Shown piece after piece: positions 1 to 45,241 of a DNA stretch of 45,241 nucleotides; the first letter of the stretch is position 1; every line of letters begins with the position of its first letter. Where the stretch lies: NCBI GenBank assembly GCA_026461395.1, contig JAPJNA010000053.1:1-45241 (forward strand), in the 5' to 3' direction. The position numbers and the translations under genes were made by a program. The notes under the pieces are model-generated. The model was not told the DNA's origin. It saw only the letters and a list, made by a program, of their open reading frames with translations, and made no database searches. The DNA is from Chthoniobacterales bacterium. Its GTDB lineage: Bacteria > Verrucomicrobiota > Verrucomicrobiia > Chthoniobacterales > UBA6821.

Positions 1-728
1 CCCTGCCAGATCCCCAGTCGGAGCATCGGAGCTAGCAATGCCGCCATCACACGTGATTCGTCTGCGGGGGTTGCGAACTTCCAATCACGTAGAAGTCCTC
101 GGAGCAACTCGGCTGAGTCTGGAAGTGACGGGCTTTCCATCTGGACGCTTGTCGTCACCAGAATCCCTGATTTGGGGTCGTATCCCTCAGCTTGCACCGA
201 ACCATCGGCTCTCATTGGTGGGAAGGAGACAAGACCTCGGATCTCAGGCAATATTTTTATCGCTTCCTCGCAGGCCATGATGCCAACAGCGTGCTCTGAA
301 CTGAATAAGCGCGGGGACTCATCTATCAGCGCTCCCTTTTTCTTCTCCTTTGACTTGATACGAAACTGGGTGTGTTTTTCTGCCACCGACCGAAACCCGT
401 GTTGGTTGATGGTTTTGAGAAATGTCACCTCATCAGAGCCGACGGTTTCGGTTTTCAGCACTACAAAGTTTTCACCTCTGACAAAGATTTCCTGCACAGG
501 TGCTAAGATCTCCATCAACTCGGTGGCGCTCTCTCGAGTGGTCGTGTAGTTGCTCGGGAGGTAGGCGATCGGCAAACCATTGTCCGGCAAATCGGAGTGA
601 GCGGTTGACTGCAAATCATCCCACCCACCTGCCACTGGGAGCTTTTTCCTATGCTCGGCAGCAGCCGCCTTTGGTTCGGCTAGGTTGTTCAGTGAGGTGA
701 AGGCCTCGAATTCTTCAATATTTATCAT
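1..728 (-). CDS. Replicative helicase/primase-associated protein of a mobile element (3' part missing)
   Basis: An open frame starts with ATG at 728 and runs without a stop to the left edge, giving 242 residues of a longer protein. I read the N-terminal half as the region that precedes the ATPase domain in phage and plasmid replication helicases: it has the 'EGYDPKSGILV' pattern followed by an acidic and hydrophobic 'DSAELLRGLLRDWKF' and 'ESRVMAALLAPMLRLGIW' segment, which I know from helicases that follow AEP primases. No Walker motif is visible, because it would lie beyond the edge. It starts 4 nt after the stop of the upstream primase gene, so the two are co-transcribed. The exact helicase superfamily (SF3/D5-like or DnaB-like) cannot be decided from this fragment. 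Confidence 0.6.
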   Translation of the reverse strand, partial: MINIEEFEAFTSLNNLAEPKAAAAEHRKKLPVAGGWDDLQSTAHSDLPDNGLPIAYLPSNYTTTRESATELMEILAPVQEIFVRGENFVVLKTETVGSDEVTFLKTINQHGFRSVAEKHTQFRIKSKEKKKGALIDESPRLFSSEHAVGIMACEEAIKILPEIRGLVSFPPMRADGSVQAEGYDPKSGILVTTSVQMESPSLPDSAELLRGLLRDWKFATPADESRVMAALLAPMLRLGIWQ

Positions 729-732
729 ATTT

Positions 733-1722
733 TTAGTTGGTTGTTGATCCTAGGGCTCTCAACGGCCTTAGATCGGGTTGATTGCAGATGGGTGTCCCGT
801 CTGCTGCGGGGTTCAGGTAAAGGAGTCGTTGCCACTGATCTGTCTCCTGCCGGTAACAACCGGGGAGTCTCGTGAGCCTGACAATGGAGAGGGCACCCTT
901 ATCGGCACCGAGCTTTATGAGCGGCGCCGCGATCCTCTGTTTGATTTCCTGCCAATCTTGGGCGGTCTTAGCATCAACACGAATCAGGGCATGAATACTA
1001 CGCCCTCCACTGGTAGAGATGCTCGTGATCGGCAGAGGTAATCTTGCCAGCGCTTTAATCCAGAGATCGGTTGGAGCATTATCACTTTCAACGACCATGT
1101 ACCTATACGCCGTGAGGTTTTCCTCGGACCTCATCGTCACACCCCGTGGATTTGTCGGCGATTTGACTCGGTCCACTTGCAGCCACTCGCCAGTGATAGG
1201 GTTTGGAAGAAACCAGACACCCAACCCCATTCTGGGAGTGCGTAGAGAGTCTATCTCTCCCTCCTCATAGGGGACTTCATCACGATTGCGTTCCCAGACA
1301 ATCCCCTCGCGCTTGGTAAATTCGTCCGTCATAAGCACCCTCTCCCCGGGTGCATAAATCGCATGAAGAAACTCCAGTGGGCTACATTCGTCGGGTCTCA
1401 CCTTCGACTTCTGGAATAACCCTCCCTCACCAAAGTCTGTGATAACCTCAGCAAACCTCTCAAGCACTTCGGGGGCGTAAACCGCGCATATCGGCGGAGG
1501 ATACTTGATGCCTGGATCCGCGTTGTAGGCCTTGCTGACGGCACGCTCGATCTCACCAGCTTTAGGATCACGGGTCAGTTGTTGGCGAATAATCTCCATG
1601 GCTCGGATACTTGGTAATCCCTCTGCACGGCATGCATTGGCGGCTTCGAGGCACCAGATATTTCGTCCCTGCCCAGGTGCAGGGCACGGGGGGAAGTCTT
1701 GGAATGGTTGTGGCGTCTTCAT
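733..1722 (-). CDS. AEP-type primase (PrimPol-like) of a mobile element
   Basis: Protein of 329 residues if it starts at the ATG at 1722, which overlaps the TGA of the preceding HTH gene as ATGA. An in-frame ATG at 1734 is an alternative, and the frame is open further upstream to 1974. The C-terminal half carries an archaeo-eukaryotic primase signature as I know it from phage and plasmid primases: an acidic pair in 'VVESD' (about E212 and D214), the histidine motif 'SGGRSIHALIR' (about H244), and 'RLTRLPG' (about 282-288). In this setting it would prime replication of the excised element together with the helicase encoded 4 nt downstream. The first 110 residues, rich in Pro and Cys, are not recognised. 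The acidic motif is ExD, where many AEPs have DxD. Confidence 0.72.
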   Translation of the reverse strand: MKTPQPFQDFPPCPAPGQGRNIWCLEAANACRAEGLPSIRAMEIIRQQLTRDPKAGEIERAVSKAYNADPGIKYPPPICAVYAPEVLERFAEVITDFGEGGLFQKSKVRPDECSPLEFLHAIYAPGERVLMTDEFTKREGIVWERNRDEVPYEEGEIDSLRTPRMGLGVWFLPNPITGEWLQVDRVKSPTNPRGVTMRSEENLTAYRYMVVESDNAPTDLWIKALARLPLPITSISTSGGRSIHALIRVDAKTAQDWQEIKQRIAAPLIKLGADKGALSIVRLTRLPGCYRQETDQWQRLLYLNPAADGTPICNQPDLRPLRALGSTTN

Positions 1723-1910
1723 TTGCGGGCACATTTTCTGATGAATGAGTCGAGATCCGACTGGCGGATCCGAATACATCGGCCTGATATTCTTAGGTGG
1801 CCGAGGGATCCGTTGCGGCACTTCTCCCAAACAGTACGCTTGGAAAGGCGCAGCTTTGGGGCCGCTTCTGCCGGTGTAAACAGGTCTATTGGAGGATTGT
1901 ATATTTTCAT
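1719..1910 (-). CDS. AlpA/Xis-like helix-turn-helix protein
   Basis: A 63-residue protein that matches the small excisionase/AlpA type of MerR-like HTH: 'LFTPAEAAPKLRLSKRTVWEKCRNGSL' forms the HTH (residues 10-36), followed by the wing 'ISGRCIRIRQSDLDSFIRK'. Such proteins bind DNA to direct excision of integrative elements or to activate their replication genes. The gene is the first of a minus-strand operon: its TGA overlaps the ATG of the primase gene (ATGA), and the helicase follows. It diverges from the repressor gene at 2016, the classic layout of a lysogeny switch. A longer frame on the same strand overlaps it completely, but the motif fit favours this short frame as the real gene. Confidence 0.78.
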   Translation of the reverse strand: MKIYNPPIDLFTPAEAAPKLRLSKRTVWEKCRNGSLGHLRISGRCIRIRQSDLDSFIRKCARK

Positions 1911-1980
1911 AGTTCATCGAAGATACTCGCAATGGCGGCGGGCGCAAGATATTTTGTTCATTCTTACTGGACATTTTCGC

Positions 1981-2008
1981 TTTACATTCAGCACGTACTG
2001 TGTAAATA
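1981..2008 (+). promoter_or_regulatory. Candidate operator and promoter between repressor and AlpA/Xis genes
   Basis: TTTACA (1981-1986) and TGTAAA (2001-2006) form an inverted repeat around a second near-palindrome, CAGCACGTACTG (1989-2000). TTTACA and the downstream TAAATA (2003-2008) are also spaced like -35 and -10 boxes for the plus-strand repressor. The repressor ATG at 2016 lies only about 8 nt after the putative -10, so that transcript would be nearly leaderless. This is the natural site for autoregulation by the repressor. The call is pattern-based. Confidence 0.45.
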
Positions 2009-2015
2009 TCATCCC

Positions 2016-2600
2016 ATGATCAGCCTTAAAAAAACCACGGTTGCAGTAATTCGCGAGATTCTTGGTTCACCGACCGGTTCAGAACAGGTTTTCTCAAAGA
2101 TCACCGGACTCTCCATATCAACCATTAAAAAAATCTCCGCAGGTAACTATCCGATCACGCCCAAAAGCGCCTTGGCAATATCGGAAGCCCTAGGCGTCAG
2201 CGGAGACTGGATTAACCGAAATGATCCCAATATCCCGCCGTTGGAAAGGGATAACAGGACTCCCTACACGCGAGATTCCTACGATCGTTGGTTAAAAAAG
2301 AAGGGAACTCAGATCGGACCCAGTGACAATCTCGGCGTTGCCCAGGATCTCATCGAAATAATCGAATGCTTCCTGATTGCAGTAATCAAAAGAAATGGGA
2401 GTTCCGCTCGGAATGATCTATGGGAATTTGCCCGACTGATGGAAGGGAAGTATGGCCCATCAAGCCACGGCGGCATTTCTCACGAATCCATTAGCGGCGT
2501 TTTGTCCCAAATGGCGCGAGTATCCAAATGGCGCAACCACAAGCCAGATGCCAACGAATCCATGGATGAAAAGGAGTATATTTTTCCTGAAGATTCGTGA
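2016..2600 (+). CDS. Phage-type HTH repressor
   Basis: Protein of 194 residues. The N-terminal 65 residues resemble a Cro/C1-type helix-turn-helix: 'SEQVFSKITGLSISTIKKISAGNYPITPKSALAISEALGVS' (split here only by reading; residues about 20-62) gives the two helices and the conserved 'a.aisealgvs' end. The remainder is charged, has no protease motif of LexA type and is not recognised. The start at 2016 was chosen because the upstream extension (from 1797) runs through the divergent promoter and the AlpA/Xis gene. It diverges from the AlpA/Xis-primase operon, so it probably keeps that operon silent. It is the gene closest to tRNA-Gly. Confidence 0.65.
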   Translation: MISLKKTTVAVIREILGSPTGSEQVFSKITGLSISTIKKISAGNYPITPKSALAISEALGVSGDWINRNDPNIPPLERDNRTPYTRDSYDRWLKKKGTQIGPSDNLGVAQDLIEIIECFLIAVIKRNGSSARNDLWEFARLMEGKYGPSSHGGISHESISGVLSQMARVSKWRNHKPDANESMDEKEYIFPEDS

Positions 2601-2616
2601 AGAACTTGGCGTAACT

Positions 2617-2647
2617 CCAGGCAACTTCATGCAAGTGCTGGTTTTTT
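2617..2647 (+). terminator. Intrinsic terminator after the repressor gene
   Basis: CCAGGCAACTT and AAGTGCTGG pair as a 9-bp stem with two single-base bulges around a short loop, and are followed directly by six T residues (2642-2647). It lies 17 nt after the repressor stop and points in the same direction. Confidence 0.6.
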
Positions 2648-2709
2648 ACCTATCGCCCGCAGAGGCAGTATTTATAAGCTCAAAAGAGGTATTTTGCATC
2701 CGAGGAAAG

Positions 2710-2783
2710 TGGAGCGGGTGAAGGGAATCGAACCCTCGTCTCAGGCTTGGGAAGCCCACATTCTACCATTGAACCACACCCGC
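2710..2783 (-). tRNA. tRNA-Gly (anticodon CCC)
   Basis: On the minus strand the acceptor GCGGGTG pairs with CACCCGC, followed by an encoded TCCA end. The D arm is GTTC-AATGGTA-GAAT, the anticodon loop TTCCCAA gives CCC, and the T arm AGGGT-TCGATTC matches bacterial tRNA-Gly(CCC). The 3' end points to the mobile-element genes on its left, consistent with use as an attachment site. The region 2601-2709 between repressor and tRNA holds only the terminator and no gene that I can see. Confidence 0.93.
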
Positions 2784-2790
2784 AAAAACT

Positions 2791-3363
2791 TTAGTCCCAG
2801 GAGTTGATCAAGGTCCTGGTAGCGCCAGCGCCAGTGCCATTCGTCCAGATCGTCCAGACACCGACATGCTTGCTAAGCGTGGTAGTGGTCGTGACCGTGT
2901 TGCCTGATTGCGCAGGCATATTGGAAAGGCTATTTGCATAATTGGTATCGAGCTTGATGGAATATGCACTGTTTGAGCCGAAGGGATCGCAGAAGGCGCC
3001 GCTTGAATTGGTGCCACCCTTCCCGTTTTTCCAAGCGTTGGCCTCTAGAAAAATCAATCTGCGGGGGTTGTTCACTGTGTCATTCGCAGTGCAGAGGATT
3101 GTCACGAGACCACTGTCCACACTGGAGGCACTCACCGGCGGCAGGCGGCCGTACTCGGTCTCATAAGCCGTGATCGCCGTGGCGATCTGGACGACTTGGT
3201 TCTTGGCCGTAGTTTTCTTGGCGGCATTAATCGCCGACTGGCCTGCAGGGAAAAGAAGGCCCATCAGGATCGCAATGATGGCGATCACCACGAGCAGTTC
3301 GATCAGTGTGAAGGCGGAGGCTTTTTTGTGGCATCTTTCATTAACGGACGGGAGGAAGTTCAT
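2791..3363 (-). CDS. Type II secretion/type IV pilus pseudopilin-like protein
   Basis: Protein of 190 residues with a class III prepilin leader. A charged start with KK is followed by A/FTLIELLVVIAIIAIL, with cleavage expected before F and the conserved Glu at position +5; the hydrophobic helix runs on to 'GLLFPAG'. The body 'KNQVVQIATAITAYETEYGRLPP' is the usual pseudopilin linker helix, and the Ser/Thr/Asn-rich C-terminal half is a probable beta domain. The prepilin peptidase at 11274-12401 is the likely processing enzyme. Many such single pseudopilins are scattered in verrucomicrobial genomes. The ATG at 3363 was chosen because it gives a short leader; an ATG at 3426 is in frame. It diverges from rnr across 76 bp, which must hold both promoters. 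Confidence 0.85.
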   Translation of the reverse strand: MNFLPSVNERCHKKASAFTLIELLVVIAIIAILMGLLFPAGQSAINAAKKTTAKNQVVQIATAITAYETEYGRLPPVSASSVDSGLVTILCTANDTVNNPRRLIFLEANAWKNGKGGTNSSGAFCDPFGSNSAYSIKLDTNYANSLSNMPAQSGNTVTTTTTLSKHVGVWTIWTNGTGAGATRTLINSWD

Positions 3364-3439
3364 CACGCTACTTTCTGCCGACTCTCTTCCCGTACAAGCA
3401 TTTTCTTGTTTGCTTCGTGAAAGCATCAGAAGGTGAAGC

Positions 3440-5893
3440 GTGCCCAAGAACAGCCCACGCGGCCCCAAGAAAGCGAAACATCCTCAACCCTCTGGCAAAC
3501 CCACACCCGGGAAGCCGCGGAGCGAACGACCCACCTCAACCCGACAGGAAAAGGCCCGAACCGAGCAAGGGGCCACGAGACAGCGTTCCGACGAAAAACC
3601 CAGGAAGTCTGGCAGACCTAGGAAGCAGAACGGAGCCAAGCAGTCACCTGCATCCCGTTCATCGCATTCTTCGCAAGGAGGCAAACGCTTGAACGAGCGT
3701 CTTGTCAACGATCTGATCCGCCTCTTAGAAGGGAAGGGAGAGCCTCTTCAGGCCCCGACAATTGCCAGCTCTCTTCGGATGGATCGTGACGATCTCCCCC
3801 TTCTCGACCACACACTGGCCGTTCTGGAGAGGGAGGGGCGTATTGTCCGTGTACGCCAAGATCACTATATCCTGCCAGAGAAAGCCGATCTCTTCACAGG
3901 TAAGCTGCAGATCCATGCCGGCGGATCCGGCCATGTACTGGCAGACCAGGAAGGGGGCAAGGATCTCTTCATCTCCGCGGATAATCTCGGCACCGCTCTG
4001 AACGGCGACCGCGTCGTGGCCCGCCTTATCAAGGAACCTCGCTTCCATGGCCGCCCACGCCGCGACGGGCGCGAGGAGGGGCGCATCATCCGCGTCGTTG
4101 AAAGGGTAGGCGCTCCCATCGTTGGCACGTTGCAGAAGACTGCGAATTTCTACCATGTCGTCGCCGATGACCCGCGCTTTCCCCGCACTCTCTATGTCCC
4201 CTCTCTCGAGGGGGCGAAAGTTGGTGAGAAAGTGGTCGCTCAACTCGACCGCTGGGAGAATAGCCAGAGCAACCCCGAGGGACATATTGTCGAGGTGCTC
4301 GGGGCCGCCGACGCGCCGGGCGTCGACATGCTTTCGGTCATCCATAAGCACGGCCTGCCGCGCGATTTCCCCGCCCCAGTCACCATCGAGGCGGAAAAGT
4401 TCGGGAGCACCATCACAGCCCGCGATCTCGAGGGCCGTGAGGATCTTCGCGACCGCAGCATCATCACGATCGATCCGGACACGGCCCGTGATTTCGATGA
4501 CGCCATCGAAGTCCAGCCCATGGATGACGGCTGGGAAGTGGCTGTCCATATCGCCGACGTCTCCCATTATGTGAAGCACGGCACCGGCCTCGACAAGGAG
4601 GCCCGCACACGCGGCAACAGCGTCTATCTGGCAGACAGGGTCATCCCGATGCTTCCGGAAAATCTCTCCAACGGCCTCTGTAGCCTTCGCCCCGACGAGG
4701 ACCGGCTCGCCTTCAGTGTCTTCGCGCATATCAAGCAGGACGGCAGTGTGGGCAAGATCCGCTTCGGACGCTCGGTCATCCGAAGCTGCGCGCGCCTCAC
4801 CTACCGGCAGGCGCTTGCCATGCTCGCATCCCCCCCGACTGATGAAGTGAGCCGCCGTGTCCATGCGGCGTGGGACTGCTCCTCCACACTTCGCAAAAGG
4901 CGCTTCGCCGCCGGAGCCCTCGACCTCGAGATGCCCGAGGTGAAGGTCTGGCTGGATAAGGAGGGCCATCCCGTGAAGCTCGAACTTGTTGAGAACGATA
5001 TCTCCCACCAGCTCATTGAGGAGCTCATGCTGCTAGCCAACGAGCAGGTCGCGCGCCATCTCAAGAACAAGCGCCAACCGAACATCTACCGCATCCACGA
5101 GAAACCCGAGCTCGAAAAGCTCGACGAGTACCGGGAGCTAGCGGCCACCTATGGAGTGAAGGCTGGCGATCTGAGCAATAGGGCCGAGCTGCAAAAGCTA
5201 CTCGACGGCCTTAAGGGGAAGCCTTACGCCAGTGCTCTGAAGATCGGCCTGCTCAAGAGCCTCAAACGTGCCCGCTATTCGCCCGATCCTCTGGGTCATT
5301 TCGGCCTCTCGAAGTCCGACTACAGTCACTTTACGAGTCCCATCCGACGCTACGCAGACTTGCTGACTCACCGCTCACTAGCCCGCGACCTCGACCCGAA
5401 GCAGCAGGGGCCTAACTCCACCGATCTCGGCCCAGTCAGCGAGCACCTCTCCACGACCGAACGCACCGCTGCCGACGCTGAAAAGGAATCAGTACGGCTC
5501 AAAAAGCTCGAGTACTTCAGCAAGCTAGCGGAGGCTGCCACCGAAGGAGGCGTCGCCCCATCCTTTGATGCCAGGGTTATCGAGGCCCGCAACTACGGCC
5601 TGATGGTCGAGTTGCCCGAGGCAATGATGACAGGCCTCGTGCCCGTCTCCTCGATGGATGACGATTTCTACATCTTCGACGGGCCCCGATCCCGCCTTAT
5701 CGGAAAGAATTCCCGAAAAATCCTCAAGGCTGGTGACGAGTTTCGCGTCCAGGTAGCCCGCGTCGATAACTTCAAACAGCAGATCGACTTCAAGATCGCC
5801 AAGGAGCCCCGGGCAGCCAAAACCGCAAGGTCCAAAACAGAAAAACAACCCCATGGGGGCAAGGCTGACTTCATGGAAGGGCTGAGCTGGTGA
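3440..5893 (+). CDS. rnr: Ribonuclease R
   Basis: An 817-residue 3'-5' exoribonuclease that degrades structured RNA. Order of parts: a very basic, Pro/Lys/Arg-rich tail (1-80); a winged-helix region (about 85-145); cold-shock domains (about 150-290); the RNB catalytic domain with DPDTARDFDDA, whose D345, D351, D353 and D354 match the four metal-binding aspartates of the family; and a C-terminal S1 domain (about 720-800, 'DARVIEARNYGLMVELPEAM'). A second, short Lys-rich tail follows. The start is GTG at 3440 with the ribosome-binding sequence GAAGGTG just upstream. The long basic N-terminus could help RNA or ribosome binding. bioB follows after 60 bp. Confidence 0.95.
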   Translation: MPKNSPRGPKKAKHPQPSGKPTPGKPRSERPTSTRQEKARTEQGATRQRSDEKPRKSGRPRKQNGAKQSPASRSSHSSQGGKRLNERLVNDLIRLLEGKGEPLQAPTIASSLRMDRDDLPLLDHTLAVLEREGRIVRVRQDHYILPEKADLFTGKLQIHAGGSGHVLADQEGGKDLFISADNLGTALNGDRVVARLIKEPRFHGRPRRDGREEGRIIRVVERVGAPIVGTLQKTANFYHVVADDPRFPRTLYVPSLEGAKVGEKVVAQLDRWENSQSNPEGHIVEVLGAADAPGVDMLSVIHKHGLPRDFPAPVTIEAEKFGSTITARDLEGREDLRDRSIITIDPDTARDFDDAIEVQPMDDGWEVAVHIADVSHYVKHGTGLDKEARTRGNSVYLADRVIPMLPENLSNGLCSLRPDEDRLAFSVFAHIKQDGSVGKIRFGRSVIRSCARLTYRQALAMLASPPTDEVSRRVHAAWDCSSTLRKRRFAAGALDLEMPEVKVWLDKEGHPVKLELVENDISHQLIEELMLLANEQVARHLKNKRQPNIYRIHEKPELEKLDEYRELAATYGVKAGDLSNRAELQKLLDGLKGKPYASALKIGLLKSLKRARYSPDPLGHFGLSKSDYSHFTSPIRRYADLLTHRSLARDLDPKQQGPNSTDLGPVSEHLSTTERTAADAEKESVRLKKLEYFSKLAEAATEGGVAPSFDARVIEARNYGLMVELPEAMMTGLVPVSSMDDDFYIFDGPRSRLIGKNSRKILKAGDEFRVQVARVDNFKQQIDFKIAKEPRAAKTARSKTEKQPHGGKADFMEGLSW

Positions 5894-5953
5894 CATTTTC
5901 CGAGCGCAAAACACTTCTACTGCCGAGCTCTCCTGTCTTAAACTGATCGGATC

Positions 5954-6943
5954 GTGAGCACCCAAACCTACCACTCCCCCGCCCACCCCGTCTCCATCGC
6001 CCAGCTGGAGGAAATCTACCGCTCCCCGTTCTTCGATCTGATCCAGCGCTCGCGCTCCGTCCAGCTTCAGAACTGGGACGAGGATAATGTCCAGCTCTGC
6101 ACCTTGCTGAGCGTGAAAACCGGCGGCTGCAGTGAGGACTGTTCTTACTGCGCCCAGAGCTCCCGCTATAATACGGGTGTGAAGGCCGGAAAGCTGATGG
6201 GCTGCGACGAGATCCTACCCCTAGCCAAACAGGCACGGGAAAGCGGTACGACTCGATTCTGCATGGGCGCCGCTTGGAAGGGGGTCAAATCTGGCGACAG
6301 TCGCTTCGAGTCGATGCTGGAGACCGTCCGCGAGGTCAGCAAGCTTGGCATGGAAGTCTGCGTCACACTCGGACAACTCGGCGACGAAGAGGCTCGTCAG
6401 CTCAAGGAAGCAGGCGTCACCGCCTACAACCACAACATCGATACCTCACCCGAGTTCTACCCGCAGATCGTCACCAGCCATACCTTCGACGACCGGCTGA
6501 ATACCATCTCTTCGGTCCAGAAGGCCGGCATGGCTGTCTGCTGTGGGGGCATTATTGGGATGGGCGAGACCGAGCGTGACCGCTTACGGATGCTGGAGGT
6601 CCTCTGCGGATTCAATCCCCCGCCCGAGAGCGTTCCGATCAACTGCCTCATGTCAATGCCCGGCACTCCGCTGGAGGATCAGCCCGTCGTTGATGTCTTC
6701 GAGCTCGTGCGCCTGATCGCCACGACCCGCATCATGCTGCCCAAGGCCCGCATCCGACTCTCTGCGGGACGCACCCGCCTCACCCGGGAGGGCCAGGCCC
6801 TCTGTTTCTTCGCCGGCGCGAACTCCGTTTTCTACGGCGACAAACTCCTGACGGCGGCCAACCCCGGCACCAATGAAGATCTTGACCTGCTCCGCGCCAT
6901 CGACCTCGCTCCTATGGAGCAGGGCTTGCCTGCGTCGGTCTGA
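5954..6943 (+). CDS. bioB: Biotin synthase
   Basis: A 329-residue radical-SAM enzyme that inserts sulfur into dethiobiotin. The CxxxCxxC motif of the [4Fe-4S] cluster is C59, C63 and C66 in 'GGCSEDCSYCAQ'. The auxiliary [2Fe-2S] ligands match C103 ('FCMGAAWKG'), C136, C196 and R268 ('IRLSAGRTR'). The 'YNHNIDTSPEFYP' and 'GGIIGMGET' segments are typical. Start is GTG at 5954. No other biotin genes are adjacent. The tRNA remnant at 6950 begins 7 nt after the stop. Confidence 0.96.
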   Translation: MSTQTYHSPAHPVSIAQLEEIYRSPFFDLIQRSRSVQLQNWDEDNVQLCTLLSVKTGGCSEDCSYCAQSSRYNTGVKAGKLMGCDEILPLAKQARESGTTRFCMGAAWKGVKSGDSRFESMLETVREVSKLGMEVCVTLGQLGDEEARQLKEAGVTAYNHNIDTSPEFYPQIVTSHTFDDRLNTISSVQKAGMAVCCGGIIGMGETERDRLRMLEVLCGFNPPPESVPINCLMSMPGTPLEDQPVVDVFELVRLIATTRIMLPKARIRLSAGRTRLTREGQALCFFAGANSVFYGDKLLTAANPGTNEDLDLLRAIDLAPMEQGLPASV

Positions 6944-6949
6944 GACTTT

Positions 6950-6989
6950 GCGCCCGTAGCTCATCGGATAGAGCAGGGGTTTATACTCC
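6950..6989 (+). pseudogene. Truncated tRNA gene (5' half only)
   Basis: The acceptor strand GCGCCCG, TA, a good D arm GCTC-ATCGGATA-GAGC and the 5' strand of an anticodon stem (GGGG) read as the first half of a tRNA, resembling tRNA-Arg. After the anticodon region the sequence stops matching: there is no partner anticodon stem, no GGTTCGA T arm and no CGGGCGC acceptor strand before 7082. I infer a remnant, broken near the anticodon loop. Confidence 0.6.
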
Positions 6990-7007
6990 ATCAACACACC
7001 ATCAACT

Positions 7008-7047
7008 GCAGACGCCCTATCTTAGCCCTATCTTATACTGGGCGTGC
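7008..7047. repeat. 11-bp tandem duplication inside an inverted repeat
   Basis: GCCCTATCTTA occurs twice in direct succession (7014-7024 and 7025-7035). It is bracketed by the inverted pair CTGC(AG)ACGCCC (7008-7017) and GGGCGTGCAG (about 7040-7047 and onward), which would form a stem with a two-base bulge. There is no T-run on either side, so it is not an obvious terminator, although it lies between the convergent bioB and pdxJ. Confidence 0.5.
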
Positions 7048-7082
7048 AGACCAACGCTGCAGGGCACGAAAAGAATAAGCCC

Positions 7083-7817
7083 TTACTCAAGGAGTGCGAC
7101 CATTTCGCGTGTGGCCTCTTCCATGCCGATAAAAAGAGCCCGTGAGACAATCGAGTGACCAATGTTCAACTCCACGAGCTTCGGGAGAGTGAGGATTGGC
7201 TGCACATTAGTGTAGTTCAGACCATGTCCCGCGTTCACTTGGATTCCGGCTTCGGCGGCTAGACGAGCGGCCTCGATTAGGCGAGCTAGCTCAGCCTCTC
7301 GTGCAGCTCCTGTGGCCTCGGCATATGCTCCGGTATGGAGCTCCACGACCGGAGCGCCAAGTGAAACAGCGGCGGCGATTTGATCAGGCTCCGGATCGAT
7401 AAAAAGGCTGACCCGGATGCCTGCGTTACGCATGGCCTTGAGGGTTGGTTCGAGAGCTGAATGATTTTTAATACAGTCCAGCCCTCCCTCCGTCGTCACT
7501 TCCTCACGATTCTCTGGAACCAAACAGACATCGGCAGGAAGAACCTTCAGAGCAATCGCCACGATCTCGGGGGAGTTCCCCATCTCGAGATTGAGCTTGG
7601 TATTGACGGCTTCTTTCAAGCGGTAGATGTCGTGATCCACAATATGGCGACGGTCCTGACGGAGATGTGCGGTGATTCCTACAGCCCCTCCCCGCTCGGC
7701 GGCCAGCGCCGCCTCGACTGGGTCAGGTTCGACGTTGATAGAGCTAGCGTTTTTCGCATAGCGGGCCTGTCGTACGGTGGCGACATGGTCGATATTAACG
7801 CCGAGTAGAGCTCCCAC
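7083..7817 (-). CDS. pdxJ: Pyridoxine 5'-phosphate synthase
   Basis: A 244-residue TIM-barrel enzyme of the DXP-dependent vitamin B6 pathway that joins 3-amino-1-hydroxyacetone phosphate and deoxyxylulose phosphate. Hallmarks are 'LGVNIDHVATVRQAR' at the N-terminus, 'GITAHLRQDRRHI', 'KLNLEMG', 'CLVPENREEVTTEGGLD', 'RVSLFIDP', 'ELHTGAYA' and the C-terminal 'VNAGHGLNYTN'. The length is normal. Start is GTG at 7817, and purH ends 20 bp upstream on the same strand, so co-transcription is likely. Confidence 0.96.
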   Translation of the reverse strand: MGALLGVNIDHVATVRQARYAKNASSINVEPDPVEAALAAERGGAVGITAHLRQDRRHIVDHDIYRLKEAVNTKLNLEMGNSPEIVAIALKVLPADVCLVPENREEVTTEGGLDCIKNHSALEPTLKAMRNAGIRVSLFIDPEPDQIAAAVSLGAPVVELHTGAYAEATGAAREAELARLIEAARLAAEAGIQVNAGHGLNYTNVQPILTLPKLVELNIGHSIVSRALFIGMEEATREMVALLE

Positions 7818-7837
7818 GGTTCTTGAAAAAATGAGGA

Positions 7838-9370
7838 TTAGTGCCGGAAGTGGCGGGTGCCGGTGAAGACCATCGCGACACCCCGCTCGTTGGCGGTGGC
7901 TATCACCTCGGGATCACGGACGGAACCGCCCGGCTGAATGGCCGCTGTGGCTCCCGCCTCGGCGGCGGCTATCAGGCCGTCGGGGAATGGGAAGAATGCA
8001 TCGGAGCAGACAACACTTCCCTTCAATGAGAGACCGGCCTCACCGGCCTTCCAGACAGCAATGCGTGAGGAATCGACGCGTGACATCTGGCCCGCGCCGA
8101 TACCGAGGGTGCGGTCCTTGCCGGCATAGACGATGGCATTACTCTTCACGTGCTTGACGACCTTCCAGCCGAATTCCATTGCGTCGATTTCGTCCTTGGT
8201 CGGCGGCCGACTGGAGACGACATGATGCTCGATGCTACCCGCCCCTTCCTTTGGGGTTACATCCGCATCCTGGACCAACATGCCTCCGATCACGGAACGG
8301 ATGTCACGATCATTGACCGGAATCTCTTGAAGCAGTCGCATGAGACGCAGGTTTTTCTTTTTCTGCAGCAGGGCGCGGGCGTCGACGGAAAACTCAGGAG
8401 CGATAATCACCTCGCTGAAGATCTCGGAAATGGCGCGGGCGAGCGCCTCATCGACTGGGCGGTTCACGATGATGATGCCGCCAAAGGGTGCGGAACGATC
8501 GGTCGCAAAGGCCTTCTCCCAGGCCTCGGCGAGATTCTCATCACTACCGACACCGCAGGGATTGGTATGCTTCAGGATGGCGACGGTCGGCTTCTCGAAC
8601 TCGCTAATCAGTCGGGTGGCCGCGGTGATATCGAGGATGTTGTTGAAGGAGAGTTCCTTGCCGTGGAGCTTCTCGAAATAGTCGAAGAAGCTGCCGTAGA
8701 GTTCGGCCTCCTGGTGAGGGTTCTCACCGTAGCGAAGGCGCCCCGCCAGAGGAAACTCCAGCGAGAGGGTCTCGCCGGGAGCGCTCTCGTTATCGAGATA
8801 GGTGCTGATGGCGCGGTCGTAGGCACCAGTCGTGGCAAAGGCCTTCACGGCAAGACGAGCCCGCAGCTCGGGAGTGGTCTCGCCGTGGCCGGCTTTCATC
8901 GCCTCAATGACGCGGGGATAGTCATCGGGATCAACCACGACGGTAACGGAGCGGTGGTTCTTTGACCCACTGCGGATCATGGAGGGACCGCCGATATCGA
9001 TCTGCTCGATGGCCTCCTCCAGCGTCACGCCCTTCTTGGCTACGGTCTCCTCGAACGGGTAGAGATTCACACAAACCAAGTCGATCGGCAGAATGCTGTG
9101 CTCAGCCGCTTGAGCTTGGTGCTTGGGATCGTCGCGAAGGAAGAGGAGTCCGCCGTGGACCTTTGGGATGAGAGTCTTCACGCGGCCATCCATCATCTCG
9201 GGGAAGCCGGTGTAGTCGGAGATCTCCAGTACCGGAATACCGGCTGCTGCGATCGCCTTGGCAGTGCCTCCGGTGGAGAGGAGTTCGACATTCTGTTCAT
9301 GCAGACCGCGGGCGAAGTCGATGAGTCCCGTCTTGTCGGAGACGGAGAGGAGGGCGCGTTGGATTTTCAT
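7838..9370 (-). CDS. purH: Bifunctional AICAR formyltransferase/IMP cyclohydrolase
   Basis: 510 residues; it catalyses the last two steps of IMP synthesis. The N-terminal cyclohydrolase domain has '[18 protein letters not shown]', '[21 protein letters not shown]' and '[14 protein letters not shown]'. The C-terminal transformylase domain has the catalytic Lys-His in '[11 protein letters not shown]' and ends with 'DAFFPFPDG' and '[13 protein letters not shown]'. It lies between pdxJ (20 bp downstream) and an ABC exporter gene upstream on the same strand. A second purine gene, purN, lies 7 kb away. Confidence 0.97.
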
Positions 9371-9398
9371 GCTTAAGAAATTAGAGTGCCGTAATTCG

Positions 9399-11261
9399 TC
9401 AGGCGGCGTGGGTGAACTGGAGCCGATAGAGATTGGAATAAAGCTCGGAGGAGTTCAATAACTCGGCGTGCGTGCCGGAGGCCACGATCTGCCCTTGATC
9501 CATGACGACGATCTTGTCGCTGCCAAGTACTGTCGAAAGTCGGTGGGCGATTGCGATCACCGTGCGACCTTCCGAGAGACTCTCGAGGGCGGACTGAATC
9601 ATCTTCTCCGATTCGGAGTCGAGCGCTGAGGTCGCCTCGTCGAGCAGAAGGATAGGAGCCGCCTTCAGCAAAGCCCGGGCGATCGCCAGTCGCTGCTGCT
9701 GGCCTCCGGAGAGAAGACATCCCTTGTCACCGACAACCGTTTCGTAGCCGTGGGGCTGGGCCATGATGAAGTCGTGGGCATAGGCAAGGCGGGCGGCCTC
9801 CTTGATCTCCTCCTTCGTAGCATCCAGCCGGCCAAAGCGGATATTCTCATAGATTGAGTCGTGGAAGAGGAAACTCTCTTGGGTCACGATGCCGATCTGC
9901 TCGCGCAACGAGTCGAGAGTCAGGTCGCGCAGGTCATTCCCATCGATCAGGACGCGGCCCTGCTGAGGATCATAGAAGCGGAGTAGCAGTGAGAGGATAG
10001 TGCTCTTCCCTGCACCACTGGCTCCGACTAGGGCGACCTTCTGGCCTGGCTCGATCACCAGATTAAGGCCTGTCACGGCATTCTCTGCCATGCCACCCTC
10101 GGTATTAGGAATGCCGTAGGAGAAGTTCACTCCCTCGAGTGCCAGGTGACCACGCGCGGCTCCGAGAGGACGAGCCCCCGGCAAGTCGTGGATTGTCGGC
10201 TTGGTGGCCAGCAGTTCGATGATGCTCGTGGCCGCGCCGAGGCAGTTCTGGATGATGACGTGAATCTTACTGATATTTTTGATCGGATCGTAGAGCAGGA
10301 ACATGCCGCCGAGCAGAGCAAGGAAACTCCCGATGGTCAGGTGCGCAAAGTAGACATAAAAGAGGGCCAGCGAGACTCCGAAGGCGGAAACGGTCTCGAT
10401 CATCGGCTGGACGATGGCTCCGCTCTTGCTGGCCTTCATGCTGGAGCGGAACTGCTCCTCGCTCGACTTGTCAAAAAGATGCAGCTGGAAGGCCTCCCGG
10501 GCAAAGGACTTGATAATGCGGACACCGGCGAAGGACTCCTGCAGGATCACGGCCATGACACCCGCCTCGTTCTGCATGGCGCGAGAGGCCTTGCGAACGC
10601 GACGCCCGTAAACGATGACCGGCACCAGGCAAATAGGGAAAAGAACGAGTGAGAAAAGGGTAAACTTCCAGTCGATGTGCAGTAGGACAAGGATGGCGCC
10701 GATGGCGGTCAGTGGCTGTTTCACCAGATCGCCAACGATGGTCACCATCGACTGTTGAGCAACCATCGTGTCGTTTAGGACGCGGGAGAGAAGGCGACCA
10801 GACTGGGACTTGTTGAAGAAATCAAGGGATTGACCCATGAGATGGCCGAAAACCCGGCGGCGCATATCACGAAGGGCTCTCAAACTGACCCAGGTGAGGC
10901 AGTAGACATTCGCATAGGAGAGCAGGCTGCGCAGGATCATCACACCGGGGATCAGCAGTGCCATCCAGAGGAAGGCATCGATTTTCGGCCCCTGACCTAG
11001 GGTCGCCCCCTTCATCATGTCCGCCTGGTTGAATTTCCCCTGGAAAGCCGTGTCTCCGATCCATCGTATCAGCAGAAGCATGGAGCTGTTGACCGCCGCA
11101 AATCCAATCCCGGCCAGCAACCCAAGCGCGATGCGCTGCTTGTAAGGAGCGAGATAGCCCACCAGCTCGCGGAACGGCCCCCAGCTCTTGGGGAGATACT
11201 TGAGAAGAAACAGTGTGGGCTTCCCCTCGTGATTCTGGTGCGACTGCTGGTGTTGCGACAT
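9399..11261 (-). CDS. MsbA-like ABC exporter (fused permease and ATPase)
   Basis: A 620-residue half-transporter that would work as a homodimer in the inner membrane. About six membrane helices (residues about 40-340) precede one nucleotide-binding domain with Walker A 'GASGAGKST', the signature '[15 protein letters not shown]', Walker B '[12 protein letters not shown]' and the H-loop 'AIAHRLS'. The permease part, with 'LLSRVLNDT' and '[16 protein letters not shown]', is closest in character to lipid A or lipid exporters of the MsbA type. The substrate cannot be read from sequence; a lipid/LPS role fits the envelope genes in this window. It starts 12 bp after the prepilin peptidase stop. Confidence 0.88.
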
Positions 11262-11273
11262 GAAGCTTTGAGA

Positions 11274-12401
11274 TTACAGGGAGGGATGGCGTAGCAGGAG
11301 AAAAAAACCTCCCCCCGTGACCCAGTTTGCGTAGAGATCAATGAACTCGGGTCCTACAAAAACCCAGAGTAGGGCTCCCAGAGCCAGGTAGGGACCGAAG
11401 GGTATCCTTCCTCCGGAGCGACCCCGGGTGGCGGCCATCATTGTAACACCGATCAGGGCTCCGACAATCGATCCGGCAAAGAGAGAGAAAAGCACTCCTT
11501 TCCATCCCAGGAAGGCTCCAATGCAGGCCAGGAACTTCACGTCGCCGAAACCCATCGCCTCGCGGGGCAACGTGATCGAGGTGACCTCAGTACGAAGCGG
11601 CATGAGCTCGGAGATTCCTTCGTAGGCCCAGAAGCGTGAGCCATATGTTACGCCACTCGGATCCAGGATCAGGGACTCTTTCTCCTGACCATGGAGTCGT
11701 TCACCATCGATTTCAAGCCATGCACAGGAGGCCTCCACTCGGTCCTTCTCGCGGTAGAACAGGTCGGTTAGAGGGATGCTCTCCTGAGCGAAACTCAGCA
11801 GAGGCTCGGCATCGGTTCCCGTGATCTCGAGCAGCGTCGGTTCATTTGTCCTGATCCTGCGGCATCCGAAGGCCAGTTTCCCGAGCTCCACGACCGCCCA
11901 GAGCAGGCAGAATCCGAGCGTTGCTCCAATAAGAGAGAGCAGTAGTCCCTGCCACCAGTTGAAAACCCCCATCATTTTCGGCACTAGCAGTGAGCAGACC
12001 AGACCTGCAAAGACGCCCCCCTTAGTGATCTCATCCGGGATGATCAGATGGTCAAAGTCAATAAAGGTCGCCGCCACAAGCAGCGAGAGGAAGAGCCAGA
12101 AGACCGGAGCCAGAGGCAAGCCAAAGCGTTCCCAAGCCAGCAGATAAAGGCTGGCAGTCAGAAGCTCGACAAGGGGATAGCGGATTGCGATCGGCATGGC
12201 GCAACCCGAGCAGCAACCACGCAAAAGCACCCAACTGGCCACCGGCAGGTTCTCATGCCACGGGATCGTTTTGCCACAACCGGGACAGAAGGATCGCTTG
12301 GGATACAGCAGGGAGATGCCGCGGGGAAGGCGGTGGATGACCGCATTCAGAAAAGATCCGTTGATCAGACCGAGCATCCCGACGGCGATCCAGGCGACCA
12401 T
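11274..12401 (-). CDS. pilD: Prepilin peptidase/N-methyltransferase (A24) with a large cytoplasmic insert
   Basis: An inner-membrane aspartyl protease that cleaves and methylates prepilins. Using a TTG at 12422 as residue 1, the features are: 'GSFLNAVIHRLPRG' near the N-terminus, zinc-type cysteines C46/C49 and C71/C74 ('CPGC', 'CSGC'), the first catalytic Asp in 'IDFDHLIIPDEIT' (D124 or so) and the second in 'GFGDVK' (D294). Several membrane helices surround them. Between the third/fourth helix and GFGDVK lies about 100 residues of soluble sequence (about 188-288) that classical PilD lacks; I do not recognise it. The ATG at 12401 gives the usual short N-terminus and is preferred. It serves pseudopilins such as the one at 2791. 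Confidence 0.88.
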   Translation of the reverse strand: MVAWIAVGMLGLINGSFLNAVIHRLPRGISLLYPKRSFCPGCGKTIPWHENLPVASWVLLRGCCSGCAMPIAIRYPLVELLTASLYLLAWERFGLPLAPVFWLFLSLLVAATFIDFDHLIIPDEITKGGVFAGLVCSLLVPKMMGVFNWWQGLLLSLIGATLGFCLLWAVVELGKLAFGCRRIRTNEPTLLEITGTDAEPLLSFAQESIPLTDLFYREKDRVEASCAWLEIDGERLHGQEKESLILDPSGVTYGSRFWAYEGISELMPLRTEVTSITLPREAMGFGDVKFLACIGAFLGWKGVLFSLFAGSIVGALIGVTMMAATRGRSGGRIPFGPYLALGALLWVFVGPEFIDLYANWVTGGGFFLLLRHPSL

Positions 12402-12488
12402 GGAAAACTGAGGTCCGTTCAAGTATTGCAGCGCTTAGTGTTCACTTGAGCTCAACCCTTAACGTTCATCGAGGCTCATTACCGATGA

Positions 12489-13052
12489 CTACCGGGGGAG
12501 TCTCTCTTCGACAATCTCGCAGAGGACATGGAGCAGAAACTTCTGCGCTTCCTGGATCCGCGCGGTCTCGATCCCGGGAACGATCAGCTCGACATCAGCG
12601 GCGCCCTTGGTGAATCCACCTCCCTTGCCAAGGAATGCGATCGTATGCACCCCCTGCCTGCGGGCCTCCTCGAGAGCCGCAAGGATATTGCGTGACTTGC
12701 CACTCGTGGTGAGCACGATGAGAACGTCGCCCGGCTTGCCAAAGGCTGCGACCTGGCGCGCGAAAACCTCGGTGAAATCATAGTCGTTCCCAATCGCTGT
12801 CATCAGCCCGGCGTCGACTGTGAAGGCCATGGCCGGATAGGGCCGGCGATCCTCCTTGAAGCGGCAGGTGAACTCGGTCGCGAGATGAGCGCTGTCGCTG
12901 GCGCTCCCACCATTGCCGCAGAACATCAGCTTATTCCCCGCCAGCAAGGCATCGCCAGCCATGGCGGCAGCTTTTTCCAAATCGACCTGCAAGGGGGGCA
13001 GTGCCTGGAGAACTTCTTGAAGGGATTGAAGGGAATCTTGGAACTGACTCAT
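12489..13052 (-). CDS. gmhA: Phosphoheptose isomerase-like SIS protein
   Basis: A 187-residue SIS-domain protein that fits sedoheptulose-7-phosphate isomerase, the first step to the ADP-heptose of LPS core. It has 'FCGNGGSASDSAHLATEF' and 'FKEDRRPYPAMAF' of the GmhA active site, the phosphate loop 'LTTSGKSRNI' and the C-terminal 'LLHVLCEIVEERL' with the catalytic-type His. hldD at 21792 acts later in the same pathway. The start is uncertain: I chose the ATG at 13052, which gives the usual family length; ATG at 13097 and a TTG at 13157 are in frame. Confidence 0.82.
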   Translation of the reverse strand: MSQFQDSLQSLQEVLQALPPLQVDLEKAAAMAGDALLAGNKLMFCGNGGSASDSAHLATEFTCRFKEDRRPYPAMAFTVDAGLMTAIGNDYDFTEVFARQVAAFGKPGDVLIVLTTSGKSRNILAALEEARRQGVHTIAFLGKGGGFTKGAADVELIVPGIETARIQEAQKFLLHVLCEIVEERLPR

Positions 13053-13176
13053 CAAGGGGACATTGGAGAGGAGGGCGAAAATCGTCAAGAGTGGCATGGA
13101 TGAATTGGGCTGGCAGAATTCGACGAGCCCAAGGCGCATTGACACCATGCAGGCCAACCGCTTTGATCGCTAGCTC

Positions 13177-13740
13177 ATGAGCCCCCAGATCGCAGCTCTC
13201 TTTTGCCGGTTCCGGCTTGCCGCCCTGGCCTTTCTTGTCGGGGCCTCCATGTTCCTGATCAGCGGATGCGCCGCCCCTGAACCACCTCAGGTGAAGCTTG
13301 AGAAAGCGAATATCCTCCCGCTTGCTATCGACCCGCACTTCGTTTTTAGGAAGAAAACCCAGTTCCTGAACGATCCCAAGACCTTCATCAATAGCGGACC
13401 TCCGAATGAAGCCATCAACTTTGAGCGTCGCTACTATATGTGGCCAGCCACCACCTCACTTGACAGGGATGAGCTCAAGGGGAGTTACTTCAACTTCTTC
13501 TGGTGGAACCACGGCTCTCCAGCCGACGTGACTATCCGCCTCGAGTACCGTCAGGCAAACCTCGGCAACTTCGTGATGGCTCGTGAAAAGAGTTACACTA
13601 ACGTGAAGGGCTCTATCGGCACTCGGTTCTCGATCATCGGCGACGATTACCTTGAGAACGGGCAAGTCACCAACTGGCGCTGCATCCTGATCGTCGACAA
13701 CAAGATCGTCGCGCTCACCCAGTCCTATCTCTGGAAATAG
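13177..13740 (+). CDS. Putative lipoprotein, unknown function
   Basis: A 187-residue protein with a lipoprotein signal: basic start, hydrophobic 'LAALAFLVGASMFLISGC' with the lipobox LISG-C. The mature part is about 155 residues, with many aromatic residues ('YFNFFWWNHGS') and alternating segments suggesting a beta-rich fold. I do not recognise the family. It diverges from the gmhA-like gene, and a zinc-ribbon protein gene follows after 32 bp in the same direction. Confidence 0.7.
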   Translation: MSPQIAALFCRFRLAALAFLVGASMFLISGCAAPEPPQVKLEKANILPLAIDPHFVFRKKTQFLNDPKTFINSGPPNEAINFERRYYMWPATTSLDRDELKGSYFNFFWWNHGSPADVTIRLEYRQANLGNFVMAREKSYTNVKGSIGTRFSIIGDDYLENGQVTNWRCILIVDNKIVALTQSYLWK

Positions 13741-13772
13741 AGGCCCTCTCTCCCATCCTCCTACCCTGCCTT

Positions 13773-14477
13773 ATGCTCCCCTCCGTCGAAAAACTCCTCA
13801 TCCTGCAGGATCGCGACCAGAAGCTCCGGGCCGTCCTCATCGAGCTCACGGCCCTGCCCGGAGAAAAAGCAGCACGGCACCGCGAGCTTAAGGCCGCCGA
13901 TGACCGCCTCGAAGCAGCACGCTCACGCCAGAAGGAAATCGAGATCGAGCGCAAAAAACTCGAGGTCGACGTGAAGGCGAAGCAAGATCAGATCGCGCGC
14001 TACAAGAACCAGCAGCTCGAGACCCGCAAGAACGAGGAATTCTCCGCCCTACGCCACGAGATCGAAATGGCTGAGAAGTCCATTGTGGAGATCGAGGACC
14101 GCGAGTTGCTCCTGATGGAAGATGCCGAAAGCCTGAAACCAGCTCTGCAGGCCGCTCAGGAAGCCCATGTCGCCGAGAAGAAGAAGGTCGAAACCCACAT
14201 GGCCTCTCTCGTCTCTCGCAAAGAGAACCTAGAAACTAGACAGAAGGAACTCGAATCCGAGCGCCCCAGCTTCACCGACGGCATCGACGAGGATCTGCTC
14301 GACCGTTACAATCGCCTCTTCAAGAGTAAGAACGGCATCGCGCTTGTCACCGTCGAGCACGGCGTCTGCTCCGGCTGTAACATGCAGGTTACCAACCAGT
14401 CCATCCTCGAAGTGAAGGCAGAGAAGGAAATCGTCGGCTGCCCGCAATGTGGGAGGATTCTCTACGAACCTCAGTAG
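13773..14477 (+). CDS. Coiled-coil protein with C-terminal zinc ribbon
   Basis: 234 residues. Residues about 10-170 are a nearly uninterrupted charged coiled coil (many Glu, Lys, Arg; 'LELEVDVKAKQDQIARYKNQQLETRKNEEF'-like heptads, given here in part). The C-terminus holds a four-cysteine zinc ribbon 'CSGCNMQV' ... 'CPQCGRIL'. This is the architecture of the widespread COG1579 family, whose role is described as possible nucleic-acid binding. Length and the conserved 'LLDRYNRLFKSKNGIALV' before the ribbon fit the family. It converges on the UvrD-like gene across a hairpin at 14495-14568. Confidence 0.82.
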   Translation: MLPSVEKLLILQDRDQKLRAVLIELTALPGEKAARHRELKAADDRLEAARSRQKEIEIERKKLEVDVKAKQDQIARYKNQQLETRKNEEFSALRHEIEMAEKSIVEIEDRELLLMEDAESLKPALQAAQEAHVAEKKKVETHMASLVSRKENLETRQKELESERPSFTDGIDEDLLDRYNRLFKSKNGIALVTVEHGVCSGCNMQVTNQSILEVKAEKEIVGCPQCGRILYEPQ

Positions 14478-14494
14478 TTTGGAGCTTGTGGAAA

Positions 14495-14568
14495 TTGGCG
14501 AATAGCGGCGTTGCCGCTCGCTTGAAGTAGTCCTAGGCCGACCGCAGACCAGCGCCGCTCTCCGCCAA
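14495..14568. terminator. Hairpin between convergent genes
   Basis: TTGGCGAATAGCGGCG (14495-14510) and CGCCGCTCTCCGCCAA (14553-14568) are inverted copies with two mismatches. An inner alternative hairpin AGCGGC-GTT-GCCGCT lies at 14504-14518. It sits exactly between two convergent stop codons (14477 and 14579), so a bidirectional terminator or Rho-blocking structure is the likely role. There is no clear T-run. Confidence 0.5.
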
Positions 14569-14578
14569 GATCGCGAGC

Positions 14579-16591
14579 CTACCCATTAAGCATCGCCCTC
14601 ATCTGGGCGAAACCATCTGTCACCTCTTCATCGCTCATCGGGGTGGATAAAATCTCCTCCATACTCCCCGACTCCACCCCCTCACCCGCCAGTTCCAGAA
14701 GAAAAGGACTAGGGGTGCAGGACATGACGCTGCCGAACTTCCTACGAGTAGAACAGTGAGTGATGGTCAGGCGGTGACGGGCCCGTGTGATGCCAACATA
14801 GAGAAGTCGGCGCTCCTCTTCGACGGTTCCCTCAGTCTTGGAGCGTTCGTGGGGAAGGAGGCCATCCTCAGCACCGACAAGCCAGACCTCGGGATACTCT
14901 AGTCCCTTAGCGGCATGGAGGGTGATGAGGGTGACGCCGTCCCGCTCCTCGGCTTTCTCCTCCTCGCGTTCCTGCTCCAGAACTAAGCCGTCGAGGAAGC
15001 CGCGGGCACCGTCACGGGGATGGCGCTGGCAGTAGCCGGTAAGGGCATTGAGCAGTTCCCGAACATTCTCCTGACGCCCGTCGGCCTCCTGCTCGGTCTT
15101 GCAGCTCTTCTTGAGATCCTCGAAGTAGCCGCACTCCTCCAGGATCGCACGCAGGATGGCGGCGGGGTCGGCTCCCGGGGTCTGGAGCTGGATGCGATAG
15201 GCCCCCCAGTCTTCAGTAAAGCGCTGGATGGCTCCACGTGTCTTGGAAGAACTGACGTCGAGATGCTCCGGATCATTCAGGATCGCCAGGAGGCTCTTCC
15301 CGTTCTTAGCTCCAGCCTCATTGGCTAGCTGTAGCGTAGCGCTACCTATACCGCGCGGGGGATTGGCCAGGACTCGGAGCAGAGCATTGTCGTCGTCGAC
15401 ATTCAGCAGTGCACCGAGGTAGGCGACGACATCCTTCACCTCGCGGCGATCGAAGAAACTCTTCCCTCCCACAACGCGATAGGGAATACGCCGCTCGCGG
15501 AGCATCTCTTCGAACTGCCGGGACTGGGCATTCATCCGGTAGAGGATGGCAAAGGAGGTCCAGGGAAGCGCCTTAGAGCTCAGCGGTCCGGAAGCTTGGA
15601 TCTCGTCGGCGATGAACTCGGCCTCGGTCTTGTCATCCATAGCCGAGAGGATGCGGACGGACTCGCCCTCCTTCCGATCGCTCCAGAGGTTTTTGCCGCG
15701 GCGGCGGGAGTTGTTTTTGATGAGGCGGTTAGCCACCGAGAGGATGACGTCGGTGCTGCGGTAGTTCTGCTCGAGCTTGATGACCTCGGGATCGGGAAAA
15801 TGGCGCTCAAACTCCAGCAAGTTTGCCGCCTCGGCCCCACGCCATCCGTAGATGCTCTGGTCGTCGTCGCCCACCACACAGATATTGGGACGTTGATCGG
15901 CGGTCAGGAGGCTGACCAGCTCGAGCTGGAGCTTGTTCGTGTCCTGAAACTCGTCGACCAGGATGTGCGTGTAACGGGCACGCCATTCCTCGCGGGCCTC
16001 GGGATGATCGCGCAGCAGCGTGCGTGCCTGAAGCAGGAGATCGTCGAAGTCCATCGCGTTGAGCGAGCGGAGCTCGTTCTGGTACTTTGAGAAGAGGCTG
16101 CCGAGAGCCGTGTCGGTCGTCTCGGGTTCACTGATGCCGAGATTCTTGGCCTTGCTGATAATGTTGCGTGCGAGATTGGGATCGAGGGGACTCTCCTTGT
16201 CATGGATGCGGGCTGCGATCTTCTTCACCAGGCCGATCTGATCGGACTCGTCGAAGATACTGAAGTTCTCCTTGTAGCCCAGGAAGTGGGCATGCTTACG
16301 GAGGAGTCGCACGCACAGAGCATGGAACGTCGAGAGGGTGATGAGCTTGGCTTGTTCTGATTTCACGGCGTCACCGACGCGCTCGCGCATCTCCTTGGCA
16401 GCTTTGTTCGTGAAGGTCACCGCGAGGATCGAAGAGGGATCGACTCCCTGCGCCACAAGCCAAGCTATGCGAGCCGTGAGGACGCGGGTCTTCCCGGTGC
16501 CAGCCCCCGCAAGGATAAGCAACGGCCCCTCCGGATGGGTGGCAGCGCGATACTGCTCGGGATTGAGATCAAAAAGTCGGAAGCCGCTCAC
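14579..16591 (-). CDS. UvrD/PcrA-family DNA helicase
   Basis: About 670 residues; a superfamily 1A 3'-5' helicase for repair or replication restart. It has the Q motif 'LNPEQYRAA', Walker A 'AGAGTGKTR', 'VTFTNKAAKEM', Walker B 'ILVDEFQDTN', 'VVGDDDQSIYGWRGA', 'LEQNYRST', and the C-terminal 'VTLITLHAAKGLEYPEVWLVG' and 'EERRLLYVGITRAR'. I chose the GTG at 16591, just ahead of the Q motif. The frame stays open to 16690, but that adds a hydrophobic stretch not usual in the family and runs into the inverted repeat at 16642-16780. It is not possible to tell UvrD from PcrA or Rep by reading. Confidence 0.92.
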   Translation of the reverse strand: MSGFRLFDLNPEQYRAATHPEGPLLILAGAGTGKTRVLTARIAWLVAQGVDPSSILAVTFTNKAAKEMRERVGDAVKSEQAKLITLSTFHALCVRLLRKHAHFLGYKENFSIFDESDQIGLVKKIAARIHDKESPLDPNLARNIISKAKNLGISEPETTDTALGSLFSKYQNELRSLNAMDFDDLLLQARTLLRDHPEAREEWRARYTHILVDEFQDTNKLQLELVSLLTADQRPNICVVGDDDQSIYGWRGAEAANLLEFERHFPDPEVIKLEQNYRSTDVILSVANRLIKNNSRRRGKNLWSDRKEGESVRILSAMDDKTEAEFIADEIQASGPLSSKALPWTSFAILYRMNAQSRQFEEMLRERRIPYRVVGGKSFFDRREVKDVVAYLGALLNVDDDNALLRVLANPPRGIGSATLQLANEAGAKNGKSLLAILNDPEHLDVSSSKTRGAIQRFTEDWGAYRIQLQTPGADPAAILRAILEECGYFEDLKKSCKTEQEADGRQENVRELLNALTGYCQRHPRDGARGFLDGLVLEQEREEEKAEERDGVTLITLHAAKGLEYPEVWLVGAEDGLLPHERSKTEGTVEEERRLLYVGITRARHRLTITHCSTRRKFGSVMSCTPSPFLLELAGEGVESGSMEEILSTPMSDEEVTDGFAQMRAMLNG

Positions 16592-16641
16592 AAAAGAATG
16601 AGTAAAAGTGAAGAGAGAGAAAACATGGAAGGCAGCAGAAG

Positions 16642-16780
16642 TTAATATGGAACTCAGGAACTCAGGAAGGAGAACTGAGAAAATGCGCATCTCCTGCTCG
16701 GAAGAGCTCTCAACCGCTTAAAAATGCTAACCAAAAAAACTTCCTGCCTGCTTTTCCTGAGTTCCTGAGTTCCAAATTAA
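16642..16780. repeat. 27-bp inverted repeat built of tandem GGAACTCA octamers
   Basis: TTAATAT followed by GGAACTCAGGAACTCAGGAA (16642-16668) recurs inverted as TTCCTGAGTTCCTGAGTTCC followed by AAATTAA (16754-16780), with one mismatch in 27. The second copy overlaps the last codons and stop of purN; the first lies upstream of the helicase gene. The two are 85 bp apart. Confidence 0.85.
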
Positions 16781-17367
16781 TTCTCAGGGGTTCCCAGATT
16801 CTCTGCGAATTCCCGGACAATCCTCGGATAGAGCTCGTGCTCGGCGACCTGGATCCGGGCATGGAGCGACTCGGCGGTATCACTAGGAAGAACGGGAACG
16901 CGGCTCTGGCCGAGAATCTCTCCCGTATCGACTCCGGCATCGACCAGATGGACGGTGCAGCCGGCCTCGGGCACACCTGCCTCGACGGCCTGACGCCAGG
17001 CATCCAGTCCGCGGAAGGCAGGCAGGAGCGATGGATGAATATTCAGGATACGACCGGGGAAAGCCTGCAGAAGGGGTTCCTTGATGACACGCATGAATCC
17101 GGCAAGGACCACAAAATCAACCCTAGCCTCACGGAGCAGGCGGACAATTTCTGCTTCTGCTTCCGATGACATCTTGGTCCGGAATGAACCCGGCGAGATA
17201 AAGAGAGAGGGGATTTCAAACTCCCGTGCCAGATCCAGAATGCCTGCATGCTCGACATCGGAGAGGACGATCACTGGTTGAGCGCCCAAGGTTCCAGACT
17301 GAAACGCCTCCGCTAGGGCCCTGAAGTTGGATCCTTTTCCCGATCCCAGCACCCCGAAACGGAGCAT
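16777..17367 (-). CDS. purN: Phosphoribosylglycinamide formyltransferase
   Basis: 196 residues; it transfers the formyl group of 10-formyl-THF to GAR, step 3 of purine synthesis. It has the phosphate-binding 'VLGSGKGSNFRAL' and the catalytic triad N109, H111 ('ILNIHPSLLPAFRG') and D147 ('DAGVDTGE'), which match Asn106/His108/Asp144 of the E. coli enzyme. The ATG at 17367 was chosen because it starts at the first beta strand; the frame is open upstream, but that part crosses the rpmA terminator. It lies downstream of rplU-rpmA on the same strand. Confidence 0.95.
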   Translation of the reverse strand: MLRFGVLGSGKGSNFRALAEAFQSGTLGAQPVIVLSDVEHAGILDLAREFEIPSLFISPGSFRTKMSSEAEAEIVRLLREARVDFVVLAGFMRVIKEPLLQAFPGRILNIHPSLLPAFRGLDAWRQAVEAGVPEAGCTVHLVDAGVDTGEILGQSRVPVLPSDTAESLHARIQVAEHELYPRIVREFAENLGTPEN

Positions 17368-17387
17368 GGGGAATTCCCAAGAGGCGG

Positions 17388-17424
17388 ATAAAACAGAAAC
17401 CCCCGGCATGTGAGCGCCGGGGGT
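17388..17424 (-). terminator. Intrinsic terminator of rplU-rpmA
   Basis: ACCCCCGGC and GCCGGGGGT form a perfect 9-bp stem (17399-17407 and 17416-17424). On the minus strand it is followed by TTCTGTTTTATCC, a moderately T-rich tail. It lies 35 nt after the rpmA stop, so purN probably has its own start of transcription or depends on read-through. Confidence 0.75.
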
Positions 17425-17458
17425 ATTCATCCCTACTTGATGGGAAGAAAAGAGAGAC

Positions 17459-17728
17459 TTACTTGGCGGAAGCCTCTGCCGAAACAACGGGGTCGACGTT
17501 CACGCGGCGACCGGCCTGATCGAAGCGTACCTTGCCCTCGATAAGAGACCAGATCGTGTAGTCGCGTCCAAGACCAACATTACGGCCGGGAACGAATTTG
17601 GTTCCACGCTGGCGGATGATGATATTGCCAGCGATCACGGTCTGATCACCGAATTTCTTCACACCGAGGCGTTTGCTTTCGCTATCGCGTCCATTCTTGA
17701 CGCTTCCCTGTCCTTTTTTATGTGCCAT
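17459..17728 (-). CDS. rpmA: 50S ribosomal protein L27
   Basis: 89 residues, starting '[29 protein letters not shown]' in the usual way, then '[30 protein letters not shown]'. The N-terminal tail reaches the peptidyl-transferase centre in the ribosome. There is no cleavable N-terminal extension of the Firmicutes type. It lies 49 bp downstream of rplU, the standard order. Confidence 0.98.
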
Positions 17729-17777
17729 GGCAGTAGGTGGGTTGGGTTAAAGGTTTGGTTGAAAAAGTGACGAATGA

Positions 17778-18092
17778 TTAGGCGGAGATCTTGGTGATCT
17801 TCAACTCGGTGAGCTGACGGCGATGACCGACAGTGCGGTGATAACCTTTGCGGCGCTTGAACTTGAAGGCTATTACCTTCTCATCCTTATACTGATCGAC
17901 GACCTCGGCCTGGACCGTGGCTCCGGATACGTGCGGTGTGCCAAGGGTGACCTTGTCGCCATTCACGACGAGGAGGACATCGCTGAAAGTGGTCTCTTTG
18001 CCGGTTTCGACAGCGAGCTTCTCGACACTCAGGACGTCTCCTTCGGAGACGCGGTACTGCTTGCCGCCGGTTTGGATGATTGCGTAGGACAT
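17778..18092 (-). CDS. rplU: 50S ribosomal protein L21
   Basis: 104 residues: 'MSYAIIQTGGKQYRVSEGDVLSVEKL' at the start and the 23S-binding basic end 'FKFKRRKGYHRTVGHRRQLTELKI'. The ATG at 18092 gives the canonical N-terminus. It is the first gene of rplU-rpmA and diverges from tRNA-Leu, with both promoters expected in 18093-18214. Confidence 0.98.
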   Translation of the reverse strand: MSYAIIQTGGKQYRVSEGDVLSVEKLAVETGKETTFSDVLLVVNGDKVTLGTPHVSGATVQAEVVDQYKDEKVIAFKFKRRKGYHRTVGHRRQLTELKITKISA

Positions 18093-18214
18093 GGGAAAAT
18101 CTTTGGAAAAGGAGTGAGAGGATGCCACGGAAGAGTTCGAGAGACAACAACATTTTTGTTTTTTTCCCTCTTGCCCGAATGTCATCTCCCCGTATGATGC
18201 CCAACCCATCTAAT

Positions 18215-18298
18215 GCTCGGGTGGTGAAATGGCAGACACGTGCGTTTAAGGGGCGCATGCCGAAAGGCATGAGGGTTCGAGTCCCTCCCCGAGCACCA
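18215..18298 (+). tRNA. tRNA-Leu (anticodon AAG)
   Basis: A class II tRNA of 84 nt including an encoded CCA. Acceptor GCTCGGG/CCCGAGC, D arm GTG-CAC, anticodon stem TGCGT/GCGCA (last pair T-G), loop TTAAGGG, variable arm TGCC-GAAA-GGCA and T arm GAGGG-TTCGAGT-CCCTC all pair. With the 5-bp stem the anticodon positions 34-36 read AAG, decoding CUU and, if A34 is converted to inosine, also CUC. Most bacteria use GAG here. Confidence 0.85.
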
Positions 18299-18326
18299 TC
18301 TCCAGCCCTAGGCTGGAGAGGATTTT
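18299..18326 (+). terminator. Intrinsic terminator of tRNA-Leu
   Basis: TCTCCAGCC and GGCTGGAGA form a perfect 9-bp stem (18299-18307, 18311-18319) around CTA, starting directly at the CCA end, with GGATTTTA after it. Confidence 0.8.
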
Positions 18327-18331
18327 AGCGG

Positions 18332-18354
18332 TTTAGCCTGAAGGCTATTAGGGT
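18332..18354 (+). repeat. 3'-flank repeat, copy 1
   Basis: TTTAGCCTGAAGGCTATTAG plus GGTT, in sense orientation relative to tRNA-Leu. The core TAGCC-TGAA-GGCTA is a perfect hairpin and is followed by TTAGGGTTTTT, so it can act as a second terminator. It is related to the five other copies listed. Confidence 0.65.
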
Positions 18355-18390
18355 TTTTAATGTTTGTAGACCATGCTCGTAAGATTCTGA

Positions 18391-18418
18391 CCTAATAGTC
18401 TAACAGTCTTCAGTCTAT
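18391..18418 (-). repeat. 3'-flank repeat, copy 2
   Basis: On the minus strand it reads ATAGACTGAAGACTGTTAGA, then CTATTAGG, starting about 6 nt after the stop of the exonuclease gene and in its sense direction. Confidence 0.65.
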
Positions 18419-18423
18419 CAACC

Positions 18424-18999
18424 TCACTGCAGCAGCACCTCCGCTGGATGATCGGCGATTCCACTTAGCTCGATCAGTTTCTTGAGTAGAAGCAAAGATG
18501 CCAGCGCGTCCGAGAGCGCCTCGTGCCACCTGAAATCAGGAAGAAGGGCTCGCGCCTCCTCCTCCAGTAAAAGTTCCACTGCCAGATCGGAGAGCGCATA
18601 GGAGGAACGCCCGGGCAGAATCTTGCGGCTCAGCGTCAGCGTATCAATCCAGGGCCCGAACCCATGCATGGGAAAGGCCCGTAGGTAACGCTTTTCCGTT
18701 CCGACCCCATGAGCAACCATCCAACGTCCTCCAAGCCGCTGCTTGATTTCGGGCCAGAGGGAGAGGAGTTCCGGAGCATTCCGTAGATCCTCATTGGTGA
18801 TCCCGTGGATCTGCTGAGCGCTCCAAGTGACGGGGCGTAAAGCCTTGAGATAACTCCGGTAGAAAGAATCGGGCGACACGGAGAGACCTTGCATCCAGGC
18901 AATGCCAATCTGAACTGGAACTCCGGCTTCGTTCGCGCTTTCTCCTGCAGATTCAAAATCAAGCGCCGCAAAGGAAAGCTCCCTGACGGTCAGTGCCAC
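18424..18999 (-). CDS. DnaQ-like 3'-5' exonuclease
   Basis: 191 residues of a DEDDh-type exonuclease fold. Exo I is 'FAALDFESAG' (D14, E16), then 'QQIHGITNEDL', Exo II 'AHGVGTEKRYL' and Exo III 'HEALSDALASLLLL' with the catalytic-type His and Asp. In Exo II the usual Asp is replaced by 'TE', as in a subgroup of single-domain DnaQ relatives; whether Glu can bind the metal is not known from the sequence. Start is GTG at 18999, 13 nt after the DAHP synthase stop, so the two are one transcript. There is no polymerase partner here; a general DNA or RNA trimming role is possible. Confidence 0.78.
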   Translation of the reverse strand: MALTVRELSFAALDFESAGESANEAGVPVQIGIAWMQGLSVSPDSFYRSYLKALRPVTWSAQQIHGITNEDLRNAPELLSLWPEIKQRLGGRWMVAHGVGTEKRYLRAFPMHGFGPWIDTLTLSRKILPGRSSYALSDLAVELLLEEEARALLPDFRWHEALSDALASLLLLKKLIELSGIADHPAEVLLQ

Positions 19000-19012
19000 G
19001 GGAAAGAAGAAG

Positions 19013-20065
19013 TTACGCCTTGCGGAGAAGCTCCGCCGTCGACTCCCAGTCGAGGCAGGCATCCGTGATCGAGACCCCGTAACGGAGCTTGGAAGGATCA
19101 CCCTCAAGCGACTGAGCCCCATGCTCGATATGGCTTTCCAGCATCGCTCCGACAATGTCGCCACGACCTCCACCCCGCTGCGCCAGAATGCTGTTCCAGA
19201 CCTCGGGCTGACGCGCCGGATCCTTGCCGCTGTTGGCATGACTGCAATCGATCATGATGGCCGTTGGCACGCCTGCGGCCTTGAGCTTGGCGGCGGCATC
19301 CGCGGTCTGATGAGGATGGTAGTTCACCCCGTCGCGTCCGCCACGGAGAACAAGGTGACCGTCGGGGTTGCCGGCCGTCTTGATGATGCTGGTCATGCCC
19401 TCTTGGTCAATACCGAGAAAACTATGGGCGCTGCGTGAGGAGCGCATGGCGTCGATGGCCGTCTGGATGCTGCCATCCGTGCCATTCTTGAAGCCGACTG
19501 GCATCGAGAGGCCGCTGGCCATCTCGCGATGTGTCTGGGACTCGGTGGTGCGGGCCCCGATAGCAGACCAGCTGATCAGGTCCGCGATGTACTGGGGCAT
19601 GATCGGATCGAGCACCTCGGTGGCTGCGGGCAGGCCAAGAGCCGCGACATCGAGCAGGAGTTGGCGGGCCACTTTGATGCCGTGCTGTATATCGCCTGAG
19701 TCGTTCAGATAAGGGTCATTGATCAGTCCCTTCCATCCGACAGTCGTGCGGGGCTTCTCGAAGTAGACGCGCATCACGAGGAAGAGCTTGTCTTCAACCT
19801 CTTTGGCCAGATCACCAAGTCGGCGTGCATAATCAAGAGCGGAGACGGGATCATGGATCGAGCATGGGCCCACGATGACCAGAAGGCGGGGATCCTCGCC
19901 GCGCAGGATGCGGCGGCAGGTCTCACGGTATTCAGTCACCTTGGCAAGAATTTCAGCACTGGCAGGAAGCCTCTCCTTGATCTCGCGGGGAGAAACAAGA
20001 CGTGTCACCCCGCACACACGGGTATTTTCGGTGCGGGGCTTATCGGAAGTGTCTGTCGTGGTCAT
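19013..20065 (-). CDS. aroG: 3-deoxy-7-phosphoheptulonate (DAHP) synthase, class I
   Basis: 350 residues; the first step of the shikimate pathway, from PEP and erythrose 4-phosphate. Motifs are '[13 protein letters not shown]', '[20 protein letters not shown]', '[34 protein letters not shown]', 'LVLRGG', '[12 protein letters not shown]' and '[10 protein letters not shown]', all of the AroF/G/H type. Isozyme specificity (Phe, Tyr or Trp feedback) cannot be read reliably, so the symbol is indicative. pheA, another aromatic gene, is at 38291. Confidence 0.95.
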
Positions 20066-20291
20066 GGTCGCGCTGAAGTCTCTACTCCGCCTCTTTTGTT
20101 GCTGAGGTGGGCTGAATAAGATTCATGCAGAAGAGGTGGATTGCAACTCGCAAAAGGATGCTTCACCTCCTTGGTCAAAAGTTGGAAAGTGAAACGTAAC
20201 AAGGTTCACGAAGAAGGGTCGGCACCATCTGCACCAACTTTCCCACTTTTTACCTTTTAACTTTTCAACTTAAACCTTCAACCTTCCCCAC

Positions 20292-20780
20292 ATGCCTTCT
20301 TTTGACATTGTTTCGGAAATCGAGCGGATGGAGATCGAGAATGCCGTCAATCAGGCGGTGAAGGAGCTAGCCACCCGGTTCGACTTCAAGGGGAGCAACG
20401 TCAAGATCGAACTGACTAAGCCAGAACTCATCACGCTCTCCGCCGAGGATGGCAACAAACTCAAGGGAGTCCGCGAAATCATGGTAGGAAAGCTCGCAAA
20501 ACGGGGCGTCGATCTCCGTAATGTCGAACAGAAGGACCCCGATGTCTCCTCGATCGGTAACACTCGTCAGGAGTTCGTGATCACCCAAGGACTCGAAGGG
20601 AACAAGGCCAAGGAGATAACGACGGCGATCAAGGCCGAAAAATTCAAGGTGCAGGCCTCCCTCCAGGATCGTCAGGTGCGTGTAACCGGCACTAAGCGGG
20701 ACGAACTTCAGGAAGTCATCACCTTCCTGAAGGGCAAGGACTTCGGGGTGTCGCTAAGCTTCAAGAACTTCAGGGACTAG
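20292..20780 (+). CDS. yajQ: YajQ-family nucleotide-binding protein
   Basis: 162 residues that match the family over the whole length: 'MPSFDIVSEIERMEIENAVNQA', 'TRFDFKGSNVKIEL', 'GKLAKRGVDLRNVE', 'AKEITTAIKAEKFKVQASLQDRQVRVTGTKRDELQEVI' (read in pieces) and 'LSFKNFRD' at the end. Homologues bind nucleotides, and in some bacteria cyclic di-GMP, to alter gene expression. The upstream gap 20066-20291 holds the aroG start region and a low-complexity, pyrimidine-rich stretch of ACTTT/ACCTT units (20240-20288), but no gene. Confidence 0.93.
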   Translation: MPSFDIVSEIERMEIENAVNQAVKELATRFDFKGSNVKIELTKPELITLSAEDGNKLKGVREIMVGKLAKRGVDLRNVEQKDPDVSSIGNTRQEFVITQGLEGNKAKEITTAIKAEKFKVQASLQDRQVRVTGTKRDELQEVITFLKGKDFGVSLSFKNFRD

Positions 20781-20808
20781 GCGACTTAAGAGCCGGCCGT
20801 TCTCGCGC

Positions 20809-20832
20809 AAAGACGCAAAGACGCGGAGGGGA
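20809..20832 (+). repeat. Tandem octamer CGCAAAGA repeat
   Basis: CGCAAAGACGCAAAGACGC, with GGAGGGG after it, lies 29 nt after the yajQ stop and in its sense direction. The octamer is perfect twice. It has the same 8-bp period as the GGAACTCA repeat at 16642. Confidence 0.75.
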
Positions 20833-20919
20833 GATGCTGCGGCAACTCTTGTCCGCCTAACCGATTCCACAAAACCTCCGAATCCAAAAGGCCTAACGTT
20901 AAAGGTTGGTTAAAGTTGA

Positions 20920-21333
20920 TTAGAACGATTCATTCTTGATGACCGCCCTCAACGATCGAGCCATCAAGATGAATGGCACGCCAAACGGTGCGATCCCGAA
21001 CGATGCCAACAGCATGACAGGGTGGAACACGGCTTTGACTCCTGGAATAGCCGGCCAGAGTAAAATAAGGAGTGCTGAACCAAGAAAGTAAATCGCGCCA
21101 AGCCACGACAGAACCAGCATCCCAGAAGCTGCCCATATGCGGTGAAATATTCCGCCGATCCCAACGACGATGCCCGCAAGGGCCACCGCCGAGAAGACGA
21201 CGAGCTGAACGCGATAGGTCGCTTCGGAATGCACCGACGACATCCCAGCCATTACAAACACAACGGGTGCAAGAGCGATCCAGATCATACCGAACGTCCG
21301 GAGGCGCCGCCTAGAGTCTTCTGCTGTGCTCAT
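20920..21333 (-). CDS. Small integral membrane protein, unknown
   Basis: 137 residues with about four hydrophobic helices ('FGMIWIALAPVVFVMAGM', 'LVVFSAVALAGIVVGIGGI', 'ASGMLVLSWLGAIYFLGSALLIL', 'PVMLLASFGIAPFGVPFILMA'), a charged N-terminus and a basic C-terminal end. No family is recognised. ATG at 21333. It is followed, in its own direction, by degenerate TTAAAG/GTTGG units at 20885-20915, and lies next to another small membrane protein on the same strand. Confidence 0.6.
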   Translation of the reverse strand: MSTAEDSRRRLRTFGMIWIALAPVVFVMAGMSSVHSEATYRVQLVVFSAVALAGIVVGIGGIFHRIWAASGMLVLSWLGAIYFLGSALLILLWPAIPGVKAVFHPVMLLASFGIAPFGVPFILMARSLRAVIKNESF

Positions 21334-21391
21334 TTTCGGCTGAAGTATTTTGGAATAACCAACCCCTCTCTTGCACTCTCTTGCGTTAAGA

Positions 21392-21416
21392 CCCTAACAC
21401 TCTAACAGCCTAGGCC
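21392..21416 (-). repeat. 3'-flank repeat, copy 3
   Basis: On the minus strand it reads TAGGCTGTTAGAGTGTTAGG. It overlaps the TAG stop codon of the 73-residue membrane protein and runs into its 3' flank, in the sense direction. Confidence 0.55.
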
Positions 21417-21631
21417 TCATCGCGCCTCTTGTCAGTAAATGCGAAAATCAATGATGCGGTCTGCAGCAAAAGTATCGGAACGCCAAACCTTAAAATCCGG
21501 TCCAAGTAGATGTTCTGCATGTCGGTCGAACTGATCGGCTGGGCGTACGTGACAAAGCTGCCGGTGATTAAGACAACGGTCAGCACGATGCTTCCAAATA
21601 GAAGTCCCATCACGATTCGTTTCCTGGTCAT
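21410..21631 (-). CDS. Small two-helix membrane protein, unknown
   Basis: 73 residues with two hydrophobic helices ('IVMGLLFGSIVLTVVLITGSF' and 'FGVPILLLQTASLIFAF'), a basic N-terminus (MTRKR) and a charged C-terminus (DKRRDEA). ATG at 21631. No family is recognised. It may belong with the 137-residue membrane protein gene downstream on the same strand, 76 bp away. Confidence 0.5.
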   Translation of the reverse strand: MTRKRIVMGLLFGSIVLTVVLITGSFVTYAQPISSTDMQNIYLDRILRFGVPILLLQTASLIFAFTDKRRDEA

Positions 21632-21758
21632 GAGCGTGGTGGCGTCTAATGGTTACCAGGCGGTTGAATAGCTGTGTTTTTCTTTGGGTTCATGCGGGGG
21701 GCTTTACTGTCTTTTTGGATGGTCGATAGTTTCTTCAGCTAATACAAAGCGGTTGCGT

Positions 21759-21788
21759 CCCTAACAGCCTAACAGTCTTCAGCCTAAA
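21759..21788 (-). repeat. 3'-flank repeat, copy 4 (best-formed)
   Basis: On the minus strand TTTAGGCTGAAGACTGTTAG is followed by GCTGTTAGGG, starting 4 nt after the hldD stop in the sense direction. It contains the octamer-like unit (T)TAGGCTG two times and TAGACTG-like variants once. A further partial match (TTCAGCTAA on the plus strand) lies at 21734-21742. The gap 21632-21791 holds nothing else that I can see. Confidence 0.7.
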
Positions 21789-21791
21789 CCC

Positions 21792-22781
21792 CTATGCATC
21801 TCCAAGATGCTTGCCTGGTACCAGGTAGCTGCGGACGTAGTCGCCTACGGAATCCTCTAGGCTGGTCGGAGTGGTGTTCCATCCGGTGGCGCGGAGTCGA
21901 CTGACATCGGCGCAGGTATGGTACTGGTACTGGTTTCGGATGTGATCCGGCATGTCGATGAACTCGATCTTCGGCTTGAGGTTCAATGCCGTGAAGAGGG
22001 CTGTTGCCAGATCTACCCAGGTACGGGGGGTACCGGTGCCGATATTGAAGAGGCCGTTGGCCGACGGTGTGTCGGCGAGGTGGAGGGTCATGGCGACCGC
22101 ATCCTTCACGTAGACGAAGTCCCGGACCTGCTCTCCATCACGATAGTCGGGACGGTGGCTGCGGAAGAGGCAGACCTTGCCTGTCTCAAGGATCTGTTCG
22201 TAAGCCTTGGAGACGAGGCTGCGCATCTCGCCCTTGTGACCCTCGTTGGGGCCGAAGACGTTGAAGTATTTGATGCCGGCCATCCGGTCGAGCCAGCCGT
22301 TTCTTTTCGCATGCAGATCGAAGAGGTGCTTCGAGTAGCCGTAGGCATTGAGCGGGCGTAGGGTGTCAAGATGATCCGTCCCATCGTCCATGCCGCGCGT
22401 ACCATCGCCGTAGGTGGCGGCGGAGCTGGCGTAGACAAAGCGAATGCCGCGCTGCAGCGACCACTGGGCGAGGCGCTTGGTGTAGCCGAAATTATTCTCC
22501 ATCAGATAACCGGCATCGGTCTCGGTCGTCGCGGAGCAGGCGCCGAGGTGGAAGATGGTGCGGATCGAGTCTAGACTCTCCGGCTCGCACTCCAGTCGGT
22601 CTAGAAAGGCATCGGCCTGCTGGTAGTCGGCGAATCGGAGCGGGGAGAGATTTTTCCACTTCGCATCCTTACCTAGCACATCGGTCACGAGGATATCTTC
22701 CTTGCCGCGCAGGTTGAGTACATGGATAAGGGCGCTTCCGATCAGGCCGGCGCCGCCAGTGACAAGGATGGATGGGGACAT
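21792..22781 (-). CDS. hldD: ADP-L-glycero-D-manno-heptose 6-epimerase
   Basis: 329 residues of the extended SDR family. It has the NADP-binding 'ILVTGGAGLIGSALIHVLN', 'HLGACSATTETDAGYLMENN', 'FVYASSAATYGDG', the catalytic Y-x-x-x-K in 'NAYGYSKHLFD', and 'FNVFGPNEGHKGEMRSLV', which is diagnostic for HldD against other epimerases. It makes the ADP-heptose used in LPS inner core. It works with the GmhA-like enzyme at 12489; no hldE is visible in the window. A TPR protein gene precedes it on the same strand, 8 bp away. Confidence 0.95.
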   Translation of the reverse strand: MSPSILVTGGAGLIGSALIHVLNLRGKEDILVTDVLGKDAKWKNLSPLRFADYQQADAFLDRLECEPESLDSIRTIFHLGACSATTETDAGYLMENNFGYTKRLAQWSLQRGIRFVYASSAATYGDGTRGMDDGTDHLDTLRPLNAYGYSKHLFDLHAKRNGWLDRMAGIKYFNVFGPNEGHKGEMRSLVSKAYEQILETGKVCLFRSHRPDYRDGEQVRDFVYVKDAVAMTLHLADTPSANGLFNIGTGTPRTWVDLATALFTALNLKPKIEFIDMPDHIRNQYQYHTCADVSRLRATGWNTTPTSLEDSVGDYVRSYLVPGKHLGDA

Positions 22782-22789
22782 GGGACAGG

Positions 22790-23467
22790 CTATTTTTTTG
22801 CTGTGGCGAGGCCACTCTCGTCGAGCTCCTCCTGAAAGATCTGTGTCTTATCCCCATAGACGCTCTTGGCGACATCGATGAGTCGGGAAGCTTTATCAGG
22901 ATCGCCTGCCTTGTAGGAGCGTGCCGCCGAGGCAAAGTACCAAGCGGGGGTGTTGCTTGGGATTGGCGAGTCGAAAAGCCGCTTTGCCAGTTCTGGATCA
23001 GACCCTTGAATCAATAAGAGGAGAAGGAGCTTGTACTCCACCAGCTCGTTGTTGGGTTGTTCGATCAAAAGGTTCCGGAAATAGGCAATCGCAGGATCCC
23101 ACTGCTGCTGGAGTGAAAGTAAGGCGCCGATGTTGTACCGGGCAGGAAAGAAACCGAGCGACGCCTTCAGAGCCCCCTCGTAGCAGAGTCGGGCTCCTGC
23201 GTAATCCTTGGTCTTGGTTAGAATCGCACCCTTCAGATTCAAGACGGTCGGGTCTTCGGGGCGCACTTGAAGCGCTGGCCCGAGATCGGAAAGGGCTTTC
23301 TTATAATCCTTCTGTTCCAAGGCGTCCGAGGAGGCGAGGATGGAGGCATCGGCATCCAAACCGGAAACCTGAACCGCCAGCGCCCTGAATACAGAAAAGC
23401 ATAGGAGAAAAATCGCCGCGATTCCCGCAGATAAAAACCGAAAAGTCTTGGGCATCGACCTGCTCAT
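22790..23467 (-). CDS. Secreted TPR-repeat protein
   Basis: 225 residues. A signal peptide or membrane anchor 'FLSAGIAAIFLLCFSVFRALA' (about 10-30) is followed by tetratricopeptide units: 'DYKKALSDLGPALQVRPEDPTVLNLKGAIL', then 'DYAGARLCYEGALKASLGFFPARYNIGALL' and 'DPAIAYFRNLLIEQPNNELVEYKLLLLLL' (each read in part), and a weaker unit at the end. TPRs are protein-interaction scaffolds, here probably periplasmic. ATG at 23467 was chosen to bring the signal peptide near the N-terminus. It lies directly upstream of hldD and diverges from the gene at 23486 with only 18 bp between the starts. Confidence 0.75.
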   Translation of the reverse strand: MSRSMPKTFRFLSAGIAAIFLLCFSVFRALAVQVSGLDADASILASSDALEQKDYKKALSDLGPALQVRPEDPTVLNLKGAILTKTKDYAGARLCYEGALKASLGFFPARYNIGALLSLQQQWDPAIAYFRNLLIEQPNNELVEYKLLLLLLIQGSDPELAKRLFDSPIPSNTPAWYFASAARSYKAGDPDKASRLIDVAKSVYGDKTQIFQEELDESGLATAKK

Positions 23468-23485
23468 GTTCAACGATTGAGAAGC

Positions 23486-24295
23486 ATGGAGATAGCACGT
23501 CCGGTATGGCAACAAGATCTTGGAGAAACTAAAGAACCCCAGTTTGCAAAAGGTTGGCTTCGCCGGGTGATTTTCCAAGCCGCGGTTCTGATCCTTTTTC
23601 TCTGCCTGATCTCCGGCCTTGGCCTCAACGCCAGGGGCGATCAATCATTCGCCGTGGCACTTCCGGAGCTGGAGGGACCGGTAACGCTAGGGATCTTCTC
23701 CGAAGAGGGGGCCCTCCTACGCCTCCTCTATAGTGATGCACCTGTGGAATCGATTCCCGCCGGGCTCAACGGCCTCATCATGACCTGGGATCAAAAAGAT
23801 GATCAGGGGCGACCCGCGCCAGCAGGAAACTATATCGCGCGGGGCTTGGTTCACGGCCCCCTAATTATCTCCAGCCTGCCGTTCTCGGAACGCAATGGTC
23901 TGATGCCGCCTGAAGAGTCTTTTGCACTTTCACCCCTGCCTTTGATCAAAAACACGATTACTGTCCGCGCGGCCAGAGATGCGTTGCTGGAAAAAAACCC
24001 TCCTCTTTCAGTCACCGCTAGGCTTGAGGGAAAAGTCTGCATCCTTGCCGTGGAGGGACTTCCTATCCTTTCCGTTCCCCTGCCCCAACTTGGAAGAGAG
24101 GATTCCCATCAAAGAGTCCGCCTTGCCCATGGCATGAAGGAGGGAAGCGCCCGCCTGATGGTCGAGGATCTCGGGGGAACAACCACCTATGAGATCACGG
24201 GATTGGACAAACTGGTTCCCCTCTCCGCAGGAAAGCTGGGGGTCTCTCCGGATGCTTTCCATTCATCGCTGAGTACTGGAGAATCCGTTCCATGA
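23486..24295 (+). CDS. Secreted protein with FlgD-like Ig segment, unknown
   Basis: 269 residues. Residues about 25-50 are a hydrophobic export segment ('VIFQAAVLILFLCLISGLGL'). Residues about 60-120 read like the Ig-like fold found in FlgD-type domains: 'GPVTLGIFSEEGALLRLL', then 'GLNGLIMTWDQKDDQGRPAPAGNYIARGL'. The rest is not recognised. Start is ATG at 23486 (a TTG at 23477 is also in frame). Its TGA overlaps the ATG of the next gene (ATGA at 24292), so the two proteins are made together. Confidence 0.6.
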   Translation: MEIARPVWQQDLGETKEPQFAKGWLRRVIFQAAVLILFLCLISGLGLNARGDQSFAVALPELEGPVTLGIFSEEGALLRLLYSDAPVESIPAGLNGLIMTWDQKDDQGRPAPAGNYIARGLVHGPLIISSLPFSERNGLMPPEESFALSPLPLIKNTITVRAARDALLEKNPPLSVTARLEGKVCILAVEGLPILSVPLPQLGREDSHQRVRLAHGMKEGSARLMVEDLGGTTTYEITGLDKLVPLSAGKLGVSPDAFHSSLSTGESVP

Positions 24296-24858
24296 CCCCG
24301 CTCCGGATCATGCTCATGATGATAGCACTTCCGATGACGGGAGGAGTCGCCGTTGCTCAGCAACAGACGCTGAAGGAAATCAAGATACCCTACTCGTTAA
24401 CGTGGGGGGACAGCATCGACAAGGTCCGCGAGATGATCAACGCGGTGAAGGCCCACGAAACCTCCTGTACTGAGAAATCGATCGGTAAAGTCGTTCTGGA
24501 AGCTGATGGACTCAGCATTGGCGACACATTGCTGAAAAAGTCGCTCTTCAACTTCAAGGATGGCTCCCTTATCGAGATAGAGCTTCAATATGACGACCCC
24601 TCTTGGGATGCCGAGAAGACGGTCGACTTCTTCGATCGCACCAGACGACGCATTGACGAACGCTACGGCCCCGGCACTCTTCTGGTGAACAAGGTGAAGG
24701 AACATCCCCCAGGGGACAATATTCCGAAGGAAACCACCTACACGCTGATTATCTATCAATGGAGTCAGCCGACGGTGAACCTTGAGCTGAACTACTATAG
24801 CGTCGAGGAAAAGGATAAATCCCTTCGTCTAGTCTCCCTCCACTACAAGATGCCGTGA
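24292..24858 (+). CDS. Secreted protein, unknown
   Basis: 188 residues with a signal peptide ending at about 'GGVAVAQQ' and a mature domain that starts 'IKIPYSLTWGDSIDKVREMI', which looks like the start of a small periplasmic alpha/beta domain. The body is rich in charged residues, with no catalytic motif visible. It is translationally coupled to the gene before it. I do not recognise a family. Confidence 0.6.
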   Translation: MTPLRIMLMMIALPMTGGVAVAQQQTLKEIKIPYSLTWGDSIDKVREMINAVKAHETSCTEKSIGKVVLEADGLSIGDTLLKKSLFNFKDGSLIEIELQYDDPSWDAEKTVDFFDRTRRRIDERYGPGTLLVNKVKEHPPGDNIPKETTYTLIIYQWSQPTVNLELNYYSVEEKDKSLRLVSLHYKMP

Positions 24859-24867
24859 TGGGGAAAG

Positions 24868-24905
24868 GGCTATTAGGCTGAAGACTATTAGACTGTTATA
24901 ACCTA
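24868..24905 (+). repeat. 3'-flank repeat, copy 5
   Basis: GGCTATTAGGCTGAAGACTA is followed by TTAGACTGTTATAACC. It begins 10 nt after the stop of the gene at 24292 and lies in its sense direction. A GGGGG-CTT-CCCCC hairpin (24914-24926) follows, between two convergent genes. Confidence 0.7.
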
Positions 24906-24931
24906 GCACCCTCGGGGGCTTCCCCCTACCT

Positions 24932-26251
24932 CTACCTCTGCCAGCCTTCAATTTTGTAAACTTTTCCGAGGAGCTTTCGCTCCGTGGCACCCGAGTCGGG
25001 TTCGAACCAGACCTCAAACCGTGCGGCGTAAGGTTTCCCCCAGTCCCCCTCATAGATCGTGAAGTCGGTGTTGGAGAGGAAGAGTTCGTTGGGATCTGAC
25101 GACCATCCGACCCATTCGTTGCTTCGCTCCTTGAGTCTGGAATCTGAGAGAGGCGTCCCTTTGGTCACCTCAAAGGCCTTGAGGTAGATTCTTCCGGGTT
25201 CACCGGGGTTCACGCGGATCAGGGATTCGTAGATGCCCGGTTGCATGCCGTTACGAAGATCGAGTGACGGGGAACCCCGCGTGATGGCTCCGGGAGGCAG
25301 AATGGATCTCATGGTCTTTTCACTGGGATCGGCCGCCAGCGGGGCGATTTCCTTCTCGAGAAAAGCAAGGGAGGCTTTGGTGAGACGACGCTCTTTCCCG
25401 GCCGACTCTTCAAAGACCTCGATGGCCAAGGGCGCTGTCGATATAATGGTGTGGCTATTGTCGGTTCCGTTCCCCGAGGAGACGAGGGCCAAAGCGCTCT
25501 CCCCCTCCTTCAGGAGGGTGGTGTTTTTGTCACCTCTCCACCAGGGTTGCTTGTCGAGGCCGAGGGTCAGGCGTGTCTGGAAGTAGGGGATCCCCGATTT
25601 CTCAAACATGTCGATGTCATGCCGGGTGTAGTAGCCATGGAGTTCCCATCCCCAGTCGGGACCGACGGCCCAACGTCGGGTGGCGAAGCGTTTGCCATGT
25701 TCCTGGAAGACTCGCCAGCTGGGACTGGAGGCGAGATAGCGTTTCAGGAGATCCGGGTGATTGGTGGCCAGATCGATAAGCGACGGAAGTCGGGCCGTGA
25801 TGGTCGGGTCCTCGCTTGGCTGTTGAGAGAGGGATTCGAGGAGACTTTTTTGGAAGAGATCAATCGCGCTTCCCGGCTCATGGGGACGCTCGGAGAGAGG
25901 AAGCTCAACCTCGATGTTGGTCGGGATGGTCAGATTGCCCGCGAAGTCGTCCTTATCCGCGAACATAAGGATGAATGAGCCGACGATCGCTAGGGCCAGG
26001 CCGACCGGGATCGTCAGGAAATGAAGGATCCCCCGTAGCCACTGTTTTTTGAACAGGTTCCACAGTGTGCTTCCAAGGAGGCCGAGGAGGCCGAGCAGGA
26101 AGAGAACGGCAAATGCGTTCGTGATCAAAGAAAGGCGCCTTGGTTCAAAGAATGCGCAGGTGAGGCCCAACGAGAGCGACAGCAGCGGCATCACCGGAGC
26201 CAGCCACCAACTGCGGAGATAGAGGGAGTAGTAATGGCGCAGGGCTTTCAT
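24932..26251 (-). CDS. Membrane-anchored protein with large extracytoplasmic domain, unknown
   Basis: 439 residues. Three hydrophobic helices near the N-terminus ('WWLAPVMPLLSLSLGLTCAFF', 'LITNAFAVLFLLGLLGLLGSTL', 'FLTIPVGLALAIVGSFILMFA') are followed by about 320 residues of soluble sequence. It ends with segments of beta character such as 'DFTIYEGDWGKPYAARFEVWFEP'. It may be an envelope protein with a beta-rich C-terminal domain; no known family is recognised. ATG at 26251 was chosen; an ATG at 26302 would add 17 residues. Confidence 0.6.
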   Translation of the reverse strand: MKALRHYYSLYLRSWWLAPVMPLLSLSLGLTCAFFEPRRLSLITNAFAVLFLLGLLGLLGSTLWNLFKKQWLRGILHFLTIPVGLALAIVGSFILMFADKDDFAGNLTIPTNIEVELPLSERPHEPGSAIDLFQKSLLESLSQQPSEDPTITARLPSLIDLATNHPDLLKRYLASSPSWRVFQEHGKRFATRRWAVGPDWGWELHGYYTRHDIDMFEKSGIPYFQTRLTLGLDKQPWWRGDKNTTLLKEGESALALVSSGNGTDNSHTIISTAPLAIEVFEESAGKERRLTKASLAFLEKEIAPLAADPSEKTMRSILPPGAITRGSPSLDLRNGMQPGIYESLIRVNPGEPGRIYLKAFEVTKGTPLSDSRLKERSNEWVGWSSDPNELFLSNTDFTIYEGDWGKPYAARFEVWFEPDSGATERKLLGKVYKIEGWQR

Positions 26252-26319
26252 CGGGCGATCAACGGACTTGTCAGCACGATGAGGAAGATATGCTACTAGC
26301 ACAAGGCGTCGATTTTTTA

Positions 26320-26358
26320 CCTAACAGCCTACAGCCTAAAAGGCTAACAGCCTTCGGG
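26320..26358 (-). repeat. 3'-flank repeat, copy 6, with terminator-like hairpin
   Basis: On the minus strand GAAGGCTGTTAGCCTTTTAG is followed by GCTGTAGGCTGTTAGG, about 15 nt after the stop of the DinG-like gene, in the sense direction. AAGGCT-GTT-AGCCTT (26340-26354) is a perfect hairpin followed by T residues, so this copy can act as an intrinsic terminator. Confidence 0.7.
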
Positions 26359-26373
26359 GTCTTACGATCCCGA

Positions 26374-28389
26374 TCACGCTATCTCCACCGGGCACTCTGG
26401 CAGAGCCTTGAGGAAGGCCTTGCCGTAGGGACGCGAAAGAATGCGGCTATCTAGGATCACGATGGATCCTCGATCCTTAGAGCTGCGAATGAGCCTGCCG
26501 ACTCCCTGACGTAATTTCAGGATCGCCTCGGGCAATGAATAGGTCTGAAAGGGATCACCTCCCGCGGACTCGATCTCCTCCAACTTCGCCTCGGTGAGGG
26601 GATGGTCGGGGGTCACAAACGGCAATCTAGTAATGATCACGCTGGAGAGAGCCTCGCCAGGCAGGTCAACACCCGTCCAGAAGCTATCAGTCCCGAACAG
26701 GACGCTCTCCCCGTCCTCGCGAAAGCTTTCCAGCATGCGCGAACGCGAGAGCCCTCCTCCCTGCACGATAAGATTCCACCCTTTCTTCTCGAAGAAATCT
26801 CCCATCCGGGCAGCGACCGACTGCAGAGTCCGGTGGCTTGTAAAGAGGACAAAGGCTCGCGCACAACTCTCCTGCGTGAAGTAGCTAATCCAATTGGCTA
26901 GCGATTCCTCGTACAAGGGATCCTTCGGCTCGGGCATCTTGCGTACGAGATGCAGCTTCATCTGCTTTGAGTAATCGAATGGGGAACCGAGTTGCAGCGA
27001 GGGCACCTCCAGAGCGCCGACACGGCCACGGAAATAATCGAGTTCCGAAGATCCGACGGAAAGCGTCGCGCTAGTCATGACCGCAGTACTCCCCTCGCGA
27101 AAAAGGAGTCGTCCCAAGAGCGGCGCAACAGCCACGGGGGCCGCATGCAGACTACACCAGGAGGAGGTCTTGCCATTCCGCTCCACCCAGTAGACATGGC
27201 CCGGTTCGCTCTGTGAGAGGAAATCGACGAGCCCCGCCCTGGATGTCCTGAGTCTCGAAGCGACTTCGGAAAGTTCCCCCTTGAGCCCCTCCTCCTCTGC
27301 CTTTCCGGCGGCGGTGCCAGCGGAATCCGCCAAACGCGCCAAACTTTCGGAGAGAGGGCTCCCAGACACGGCTTCAATAAGATCGGCTGATTGATCTCCG
27401 CGCACACGGCATTCTCTTCCCTGCCGGAAGGTGCAGGCTCCGGCGATCAAGTCAAAGAATCGATCGATTTCAGGAATGAGATCCGCAGCCGTGCTGATCC
27501 CCTCGTTGTATCTGGCCTGCTGGAGAAGTCCCTTCCGGGTCCTCGGGTTGTAGAGACGCTGAATCGACTGCCGGAGACCGTACTGTGAGAGGGAAAACCC
27601 GAGATGCCGTGAGGCCACCTGCTCGACGGTGTGGGCTTCGTCAAAGATCACAAAATCATCAGGAAAGAGATACCCGACCCCCTCGTCCTCAGGGTCTCCA
27701 AGGAGAGTGAAAAAGAGGGTGTGATTGAGCACGAGGACCTGCGCCGACTGCGCCCGGCGGCGTGCCGACTGATAGAAGCACCCGGAGTCACGGCCGCAGG
27801 TTTTAGGTGTGCAGAGATGCTGCTCACTGCAGACTTGTGCCCAGAGTTGCTGCGCAGGCTCGAAGGGAAGATCACTGAGCGAGCCATCAGAGGTTATCGC
27901 GGCCCACTCCCGGATGCGTTCCAGCTCCGGCTTCTCCTCAGTGGTAAAGAGATCGCTGCCATGGCGAAGGGCACGGGCAAGCCGGGTGGGGCAGACATAG
28001 TTCTGACGTCCCTTGAGCAGAACTGCCTCGAACTCTTCACCGATCAGGCCCCTCACCAGCGGGACATCCTTGTAAAGCAGCTGTTCCTGGAGGTTGATGG
28101 TATGGGTGCTGATCAGGGCCTTCCGGCCCGTTCTGATGGCATGAAGGACTGAGGGGATCAAGTAGGCGAGGGATTTCCCGACACCGGTTCCGGCCTCAAC
28201 CACAAAATGGGACCGATCTGCCAATGCCCCAGCCACCCCTTCTGCCATACGCTGCTGCTCGGGGCGCCATTCAAAACCCCGGATCGAGGCGAGCGAACCC
28301 TTCGGCCCGAAGAGTTCCGCAATTTCACGCGCAAAGCCTCCAGTCACAGGCGGAGCGCCGGGAGTAAGCTCTTCATTGATGGAAATCAT
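26374..28389 (-). CDS. DinG/YoaA-family DNA helicase
   Basis: 671 residues, superfamily 2 XPD-like 5'-3' helicase. It has Walker A 'EAGTGVGKSLAYLIP', 'ALISTHTINLQEQLL', four clustered cysteines of an Fe-S domain (C in 'NYVCPTRL', then 'VCSEQHLCTPKTCGRDSGCFY'), the DEAH box 'VIFDEAHTVEQ', 'TSATLSVG', 'LFTSHRTLQSVA', and 'FGTDSFWTGVDLPG', with 'GRLIRSSKDRG' near the end. The cysteine cluster supports the Fe-S type (DinG/YoaA). It probably resolves R-loops or damaged forks. It is the first gene after a divergent region with lptF/G. Confidence 0.9.
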   Translation of the reverse strand: MISINEELTPGAPPVTGGFAREIAELFGPKGSLASIRGFEWRPEQQRMAEGVAGALADRSHFVVEAGTGVGKSLAYLIPSVLHAIRTGRKALISTHTINLQEQLLYKDVPLVRGLIGEEFEAVLLKGRQNYVCPTRLARALRHGSDLFTTEEKPELERIREWAAITSDGSLSDLPFEPAQQLWAQVCSEQHLCTPKTCGRDSGCFYQSARRRAQSAQVLVLNHTLFFTLLGDPEDEGVGYLFPDDFVIFDEAHTVEQVASRHLGFSLSQYGLRQSIQRLYNPRTRKGLLQQARYNEGISTAADLIPEIDRFFDLIAGACTFRQGRECRVRGDQSADLIEAVSGSPLSESLARLADSAGTAAGKAEEEGLKGELSEVASRLRTSRAGLVDFLSQSEPGHVYWVERNGKTSSWCSLHAAPVAVAPLLGRLLFREGSTAVMTSATLSVGSSELDYFRGRVGALEVPSLQLGSPFDYSKQMKLHLVRKMPEPKDPLYEESLANWISYFTQESCARAFVLFTSHRTLQSVAARMGDFFEKKGWNLIVQGGGLSRSRMLESFREDGESVLFGTDSFWTGVDLPGEALSSVIITRLPFVTPDHPLTEAKLEEIESAGGDPFQTYSLPEAILKLRQGVGRLIRSSKDRGSIVILDSRILSRPYGKAFLKALPECPVEIA

Positions 28390-28496
28390 GGTGTCGGTCG
28401 TGATGGCAGGGTGTTTACGATTGCAGAATCCGACGCAAGGGACTCAGAATCGTTTTCTTTCCGGCCTCCTGCAACGGGTTTCTGCCGGTGACTGCC

Positions 28497-29624
28497 ATGA
28501 CGATCTTCGACCGCTACCTTCTCAACAAGTTTCTGATCCCGTTTTTTTACTGCGTTTCGGGATTCATCTCGGTCTGGCTGGTCTGGGATCTGAGTGTCAA
28601 CTTGCCGGATTTTCTTTCCGGACATGCCACCTTTGCCCTCGTAACGCGCTACTATCTTCTGCAGATCCCTAGCGTCATCGTCCTAAGCGTGCCCGTGGGA
28701 CTTCTCCTCGCCCTGCTCTACACACTAACCCAGATGTCCCGGCGTAACGAGATCATCTCCATGCTTTGCGCAGGCGTCAGCCTCTACAGGATTTTCGTCC
28801 CTCTCGTGATCGTGGGACTCGTCATGACGGCTCTTCTGGGCGCCCTCAACTACCGACTGGCTCCGCAGGCTGGATCCTCAAGCGAAGAGATTAAGAGCGA
28901 GATCAAGTCGGGGCAGAAGCCATTTAACGGCATCAACAATCATCTCTTCCGCAACCGCGAGGACCGCCGACTCTGGTATCTCACTGCTATGTTCACCAAG
29001 GCTAACCAAGCCTTGAATGTCGAGATCATCCAGCAGAACGAGTTGGGCATCGTGACGGAGAAATGGTATACTCCGCATGCCGCCTATGTACCTGAAACCG
29101 GAACGTGGTCACTCATAGATGCCAGGCATGTGATCGTCGATGAATCGGGAAACCAAGTCTCCTCAGAGTCCTCCCCACGCCTGGAGATCAAGGGCTGGCA
29201 TGAAACCCCCTGGAAAATCGCCAGCTCGAAGATGAACTCTGATTTCATGGGACTCCCGGAACTGACCGATTATCTGCGCTACAATGCTGAGTTTCCAGAG
29301 ACTCGCCTCGCGCCCTTCGTGACTCATTGGAACTACCGCTGGGCCCTTCCCTGGATCTGTTTTGTGGTGATCTTTATCGCGGGCCCGATGGGAGTGGTCA
29401 TCGGGCGTCGCGGGATTATGGGAGGGGTTACCGCGGCGATCGGACTCTTCGCCGCGCTGATTTTCTCAAGCAGCCTCTTCATTGCCCTTGGCAAGGGCGA
29501 TCGCATCCCGGGATGGGTAGCGGGATGGGGGCCGATCCTGATCTTTCTCTCCATAGGAATCCTCCTCTTCTGGATCAAGGCAACGGGCCGAGAGCTCCCA
29601 AAGTTGCGGTTGCCCGGCTTCTGA
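28497..29624 (+). CDS. LptF/LptG-family LPS export permease
   Basis: About 375 residues with the family plan: 'MTIFDRYLLNKFLIPFFYCVSGFISVWLVWDLSVNLPDFL' holds the first helix and is typical, two more helices follow to about residue 120, then a periplasmic beta-jellyroll region (about 125-285), and three helices at the end. LptF and LptG form the LptB2FG exporter that moves LPS out of the inner membrane. Only one of the pair is present here, and it is not possible to say which. ATG at 28497 was chosen; GTG at 28488 is in frame. The gene after it, at 29649, is on the same strand. Confidence 0.88.
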   Translation: MTIFDRYLLNKFLIPFFYCVSGFISVWLVWDLSVNLPDFLSGHATFALVTRYYLLQIPSVIVLSVPVGLLLALLYTLTQMSRRNEIISMLCAGVSLYRIFVPLVIVGLVMTALLGALNYRLAPQAGSSSEEIKSEIKSGQKPFNGINNHLFRNREDRRLWYLTAMFTKANQALNVEIIQQNELGIVTEKWYTPHAAYVPETGTWSLIDARHVIVDESGNQVSSESSPRLEIKGWHETPWKIASSKMNSDFMGLPELTDYLRYNAEFPETRLAPFVTHWNYRWALPWICFVVIFIAGPMGVVIGRRGIMGGVTAAIGLFAALIFSSSLFIALGKGDRIPGWVAGWGPILIFLSIGILLFWIKATGRELPKLRLPGF

Positions 29625-29648
29625 TCCTGACCTAAAATCGTTTAATTC

Positions 29649-30221
29649 ATGCAGCAGGACTGGAACATCAAGGCACGCTCTGAGGCATGCGACGCCACCG
29701 GACGACCCTTCGCCGAGGGAGATGTCTTCCATGCCGCCCTCTTTATTGAAGGCCAGGGATTCCGTCGTAGCGACCTTTGCGAAGAGGCATGGAAGGCTCG
29801 TTCGCTCGACCCAAGCGCCGAACCTCCCTTCTCAGCATGGCGCTCCAGATTCGAACCTCCTGCTCCTCCACCGCGGGAACCGTTGCCACGTGATGACGCC
29901 GAGGGGATGCTTCGGAGGCTTATCGAAAGCAATGATCCGGCCCATACCAACACCCGCTACCTGCTCGCCGTCATGCTGGAGCGTAAGCGGGTCCTTAAGC
30001 CGCAGCCCTCTCCCGATAAGACTACGCTGATCTATGAACGAACCGGAACCGGCGAGACCTTCATCATCACCGACCCGCATCTCTCTCTTTCTGACCTAGT
30101 CGCCGTCCAAGAGGAGGTCTCTGCACTCCTTTCTGGTCTTTCCACATCAGCAATGCCCACGATCCAGGAGCCACTAGCAGCCGAGTCGAAGACAGCGTCT
30201 TCTCCGGCTGAAGCAGCCTGA
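29649..30221 (+). CDS. Conserved-looking cytoplasmic protein, unknown
   Basis: 190 residues with no signal or membrane segment. The N-terminal part 'RSEACDATGRPFAEGDVFHAALFIEGQGFRRSDLCEEAW' is cysteine-containing and reads like a small domain that may bind metal. The middle 'AEGMLRRLIESNDPAHTNTRYLLAVMLERKRVL' is helical, and 'LIYERTGTGETFIITDP' follows. The last 30 residues are low-complexity. It is 24 nt after lptF/G and 15 nt before the Dus gene, so all three are probably one operon. Confidence 0.6.
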   Translation: MQQDWNIKARSEACDATGRPFAEGDVFHAALFIEGQGFRRSDLCEEAWKARSLDPSAEPPFSAWRSRFEPPAPPPREPLPRDDAEGMLRRLIESNDPAHTNTRYLLAVMLERKRVLKPQPSPDKTTLIYERTGTGETFIITDPHLSLSDLVAVQEEVSALLSGLSTSAMPTIQEPLAAESKTASSPAEAA

Positions 30222-30236
30222 ACACGTGCACAAGTT

Positions 30237-31217
30237 ATGGAGAAGGGCTCCCCTCCGCTCTTCCTAGCCCCCATGGCGGGGGTCACGAATTCCATCTTCC
30301 GTACCATCTGTAAGGAAAAGGGCGCCGATATCCTGACCACGGAGTTCGTCTCAGCGGACGGCATCATGCACCGAAATGCCCGAACGCGGGGCTATGTGGA
30401 GTTCACTCCTCTGGAGCGTCCCATGGGGGTGCAGCTGTTTGGAGGGGATCCAAAAAGGCTGGCGGAAGCAGCTCGACAGGTCATCGACTGGGTGAATCCG
30501 AACTTCATCGACATCAATTTCGGATGTCCCGCTACCAAGGTAGTCTGCCGCAACGGAGGCTCCTCTCTCTTGCGCGACTGTCCGTTATTGGAGAAGGTCG
30601 CCGATGCCGTCGTGCGAGCCTGCGCTCCACTGCCCGTCACTGCCAAGATCCGTATCGGCTGGGACGCCAACACCATCAACGCCGTGCAGACGGCTCAACT
30701 TCTGGAGGGGGCGGGAATCCAACGCGTCGCCGTCCATGGCCGGACGAAGGCTCAAGGATACTCGGGTGAAGCCGATTGGGAAGTGATAGCCTCTGTCGCC
30801 GCTTCTGTCTCAGTTCCAGTAATCGGCAATGGAGACATCTCTGATGGCGCAACGGCACTCCATCGCATGAAAACAGGGGTATCAGGACTGATGATCGGAC
30901 GGGCAGCAATGACCAATCCCTGGATTTTCACTGAGGTGAAAGCAGCGATCGACGAAATTCCTTACACGCCTCCATCCTTAGAGATGAGATGGGAGCTCGT
31001 GCGCCGGCATTGCTCCTCAGAAGTGGCATCCAAGGGAAACGAACGCTTCGCGATGCAGGGTATGCGCTCACGCCTCATGGCCTACACGCGGGGAATGCCT
31101 GCCGCCCGCCCGCTTCGCGCCAGTCTCTCGTTAGTTAGCTCCCTGATGGAACTCGACGACATCATTGAAAACCATCTTCTGGAAATTCCCGATGAGACAG
31201 CCCTCCTGATTTCTTAA
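30237..31217 (+). CDS. dusB: tRNA-dihydrouridine synthase
   Basis: 326 residues, an FMN-dependent TIM barrel that reduces uridine in tRNA D-loops. It has 'FLAPMAGVTNSIFRTICKEKGAD', 'QLFGGDP', the catalytic cysteine C97 in 'INFGCPATKVVCRNGGSSLL', 'TAKIRIGWD', 'VHGRTKAQGYSGEADW', 'VPVIGNGDI' and 'GLMIGRAAMTNPWIF'. The N-terminal motifs are closest to DusB; the sub-type is a judgement by eye. The family is often linked to a fis gene in proteobacteria, but no fis is present here. Confidence 0.92.
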   Translation: MEKGSPPLFLAPMAGVTNSIFRTICKEKGADILTTEFVSADGIMHRNARTRGYVEFTPLERPMGVQLFGGDPKRLAEAARQVIDWVNPNFIDINFGCPATKVVCRNGGSSLLRDCPLLEKVADAVVRACAPLPVTAKIRIGWDANTINAVQTAQLLEGAGIQRVAVHGRTKAQGYSGEADWEVIASVAASVSVPVIGNGDISDGATALHRMKTGVSGLMIGRAAMTNPWIFTEVKAAIDEIPYTPPSLEMRWELVRRHCSSEVASKGNERFAMQGMRSRLMAYTRGMPAARPLRASLSLVSSLMELDDIIENHLLEIPDETALLIS

Positions 31218-31261
31218 TCGGAATATCGCGTGCCGTAATCCAGGAAAAAATCCCAAAATCC

Positions 31262-32545
31262 CTAAACCGGCAGGAAAATCGTGAAGGTGGAGCCCTCGCC
31301 GGGGCGGCTATCCAGAGCCACACGCCCTCCATGTGCCTGAACCACATTTTTCACAATCGACAATCCCAGACCAGTGCCTCCCGTCTGACGGGCGCGGTCG
31401 CCTCCGACACGGTAAAAACGCTCGAAAATATGGTCCTGATCTTGGAAAGGAATGCCAGGTCCTTGATCGCGGAAACTGATGGCGACTTCGAACCCCTGCA
31501 GCAATGCGCTGATCACGATGTCGCCGCGATCACCTTCTTGGGGAACGCCATGGCGAAGCGCGTTGACCAAGAGATTTGAGAAGGCCTGTTCGATCCTGTA
31601 TTCATCAACCGGGACAGCTGGAAGTCCCGAGGGGAGTTCCAGTCTGACACGGGCGCCGCGTTCCTTCACTTCACTCTCCAACTGCTCAACAACATTCGAG
31701 AGGAGCACTCCCAAGTTCGTTGGAAGAGTCTCGAGGCTCCCTCCCTTTTCCTCCATGCGGCTGATCGTGAGAAGATCTTCGATCAAGTGGTTCAAACGGT
31801 CGGCGTGGCGGCGCATTACCGCGAGCGATTTACGCATCATCTCACGACTGAGCCCTCCCTCTTGAAGAGTCTCCAGATAGCCGTTGATGATCGACAGGGG
31901 GGTGCGAAACTCATGTGAAACATTTGCTACAAATTCCCTTCGGACGGACTCCAATTCACGAAGCCTTGTCACGTCATGCAGCACCATGAGGCATCCTCCC
32001 GGGGACTTCATGTTCGGCGTCTTGAGCGTGGCGGCCGTTACCACTAGATGGCATCGGTCGCTTCTTCCCGGAATACCGAGGGTCAACTCGCCTCGTTGCA
32101 CTTCACCTGTGGCTGCGGCACGTTGGGCAACCCCCTGGAGTTCATGGCCCATAAAGACTTCCGGCAGTAGGAGGCCCTTGACTTCGCCACGCAGATTGAA
32201 CATTGCAACGGCTGCTTTGTTCACCAGACGAATACGCAGATCCTCTCCCGTAATGACCACGCCCTCGGTCATACTTTCGAGAATGACAGCGATGCTGAAT
32301 TCCTCCTCAGCAAGAAGGCTCTTCTGGCGGGCAAGTGTTTCCGCGATGACCCGTAGCTCACCGGCAGGCTTCCTGAAGATCCCGGGCAATCCACTTAGAA
32401 TCACCGGCCTGAAATCGCCACTGGCTATCCTCCTAAGGATTTCCAACAGTTCCCCAGCCGGAAGCACGATGCCACAGATAAGCCACCAGAGACAGCAAGC
32501 AGCCAGAAACAGGCTGGCTCCCCAAACAACAACCCCATGCATCAT
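31262..32545 (-). CDS. PhoR-like sensor histidine kinase
   Basis: 427 residues. One N-terminal membrane segment (about 6-28) is followed by a linker and a PAS domain (about 80-195, 'ILESMTEGVVITGEDLRIRLVNKAA'). HisKA carries the phospho-accepting H211 in 'FVANVSHEFRTPLSIINGYLETL'. HATPase follows with N box 'QAFSNLLVNALRHG', 'FRDQGPGIPFQD' and 'GGTGLGLSIVKNV'. The lack of a periplasmic sensor and the cytoplasmic PAS are the PhoR plan. The gene starts inside the last codon of the response regulator (ATGA), so the two are one unit. The signal is not evident: no pst or phoU genes are near. Confidence 0.93.
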   Translation of the reverse strand: MMHGVVVWGASLFLAACCLWWLICGIVLPAGELLEILRRIASGDFRPVILSGLPGIFRKPAGELRVIAETLARQKSLLAEEEFSIAVILESMTEGVVITGEDLRIRLVNKAAVAMFNLRGEVKGLLLPEVFMGHELQGVAQRAAATGEVQRGELTLGIPGRSDRCHLVVTAATLKTPNMKSPGGCLMVLHDVTRLRELESVRREFVANVSHEFRTPLSIINGYLETLQEGGLSREMMRKSLAVMRRHADRLNHLIEDLLTISRMEEKGGSLETLPTNLGVLLSNVVEQLESEVKERGARVRLELPSGLPAVPVDEYRIEQAFSNLLVNALRHGVPQEGDRGDIVISALLQGFEVAISFRDQGPGIPFQDQDHIFERFYRVGGDRARQTGGTGLGLSIVKNVVQAHGGRVALDSRPGEGSTFTIFLPV

Positions 32546-33234
32546 ATCAACCGGGCGGGCACCATAAAACGGTAACCCTCACCCCGGATAGTCTCCAAAT
32601 AGGCAGAATGGAGGCCCAATTTTTCGCGAAGGCGGCGCATGTGCGTATCGACCGTCCGCGTGTCAACTGTGCTGCGGTATCCCCAGACCTCTTGGAGCAG
32701 TTCGTCACGGGATTGAATCGCTCCTCCCTTATCGATGAGCAGCGAGAGCAATCTGAATTCAGTCGAAGTCAGGTCGATCCGCTGCCCGTCAAGGATGACC
32801 CTTAGTGAGCTACGATCCAGAACGAAAGGACCAACAGCGGCAGCTTCTGAAACGACGGCTGGACGAGCCCTTTTCAGGAGGGCTTGAATCCTTAGTAGCA
32901 GCTCTCTTGGACTGAAAGGCTTGGGTAGATAATCATCGGCTCCTAGCTCAAGTCCCTTGATCCGGCTATCAGCCTCTCCCTTGGCACTAAGAATCAGCAG
33001 CGGAATATGTGCCGTGCGATCTTTAGTCTTCAATTTTTTGGCAACCTCGAATCCATTGAGCCGGGGAAGCATGATATCCAGAATAATAGCATCTGGACAT
33101 TCCTCGGACGCCAAAGCCAGCCCCTCCACTCCATCAGCAGCCACAATAACCCGTAGCTTGGCTTTTTTCAGATGATACCGGATTAGATCGGATACATCTT
33201 CTTCATCTTCAATCACAAGTATTGTCTCGGACAT
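32542..33234 (-). CDS. PhoB/OmpR-type response regulator
   Basis: 230 residues. The receiver domain has acidic pocket 'VIEDEED', phospho-acceptor D53 in 'IILDIMLP', 'LILSAKGE' and K105 in 'DYLPKPFSPREL'. The C-terminal winged helix is 'LTSTEFRLLSLLIDKGGAIQSRDELLQEVWGY' and 'VDTHMRRLREKLG' (read in part). It is most like PhoB, phosphate limitation being the usual role, but this is by similarity alone. A long upstream region (33235-33403) may form its RNA leader. Confidence 0.93.
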   Translation of the reverse strand: MSETILVIEDEEDVSDLIRYHLKKAKLRVIVAADGVEGLALASEECPDAIILDIMLPRLNGFEVAKKLKTKDRTAHIPLLILSAKGEADSRIKGLELGADDYLPKPFSPRELLLRIQALLKRARPAVVSEAAAVGPFVLDRSSLRVILDGQRIDLTSTEFRLLSLLIDKGGAIQSRDELLQEVWGYRSTVDTRTVDTHMRRLREKLGLHSAYLETIRGEGYRFMVPARLI

Positions 33235-33342
33235 GGTGTGGGTGGTCGTGAAATCCCGTGCTCTCCGTAGGAGCTACCCGAGTGGAGGCATGCTGGCAAG
33301 CGCCTCTTTGGGACGAGGCACGCGCAAAAATCTCATGAAGAC

Positions 33343-33403
33343 AAAAAAGCGGGCCGCCTGATTCGTCCCGGAAAAACCATGAAACCGGAACGAGGCGGCC
33401 CGC
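33343..33403 (-). terminator. Strong intrinsic terminator on the minus strand, upstream of the PhoB-like gene
   Basis: GCGGGCCGCCT (33349-33359) and AGGCGGCCCGC (33393-33403) form a perfect 11-bp GC-rich stem; inner segments TCGT-CCGG and CCGG-ACGA extend it with small bulges. On the minus strand a run of six T (complement of 33343-33348) follows. There is no minus-strand gene between it and pfkA, so it ends either a small RNA or a leader of the phoB-like transcript. The region 33235-33535 (301 bp) has no other gene that I can support; a second possible hairpin (GAGGC ... GCCTC) lies at 33294-33316. Confidence 0.75.
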
Positions 33404-33535
33404 CCCCAATGTTAACCTGTATATTCTGACATTCGCACCGAGCATCCGTTCAAAAAATTTATCGTTCCTTTGATTTTTTGGTTATTCTGCTATCCCTGCA
33501 CGGTTGCCACCCTAGGCGGCTTTCCTTTTGAGATC

Positions 33536-34534
33536 ATGAAAACTATCGGCGTATTGACATCGGGCGGAGACGCCCCCGGAATGAATCCTGCGATTCGCGC
33601 GGTAGCGCGGACCGCTGCCCAACAAAACTGCCGTGTGGTGGGCATCAATAATGGTTATGACGGGATTTTCGACGGGAATATCGAGGAGCTCGGCCACCGT
33701 AGCCTAGCCTCCATCATCGACCGCGGTGGTACAATCCTCCAGTCAAGCCGATGCAAACGGATGTACAGCCCGGAGGGGGTGGACGCCGCACGGTCTCATC
33801 TTGCCCAACTCGGCATCCACGGACTGATTGTTATCGGAGGGGATGGCTCCCTAACCGGAGCCCGCGAACTCGCCCGACGGGGCGTGCCCGTGGTGGGTAT
33901 TCCCGCCAGCATCGACAACGACCTCTCCGGCACAGAAATGGCCATCGGCGTCGATACGGCGACCAATACGATCATGAACTTGGTCGACCGGATTCGGGAC
34001 ACGGCCAGATCCCACCGTCGTTGTTTTCTCATTGAGGTGATGGGCCGCAATTCCGGATACCTTGCCCTCACCACGGCTATTAGCTCGGGCGCCTCGGTAG
34101 CTGTCATTCCAGAGTTCCGTTACAACATGGAGAATATAGTCTCCCTACTTCACAAGCGCTATGAAGAGGATCGTGGCAATTCCATCGTGATGCTGGCGGA
34201 AGGCGTCTGCGGTGCTGAAACCTTCATGGAGCGTATGCAGAAAGCCGTTCCCGGAGGGGAATTCGAGCAGGAAATCCGTATTACCGTCCTGGGTCATGTA
34301 CAGCGCGGTGGAAGTCCGACACACTTTGACCGCATGCTTGGTGCACGATTTGGCGAACTGGCTGTCATGGGCCTGCTCCAGCAGGAGACGGGATGCATGA
34401 CGGCGCTAGCAAAGGGATGTACCACTCTGATCGACCTTGATCAGGTGATCGGAAAGAAAAAACATCCAACCCCAGAGCTCCTACGTCTTGCCAGGAATCT
34501 GAAGGTCGAGTTCGGCGACACTGTCGAACTCTAA
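33536..34534 (+). CDS. pfkA: ATP-dependent 6-phosphofructokinase
   Basis: 332 residues that catalyse the committed step of glycolysis. It has 'GVLTSGGDAPGMNPAIR', 'GGDGSLTG' with Gly104 (PPi-dependent enzymes have Asp here, so ATP is inferred), 'GIPASIDND' and 'EVMGRNSGYLAL', and 'LGHVQRGGSPTHFDRMLG'. The catalytic segment is normally PGTIDND; Gly-Thr is Ala-Ser here, while the catalytic Asp (D127) stays. ATG at 33536 gives the usual N-terminus MKTIGVLTSGGDAPG. It diverges from the phoB-like gene and is followed after 36 bp by the rhodopsin-like gene. Confidence 0.95.
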   Translation: MKTIGVLTSGGDAPGMNPAIRAVARTAAQQNCRVVGINNGYDGIFDGNIEELGHRSLASIIDRGGTILQSSRCKRMYSPEGVDAARSHLAQLGIHGLIVIGGDGSLTGARELARRGVPVVGIPASIDNDLSGTEMAIGVDTATNTIMNLVDRIRDTARSHRRCFLIEVMGRNSGYLALTTAISSGASVAVIPEFRYNMENIVSLLHKRYEEDRGNSIVMLAEGVCGAETFMERMQKAVPGGEFEQEIRITVLGHVQRGGSPTHFDRMLGARFGELAVMGLLQQETGCMTALAKGCTTLIDLDQVIGKKKHPTPELLRLARNLKVEFGDTVEL

Positions 34535-34570
34535 TCCCTGATCCTTTCCTGCGCCGTCCGGTTCTCCATT

Positions 34571-35287
34571 ATGGAATCCCTCCTGACTCTCCCCATCGGG
34601 GATTATCGCGCTGTTGAGCTGAGCTTGCGCCTGACGATGTTGCTGATCGTCATGACGGCCCTACTCCAAATTCTCTGCCTCAGCGTGGTGGAGCGGCGAT
34701 TTCGCCTGCCCCTGACTCTCTCTTCGGTGGCATTGCTGGGAGCGGGATTGTTCGAGTCGGGCGTCTGGCTCGCCTGGAAGGAAGCCTTCGAGCTCGCAGG
34801 CACTTCTTATTGCGTCACCGGTCATCTGCTTGCCGGGGAAGACCGGATCATCGCCTGGTCGCTCGGTGCCCCTGCGCTTCTTATTTGCTTTGGCTTGCTT
34901 CAGCTCAATCCCCGAGAAAAAGTTTTCCGTAACCTTTGTTGGATGGCCCTGGGATGGGCAATTCTTGGACCGTTTTATCAGACCATGGCACTGATTGGGT
35001 TCGTTCTATGCGGGGTTCAGTTACGCGGAATCCTGCCGAGCTCATCCAAAAAACAGGAATCCCTTAGGACAGAGACCATCATCGCCATCGCAAGCATGGC
35101 GCTGGGTTTCACAGTCACAGAGCTTGGATACCTACATCTCCTACCACTAGGAAAGACGGCAGAGGAAACTCTTATCAGAGGCGAGGTCATCCGTTCCCTC
35201 TGCGACCTTGTCACACTGGTTGTTCCGGGAGTAGCACTCCTGATTGGAATACTCAGAATCTCCGGAGAGAATTCGAAAGGTGCTTAA
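34571..35287 (+). CDS. Multi-helix membrane protein resembling a microbial rhodopsin that lacks the retinal lysine
   Basis: 238 residues with six or seven hydrophobic helices (about 17-40, 47-69, 92-112, 121-137, 138-152, 168-192, 208-230). The third helix, 'RIIAWSLGAPALLICF', keeps the bacteriorhodopsin helix-C spacing: R92, W96, P101 match R82, W86, P91, while the acid positions D85 and D96 are A95 and C106. The last helix, 'SLCDLVTLVVPGVALLIG', keeps D212 but has Leu at position 216, where the Schiff-base Lys would be; it has no lysine at all. These matches were made by eye. The order of lengths fits, though the middle helices are compressed by about ten residues. A different membrane family cannot be excluded. 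It follows pfkA and overlaps the convergent aminotransferase by 4 bp. Confidence 0.4.
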   Translation: MESLLTLPIGDYRAVELSLRLTMLLIVMTALLQILCLSVVERRFRLPLTLSSVALLGAGLFESGVWLAWKEAFELAGTSYCVTGHLLAGEDRIIAWSLGAPALLICFGLLQLNPREKVFRNLCWMALGWAILGPFYQTMALIGFVLCGVQLRGILPSSSKKQESLRTETIIAIASMALGFTVTELGYLHLLPLGKTAEETLIRGEVIRSLCDLVTLVVPGVALLIGILRISGENSKGA

Positions 35288-36486
35288 TTCAACGCCTGCT
35301 TGATCGCCTCCACCACCTGCAACTGCTCATCGAGTCGGAGGCCTGGGAAAATGGGTAGCGCCAGGCTTTCATTGGCCGCTTGCTCGCTGGCTGGGAAGTC
35401 TCCCGGTTTGTGACCAAGGTAGGCGAAGCATTCCTGTAGATGCAGCGGTACGGGATAGTAGATCGCACAGCCGATCTTCTGCTCCATAAGATGAGCCATC
35501 ACAGCATCTCTCTGGCGTGTCTTAATACGGATCACATACTGATGATAGATGTGATGATCTCGGAGGCCTGAATCAGCAAAGGGCTCGGCGGGAAGCGTCA
35601 CCCTGTCGAGTAATCCCGCCGAAGTGAACGCTTCACTGTAGGCGGCAGCGTTCGCGCGGCGCGTAGCATTCCATCCATCAAGGAAGGGAAGCTTGGCCCG
35701 GAGAACAGCCGCCTGCATGGCATCGATGCGAAAATTGCCGCCGACTACCTTGTGGTAGTAGCGCTGCTCCATGCCATGGTTACGAATAAGCCGAAGCCTA
35801 TCGGCCATCTCCGCGTCAAGGCATAGAGTCGTTCCAGCATCTCCGGCAGCACCGAGATTCTTGCTTGGGTAGAAGCTCACATAGGAGGTAGGTGCAAGAA
35901 GTCCGGCGGACTTGGTTCCTGACTGTGATGGATATTTCGCACCGAGGCTCTGGGCGGCATCCTCGAGAATTTCGATCCCGAACTCTGCCGCAACGGCGCC
36001 GATTCCATCCATATCGCAACAGGCTCCGAAAAGATGAATCGGAACGATAAGTCGTATACGGTTTCCCTTCGGGGATCGAAGAATCCCATCGGCATCCCTC
36101 TTCAAGGAGGAGAGCAATGCCCTCAGGCTAGCGGGATCCATCATGAAGGTTGCCGAATCAATATCGCAGAAGAGAATCTCGGCCCCGGTGCGATGAATGC
36201 ACCCAGCGGTGGCAAAGAACGTGTAGGGAGTGGAGATAACCGCATCACCCACTCCTATTCCCATGGCCATCAGGAGTGCCAGCTGAGCATCAGTTCCAGA
36301 GGACATTCCGACCACATGACCACCGCCGAGATATGTGCTCAGATCACTCTCAAACGCCTCCACTTCAGCACCAAGGATATAACCTCTATGTCCAAGGACG
36401 CGAAGGGCAGCCTCGCGGACAGCCTCATCGACCTGCGTTCCGAAACGGCTCAGGTCAAAAAGTGGGATGGGAAGAGGAAGAGGCAC
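35284..36486 (-). CDS. DegT/DnrJ/EryC1/StrS-type sugar aminotransferase
   Basis: 400 residues of a PLP-dependent fold-type I enzyme. 'GYILGAEVEAFE', 'VVGMSSGTDAQLALLMA', 'STPYTFFATAG', 'VPIHLFGACCDM', 'ILEDAAQSLGAKY', the PLP lysine in 'YVSFYPSKNLGAAGDAG' and 'HGMEQRYYHKVVGGNFRIDAMQAAVL' are all of the family. These enzymes aminate nucleotide-linked keto sugars for surface polysaccharide, LPS O-chain or glycosylated metabolites. No partner dehydratase or glycosyltransferase is adjacent, so the product is unknown. Start is GTG at 36486. It ends 4 bp inside the convergent membrane gene. Confidence 0.92.
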   Translation of the reverse strand: MPLPLPIPLFDLSRFGTQVDEAVREAALRVLGHRGYILGAEVEAFESDLSTYLGGGHVVGMSSGTDAQLALLMAMGIGVGDAVISTPYTFFATAGCIHRTGAEILFCDIDSATFMMDPASLRALLSSLKRDADGILRSPKGNRIRLIVPIHLFGACCDMDGIGAVAAEFGIEILEDAAQSLGAKYPSQSGTKSAGLLAPTSYVSFYPSKNLGAAGDAGTTLCLDAEMADRLRLIRNHGMEQRYYHKVVGGNFRIDAMQAAVLRAKLPFLDGWNATRRANAAAYSEAFTSAGLLDRVTLPAEPFADSGLRDHHIYHQYVIRIKTRQRDAVMAHLMEQKIGCAIYYPVPLHLQECFAYLGHKPGDFPASEQAANESLALPIFPGLRLDEQLQVVEAIKQALN

Positions 36487-36515
36487 CTTGCGCGAAAGAG
36501 CGTGAAGCCAGCGAG

Positions 36516-37016
36516 TTACTTCACCACACCGAACTCAGCGCGCCGATTCTTGGCCCAGGCGGAATCGTTGCTGGCTGAATCAACGGGCATTTCGGAACCA
36601 AAACTGACGGTCTGAACATTGTTAGCTTTCATGCCCTTGGCGATCAGAGCCTCGCGCACGGCCAGGGCACGCTTCTCGCCCAAACTGCGGTTGTATTCCT
36701 GGGTGCCGCGCTCATCAGTGAATCCGGCGACGATGACAGTCGTGCCGCTTCCCTTGAGGGCATCAGTGACAGCGGCCACCTTGGACTCCTGATCGGGGGC
36801 CACAGAAGAACTGTCATAACCGAATTGGACAGGCGCATACTGACCGCGCTGCACGTTTGAGCCCATGAAGTTGGCACCTTCGGTCCGCTCTCCGAGAGGC
36901 GTGCCGCTCACATAGTCACCGTCGATACCCGCGTATTGCTTGTTCTTCTTGTTGGCACAGCCGGCAAGAGTAAGTAAGGCCGTGATGGAAAGGAGGGCAA
37001 AGGTTTGAAAACGCAT
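36516..37016 (-). CDS. pal: Peptidoglycan-associated lipoprotein (OmpA family)
   Basis: 166 residues. The lipoprotein signal 'FALLSITALLTLAGC' has lipobox LAG-C. The C-terminal OmpA-like domain has 'VQFGYDSSSVAPDQESKVAAV' and 'VAGFTDERGTQEYNRSLGEKRALAVREAL', with the diaminopimelate-binding Asp and Arg pattern, and ends 'SAWAKNRRAEFGVV'. It anchors the outer membrane to peptidoglycan as part of Tol-Pal. tolB is upstream on the same strand, 89 bp away, the standard order. No tolQRA or ybgF is visible here. Confidence 0.92.
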   Translation of the reverse strand: MRFQTFALLSITALLTLAGCANKKNKQYAGIDGDYVSGTPLGERTEGANFMGSNVQRGQYAPVQFGYDSSSVAPDQESKVAAVTDALKGSGTTVIVAGFTDERGTQEYNRSLGEKRALAVREALIAKGMKANNVQTVSFGSEMPVDSASNDSAWAKNRRAEFGVVK

Positions 37017-37105
37017 CCATCTATACAGGGTCAAAAGCGGAAAAAGATCAAGAGTGAGGGTGCAATTTTCTTGCCCGCAAGTGCACCCTTTGGCCTGTTT
37101 TATTT

Positions 37106-38254
37106 CTACCGCGTCCAGGTCGGCTCTGTGACCTTCCCAAGACCGCTGATTACTGGAATGGATTTGCCTGTCGGGACATCTAGTAAGGAAATGGTGCTGC
37201 CGGTACTGTAGACGACATGGCGTGAGTCGGCTCCCCACACAGGATTCTCTCCCTGCGCAACGATCCGGGCTCCTCCTCCATTCAGATCCATTACAGCGAC
37301 GGAGAATCCTCCACCTGAACGAACATTGAAGGCAAGTCGCTGTCCGTCAGGAGACCAGCTTGGCTCGGTGCAGTAACCAAATCCCGTGGACACAAGGCGA
37401 CCAGTTCCCCCAGTCGAAGAGATCTTGTAGAGCTGCGGCACGCCAGTCTCGTCGCAGGAGTAGATGATCTCTGCGGCATTTGGAGACCAGGTGGGGCTCG
37501 ATTCGGCCGCGCGGGTGTGAGTCAGACGGCGGACTCCACCACTGAGACTGACCACATAAAGCTCGGGATTCCCATCCTTGCTGATGGTGCAGGCAAGAAG
37601 GTTCCCGTCTGGTGAGAAGCGGGCGCCTGAATTGGTTCCAGGAAATTTGACCAACCGCACTCGGGCACCCGTTGCCAGATCAATGACATAGATATCTGCA
37701 TACCCTGCCTGATAGCCGGTGTAGGCGAGCCGATGGCCGTTGGGGCTGAGTGCCGGTGAGACGCTCAATCCATTGTCATGGGTGAGTTGGCGGCCATTGG
37801 ATCCGTCATAATCGGCAAGATAGATCTCTTTTCTACCACTCCGATTGCAAACAAAGGCAATCTCACTTGTGGCAATCCCCTTGTGACCGGTCAAAGTCTC
37901 GACGATATCATCAACAAACTGGTGGGCTGCCATGCGGGGACTGCCGCTGTAGTTCTTGGAGAGCACCACCTCGCTGCCCTTGACGACCTTTCCCTGAAGA
38001 ACTCCTCCGGCGAATGTGCCGCTGACCGTGAAGGAAGCCATCCCTGGCTGGACCAATGCGAACCATCCTGCAAGCGTCAGGTCATTCTGGACCACCTTGG
38101 AGGCAAGGGCCCCATCACTGCCTCCAATCCCGGTAAAAGCGACATTCAGAGCATCACTTTTGCGGACAGTAATGGTTGGAGCATCGGCTGCCTGGAGAGA
38201 GGCTCCCAACAGGCAAACCGCAAGAAGGGGAAGAAGACGGTGTAGTCGGATCAT
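37106..38254 (-). CDS. tolB: Tol-Pal system protein TolB
   Basis: 382 residues. A signal peptide ('LLPLLAVCLLGASLQAADA') is followed by an alpha/beta N-terminal domain and a six-bladed beta-propeller made of repeats such as 'GRKEIYLADYDGSNGRQLTHDNGLSVSPALSPNGHRLAYTGY', 'ARFSPDGNLLACTISKDGNPELYVVSLSGG' and 'PSWSPDGQRLAFNVRSGGG' (partly quoted). It sits in the periplasm and binds Pal. The ATG at 38254 puts the signal peptide at the N-terminus. Confidence 0.93.
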   Translation of the reverse strand: MIRLHRLLPLLAVCLLGASLQAADAPTITVRKSDALNVAFTGIGGSDGALASKVVQNDLTLAGWFALVQPGMASFTVSGTFAGGVLQGKVVKGSEVVLSKNYSGSPRMAAHQFVDDIVETLTGHKGIATSEIAFVCNRSGRKEIYLADYDGSNGRQLTHDNGLSVSPALSPNGHRLAYTGYQAGYADIYVIDLATGARVRLVKFPGTNSGARFSPDGNLLACTISKDGNPELYVVSLSGGVRRLTHTRAAESSPTWSPNAAEIIYSCDETGVPQLYKISSTGGTGRLVSTGFGYCTEPSWSPDGQRLAFNVRSGGGFSVAVMDLNGGGARIVAQGENPVWGADSRHVVYSTGSTISLLDVPTGKSIPVISGLGKVTEPTWTR

Positions 38255-38290
38255 GGTATCTGTTTGATGCAACTGGTAGCGAAAGGCAAG

Positions 38291-39175
38291 TCAGCGCGCG
38301 CTTCGATAGCGGGGTTTGGTAGCGTACGATCCCGGCAACTCGAGGCGCACCGAAAGACGGCGCGCTCCAGCAAGAGCTTTTTTCACTTTGGCATCCACGG
38401 CAGATCCCTCGACCTCTAGGTAAAAGACATAGGTCTCGGGTTGTCCGGGAACGGGACGAGAGACAATCCTGCAAAGATTCACCCCGGCGCGGGCAAAAGG
38501 CCCCAAAAACCGATGCAGACTACCCGAAGTCTGGGGAAGGGCAGCGACGATTGCCGTTTTGCAGCGCTTCTCTTTCGGTAATTCGGCTGATGCCGCTGAG
38601 ATCACGAAGAAATGGGTGACATTCACCGCCTCTGGGCGGACGGGAAACTTCAAAATGGAAAGGCCGTAAAGTTCTGCGGCTCCTGGCGCAGCAAGGGCGA
38701 CAGAGGTGGCGGAGAGCGCAGCCTCCTTAGCAGCTTCCGCTGTGCTCGGACTTTCAATCAGGGTAACTCCCGGAAGGTTTTCCATGATCCAGTCACGGTG
38801 ATGGCGGAGGGGCATCACGTGCGAATAGACGGCCTTCAACTTTCCAAAGGCTGTGCCGGCGTGCCCCAGTAGGGCGAGGCGAACATCAAGAGCCAGTTCC
38901 TCGGCAATAAATATTTTGCCTGCCTGCTCAATGAGCAGATCGACCGTCTCGGTAATGGTACCTCCGGACGAGTTCTCGATAGGCACCACACCCAACTGGG
39001 CCTGCCCCGAGCGCACGGCATGAAACACCTCGGTGATCGTGGCCACGGGAAGGCCCGCCCGTTTTGGAAAACGTCTCAGCGCGACTAGGTGGGAAAAGGT
39101 GCCTTCAGGTCCAAGATAAGCAACCTTGCCAGACTTGGCGGACTTAGCAGGCTTGGCAGTTGAGGAAGAGGGCAT
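38291..39175 (-). CDS. pheA: Prephenate dehydratase with ACT domain
   Basis: 294 residues without a chorismate mutase domain, so it is the monofunctional type. 'VAYLGPEGTFSH', 'GVVPIENSSGGTITETVDLL', 'IFIAEELALDVRLALLG', 'STAEAAKEA', 'NVTHFFVIS' and then the ACT domain ('TAIVAALPQTSGSLHRFLGPFARAGVNLCRIVSRPV', read in part) follow in order. It turns prephenate into phenylpyruvate, with Phe feedback through ACT. In the T-R-F motif of the family the Arg is His here ('VTHFF'), which could affect catalysis. A 20-residue Ser/Lys/Ala tail precedes the domain. ATG at 39175. Confidence 0.92.
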   Translation of the reverse strand: MPSSSTAKPAKSAKSGKVAYLGPEGTFSHLVALRRFPKRAGLPVATITEVFHAVRSGQAQLGVVPIENSSGGTITETVDLLIEQAGKIFIAEELALDVRLALLGHAGTAFGKLKAVYSHVMPLRHHRDWIMENLPGVTLIESPSTAEAAKEAALSATSVALAAPGAAELYGLSILKFPVRPEAVNVTHFFVISAASAELPKEKRCKTAIVAALPQTSGSLHRFLGPFARAGVNLCRIVSRPVPGQPETYVFYLEVEGSAVDAKVKKALAGARRLSVRLELPGSYATKPRYRSAR

Positions 39176-39319
39176 ATCTTGCAAGATTTATGAGGGTTGG
39201 TCCTTCTACGCGCAAGTCTGCTCAAAGAGATAAGCCCGGAAGTGGGCTTAAGTCGAAGCTAATGGGGGATTGATTTCCGGATTGCCTGCGTGCATGAGGA
39301 GGGGATGCATTATGCCCCC

Positions 39320-39775
39320 ATGATCAGGATAGTTCTGATCCTTAGCCTATTCGTTCTCATCGGATGTGCTGGATGCACTCAACTCAAGAATGGGGATCGG
39401 GGTAGGACTAAGGATCAGAATCATCAGGCAGGCCAGCCATCCACCAAACCTTCAAAATCGGCTACACAAGGCCTGATTGATCGTCTGACTCACCCAGCGG
39501 ACTTCTTTCACCTTTTCGCGAGGGAGCAACCTCAGCAGCCCAAAAGGGCAGTCGCCCTTCTGACGGTTGGTATTATCAGGACTATCTCAAATGACGGGAG
39601 CTACGTGATTGCTGAGCTTGAGCCCGGAATCATGGTCACCACGGGTAGCTCTCTGCTGGTCACGGAAAATAATGAAGAACCTTTACGCCTCAAAGTCGCC
39701 GAGATTACTCCCCCTTATTTTGTGGCGGAGATAGAGCATGGTCATCCGGAACCCGGGGACTTGCTGAAGCAATAG
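39320..39775 (+). CDS. Putative lipoprotein with short C-terminal domain, unknown
   Basis: 151 residues. 'MIRIVLILSLFVLIGCAGC' is a lipoprotein signal (lipobox LIG-C). A low-complexity Lys/Gln/Ser linker leads to a small beta-rich domain ('VGIIRTISNDGSYVIAELEPG', 'SSLLVTENNEEPLRLKVAEITPPYFVAEIEHG') that resembles the periplasmic-adaptor-type OB or SH3-like pattern with 'GxxLL'. Start is ATG at 39320; the frame is open from GTG 39290. The gap 39776-39954 holds a palindrome (CTCTCTAGAGAG), a run of GTGGAT-like hexamers at 39829-39856, and the MarR promoter. Confidence 0.6.
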   Translation: MIRIVLILSLFVLIGCAGCTQLKNGDRGRTKDQNHQAGQPSTKPSKSATQGLIDRLTHPADFFHLFAREQPQQPKRAVALLTVGIIRTISNDGSYVIAELEPGIMVTTGSSLLVTENNEEPLRLKVAEITPPYFVAEIEHGHPEPGDLLKQ

Positions 39776-39828
39776 CTCTCTAGAGAGCCCAATTACACCC
39801 ATATCACCTCAAAGATTAGGATGTGGGC

Positions 39829-39856
39829 GTGGATGTGGATATAGATTTGGACGGAC
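39829..39856. repeat. Degenerate hexamer repeat (GTGGAT-like)
   Basis: GTGGGC-GTGGAT-GTGGAT-ATAGAT-TTGGAC is read in series on the plus strand, with a 6-bp period, between the lipoprotein gene and the marR-like gene. There is no coding potential. Confidence 0.5.
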
Positions 39857-39910
39857 GGGGAGAGATTGACTTCAAGACATGATTCCAAGCACTATCTGGA
39901 TACTTAATCA

Positions 39911-39936
39911 CCTTAAGGAAGTCTTCGGAATTCCTT
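39911..39936. promoter_or_regulatory. Candidate operator of the marR-tolC operon
   Basis: CCTTAAGG (39911-39918) is a perfect palindrome, and AAGGAA (39915-39920) with TTCCTT (39931-39936) forms an overlapping inverted repeat, 19-44 nt before the MarR-like start. MarR proteins usually autoregulate through such sites. Placement supports it; the sequence itself is not a known consensus. Confidence 0.35.
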
Positions 39937-39954
39937 TGAGATATCCACTCTCTC

Positions 39955-40434
39955 ATGATCCCTTCTGCGGGCCATAATCTCAACCAGCTTAACTCTCTCA
40001 ACCTTGAGGAGGTAGATTCCCTTGCCGAGATCATCATGGTGATGCAACGCCGTTTCTTGGCTAGCCTGATGGGAGAGTTGGCAAAGGGGAAAGTCTCCTT
40101 CCCTCAGTTTTTCCTGCTCGGGCATCTCTCTTCCCAAGGGCCCTCCGGAATGAGCTGCATTGCCTCACTCATGGATCACAGCATGCCGGCGGCGACGGGG
40201 CTTGTACAGCGACTGGAAAAACTAGGCTATATCAGACGCTCTGCAGACAAGGAAGATCGGAGAAAGGTGCTGGTTCAAACTACCCCCAAGGGAAACCGTC
40301 TTGTGGAGGGAGTCCGCAAGGAAATCGCAGCCAACCTCGCGAAAGTGATGGAACTTCTGGAGCCTGCGGAACAACGGTCTTGGTTGAACATTTACAAAAA
40401 AATACACGATTACTGCACCTCCTGCCACCGATGA
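39955..40434 (+). CDS. MarR-family transcriptional regulator
   Basis: 159 residues. The winged helix lies at about 50-115: 'FFLLGHLSSQGPSGMSCIASLMDHSMPAATGLVQRLEKLGYIRRSADKEDRRKVLVQTTPKG' (read in part) is the standard MarR recognition helix and wing, with the DRR motif. It lies at the head of a four-gene unit; its TGA overlaps the ATG of the TolC-like gene (ATGA at 40431). It probably represses the efflux porin and responds to a small aromatic or other ligand. Confidence 0.92.
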   Translation: MIPSAGHNLNQLNSLNLEEVDSLAEIIMVMQRRFLASLMGELAKGKVSFPQFFLLGHLSSQGPSGMSCIASLMDHSMPAATGLVQRLEKLGYIRRSADKEDRRKVLVQTTPKGNRLVEGVRKEIAANLAKVMELLEPAEQRSWLNIYKKIHDYCTSCHR

Positions 40435-42587
40435 AGACCTTCTCAAAACTCAAGCTGACTCTCTGCTCCATCGTTTTCGCTGCCCTAAGCATGCTGATCT
40501 CTCCCACGGGAGCAGCGCAATCCCCAACGAATAGCGACGCACTGGTCGGCATTCCTAGCGGCACAGCGCAAGCGATGGATGCGGCGGCCTCGAACTCGAT
40601 TATCGCCACGAACCTCCCCTCTGAGTCAGACCAGTCTATAAGCGGGATTTCTGTCGGCGGTCAGGCTCCCTACCAGGAACAGACAAACGCACCCATCCTG
40701 GCGACCAACTTGCCCTCTACCGATGACCAGTCCATCACTGGTTCCTCCGTTCTGCCTGCTCTTTCGACCAACCCTCCCATGCCGCCGCAGGGATTGGATG
40801 CAGGCACAAACGCCCTGACGAATCTCCCCATCATCCCGACCCCGGATCTTCCCATGGCGGCACCGATCACGAATGCGATCACTCCTTCGTCGCTTCCCGC
40901 GCCACTCCCTGAAACCACGACCGGCCCCTTTCCCATGTCTACTCCAACGAGTAACAACTTCGGGCTGATCGATAAGATCATGAAGTTGGTGAAGGATGTG
41001 CCCCTCACGGCCGAGGCTCTGGCAAAAGCAGGCAACAAAGTCGTTCCAGGAATCATCGCCAAGGACGCCAAGAGGATGAGTATCGATGAATCAGTCCAGT
41101 ATGCTTTGGCGCATAATCCCGATATCCTGACCGCCGTCCAGAACATCCAGAGAGCCTCTGGTAACTACATCAATGTCCGGGCTGGGCTTATTCCAAAACT
41201 CAATGTTCTGCCCGCTTACACCTGGATAGATCCTAACATTCAGAGCGGACAGACGCCTCCAGGATATGGCGGCGGAGGAGGAAATCCCTTCGTTCAAGTC
41301 AACCAGTCATGGAATATCAATTTCCAAGGCACCCAGCTTCTATATGACGGATGGAAGACCCCGGCCCTCACCGAGGCTGCCAAGCTTTCCGAGCAGATCG
41401 CTTACTTCCAACTTCGTCAGACTCTCGATCGTGTGGTGGCAGACGTGGTACGCCAATTCTACCAGGTTGTCCTGAACCGCGCCCTTGTGATTGCGAACGA
41501 GCAGCAGGTCGCCCTTTACAAAACCCAAGTCACTGACCAACAGAGTCGTTACGATGCAGGGACAGTTCCTCGATTCAATGTGCTCCAAGCTCAGGTTCAG
41601 ATGGCCAACGCCATGCCTCCCTTGATCGCAGCGGAAAACAATCTGCGCACCTCGCTCTTCCGTCTCGTGCAACTCATCGGCATGGACTACCCCAATATCC
41701 AGAACGTGAAAATCCCCTTTGATGTCGATGGTGAACTCGGCTACTACCCCCGCAAGTTTGATGAGAATGCCTCCATTCACACCGCCCTCCAACGCAATCC
41801 CCAACTCAAAGCGCAGCGCTTCAACATCCTCGTTACTGCGAAACAAGTAACTGCGGCCATTTCGGGTTGGCTACCGACGATCAATGCCAACGGTGGCTAT
41901 CAGGTGCAGAGTTACAAGTATGACCAATCCCTCTCGGAAACCATCGAAGGGTGGTTCTTCGGTGCCTCCGGGAGCTGGGCGATCTTTGATGGCCTAGCCA
42001 CGTACGGCTCGGTCAAGCAAGCAAAGGCTACCATGCAGAGCGCCAAGATCGCCTATGATAACAACGTCCGCGGCGTCGTCACCGAAGTGCAGACGGCCAT
42101 CTCCAACATTCAGCAGGCGAAGGAAACTATCGACAGCCAGAAGGCCACCGTGGAACAGGCGGCCGAGGCGCTCAGACTCTCCCGTGAGCGACTGGATGCG
42201 GGTGCGGGAGTGCAGCTCGATGTGATCAATGCGCAGGTTCAACTCCTCCAGGCTCAGACATCGGTGCTGTCAGCTCTCTTTCAATATATCTCTGCCACTG
42301 CGGAATATGACCGGGCCCTCTCACTGCACACGCAATACGAGGAACTCTTTGATGACCCACTGAACAAATGGGAGAAAGCCCGGTACCAATCCCTTAATGC
42401 AGAGAATCGGACCCGTCCACAGCTTCCAAGATCCATGCGCAAGAATGATCCACTGTCGCCGGGGGTCAAGTTTGACGATCTGATCAAAAGCTCCACCGTG
42501 CGGAAACAGGAGCAGCCACTCGACGCGAAAGACAAAGGCAAAACAGCTAAGGGCACGAAGAAAACCGACAAGAAATCCGTCGATTGA
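40431..42587 (+). CDS. TolC-family outer-membrane channel with a long N-terminal linker
   Basis: 718 residues, much longer than TolC (about 470). After a signal peptide (about 1-33, 'SMLISPTGAAQS'), residues 34-200 are Pro/Thr/Asn-rich and contain two related segments 'ATNLPSESDQSISGISV' and 'ATNLPSTDDQSITGSSV'. Two TolC-type repeats follow (about 220-420 and 430-640) with helix-rich 'SIDESVQYALAHNPDILTAVQNIQRA', 'YDAGTVPRFNVLQAQVQMANA' and 'RLDAGAGVQLDVINAQVQLLQAQ'. The C-terminal 70 residues are Lys-rich. It forms the outer-membrane exit for efflux or type I secretion. No RND or adaptor gene is adjacent. Confidence 0.9.
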   Translation: MKTFSKLKLTLCSIVFAALSMLISPTGAAQSPTNSDALVGIPSGTAQAMDAAASNSIIATNLPSESDQSISGISVGGQAPYQEQTNAPILATNLPSTDDQSITGSSVLPALSTNPPMPPQGLDAGTNALTNLPIIPTPDLPMAAPITNAITPSSLPAPLPETTTGPFPMSTPTSNNFGLIDKIMKLVKDVPLTAEALAKAGNKVVPGIIAKDAKRMSIDESVQYALAHNPDILTAVQNIQRASGNYINVRAGLIPKLNVLPAYTWIDPNIQSGQTPPGYGGGGGNPFVQVNQSWNINFQGTQLLYDGWKTPALTEAAKLSEQIAYFQLRQTLDRVVADVVRQFYQVVLNRALVIANEQQVALYKTQVTDQQSRYDAGTVPRFNVLQAQVQMANAMPPLIAAENNLRTSLFRLVQLIGMDYPNIQNVKIPFDVDGELGYYPRKFDENASIHTALQRNPQLKAQRFNILVTAKQVTAAISGWLPTINANGGYQVQSYKYDQSLSETIEGWFFGASGSWAIFDGLATYGSVKQAKATMQSAKIAYDNNVRGVVTEVQTAISNIQQAKETIDSQKATVEQAAEALRLSRERLDAGAGVQLDVINAQVQLLQAQTSVLSALFQYISATAEYDRALSLHTQYEELFDDPLNKWEKARYQSLNAENRTRPQLPRSMRKNDPLSPGVKFDDLIKSSTVRKQEQPLDAKDKGKTAKGTKKTDKKSVD

Positions 42588-43255
42588 ACGAACGACATCC
42601 CACTGTTGAAATTATCCAGATCCCCACACGGTGCTCAGTGCATCATGTTGCCGCACGGTTGATCGGACGGATTCCCAAGGTTGAGGTTGCACTGGAGCGA
42701 GATGCTGCGATGGCGGCACTGGCGCCACATCAATTCAACTTGCTCAGAGAGCAAGGACTCGGGAGCTTCCCTTTGGTCACTGCGGAACAGGTTCACGGAA
42801 ATCATGTAACCTTTGTTGGGGAGCCTTCGGCATCGCCAATTCCAAATTCTGACGGCCTACTCACCGGCGTAAGAGGAATCACCCTTGGCATTTCTGTTGC
42901 TGATTGCGCCCCAGTCTGGCTGGTCGCCAAGGATGGATCAGCGGGAGGGCTACTTCACTCGGGGAAAAAAGGAACAGAACTGGGTATCGTCCCGGAAGGC
43001 ATTCGCTCCCTCTGCTCCATGACGACTCTCTCTCCCAAAGATCTTATTTTAGTCATCGGTCCTTGCATTCGTCCTCCCTGCTACGAGGTCGATTTTGCTG
43101 CAGAAATTAGGCGTCAGGCCCATGAAGCCGGCATGACAGATATTCTCGACGAGTGCATCTGCACGGCATGTCATCCTGAGCGCTACTACTCGTACCGGCG
43201 GGAACTCGGACTGACAGGACGCATGCTTGCGACACTGACCCTTCTGCCACGATGA
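42584..43255 (+). CDS. YfiH/YlmD-family (laccase-domain) purine nucleosidase-type protein
   Basis: 223 residues of the COG1496 family. The metal-ligand segments are all recognisable: 'TAEQVHGNHV' (His), 'SDGLLTG', 'SVADCAPVWLV' (Cys) and 'LLHSGKKGTELGI' (His, replacing the usual HAGWRGT), then 'IGPCIRPPCYEV' and 'HPERYYSYRRE'. Members process purine nucleosides or have been called polyphenol oxidases. Start TTG at 42584 overlaps the TolC-like stop (TTGA); its TGA overlaps the next ATG. The divergent HSGKKG is the odd point. Confidence 0.8.
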   Translation: MNERHPTVEIIQIPTRCSVHHVAARLIGRIPKVEVALERDAAMAALAPHQFNLLREQGLGSFPLVTAEQVHGNHVTFVGEPSASPIPNSDGLLTGVRGITLGISVADCAPVWLVAKDGSAGGLLHSGKKGTELGIVPEGIRSLCSMTTLSPKDLILVIGPCIRPPCYEVDFAAEIRRQAHEAGMTDILDECICTACHPERYYSYRRELGLTGRMLATLTLLPR

Positions 43256-44010
43256 AACGTGATTTCGATCCAGCTCAACCCGAATTCATGGATCAAGCCG
43301 AACTGCTGGATGGTAGACCCTCGGCGGAGCTGCAGCGTGATCTTTCCAACCTTCGTTGGCTGAACCGCCACTTCGGCGCTATCTCCATTTTACATCGATT
43401 TCTGAATCGCTGGCTGACTCCTGTCATTCTTGATCCTCGGCAACCCCGACTCAGGGTTCTTGATCTGGCCACTGGCGAAGGGGATCTCCCAAGAGAACTC
43501 GTCACATGGTGTCGCGAACGAAATATTCCCGTCACTGTCGATGCCGTCGATGCCAATGCCGCCACCCTTGCGGTGGCACGGGATCTGAGTACGGAATTTC
43601 CTGAGATCACTTTCCATGAGGGAGATATCCGTGCATGGAACTCAGATAAACAGACCTCCTGGGATCTCGTGCTCTGCTCGCTGGCTCTCCATCATTTCAG
43701 CTCGGAGGATGCGGTGCAGGTCCTGCGGCATGCACGGCAGCTTTCCTCCCGGCACCTACTTGTTGCTGACCTGAAAAGGAGTCGTATGGGAGCGCTTGGA
43801 ATCTGGCTACTCACCGCCACCTTCCTGAGGGAGCCGATGACCGTTCACGATGCACGCCTCTCGATTCGTAGAGCTTTTTCAGGCTCAGAGCTTACTGAGT
43901 TGGCACGAAAAGCTGGCTGGGGGGCATTCCAACAGGCTGATTTTCCCGTCACACGTCAGGCAATCTGGATTGATCGGATTCCAGGAAATAATCCCGCACA
44001 ACATTGCTGA
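43252..44010 (+). CDS. Class I SAM-dependent methyltransferase
   Basis: 252 residues. Motif I is 'VLDLATGEGDLPRELV', then 'VDAVDANAATLAVARDL' (acidic loop), 'DIRAWNSDK', 'WDLVLCSLALHHFSSEDAVQVL' (motif IV, with His-His) and 'LLVADLKRSRMGA'. A helix-forming insert 'LGIWLLTATFLREPMTVHDARLSI' follows. These are UbiE/Menaquinone-type methyltransferase features, but the substrate is unknown. The N-terminal 60 residues may be a lid. It is coupled to the YfiH-like gene (ATGA at 43252) and ends 4 bp before the convergent AsmA-like gene. Confidence 0.85.
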   Translation: MKRDFDPAQPEFMDQAELLDGRPSAELQRDLSNLRWLNRHFGAISILHRFLNRWLTPVILDPRQPRLRVLDLATGEGDLPRELVTWCRERNIPVTVDAVDANAATLAVARDLSTEFPEITFHEGDIRAWNSDKQTSWDLVLCSLALHHFSSEDAVQVLRHARQLSSRHLLVADLKRSRMGALGIWLLTATFLREPMTVHDARLSIRRAFSGSELTELARKAGWGAFQQADFPVTRQAIWIDRIPGNNPAQHC

Positions 44011-44014
44011 ATTC

Positions 44015-45241
44015 CTACTGCTGTGTCGGTGATTCCGTGGACTGAGAAGAAGATCCCTTAGGTAGAAGCTTGGGACGCCACTTAGGATGCTTAGCGGAGC
44101 CAACGGATTCATACTCAAAGATTTTACTAACGGGAAATAGGACTAACCCAGGCAACCCCTGCGCATTGAGTCTCATATTCATGCTCATCTTGTCATCTAA
44201 GTAGTAGATGGTGCCGTTCCCGATCATATTAAACCCTTTCCCCTGAATAAGCAGGTTGCGCGTGGTGATCGCCCCGTTCTCGACGGTGAAGTCCGTGGTC
44301 GCTTGCCGCGCATTCTGATACCCTAGACCAGGAATTATTTCGTTCAGCAGAAGAGAAAGAGGGCCAAAGATAGGCATCGCGAGGACATTGCCGTTTTCAA
44401 TTAAGAGATTTCCCTTGCCAGTCATAGCGTGATCATCACCCCCAACAGCATGGAAGGCGTAGTCAGCAGTCAGGCTTCCACTTGATTCACCGTAACCAAA
44501 ATACAGCATGGCGAGTGTCTTGAAATCGACTTTCTCTAGATGCACGGACGCTCCATAACGACTGTCTCCCGGTGCTACAGAGACGTCAGCCTTCAGTGCC
44601 ACACCCCCGCCGAAGAGGCGCGACTTAGGCAAGTCGACCAGCACTTTCTGACCCTTTAGATGGACCATGCCGGAAGTGGAGCCAAACGGAAGATCCTTTC
44701 CAATCAGGGTATAACCGAGACCTGCCGGTGCATTGAGTTCGATGTGAAGGTCGTTTTTTTGCGGGTCTTTCAGTCCGACTTTCCCTGTGAGGCGAAGATT
44801 GGGGGGGGTGATGAAACGGTAGGCCCGTAGGGACTCAGCTATTCGTGGATCGATCCATGTCATTAACTGCACGGGATCCAGCGACGACTGCACCTTTGGA
44901 AAGAGCCCTTCCAAGTTCTTATAATCATAAACGAACTCACCGCGTCCCGAACCCTCGCCCATTCTCACCAAAATATCGCGAAACGTGACGGCGCCTTTGG
45001 CTGCTTGAAATTTTGAACTCAGCCCGTCAATCCAGGCCCCACGCATGGCGGCTTTCCCGAGTTCCAGACTGCCATTGCCTTGAAGTTGGAGAGGATCAAG
45101 GATGGGGGCTCCCCCCTCGAAGCTTATCTGAAGGGGATCCTTGAAATCCATCCCCTCGAAGGCCTCCCGGGTTTTCCCTACTGTCATCGGGGCAAACTTT
45201 GAAGGGAAAAGAGATGCCTTGAGACGCACCCTGTTGTCACC
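44015..45241 (-). CDS. AsmA-like envelope protein (N-terminus missing)
   Basis: The frame is open to the right edge, giving at least 408 residues of the C-terminal part of a larger protein. Repeated amphipathic beta segments such as 'GNGSLELGKAAMRGAWIDGLSSKFQAAKG', 'GEFVYDYKNLEGLF', 'LTGKVGLKDP', 'GYTLIGKDLPFGSTSGMVHLKG' and 'GKGNLLIENGNVLAMPIFGPLSLLLNEI' and 'TIYYLDDKMSMNMRLNAQGLPGLVLFPVSKIFEYESVG' (partly quoted) resemble the AsmA/TamB/YhdP-type domain. Such proteins are inner-membrane anchored and are linked to phospholipid transport or outer-membrane assembly. It converges on the methyltransferase gene. A GTG at 45229 is not needed as a start, as the frame continues. Confidence 0.75.
   Translation of the reverse strand, partial: GDNRVRLKASLFPSKFAPMTVGKTREAFEGMDFKDPLQISFEGGAPILDPLQLQGNGSLELGKAAMRGAWIDGLSSKFQAAKGAVTFRDILVRMGEGSGRGEFVYDYKNLEGLFPKVQSSLDPVQLMTWIDPRIAESLRAYRFITPPNLRLTGKVGLKDPQKNDLHIELNAPAGLGYTLIGKDLPFGSTSGMVHLKGQKVLVDLPKSRLFGGGVALKADVSVAPGDSRYGASVHLEKVDFKTLAMLYFGYGESSGSLTADYAFHAVGGDDHAMTGKGNLLIENGNVLAMPIFGPLSLLLNEIIPGLGYQNARQATTDFTVENGAITTRNLLIQGKGFNMIGNGTIYYLDDKMSMNMRLNAQGLPGLVLFPVSKIFEYESVGSAKHPKWRPKLLPKGSSSQSTESPTQQ

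Follow-up and report, generated by a model that had tools for sequence, protein, structure and literature searches.

A tRNA-gene genomic island with a phage-type replication core and restriction-modification cargo, probably mobile, in a Chthoniobacterales bacterium

Background

At the left end of a contig from the draft genome of a Chthoniobacterales bacterium, a compact group of regulatory and replication genes adjoins the 3' end of a tRNA-Gly gene, and the contig ends within the outermost of these genes. Such an arrangement raises the question whether the genes are one end of an integrative element and, if they are, where its other end lies and what class of element it represents. A preliminary description of the locus had favoured a phage satellite, or phage-inducible chromosomal island (PICI), using the tRNA 3' end as its attachment site. 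The window analysed here is the entire contig (GenBank JAPJNA010000053.1; 45,241 nucleotides; C28 below) from a genome of 2.03 Mb in 80 contigs (G000). All of the genomes considered are draft assemblies, and gene functions were assigned from profiles and motifs.

Genes at the tRNA-proximal end

The tRNA-Gly(CCC) gene, predicted by ARAGORN at 2710-2783 on the minus strand, is the target gene of the putative insertion and has been kept whole; its 3' end faces left, toward the start of the contig. On that side an HTH repressor of 194 aa reads rightward at 2016-2600 (plus strand, with 2016 as the best start; HTH_3, PF01381, 8.4e-05, at the cut-off), and the 105 bp at 1911-2015, between divergent genes, are taken as a promoter/operator region. 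Within them, the inverted repeat TTTACA-N14-TGTAAA at 1981-2006 is a candidate operator that may nevertheless, being short, have arisen by chance. Leftward from this region runs a coupled set on the minus strand: a 63-aa AlpA/Xis-like HTH_17 protein (1719-1910; PF12728, 2.6e-12, with TIGR01764 'excise' above the cut-off), an AEP-type primase (733-1722; phrog_2597 'DNA primase', 1.9e-20) and the N-terminal half of a helicase (1-728), which is cut by the contig end and continues on another contig, G000:C30:1-996 (plus strand). Profiles and ARAGORN thus confirm the repressor, the divergent AlpA/Xis-like gene, the primase and helicase and the adjacent tRNA 3' end that the preliminary description had read from the sequence.

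The reading frame of the primase is open to 1974, and a start at 1722 is likely because this ATG overlaps the stop codon of the AlpA-like gene (ATGA). Three motifs that an alignment of relatives shows to be conserved, ESD, SGG+S(I/V)H and VRL(T/S)RLP, fit the catalytic core of AEP-type enzymes, and the assignment to that type is based on them; none of the Pfam AEP models matches the protein. A search of PDB sequences with the primase and helicase gave no matches, and an AlphaFold model of the primase made without an alignment (mean pLDDT 39.5) was unusable.

To the right of the tRNA gene, the host flank at 2791-5893 contains a pilin-like gene (2791-3468, minus strand) and the gene for RNase R (3440-5893, plus strand) and is syntenic with tRNA-Gly and mscL in members of the same genus. 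The GC content is ~52% in the element and ~56% in the flanking host DNA.

Attachment sites and the far end of the element

Querying the genome with window positions 1-2900 revealed an exact second copy, at G000:C30:21783-21805 (minus strand), of the final 23 bases of the tRNA gene (2710-2732), which we take as the att core. A direct repeat of the tRNA 3' end had been anticipated and is present, although the extent suggested for it (2710-2760) was too long. The 23-mer matches only the tRNA gene and the far end in the 2.03-Mb genome with up to one mismatch allowed. A tyrosine integrase of 439 aa (C30:20387-21706, minus strand; phrog_1, 1.6e-27; PF00589 just above the cut-off) lies 77 bp inside the far core; there is no integrase between the repressor and the tRNA, and its placement at the opposite end, as had been foreseen, is borne out on C30.

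When the first 18 bases of the core were searched with one mismatch allowed, three copies were found in the genome, at the tRNA, at C30:21788 and at C30:22028, and a reversed control gave zero matches. We weighed the copy at C30:22028 as another possible end of the element and rejected it because the same copy sits 241 bp past the tRNA in G004, a genome of the same genus, with the intervening stretch conserved. This stretch of 240 bp after the tRNA-Gly core, ending in the 18-bp copy, is represented by G000:C30:21806-22045 and by positions 4587-4926 of locus L049 (G004:C13), where the 18-bp copy is joined to a relic of an element end, as though an earlier insertion had left its mark there.

The outer end of the element at 2560-2709, just inside the core, is conserved in relatives whose repressors differ: it is 96% identical to its counterpart in genome G010 and, together with the core, 94% identical over 151 bp to that in genome G005.

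Joining of the two contigs

The ends of C28 and C30 do not overlap, and their junction is therefore one that we infer. The window piece of the helicase matches positions 453-509 of phrog_29234, weakly (E 0.04), and the C30 piece matches positions 556-722. When the two pieces are placed on the intact helicases of relatives, residue 241 of the first and residue 2 of the second are ~4 residues apart, so that ~2 codons would be missing between the contigs. Independent support comes from G004 and G001, both of the same genus, in each of which RNase R, tRNA-Gly and mscL are found on one contig and in the order that a single insertion between C28 and C30 would predict. Contigs break within the same module in three genomes, which may be due to strain mixtures. 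Taken together, we put at roughly 0.93 the probability that window positions 1-2732 and G000:C30:1-21805 are one integrated mobile element of ~24.5 kb.

Gene content of the far part

The ~20 kb of the putative element on C30 begin with the C-terminal half of the helicase (C30:1-996), which is followed by a protein with a weak match to the C-terminal part of P4-type D5 proteins (C30:1425-2102), an unknown protein (C30:2368-2868), a zinc-peptidase-like protein (C30:2887-3522), a penicillin-binding transpeptidase (C30:3744-4766), two more unknown proteins (C30:4770-5318 and C30:5525-6328) and a PD-(D/E)XK exonuclease (C30:6325-7146). The transpeptidase is short and has a lipoprotein-like start; its DNA shares ~70% identity with part of the chromosome (G000:C41:8616-9379), and it may be a captured host gene. 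A small gene of 56 codons at C30:7420-7587 (minus strand), weakly similar to DUF6290, has many similar copies across the genus with DNA identities of 77-91%. We suspected at first that it was a non-coding repeat, but it can be read as a gene for a small protein that is multi-copy in the genus.

The cargo also includes a full type I restriction-modification locus with Fic, which encodes, in order, HsdM, Fic, HsdS, a GHKL-ATPase protein, HsdR and a YgjP-like metallopeptidase (C30:7751-18585). Between it and the integrase lie genes for a UmuD-like S24 protein (C30:18601-19059), a second Xis-like HTH_17 protein (C30:19043-19339) and, judged from its sequence only, a HAD-like phosphatase (C30:19400-20236, minus strand). 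No TerS, TerL, capsid, P4-specific or relaxase gene was recognised among the element proteins scanned, nor could any vestige of terminase, head, tail or lysis genes be made out in the scanned proteins; Rfam gave no match on C30.

Occupancy and transfer among relatives

If the element is mobile, some relatives might be expected to have an empty site. Such a site is present in G004, which the host flanks of G000, when joined through one core, match continuously across the junction, over 341 columns at 91%. With the direct repeat and the integrase, this bears out the earlier proposal of one end of an integrative element that uses the tRNA-Gly 3' end. The relic mentioned above lies 241 bp further on in G004 and consists of the 18-bp core copy followed by 117 bp of outer-end sequence at 88% identity; it implies that the tRNA-Gly locus was probably inserted into more than once. 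Other genes occupy the interval between the tRNA and mscL in genomes G002, G011 and G008. In G008 two exact 23-bp cores ~1 kb apart at tRNA-Gly (L053, G008:C221, 1696-2702) are possibly another small att-flanked insertion or a remnant of one; a methyltransferase-like gene lies between the two or close to them. No prophage was seen at tRNA-Gly in the genus genomes examined, many contigs of which end there.

The genes of the element are far from constant neighbours of the tRNA: among the genus genomes examined, they adjoin tRNA-Gly only in G000 and in G010 (CAIOJL010000194.1), a Spartobacteria metagenome-assembled genome of a sister species that has the same element end. Over the 1166 bp that lie inside the att core the two genomes share 98.7% identity, as compared with 90.6% for the DNA of RNase R and 74% for the adjacent pilin region; the repressors are 98.5% identical in amino acids. 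The excess of identity in the element end over RNase R and the pilin region fits a recent transfer, which is likely to have crossed species. The G010 contig ends within the primase, and the remainder of the element was not found in that assembly.

A related end in a third species, G005 (L184, G005:C90, 10056-11111), adjoins ribD instead of the tRNA gene and carries 38 bp of tRNA-Gly 3' sequence; in G013 the same ribD locus is without the element and has a degenerate sequence resembling the tRNA 3' end. Between G005 and G000 the repressors are 44% and the AlpA-like proteins 70% identical in amino acids. The combination of a constant end and a diverged repressor, seen on the one contig from G005, suggests an immunity-type exchange.

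Relatives of the primase-helicase module

Within the order, relatives of the primase were found in 29 and relatives of the helicase in 25 of 213 genomes (G000 counted in both). Some of these are in prophages: G124 and G003 have TerL close to the primase, and G006 has it close to the helicase. The closest match in an isolated phage is in Akkermansia phage Moulinsart (ON453896.1); the replication pair of primase and helicase is phage-type. Genome G038, from another family of the same order, contains an island of ~5.5 kb (L165, G038:C31, 5906-11392) with an integrase, a gene for a 252-aa protein, an HTH_17 gene, primase, helicase and TerS. No structural genes were recognised nearby and no direct repeats were found around it; it resembles a small satellite and is a candidate minimal satellite with undefined ends. 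In G015 (L136, G015:C36:5001-13810) an HTH-primase cluster is accompanied by genes for an HNH nuclease and, possibly, a tape-measure-like protein; it is separated from RNase R by a few kb, on the opposite side from the tRNA, and is possibly a prophage. Scans of IMG/VR with the primase, integrase and helicase, and a search of a plasmid collection with the primase, returned no relatives, and no GpA-type TerL prophage was found anywhere in G000.

A possible life cycle

These observations can be accommodated by a scheme in which the integrase would recombine a circular form of the element into the 3' end of tRNA-Gly(CCC), the element's own copy of that end keeping the tRNA whole. The repressor would hold the divergent AlpA-primase-helicase operon off through the 105-bp region; upon induction, the AlpA/Xis-like protein and the integrase would excise the element, and the primase, helicase and D5-type protein would replicate it. 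The host might benefit from the type I restriction-modification and Fic cargo, which could exclude phages. Movement between cells would probably take place in phage particles, through satellite-like hitch-hiking or transduction, as neither particle genes nor conjugation genes could be recognised; this is the least certain step. The basis of the scheme in the sequences is the integration by a 23-bp core at the tRNA, the far-end integrase, the variable occupancy and the restriction cargo, and from these we infer operon control, excision, replication and transfer.

What kind of element is it?

That these are ordinary, non-mobile chromosomal genes beside a tRNA has nothing to recommend it beyond the fact that genes commonly cluster near tRNAs, and it is exceedingly improbable in the light of the empty site in G004, the att repeat with its integrase, the step in identity at the tRNA boundary relative to G010 and the restriction of element genes beside the tRNA to G000 and G010 among the genus genomes examined. 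The presence of these genes beside the tRNA in every relative would likewise have spoken for such a reading; in the genus they were found there in a single other genome, G010. A decayed prophage, which kept its integrase, regulators and replication genes while its structural genes were swapped for cargo, would account for a primase-helicase module held in common with Moulinsart and with TerL-bearing prophages of the genus and order. We consider it unlikely, however, as no trace of genes for terminase, head, tail or lysis was recognised in the scanned proteins, the coupling of the operon is intact and G010 has a near-identical end, suggestive of recent mobility.

We class the element as a tRNA-gene genomic island that has a core of phage or satellite type and restriction-modification cargo, because the features tested for such islands are all present: a direct repeat at the far end, a tyrosine integrase inside it and an empty site. 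It may also work like a satellite. A true phage satellite of the PICI or P4-like kind, which is a narrower form of this explanation, would depend on a helper phage, which would induce its replication module and in whose particles its DNA would be packaged by way of its own signal or of a packaging gene that we failed to recognise. The association of repressor, AlpA, primase, helicase and integrase without recognised structural genes, the genus prophages with a related primase or helicase beside TerL, and the minimal integrase-HTH-primase-helicase-TerS relative in G038 speak for such a satellite; the 24.5-kb size, the integrase at the end opposite AlpA, the lack of a GpA-type TerL prophage in G000 itself and of relatives in the IMG/VR scans speak against it, as does the outcome of the search for capsid or interference genes that the preliminary description had called for, in which no TerS, capsid, interference or P4-specific gene was recognised. 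We hold the satellite reading to be possible at somewhat less than even odds; the proposal of an integrative element with a regulator-replication core has stood, and the PICI or satellite label itself has not been established. It is rather doubtful that the element is instead a helper-independent defence island, which excises but travels solely through generalised transduction or natural transformation, its replication genes serving maintenance after excision. Its large type I restriction-modification and Fic cargo, and the failure to recognise packaging or conjugation genes, would suit that account, but a dedicated primase, helicase and repressor exceed the needs of passive transfer.

A broader and tentative idea, to which we would give little more than a third of our confidence, is that the island belongs to an undescribed family of Verrucomicrobiota satellites built on one primase-helicase module common to local temperate phages, ranging from ~5.5-kb TerS-bearing islands as in G038 to 24.5-kb defence islands, with repressors swapped behind a constant att end, as the comparison of G000 and G010 with G005 suggests. 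The part of the literature that was covered contained no account of a satellite or similar island from this bacterial group. What began as a hint at the edge of a contig can now be treated as an element whose two ends are placed, with an empty site, a second insertion site and, in all likelihood, a recent transfer across species. The full type I restriction-modification locus that it carries would provide a concrete route for phage defence to spread in the group, and the TerS-bearing relative in G038 makes the satellite question directly testable.

Comparison with known systems

Gram-negative PICIs are defined by an integrase, a replication module and a master regulator, by unique att sites that prophages never occupy, by a size of typically 12-15 kb and by the absence of structural or lytic genes (PMC6092414). 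The element shares with them an integrase, an AlpA-type regulator and a replication module, without recognised structural genes, whereas at ~24.5 kb it is outside their size range, its integrase is at the end opposite AlpA, no TerS was recognised in it and its restriction-modification cargo is large. With P4-like satellites (PMC8628076) it has in common an integrase, an AlpA-like gene, primase and helicase functions and defence genes as cargo, but homologues of psu, delta, sid and epsilon were not recognised among the proteins scanned with Pfam and PHROG, and its primase and helicase are separate proteins and not of the alpha type. The definition of PICMI is int, alpA and a DUF3987/DUF5906 primase next to fis (PMC10803314). 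An int, HTH_17/AlpA and primase core without capsid remodelling genes is again common to both; the element, in contrast, is at tRNA-Gly and not at fis, is several times larger and has a primase of a different family, with no match to DUF3987 or DUF5906 in the element.

Relaxase or conjugation genes, as would mark an ICE or IME, and the terminase, capsid and tail genes of an intact prophage were not recognised in the element. Moulinsart (ON453896.1) has a related primase (34% identity over half of the protein), after which come a large protein and an integrase feature, but it is a complete phage that possesses tail and lysis genes. The G038:C31 island is similar in its integrase, HTH_17, primase and helicase (39% identical) and in their compact order, and differs in its size of ~5.5 kb, its TerS gene and its lack of restriction-modification cargo. 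The fullest correspondence is with tDNA islands, as mapped by Islander (PMC4383910): a tyrosine integrase, the whole target tRNA gene at one end, a displaced 3' fragment at the other and cargo between them. Nothing in this comparison excludes the element from this class, within which its particulars are the phylum of its host and its phage-type replication core.
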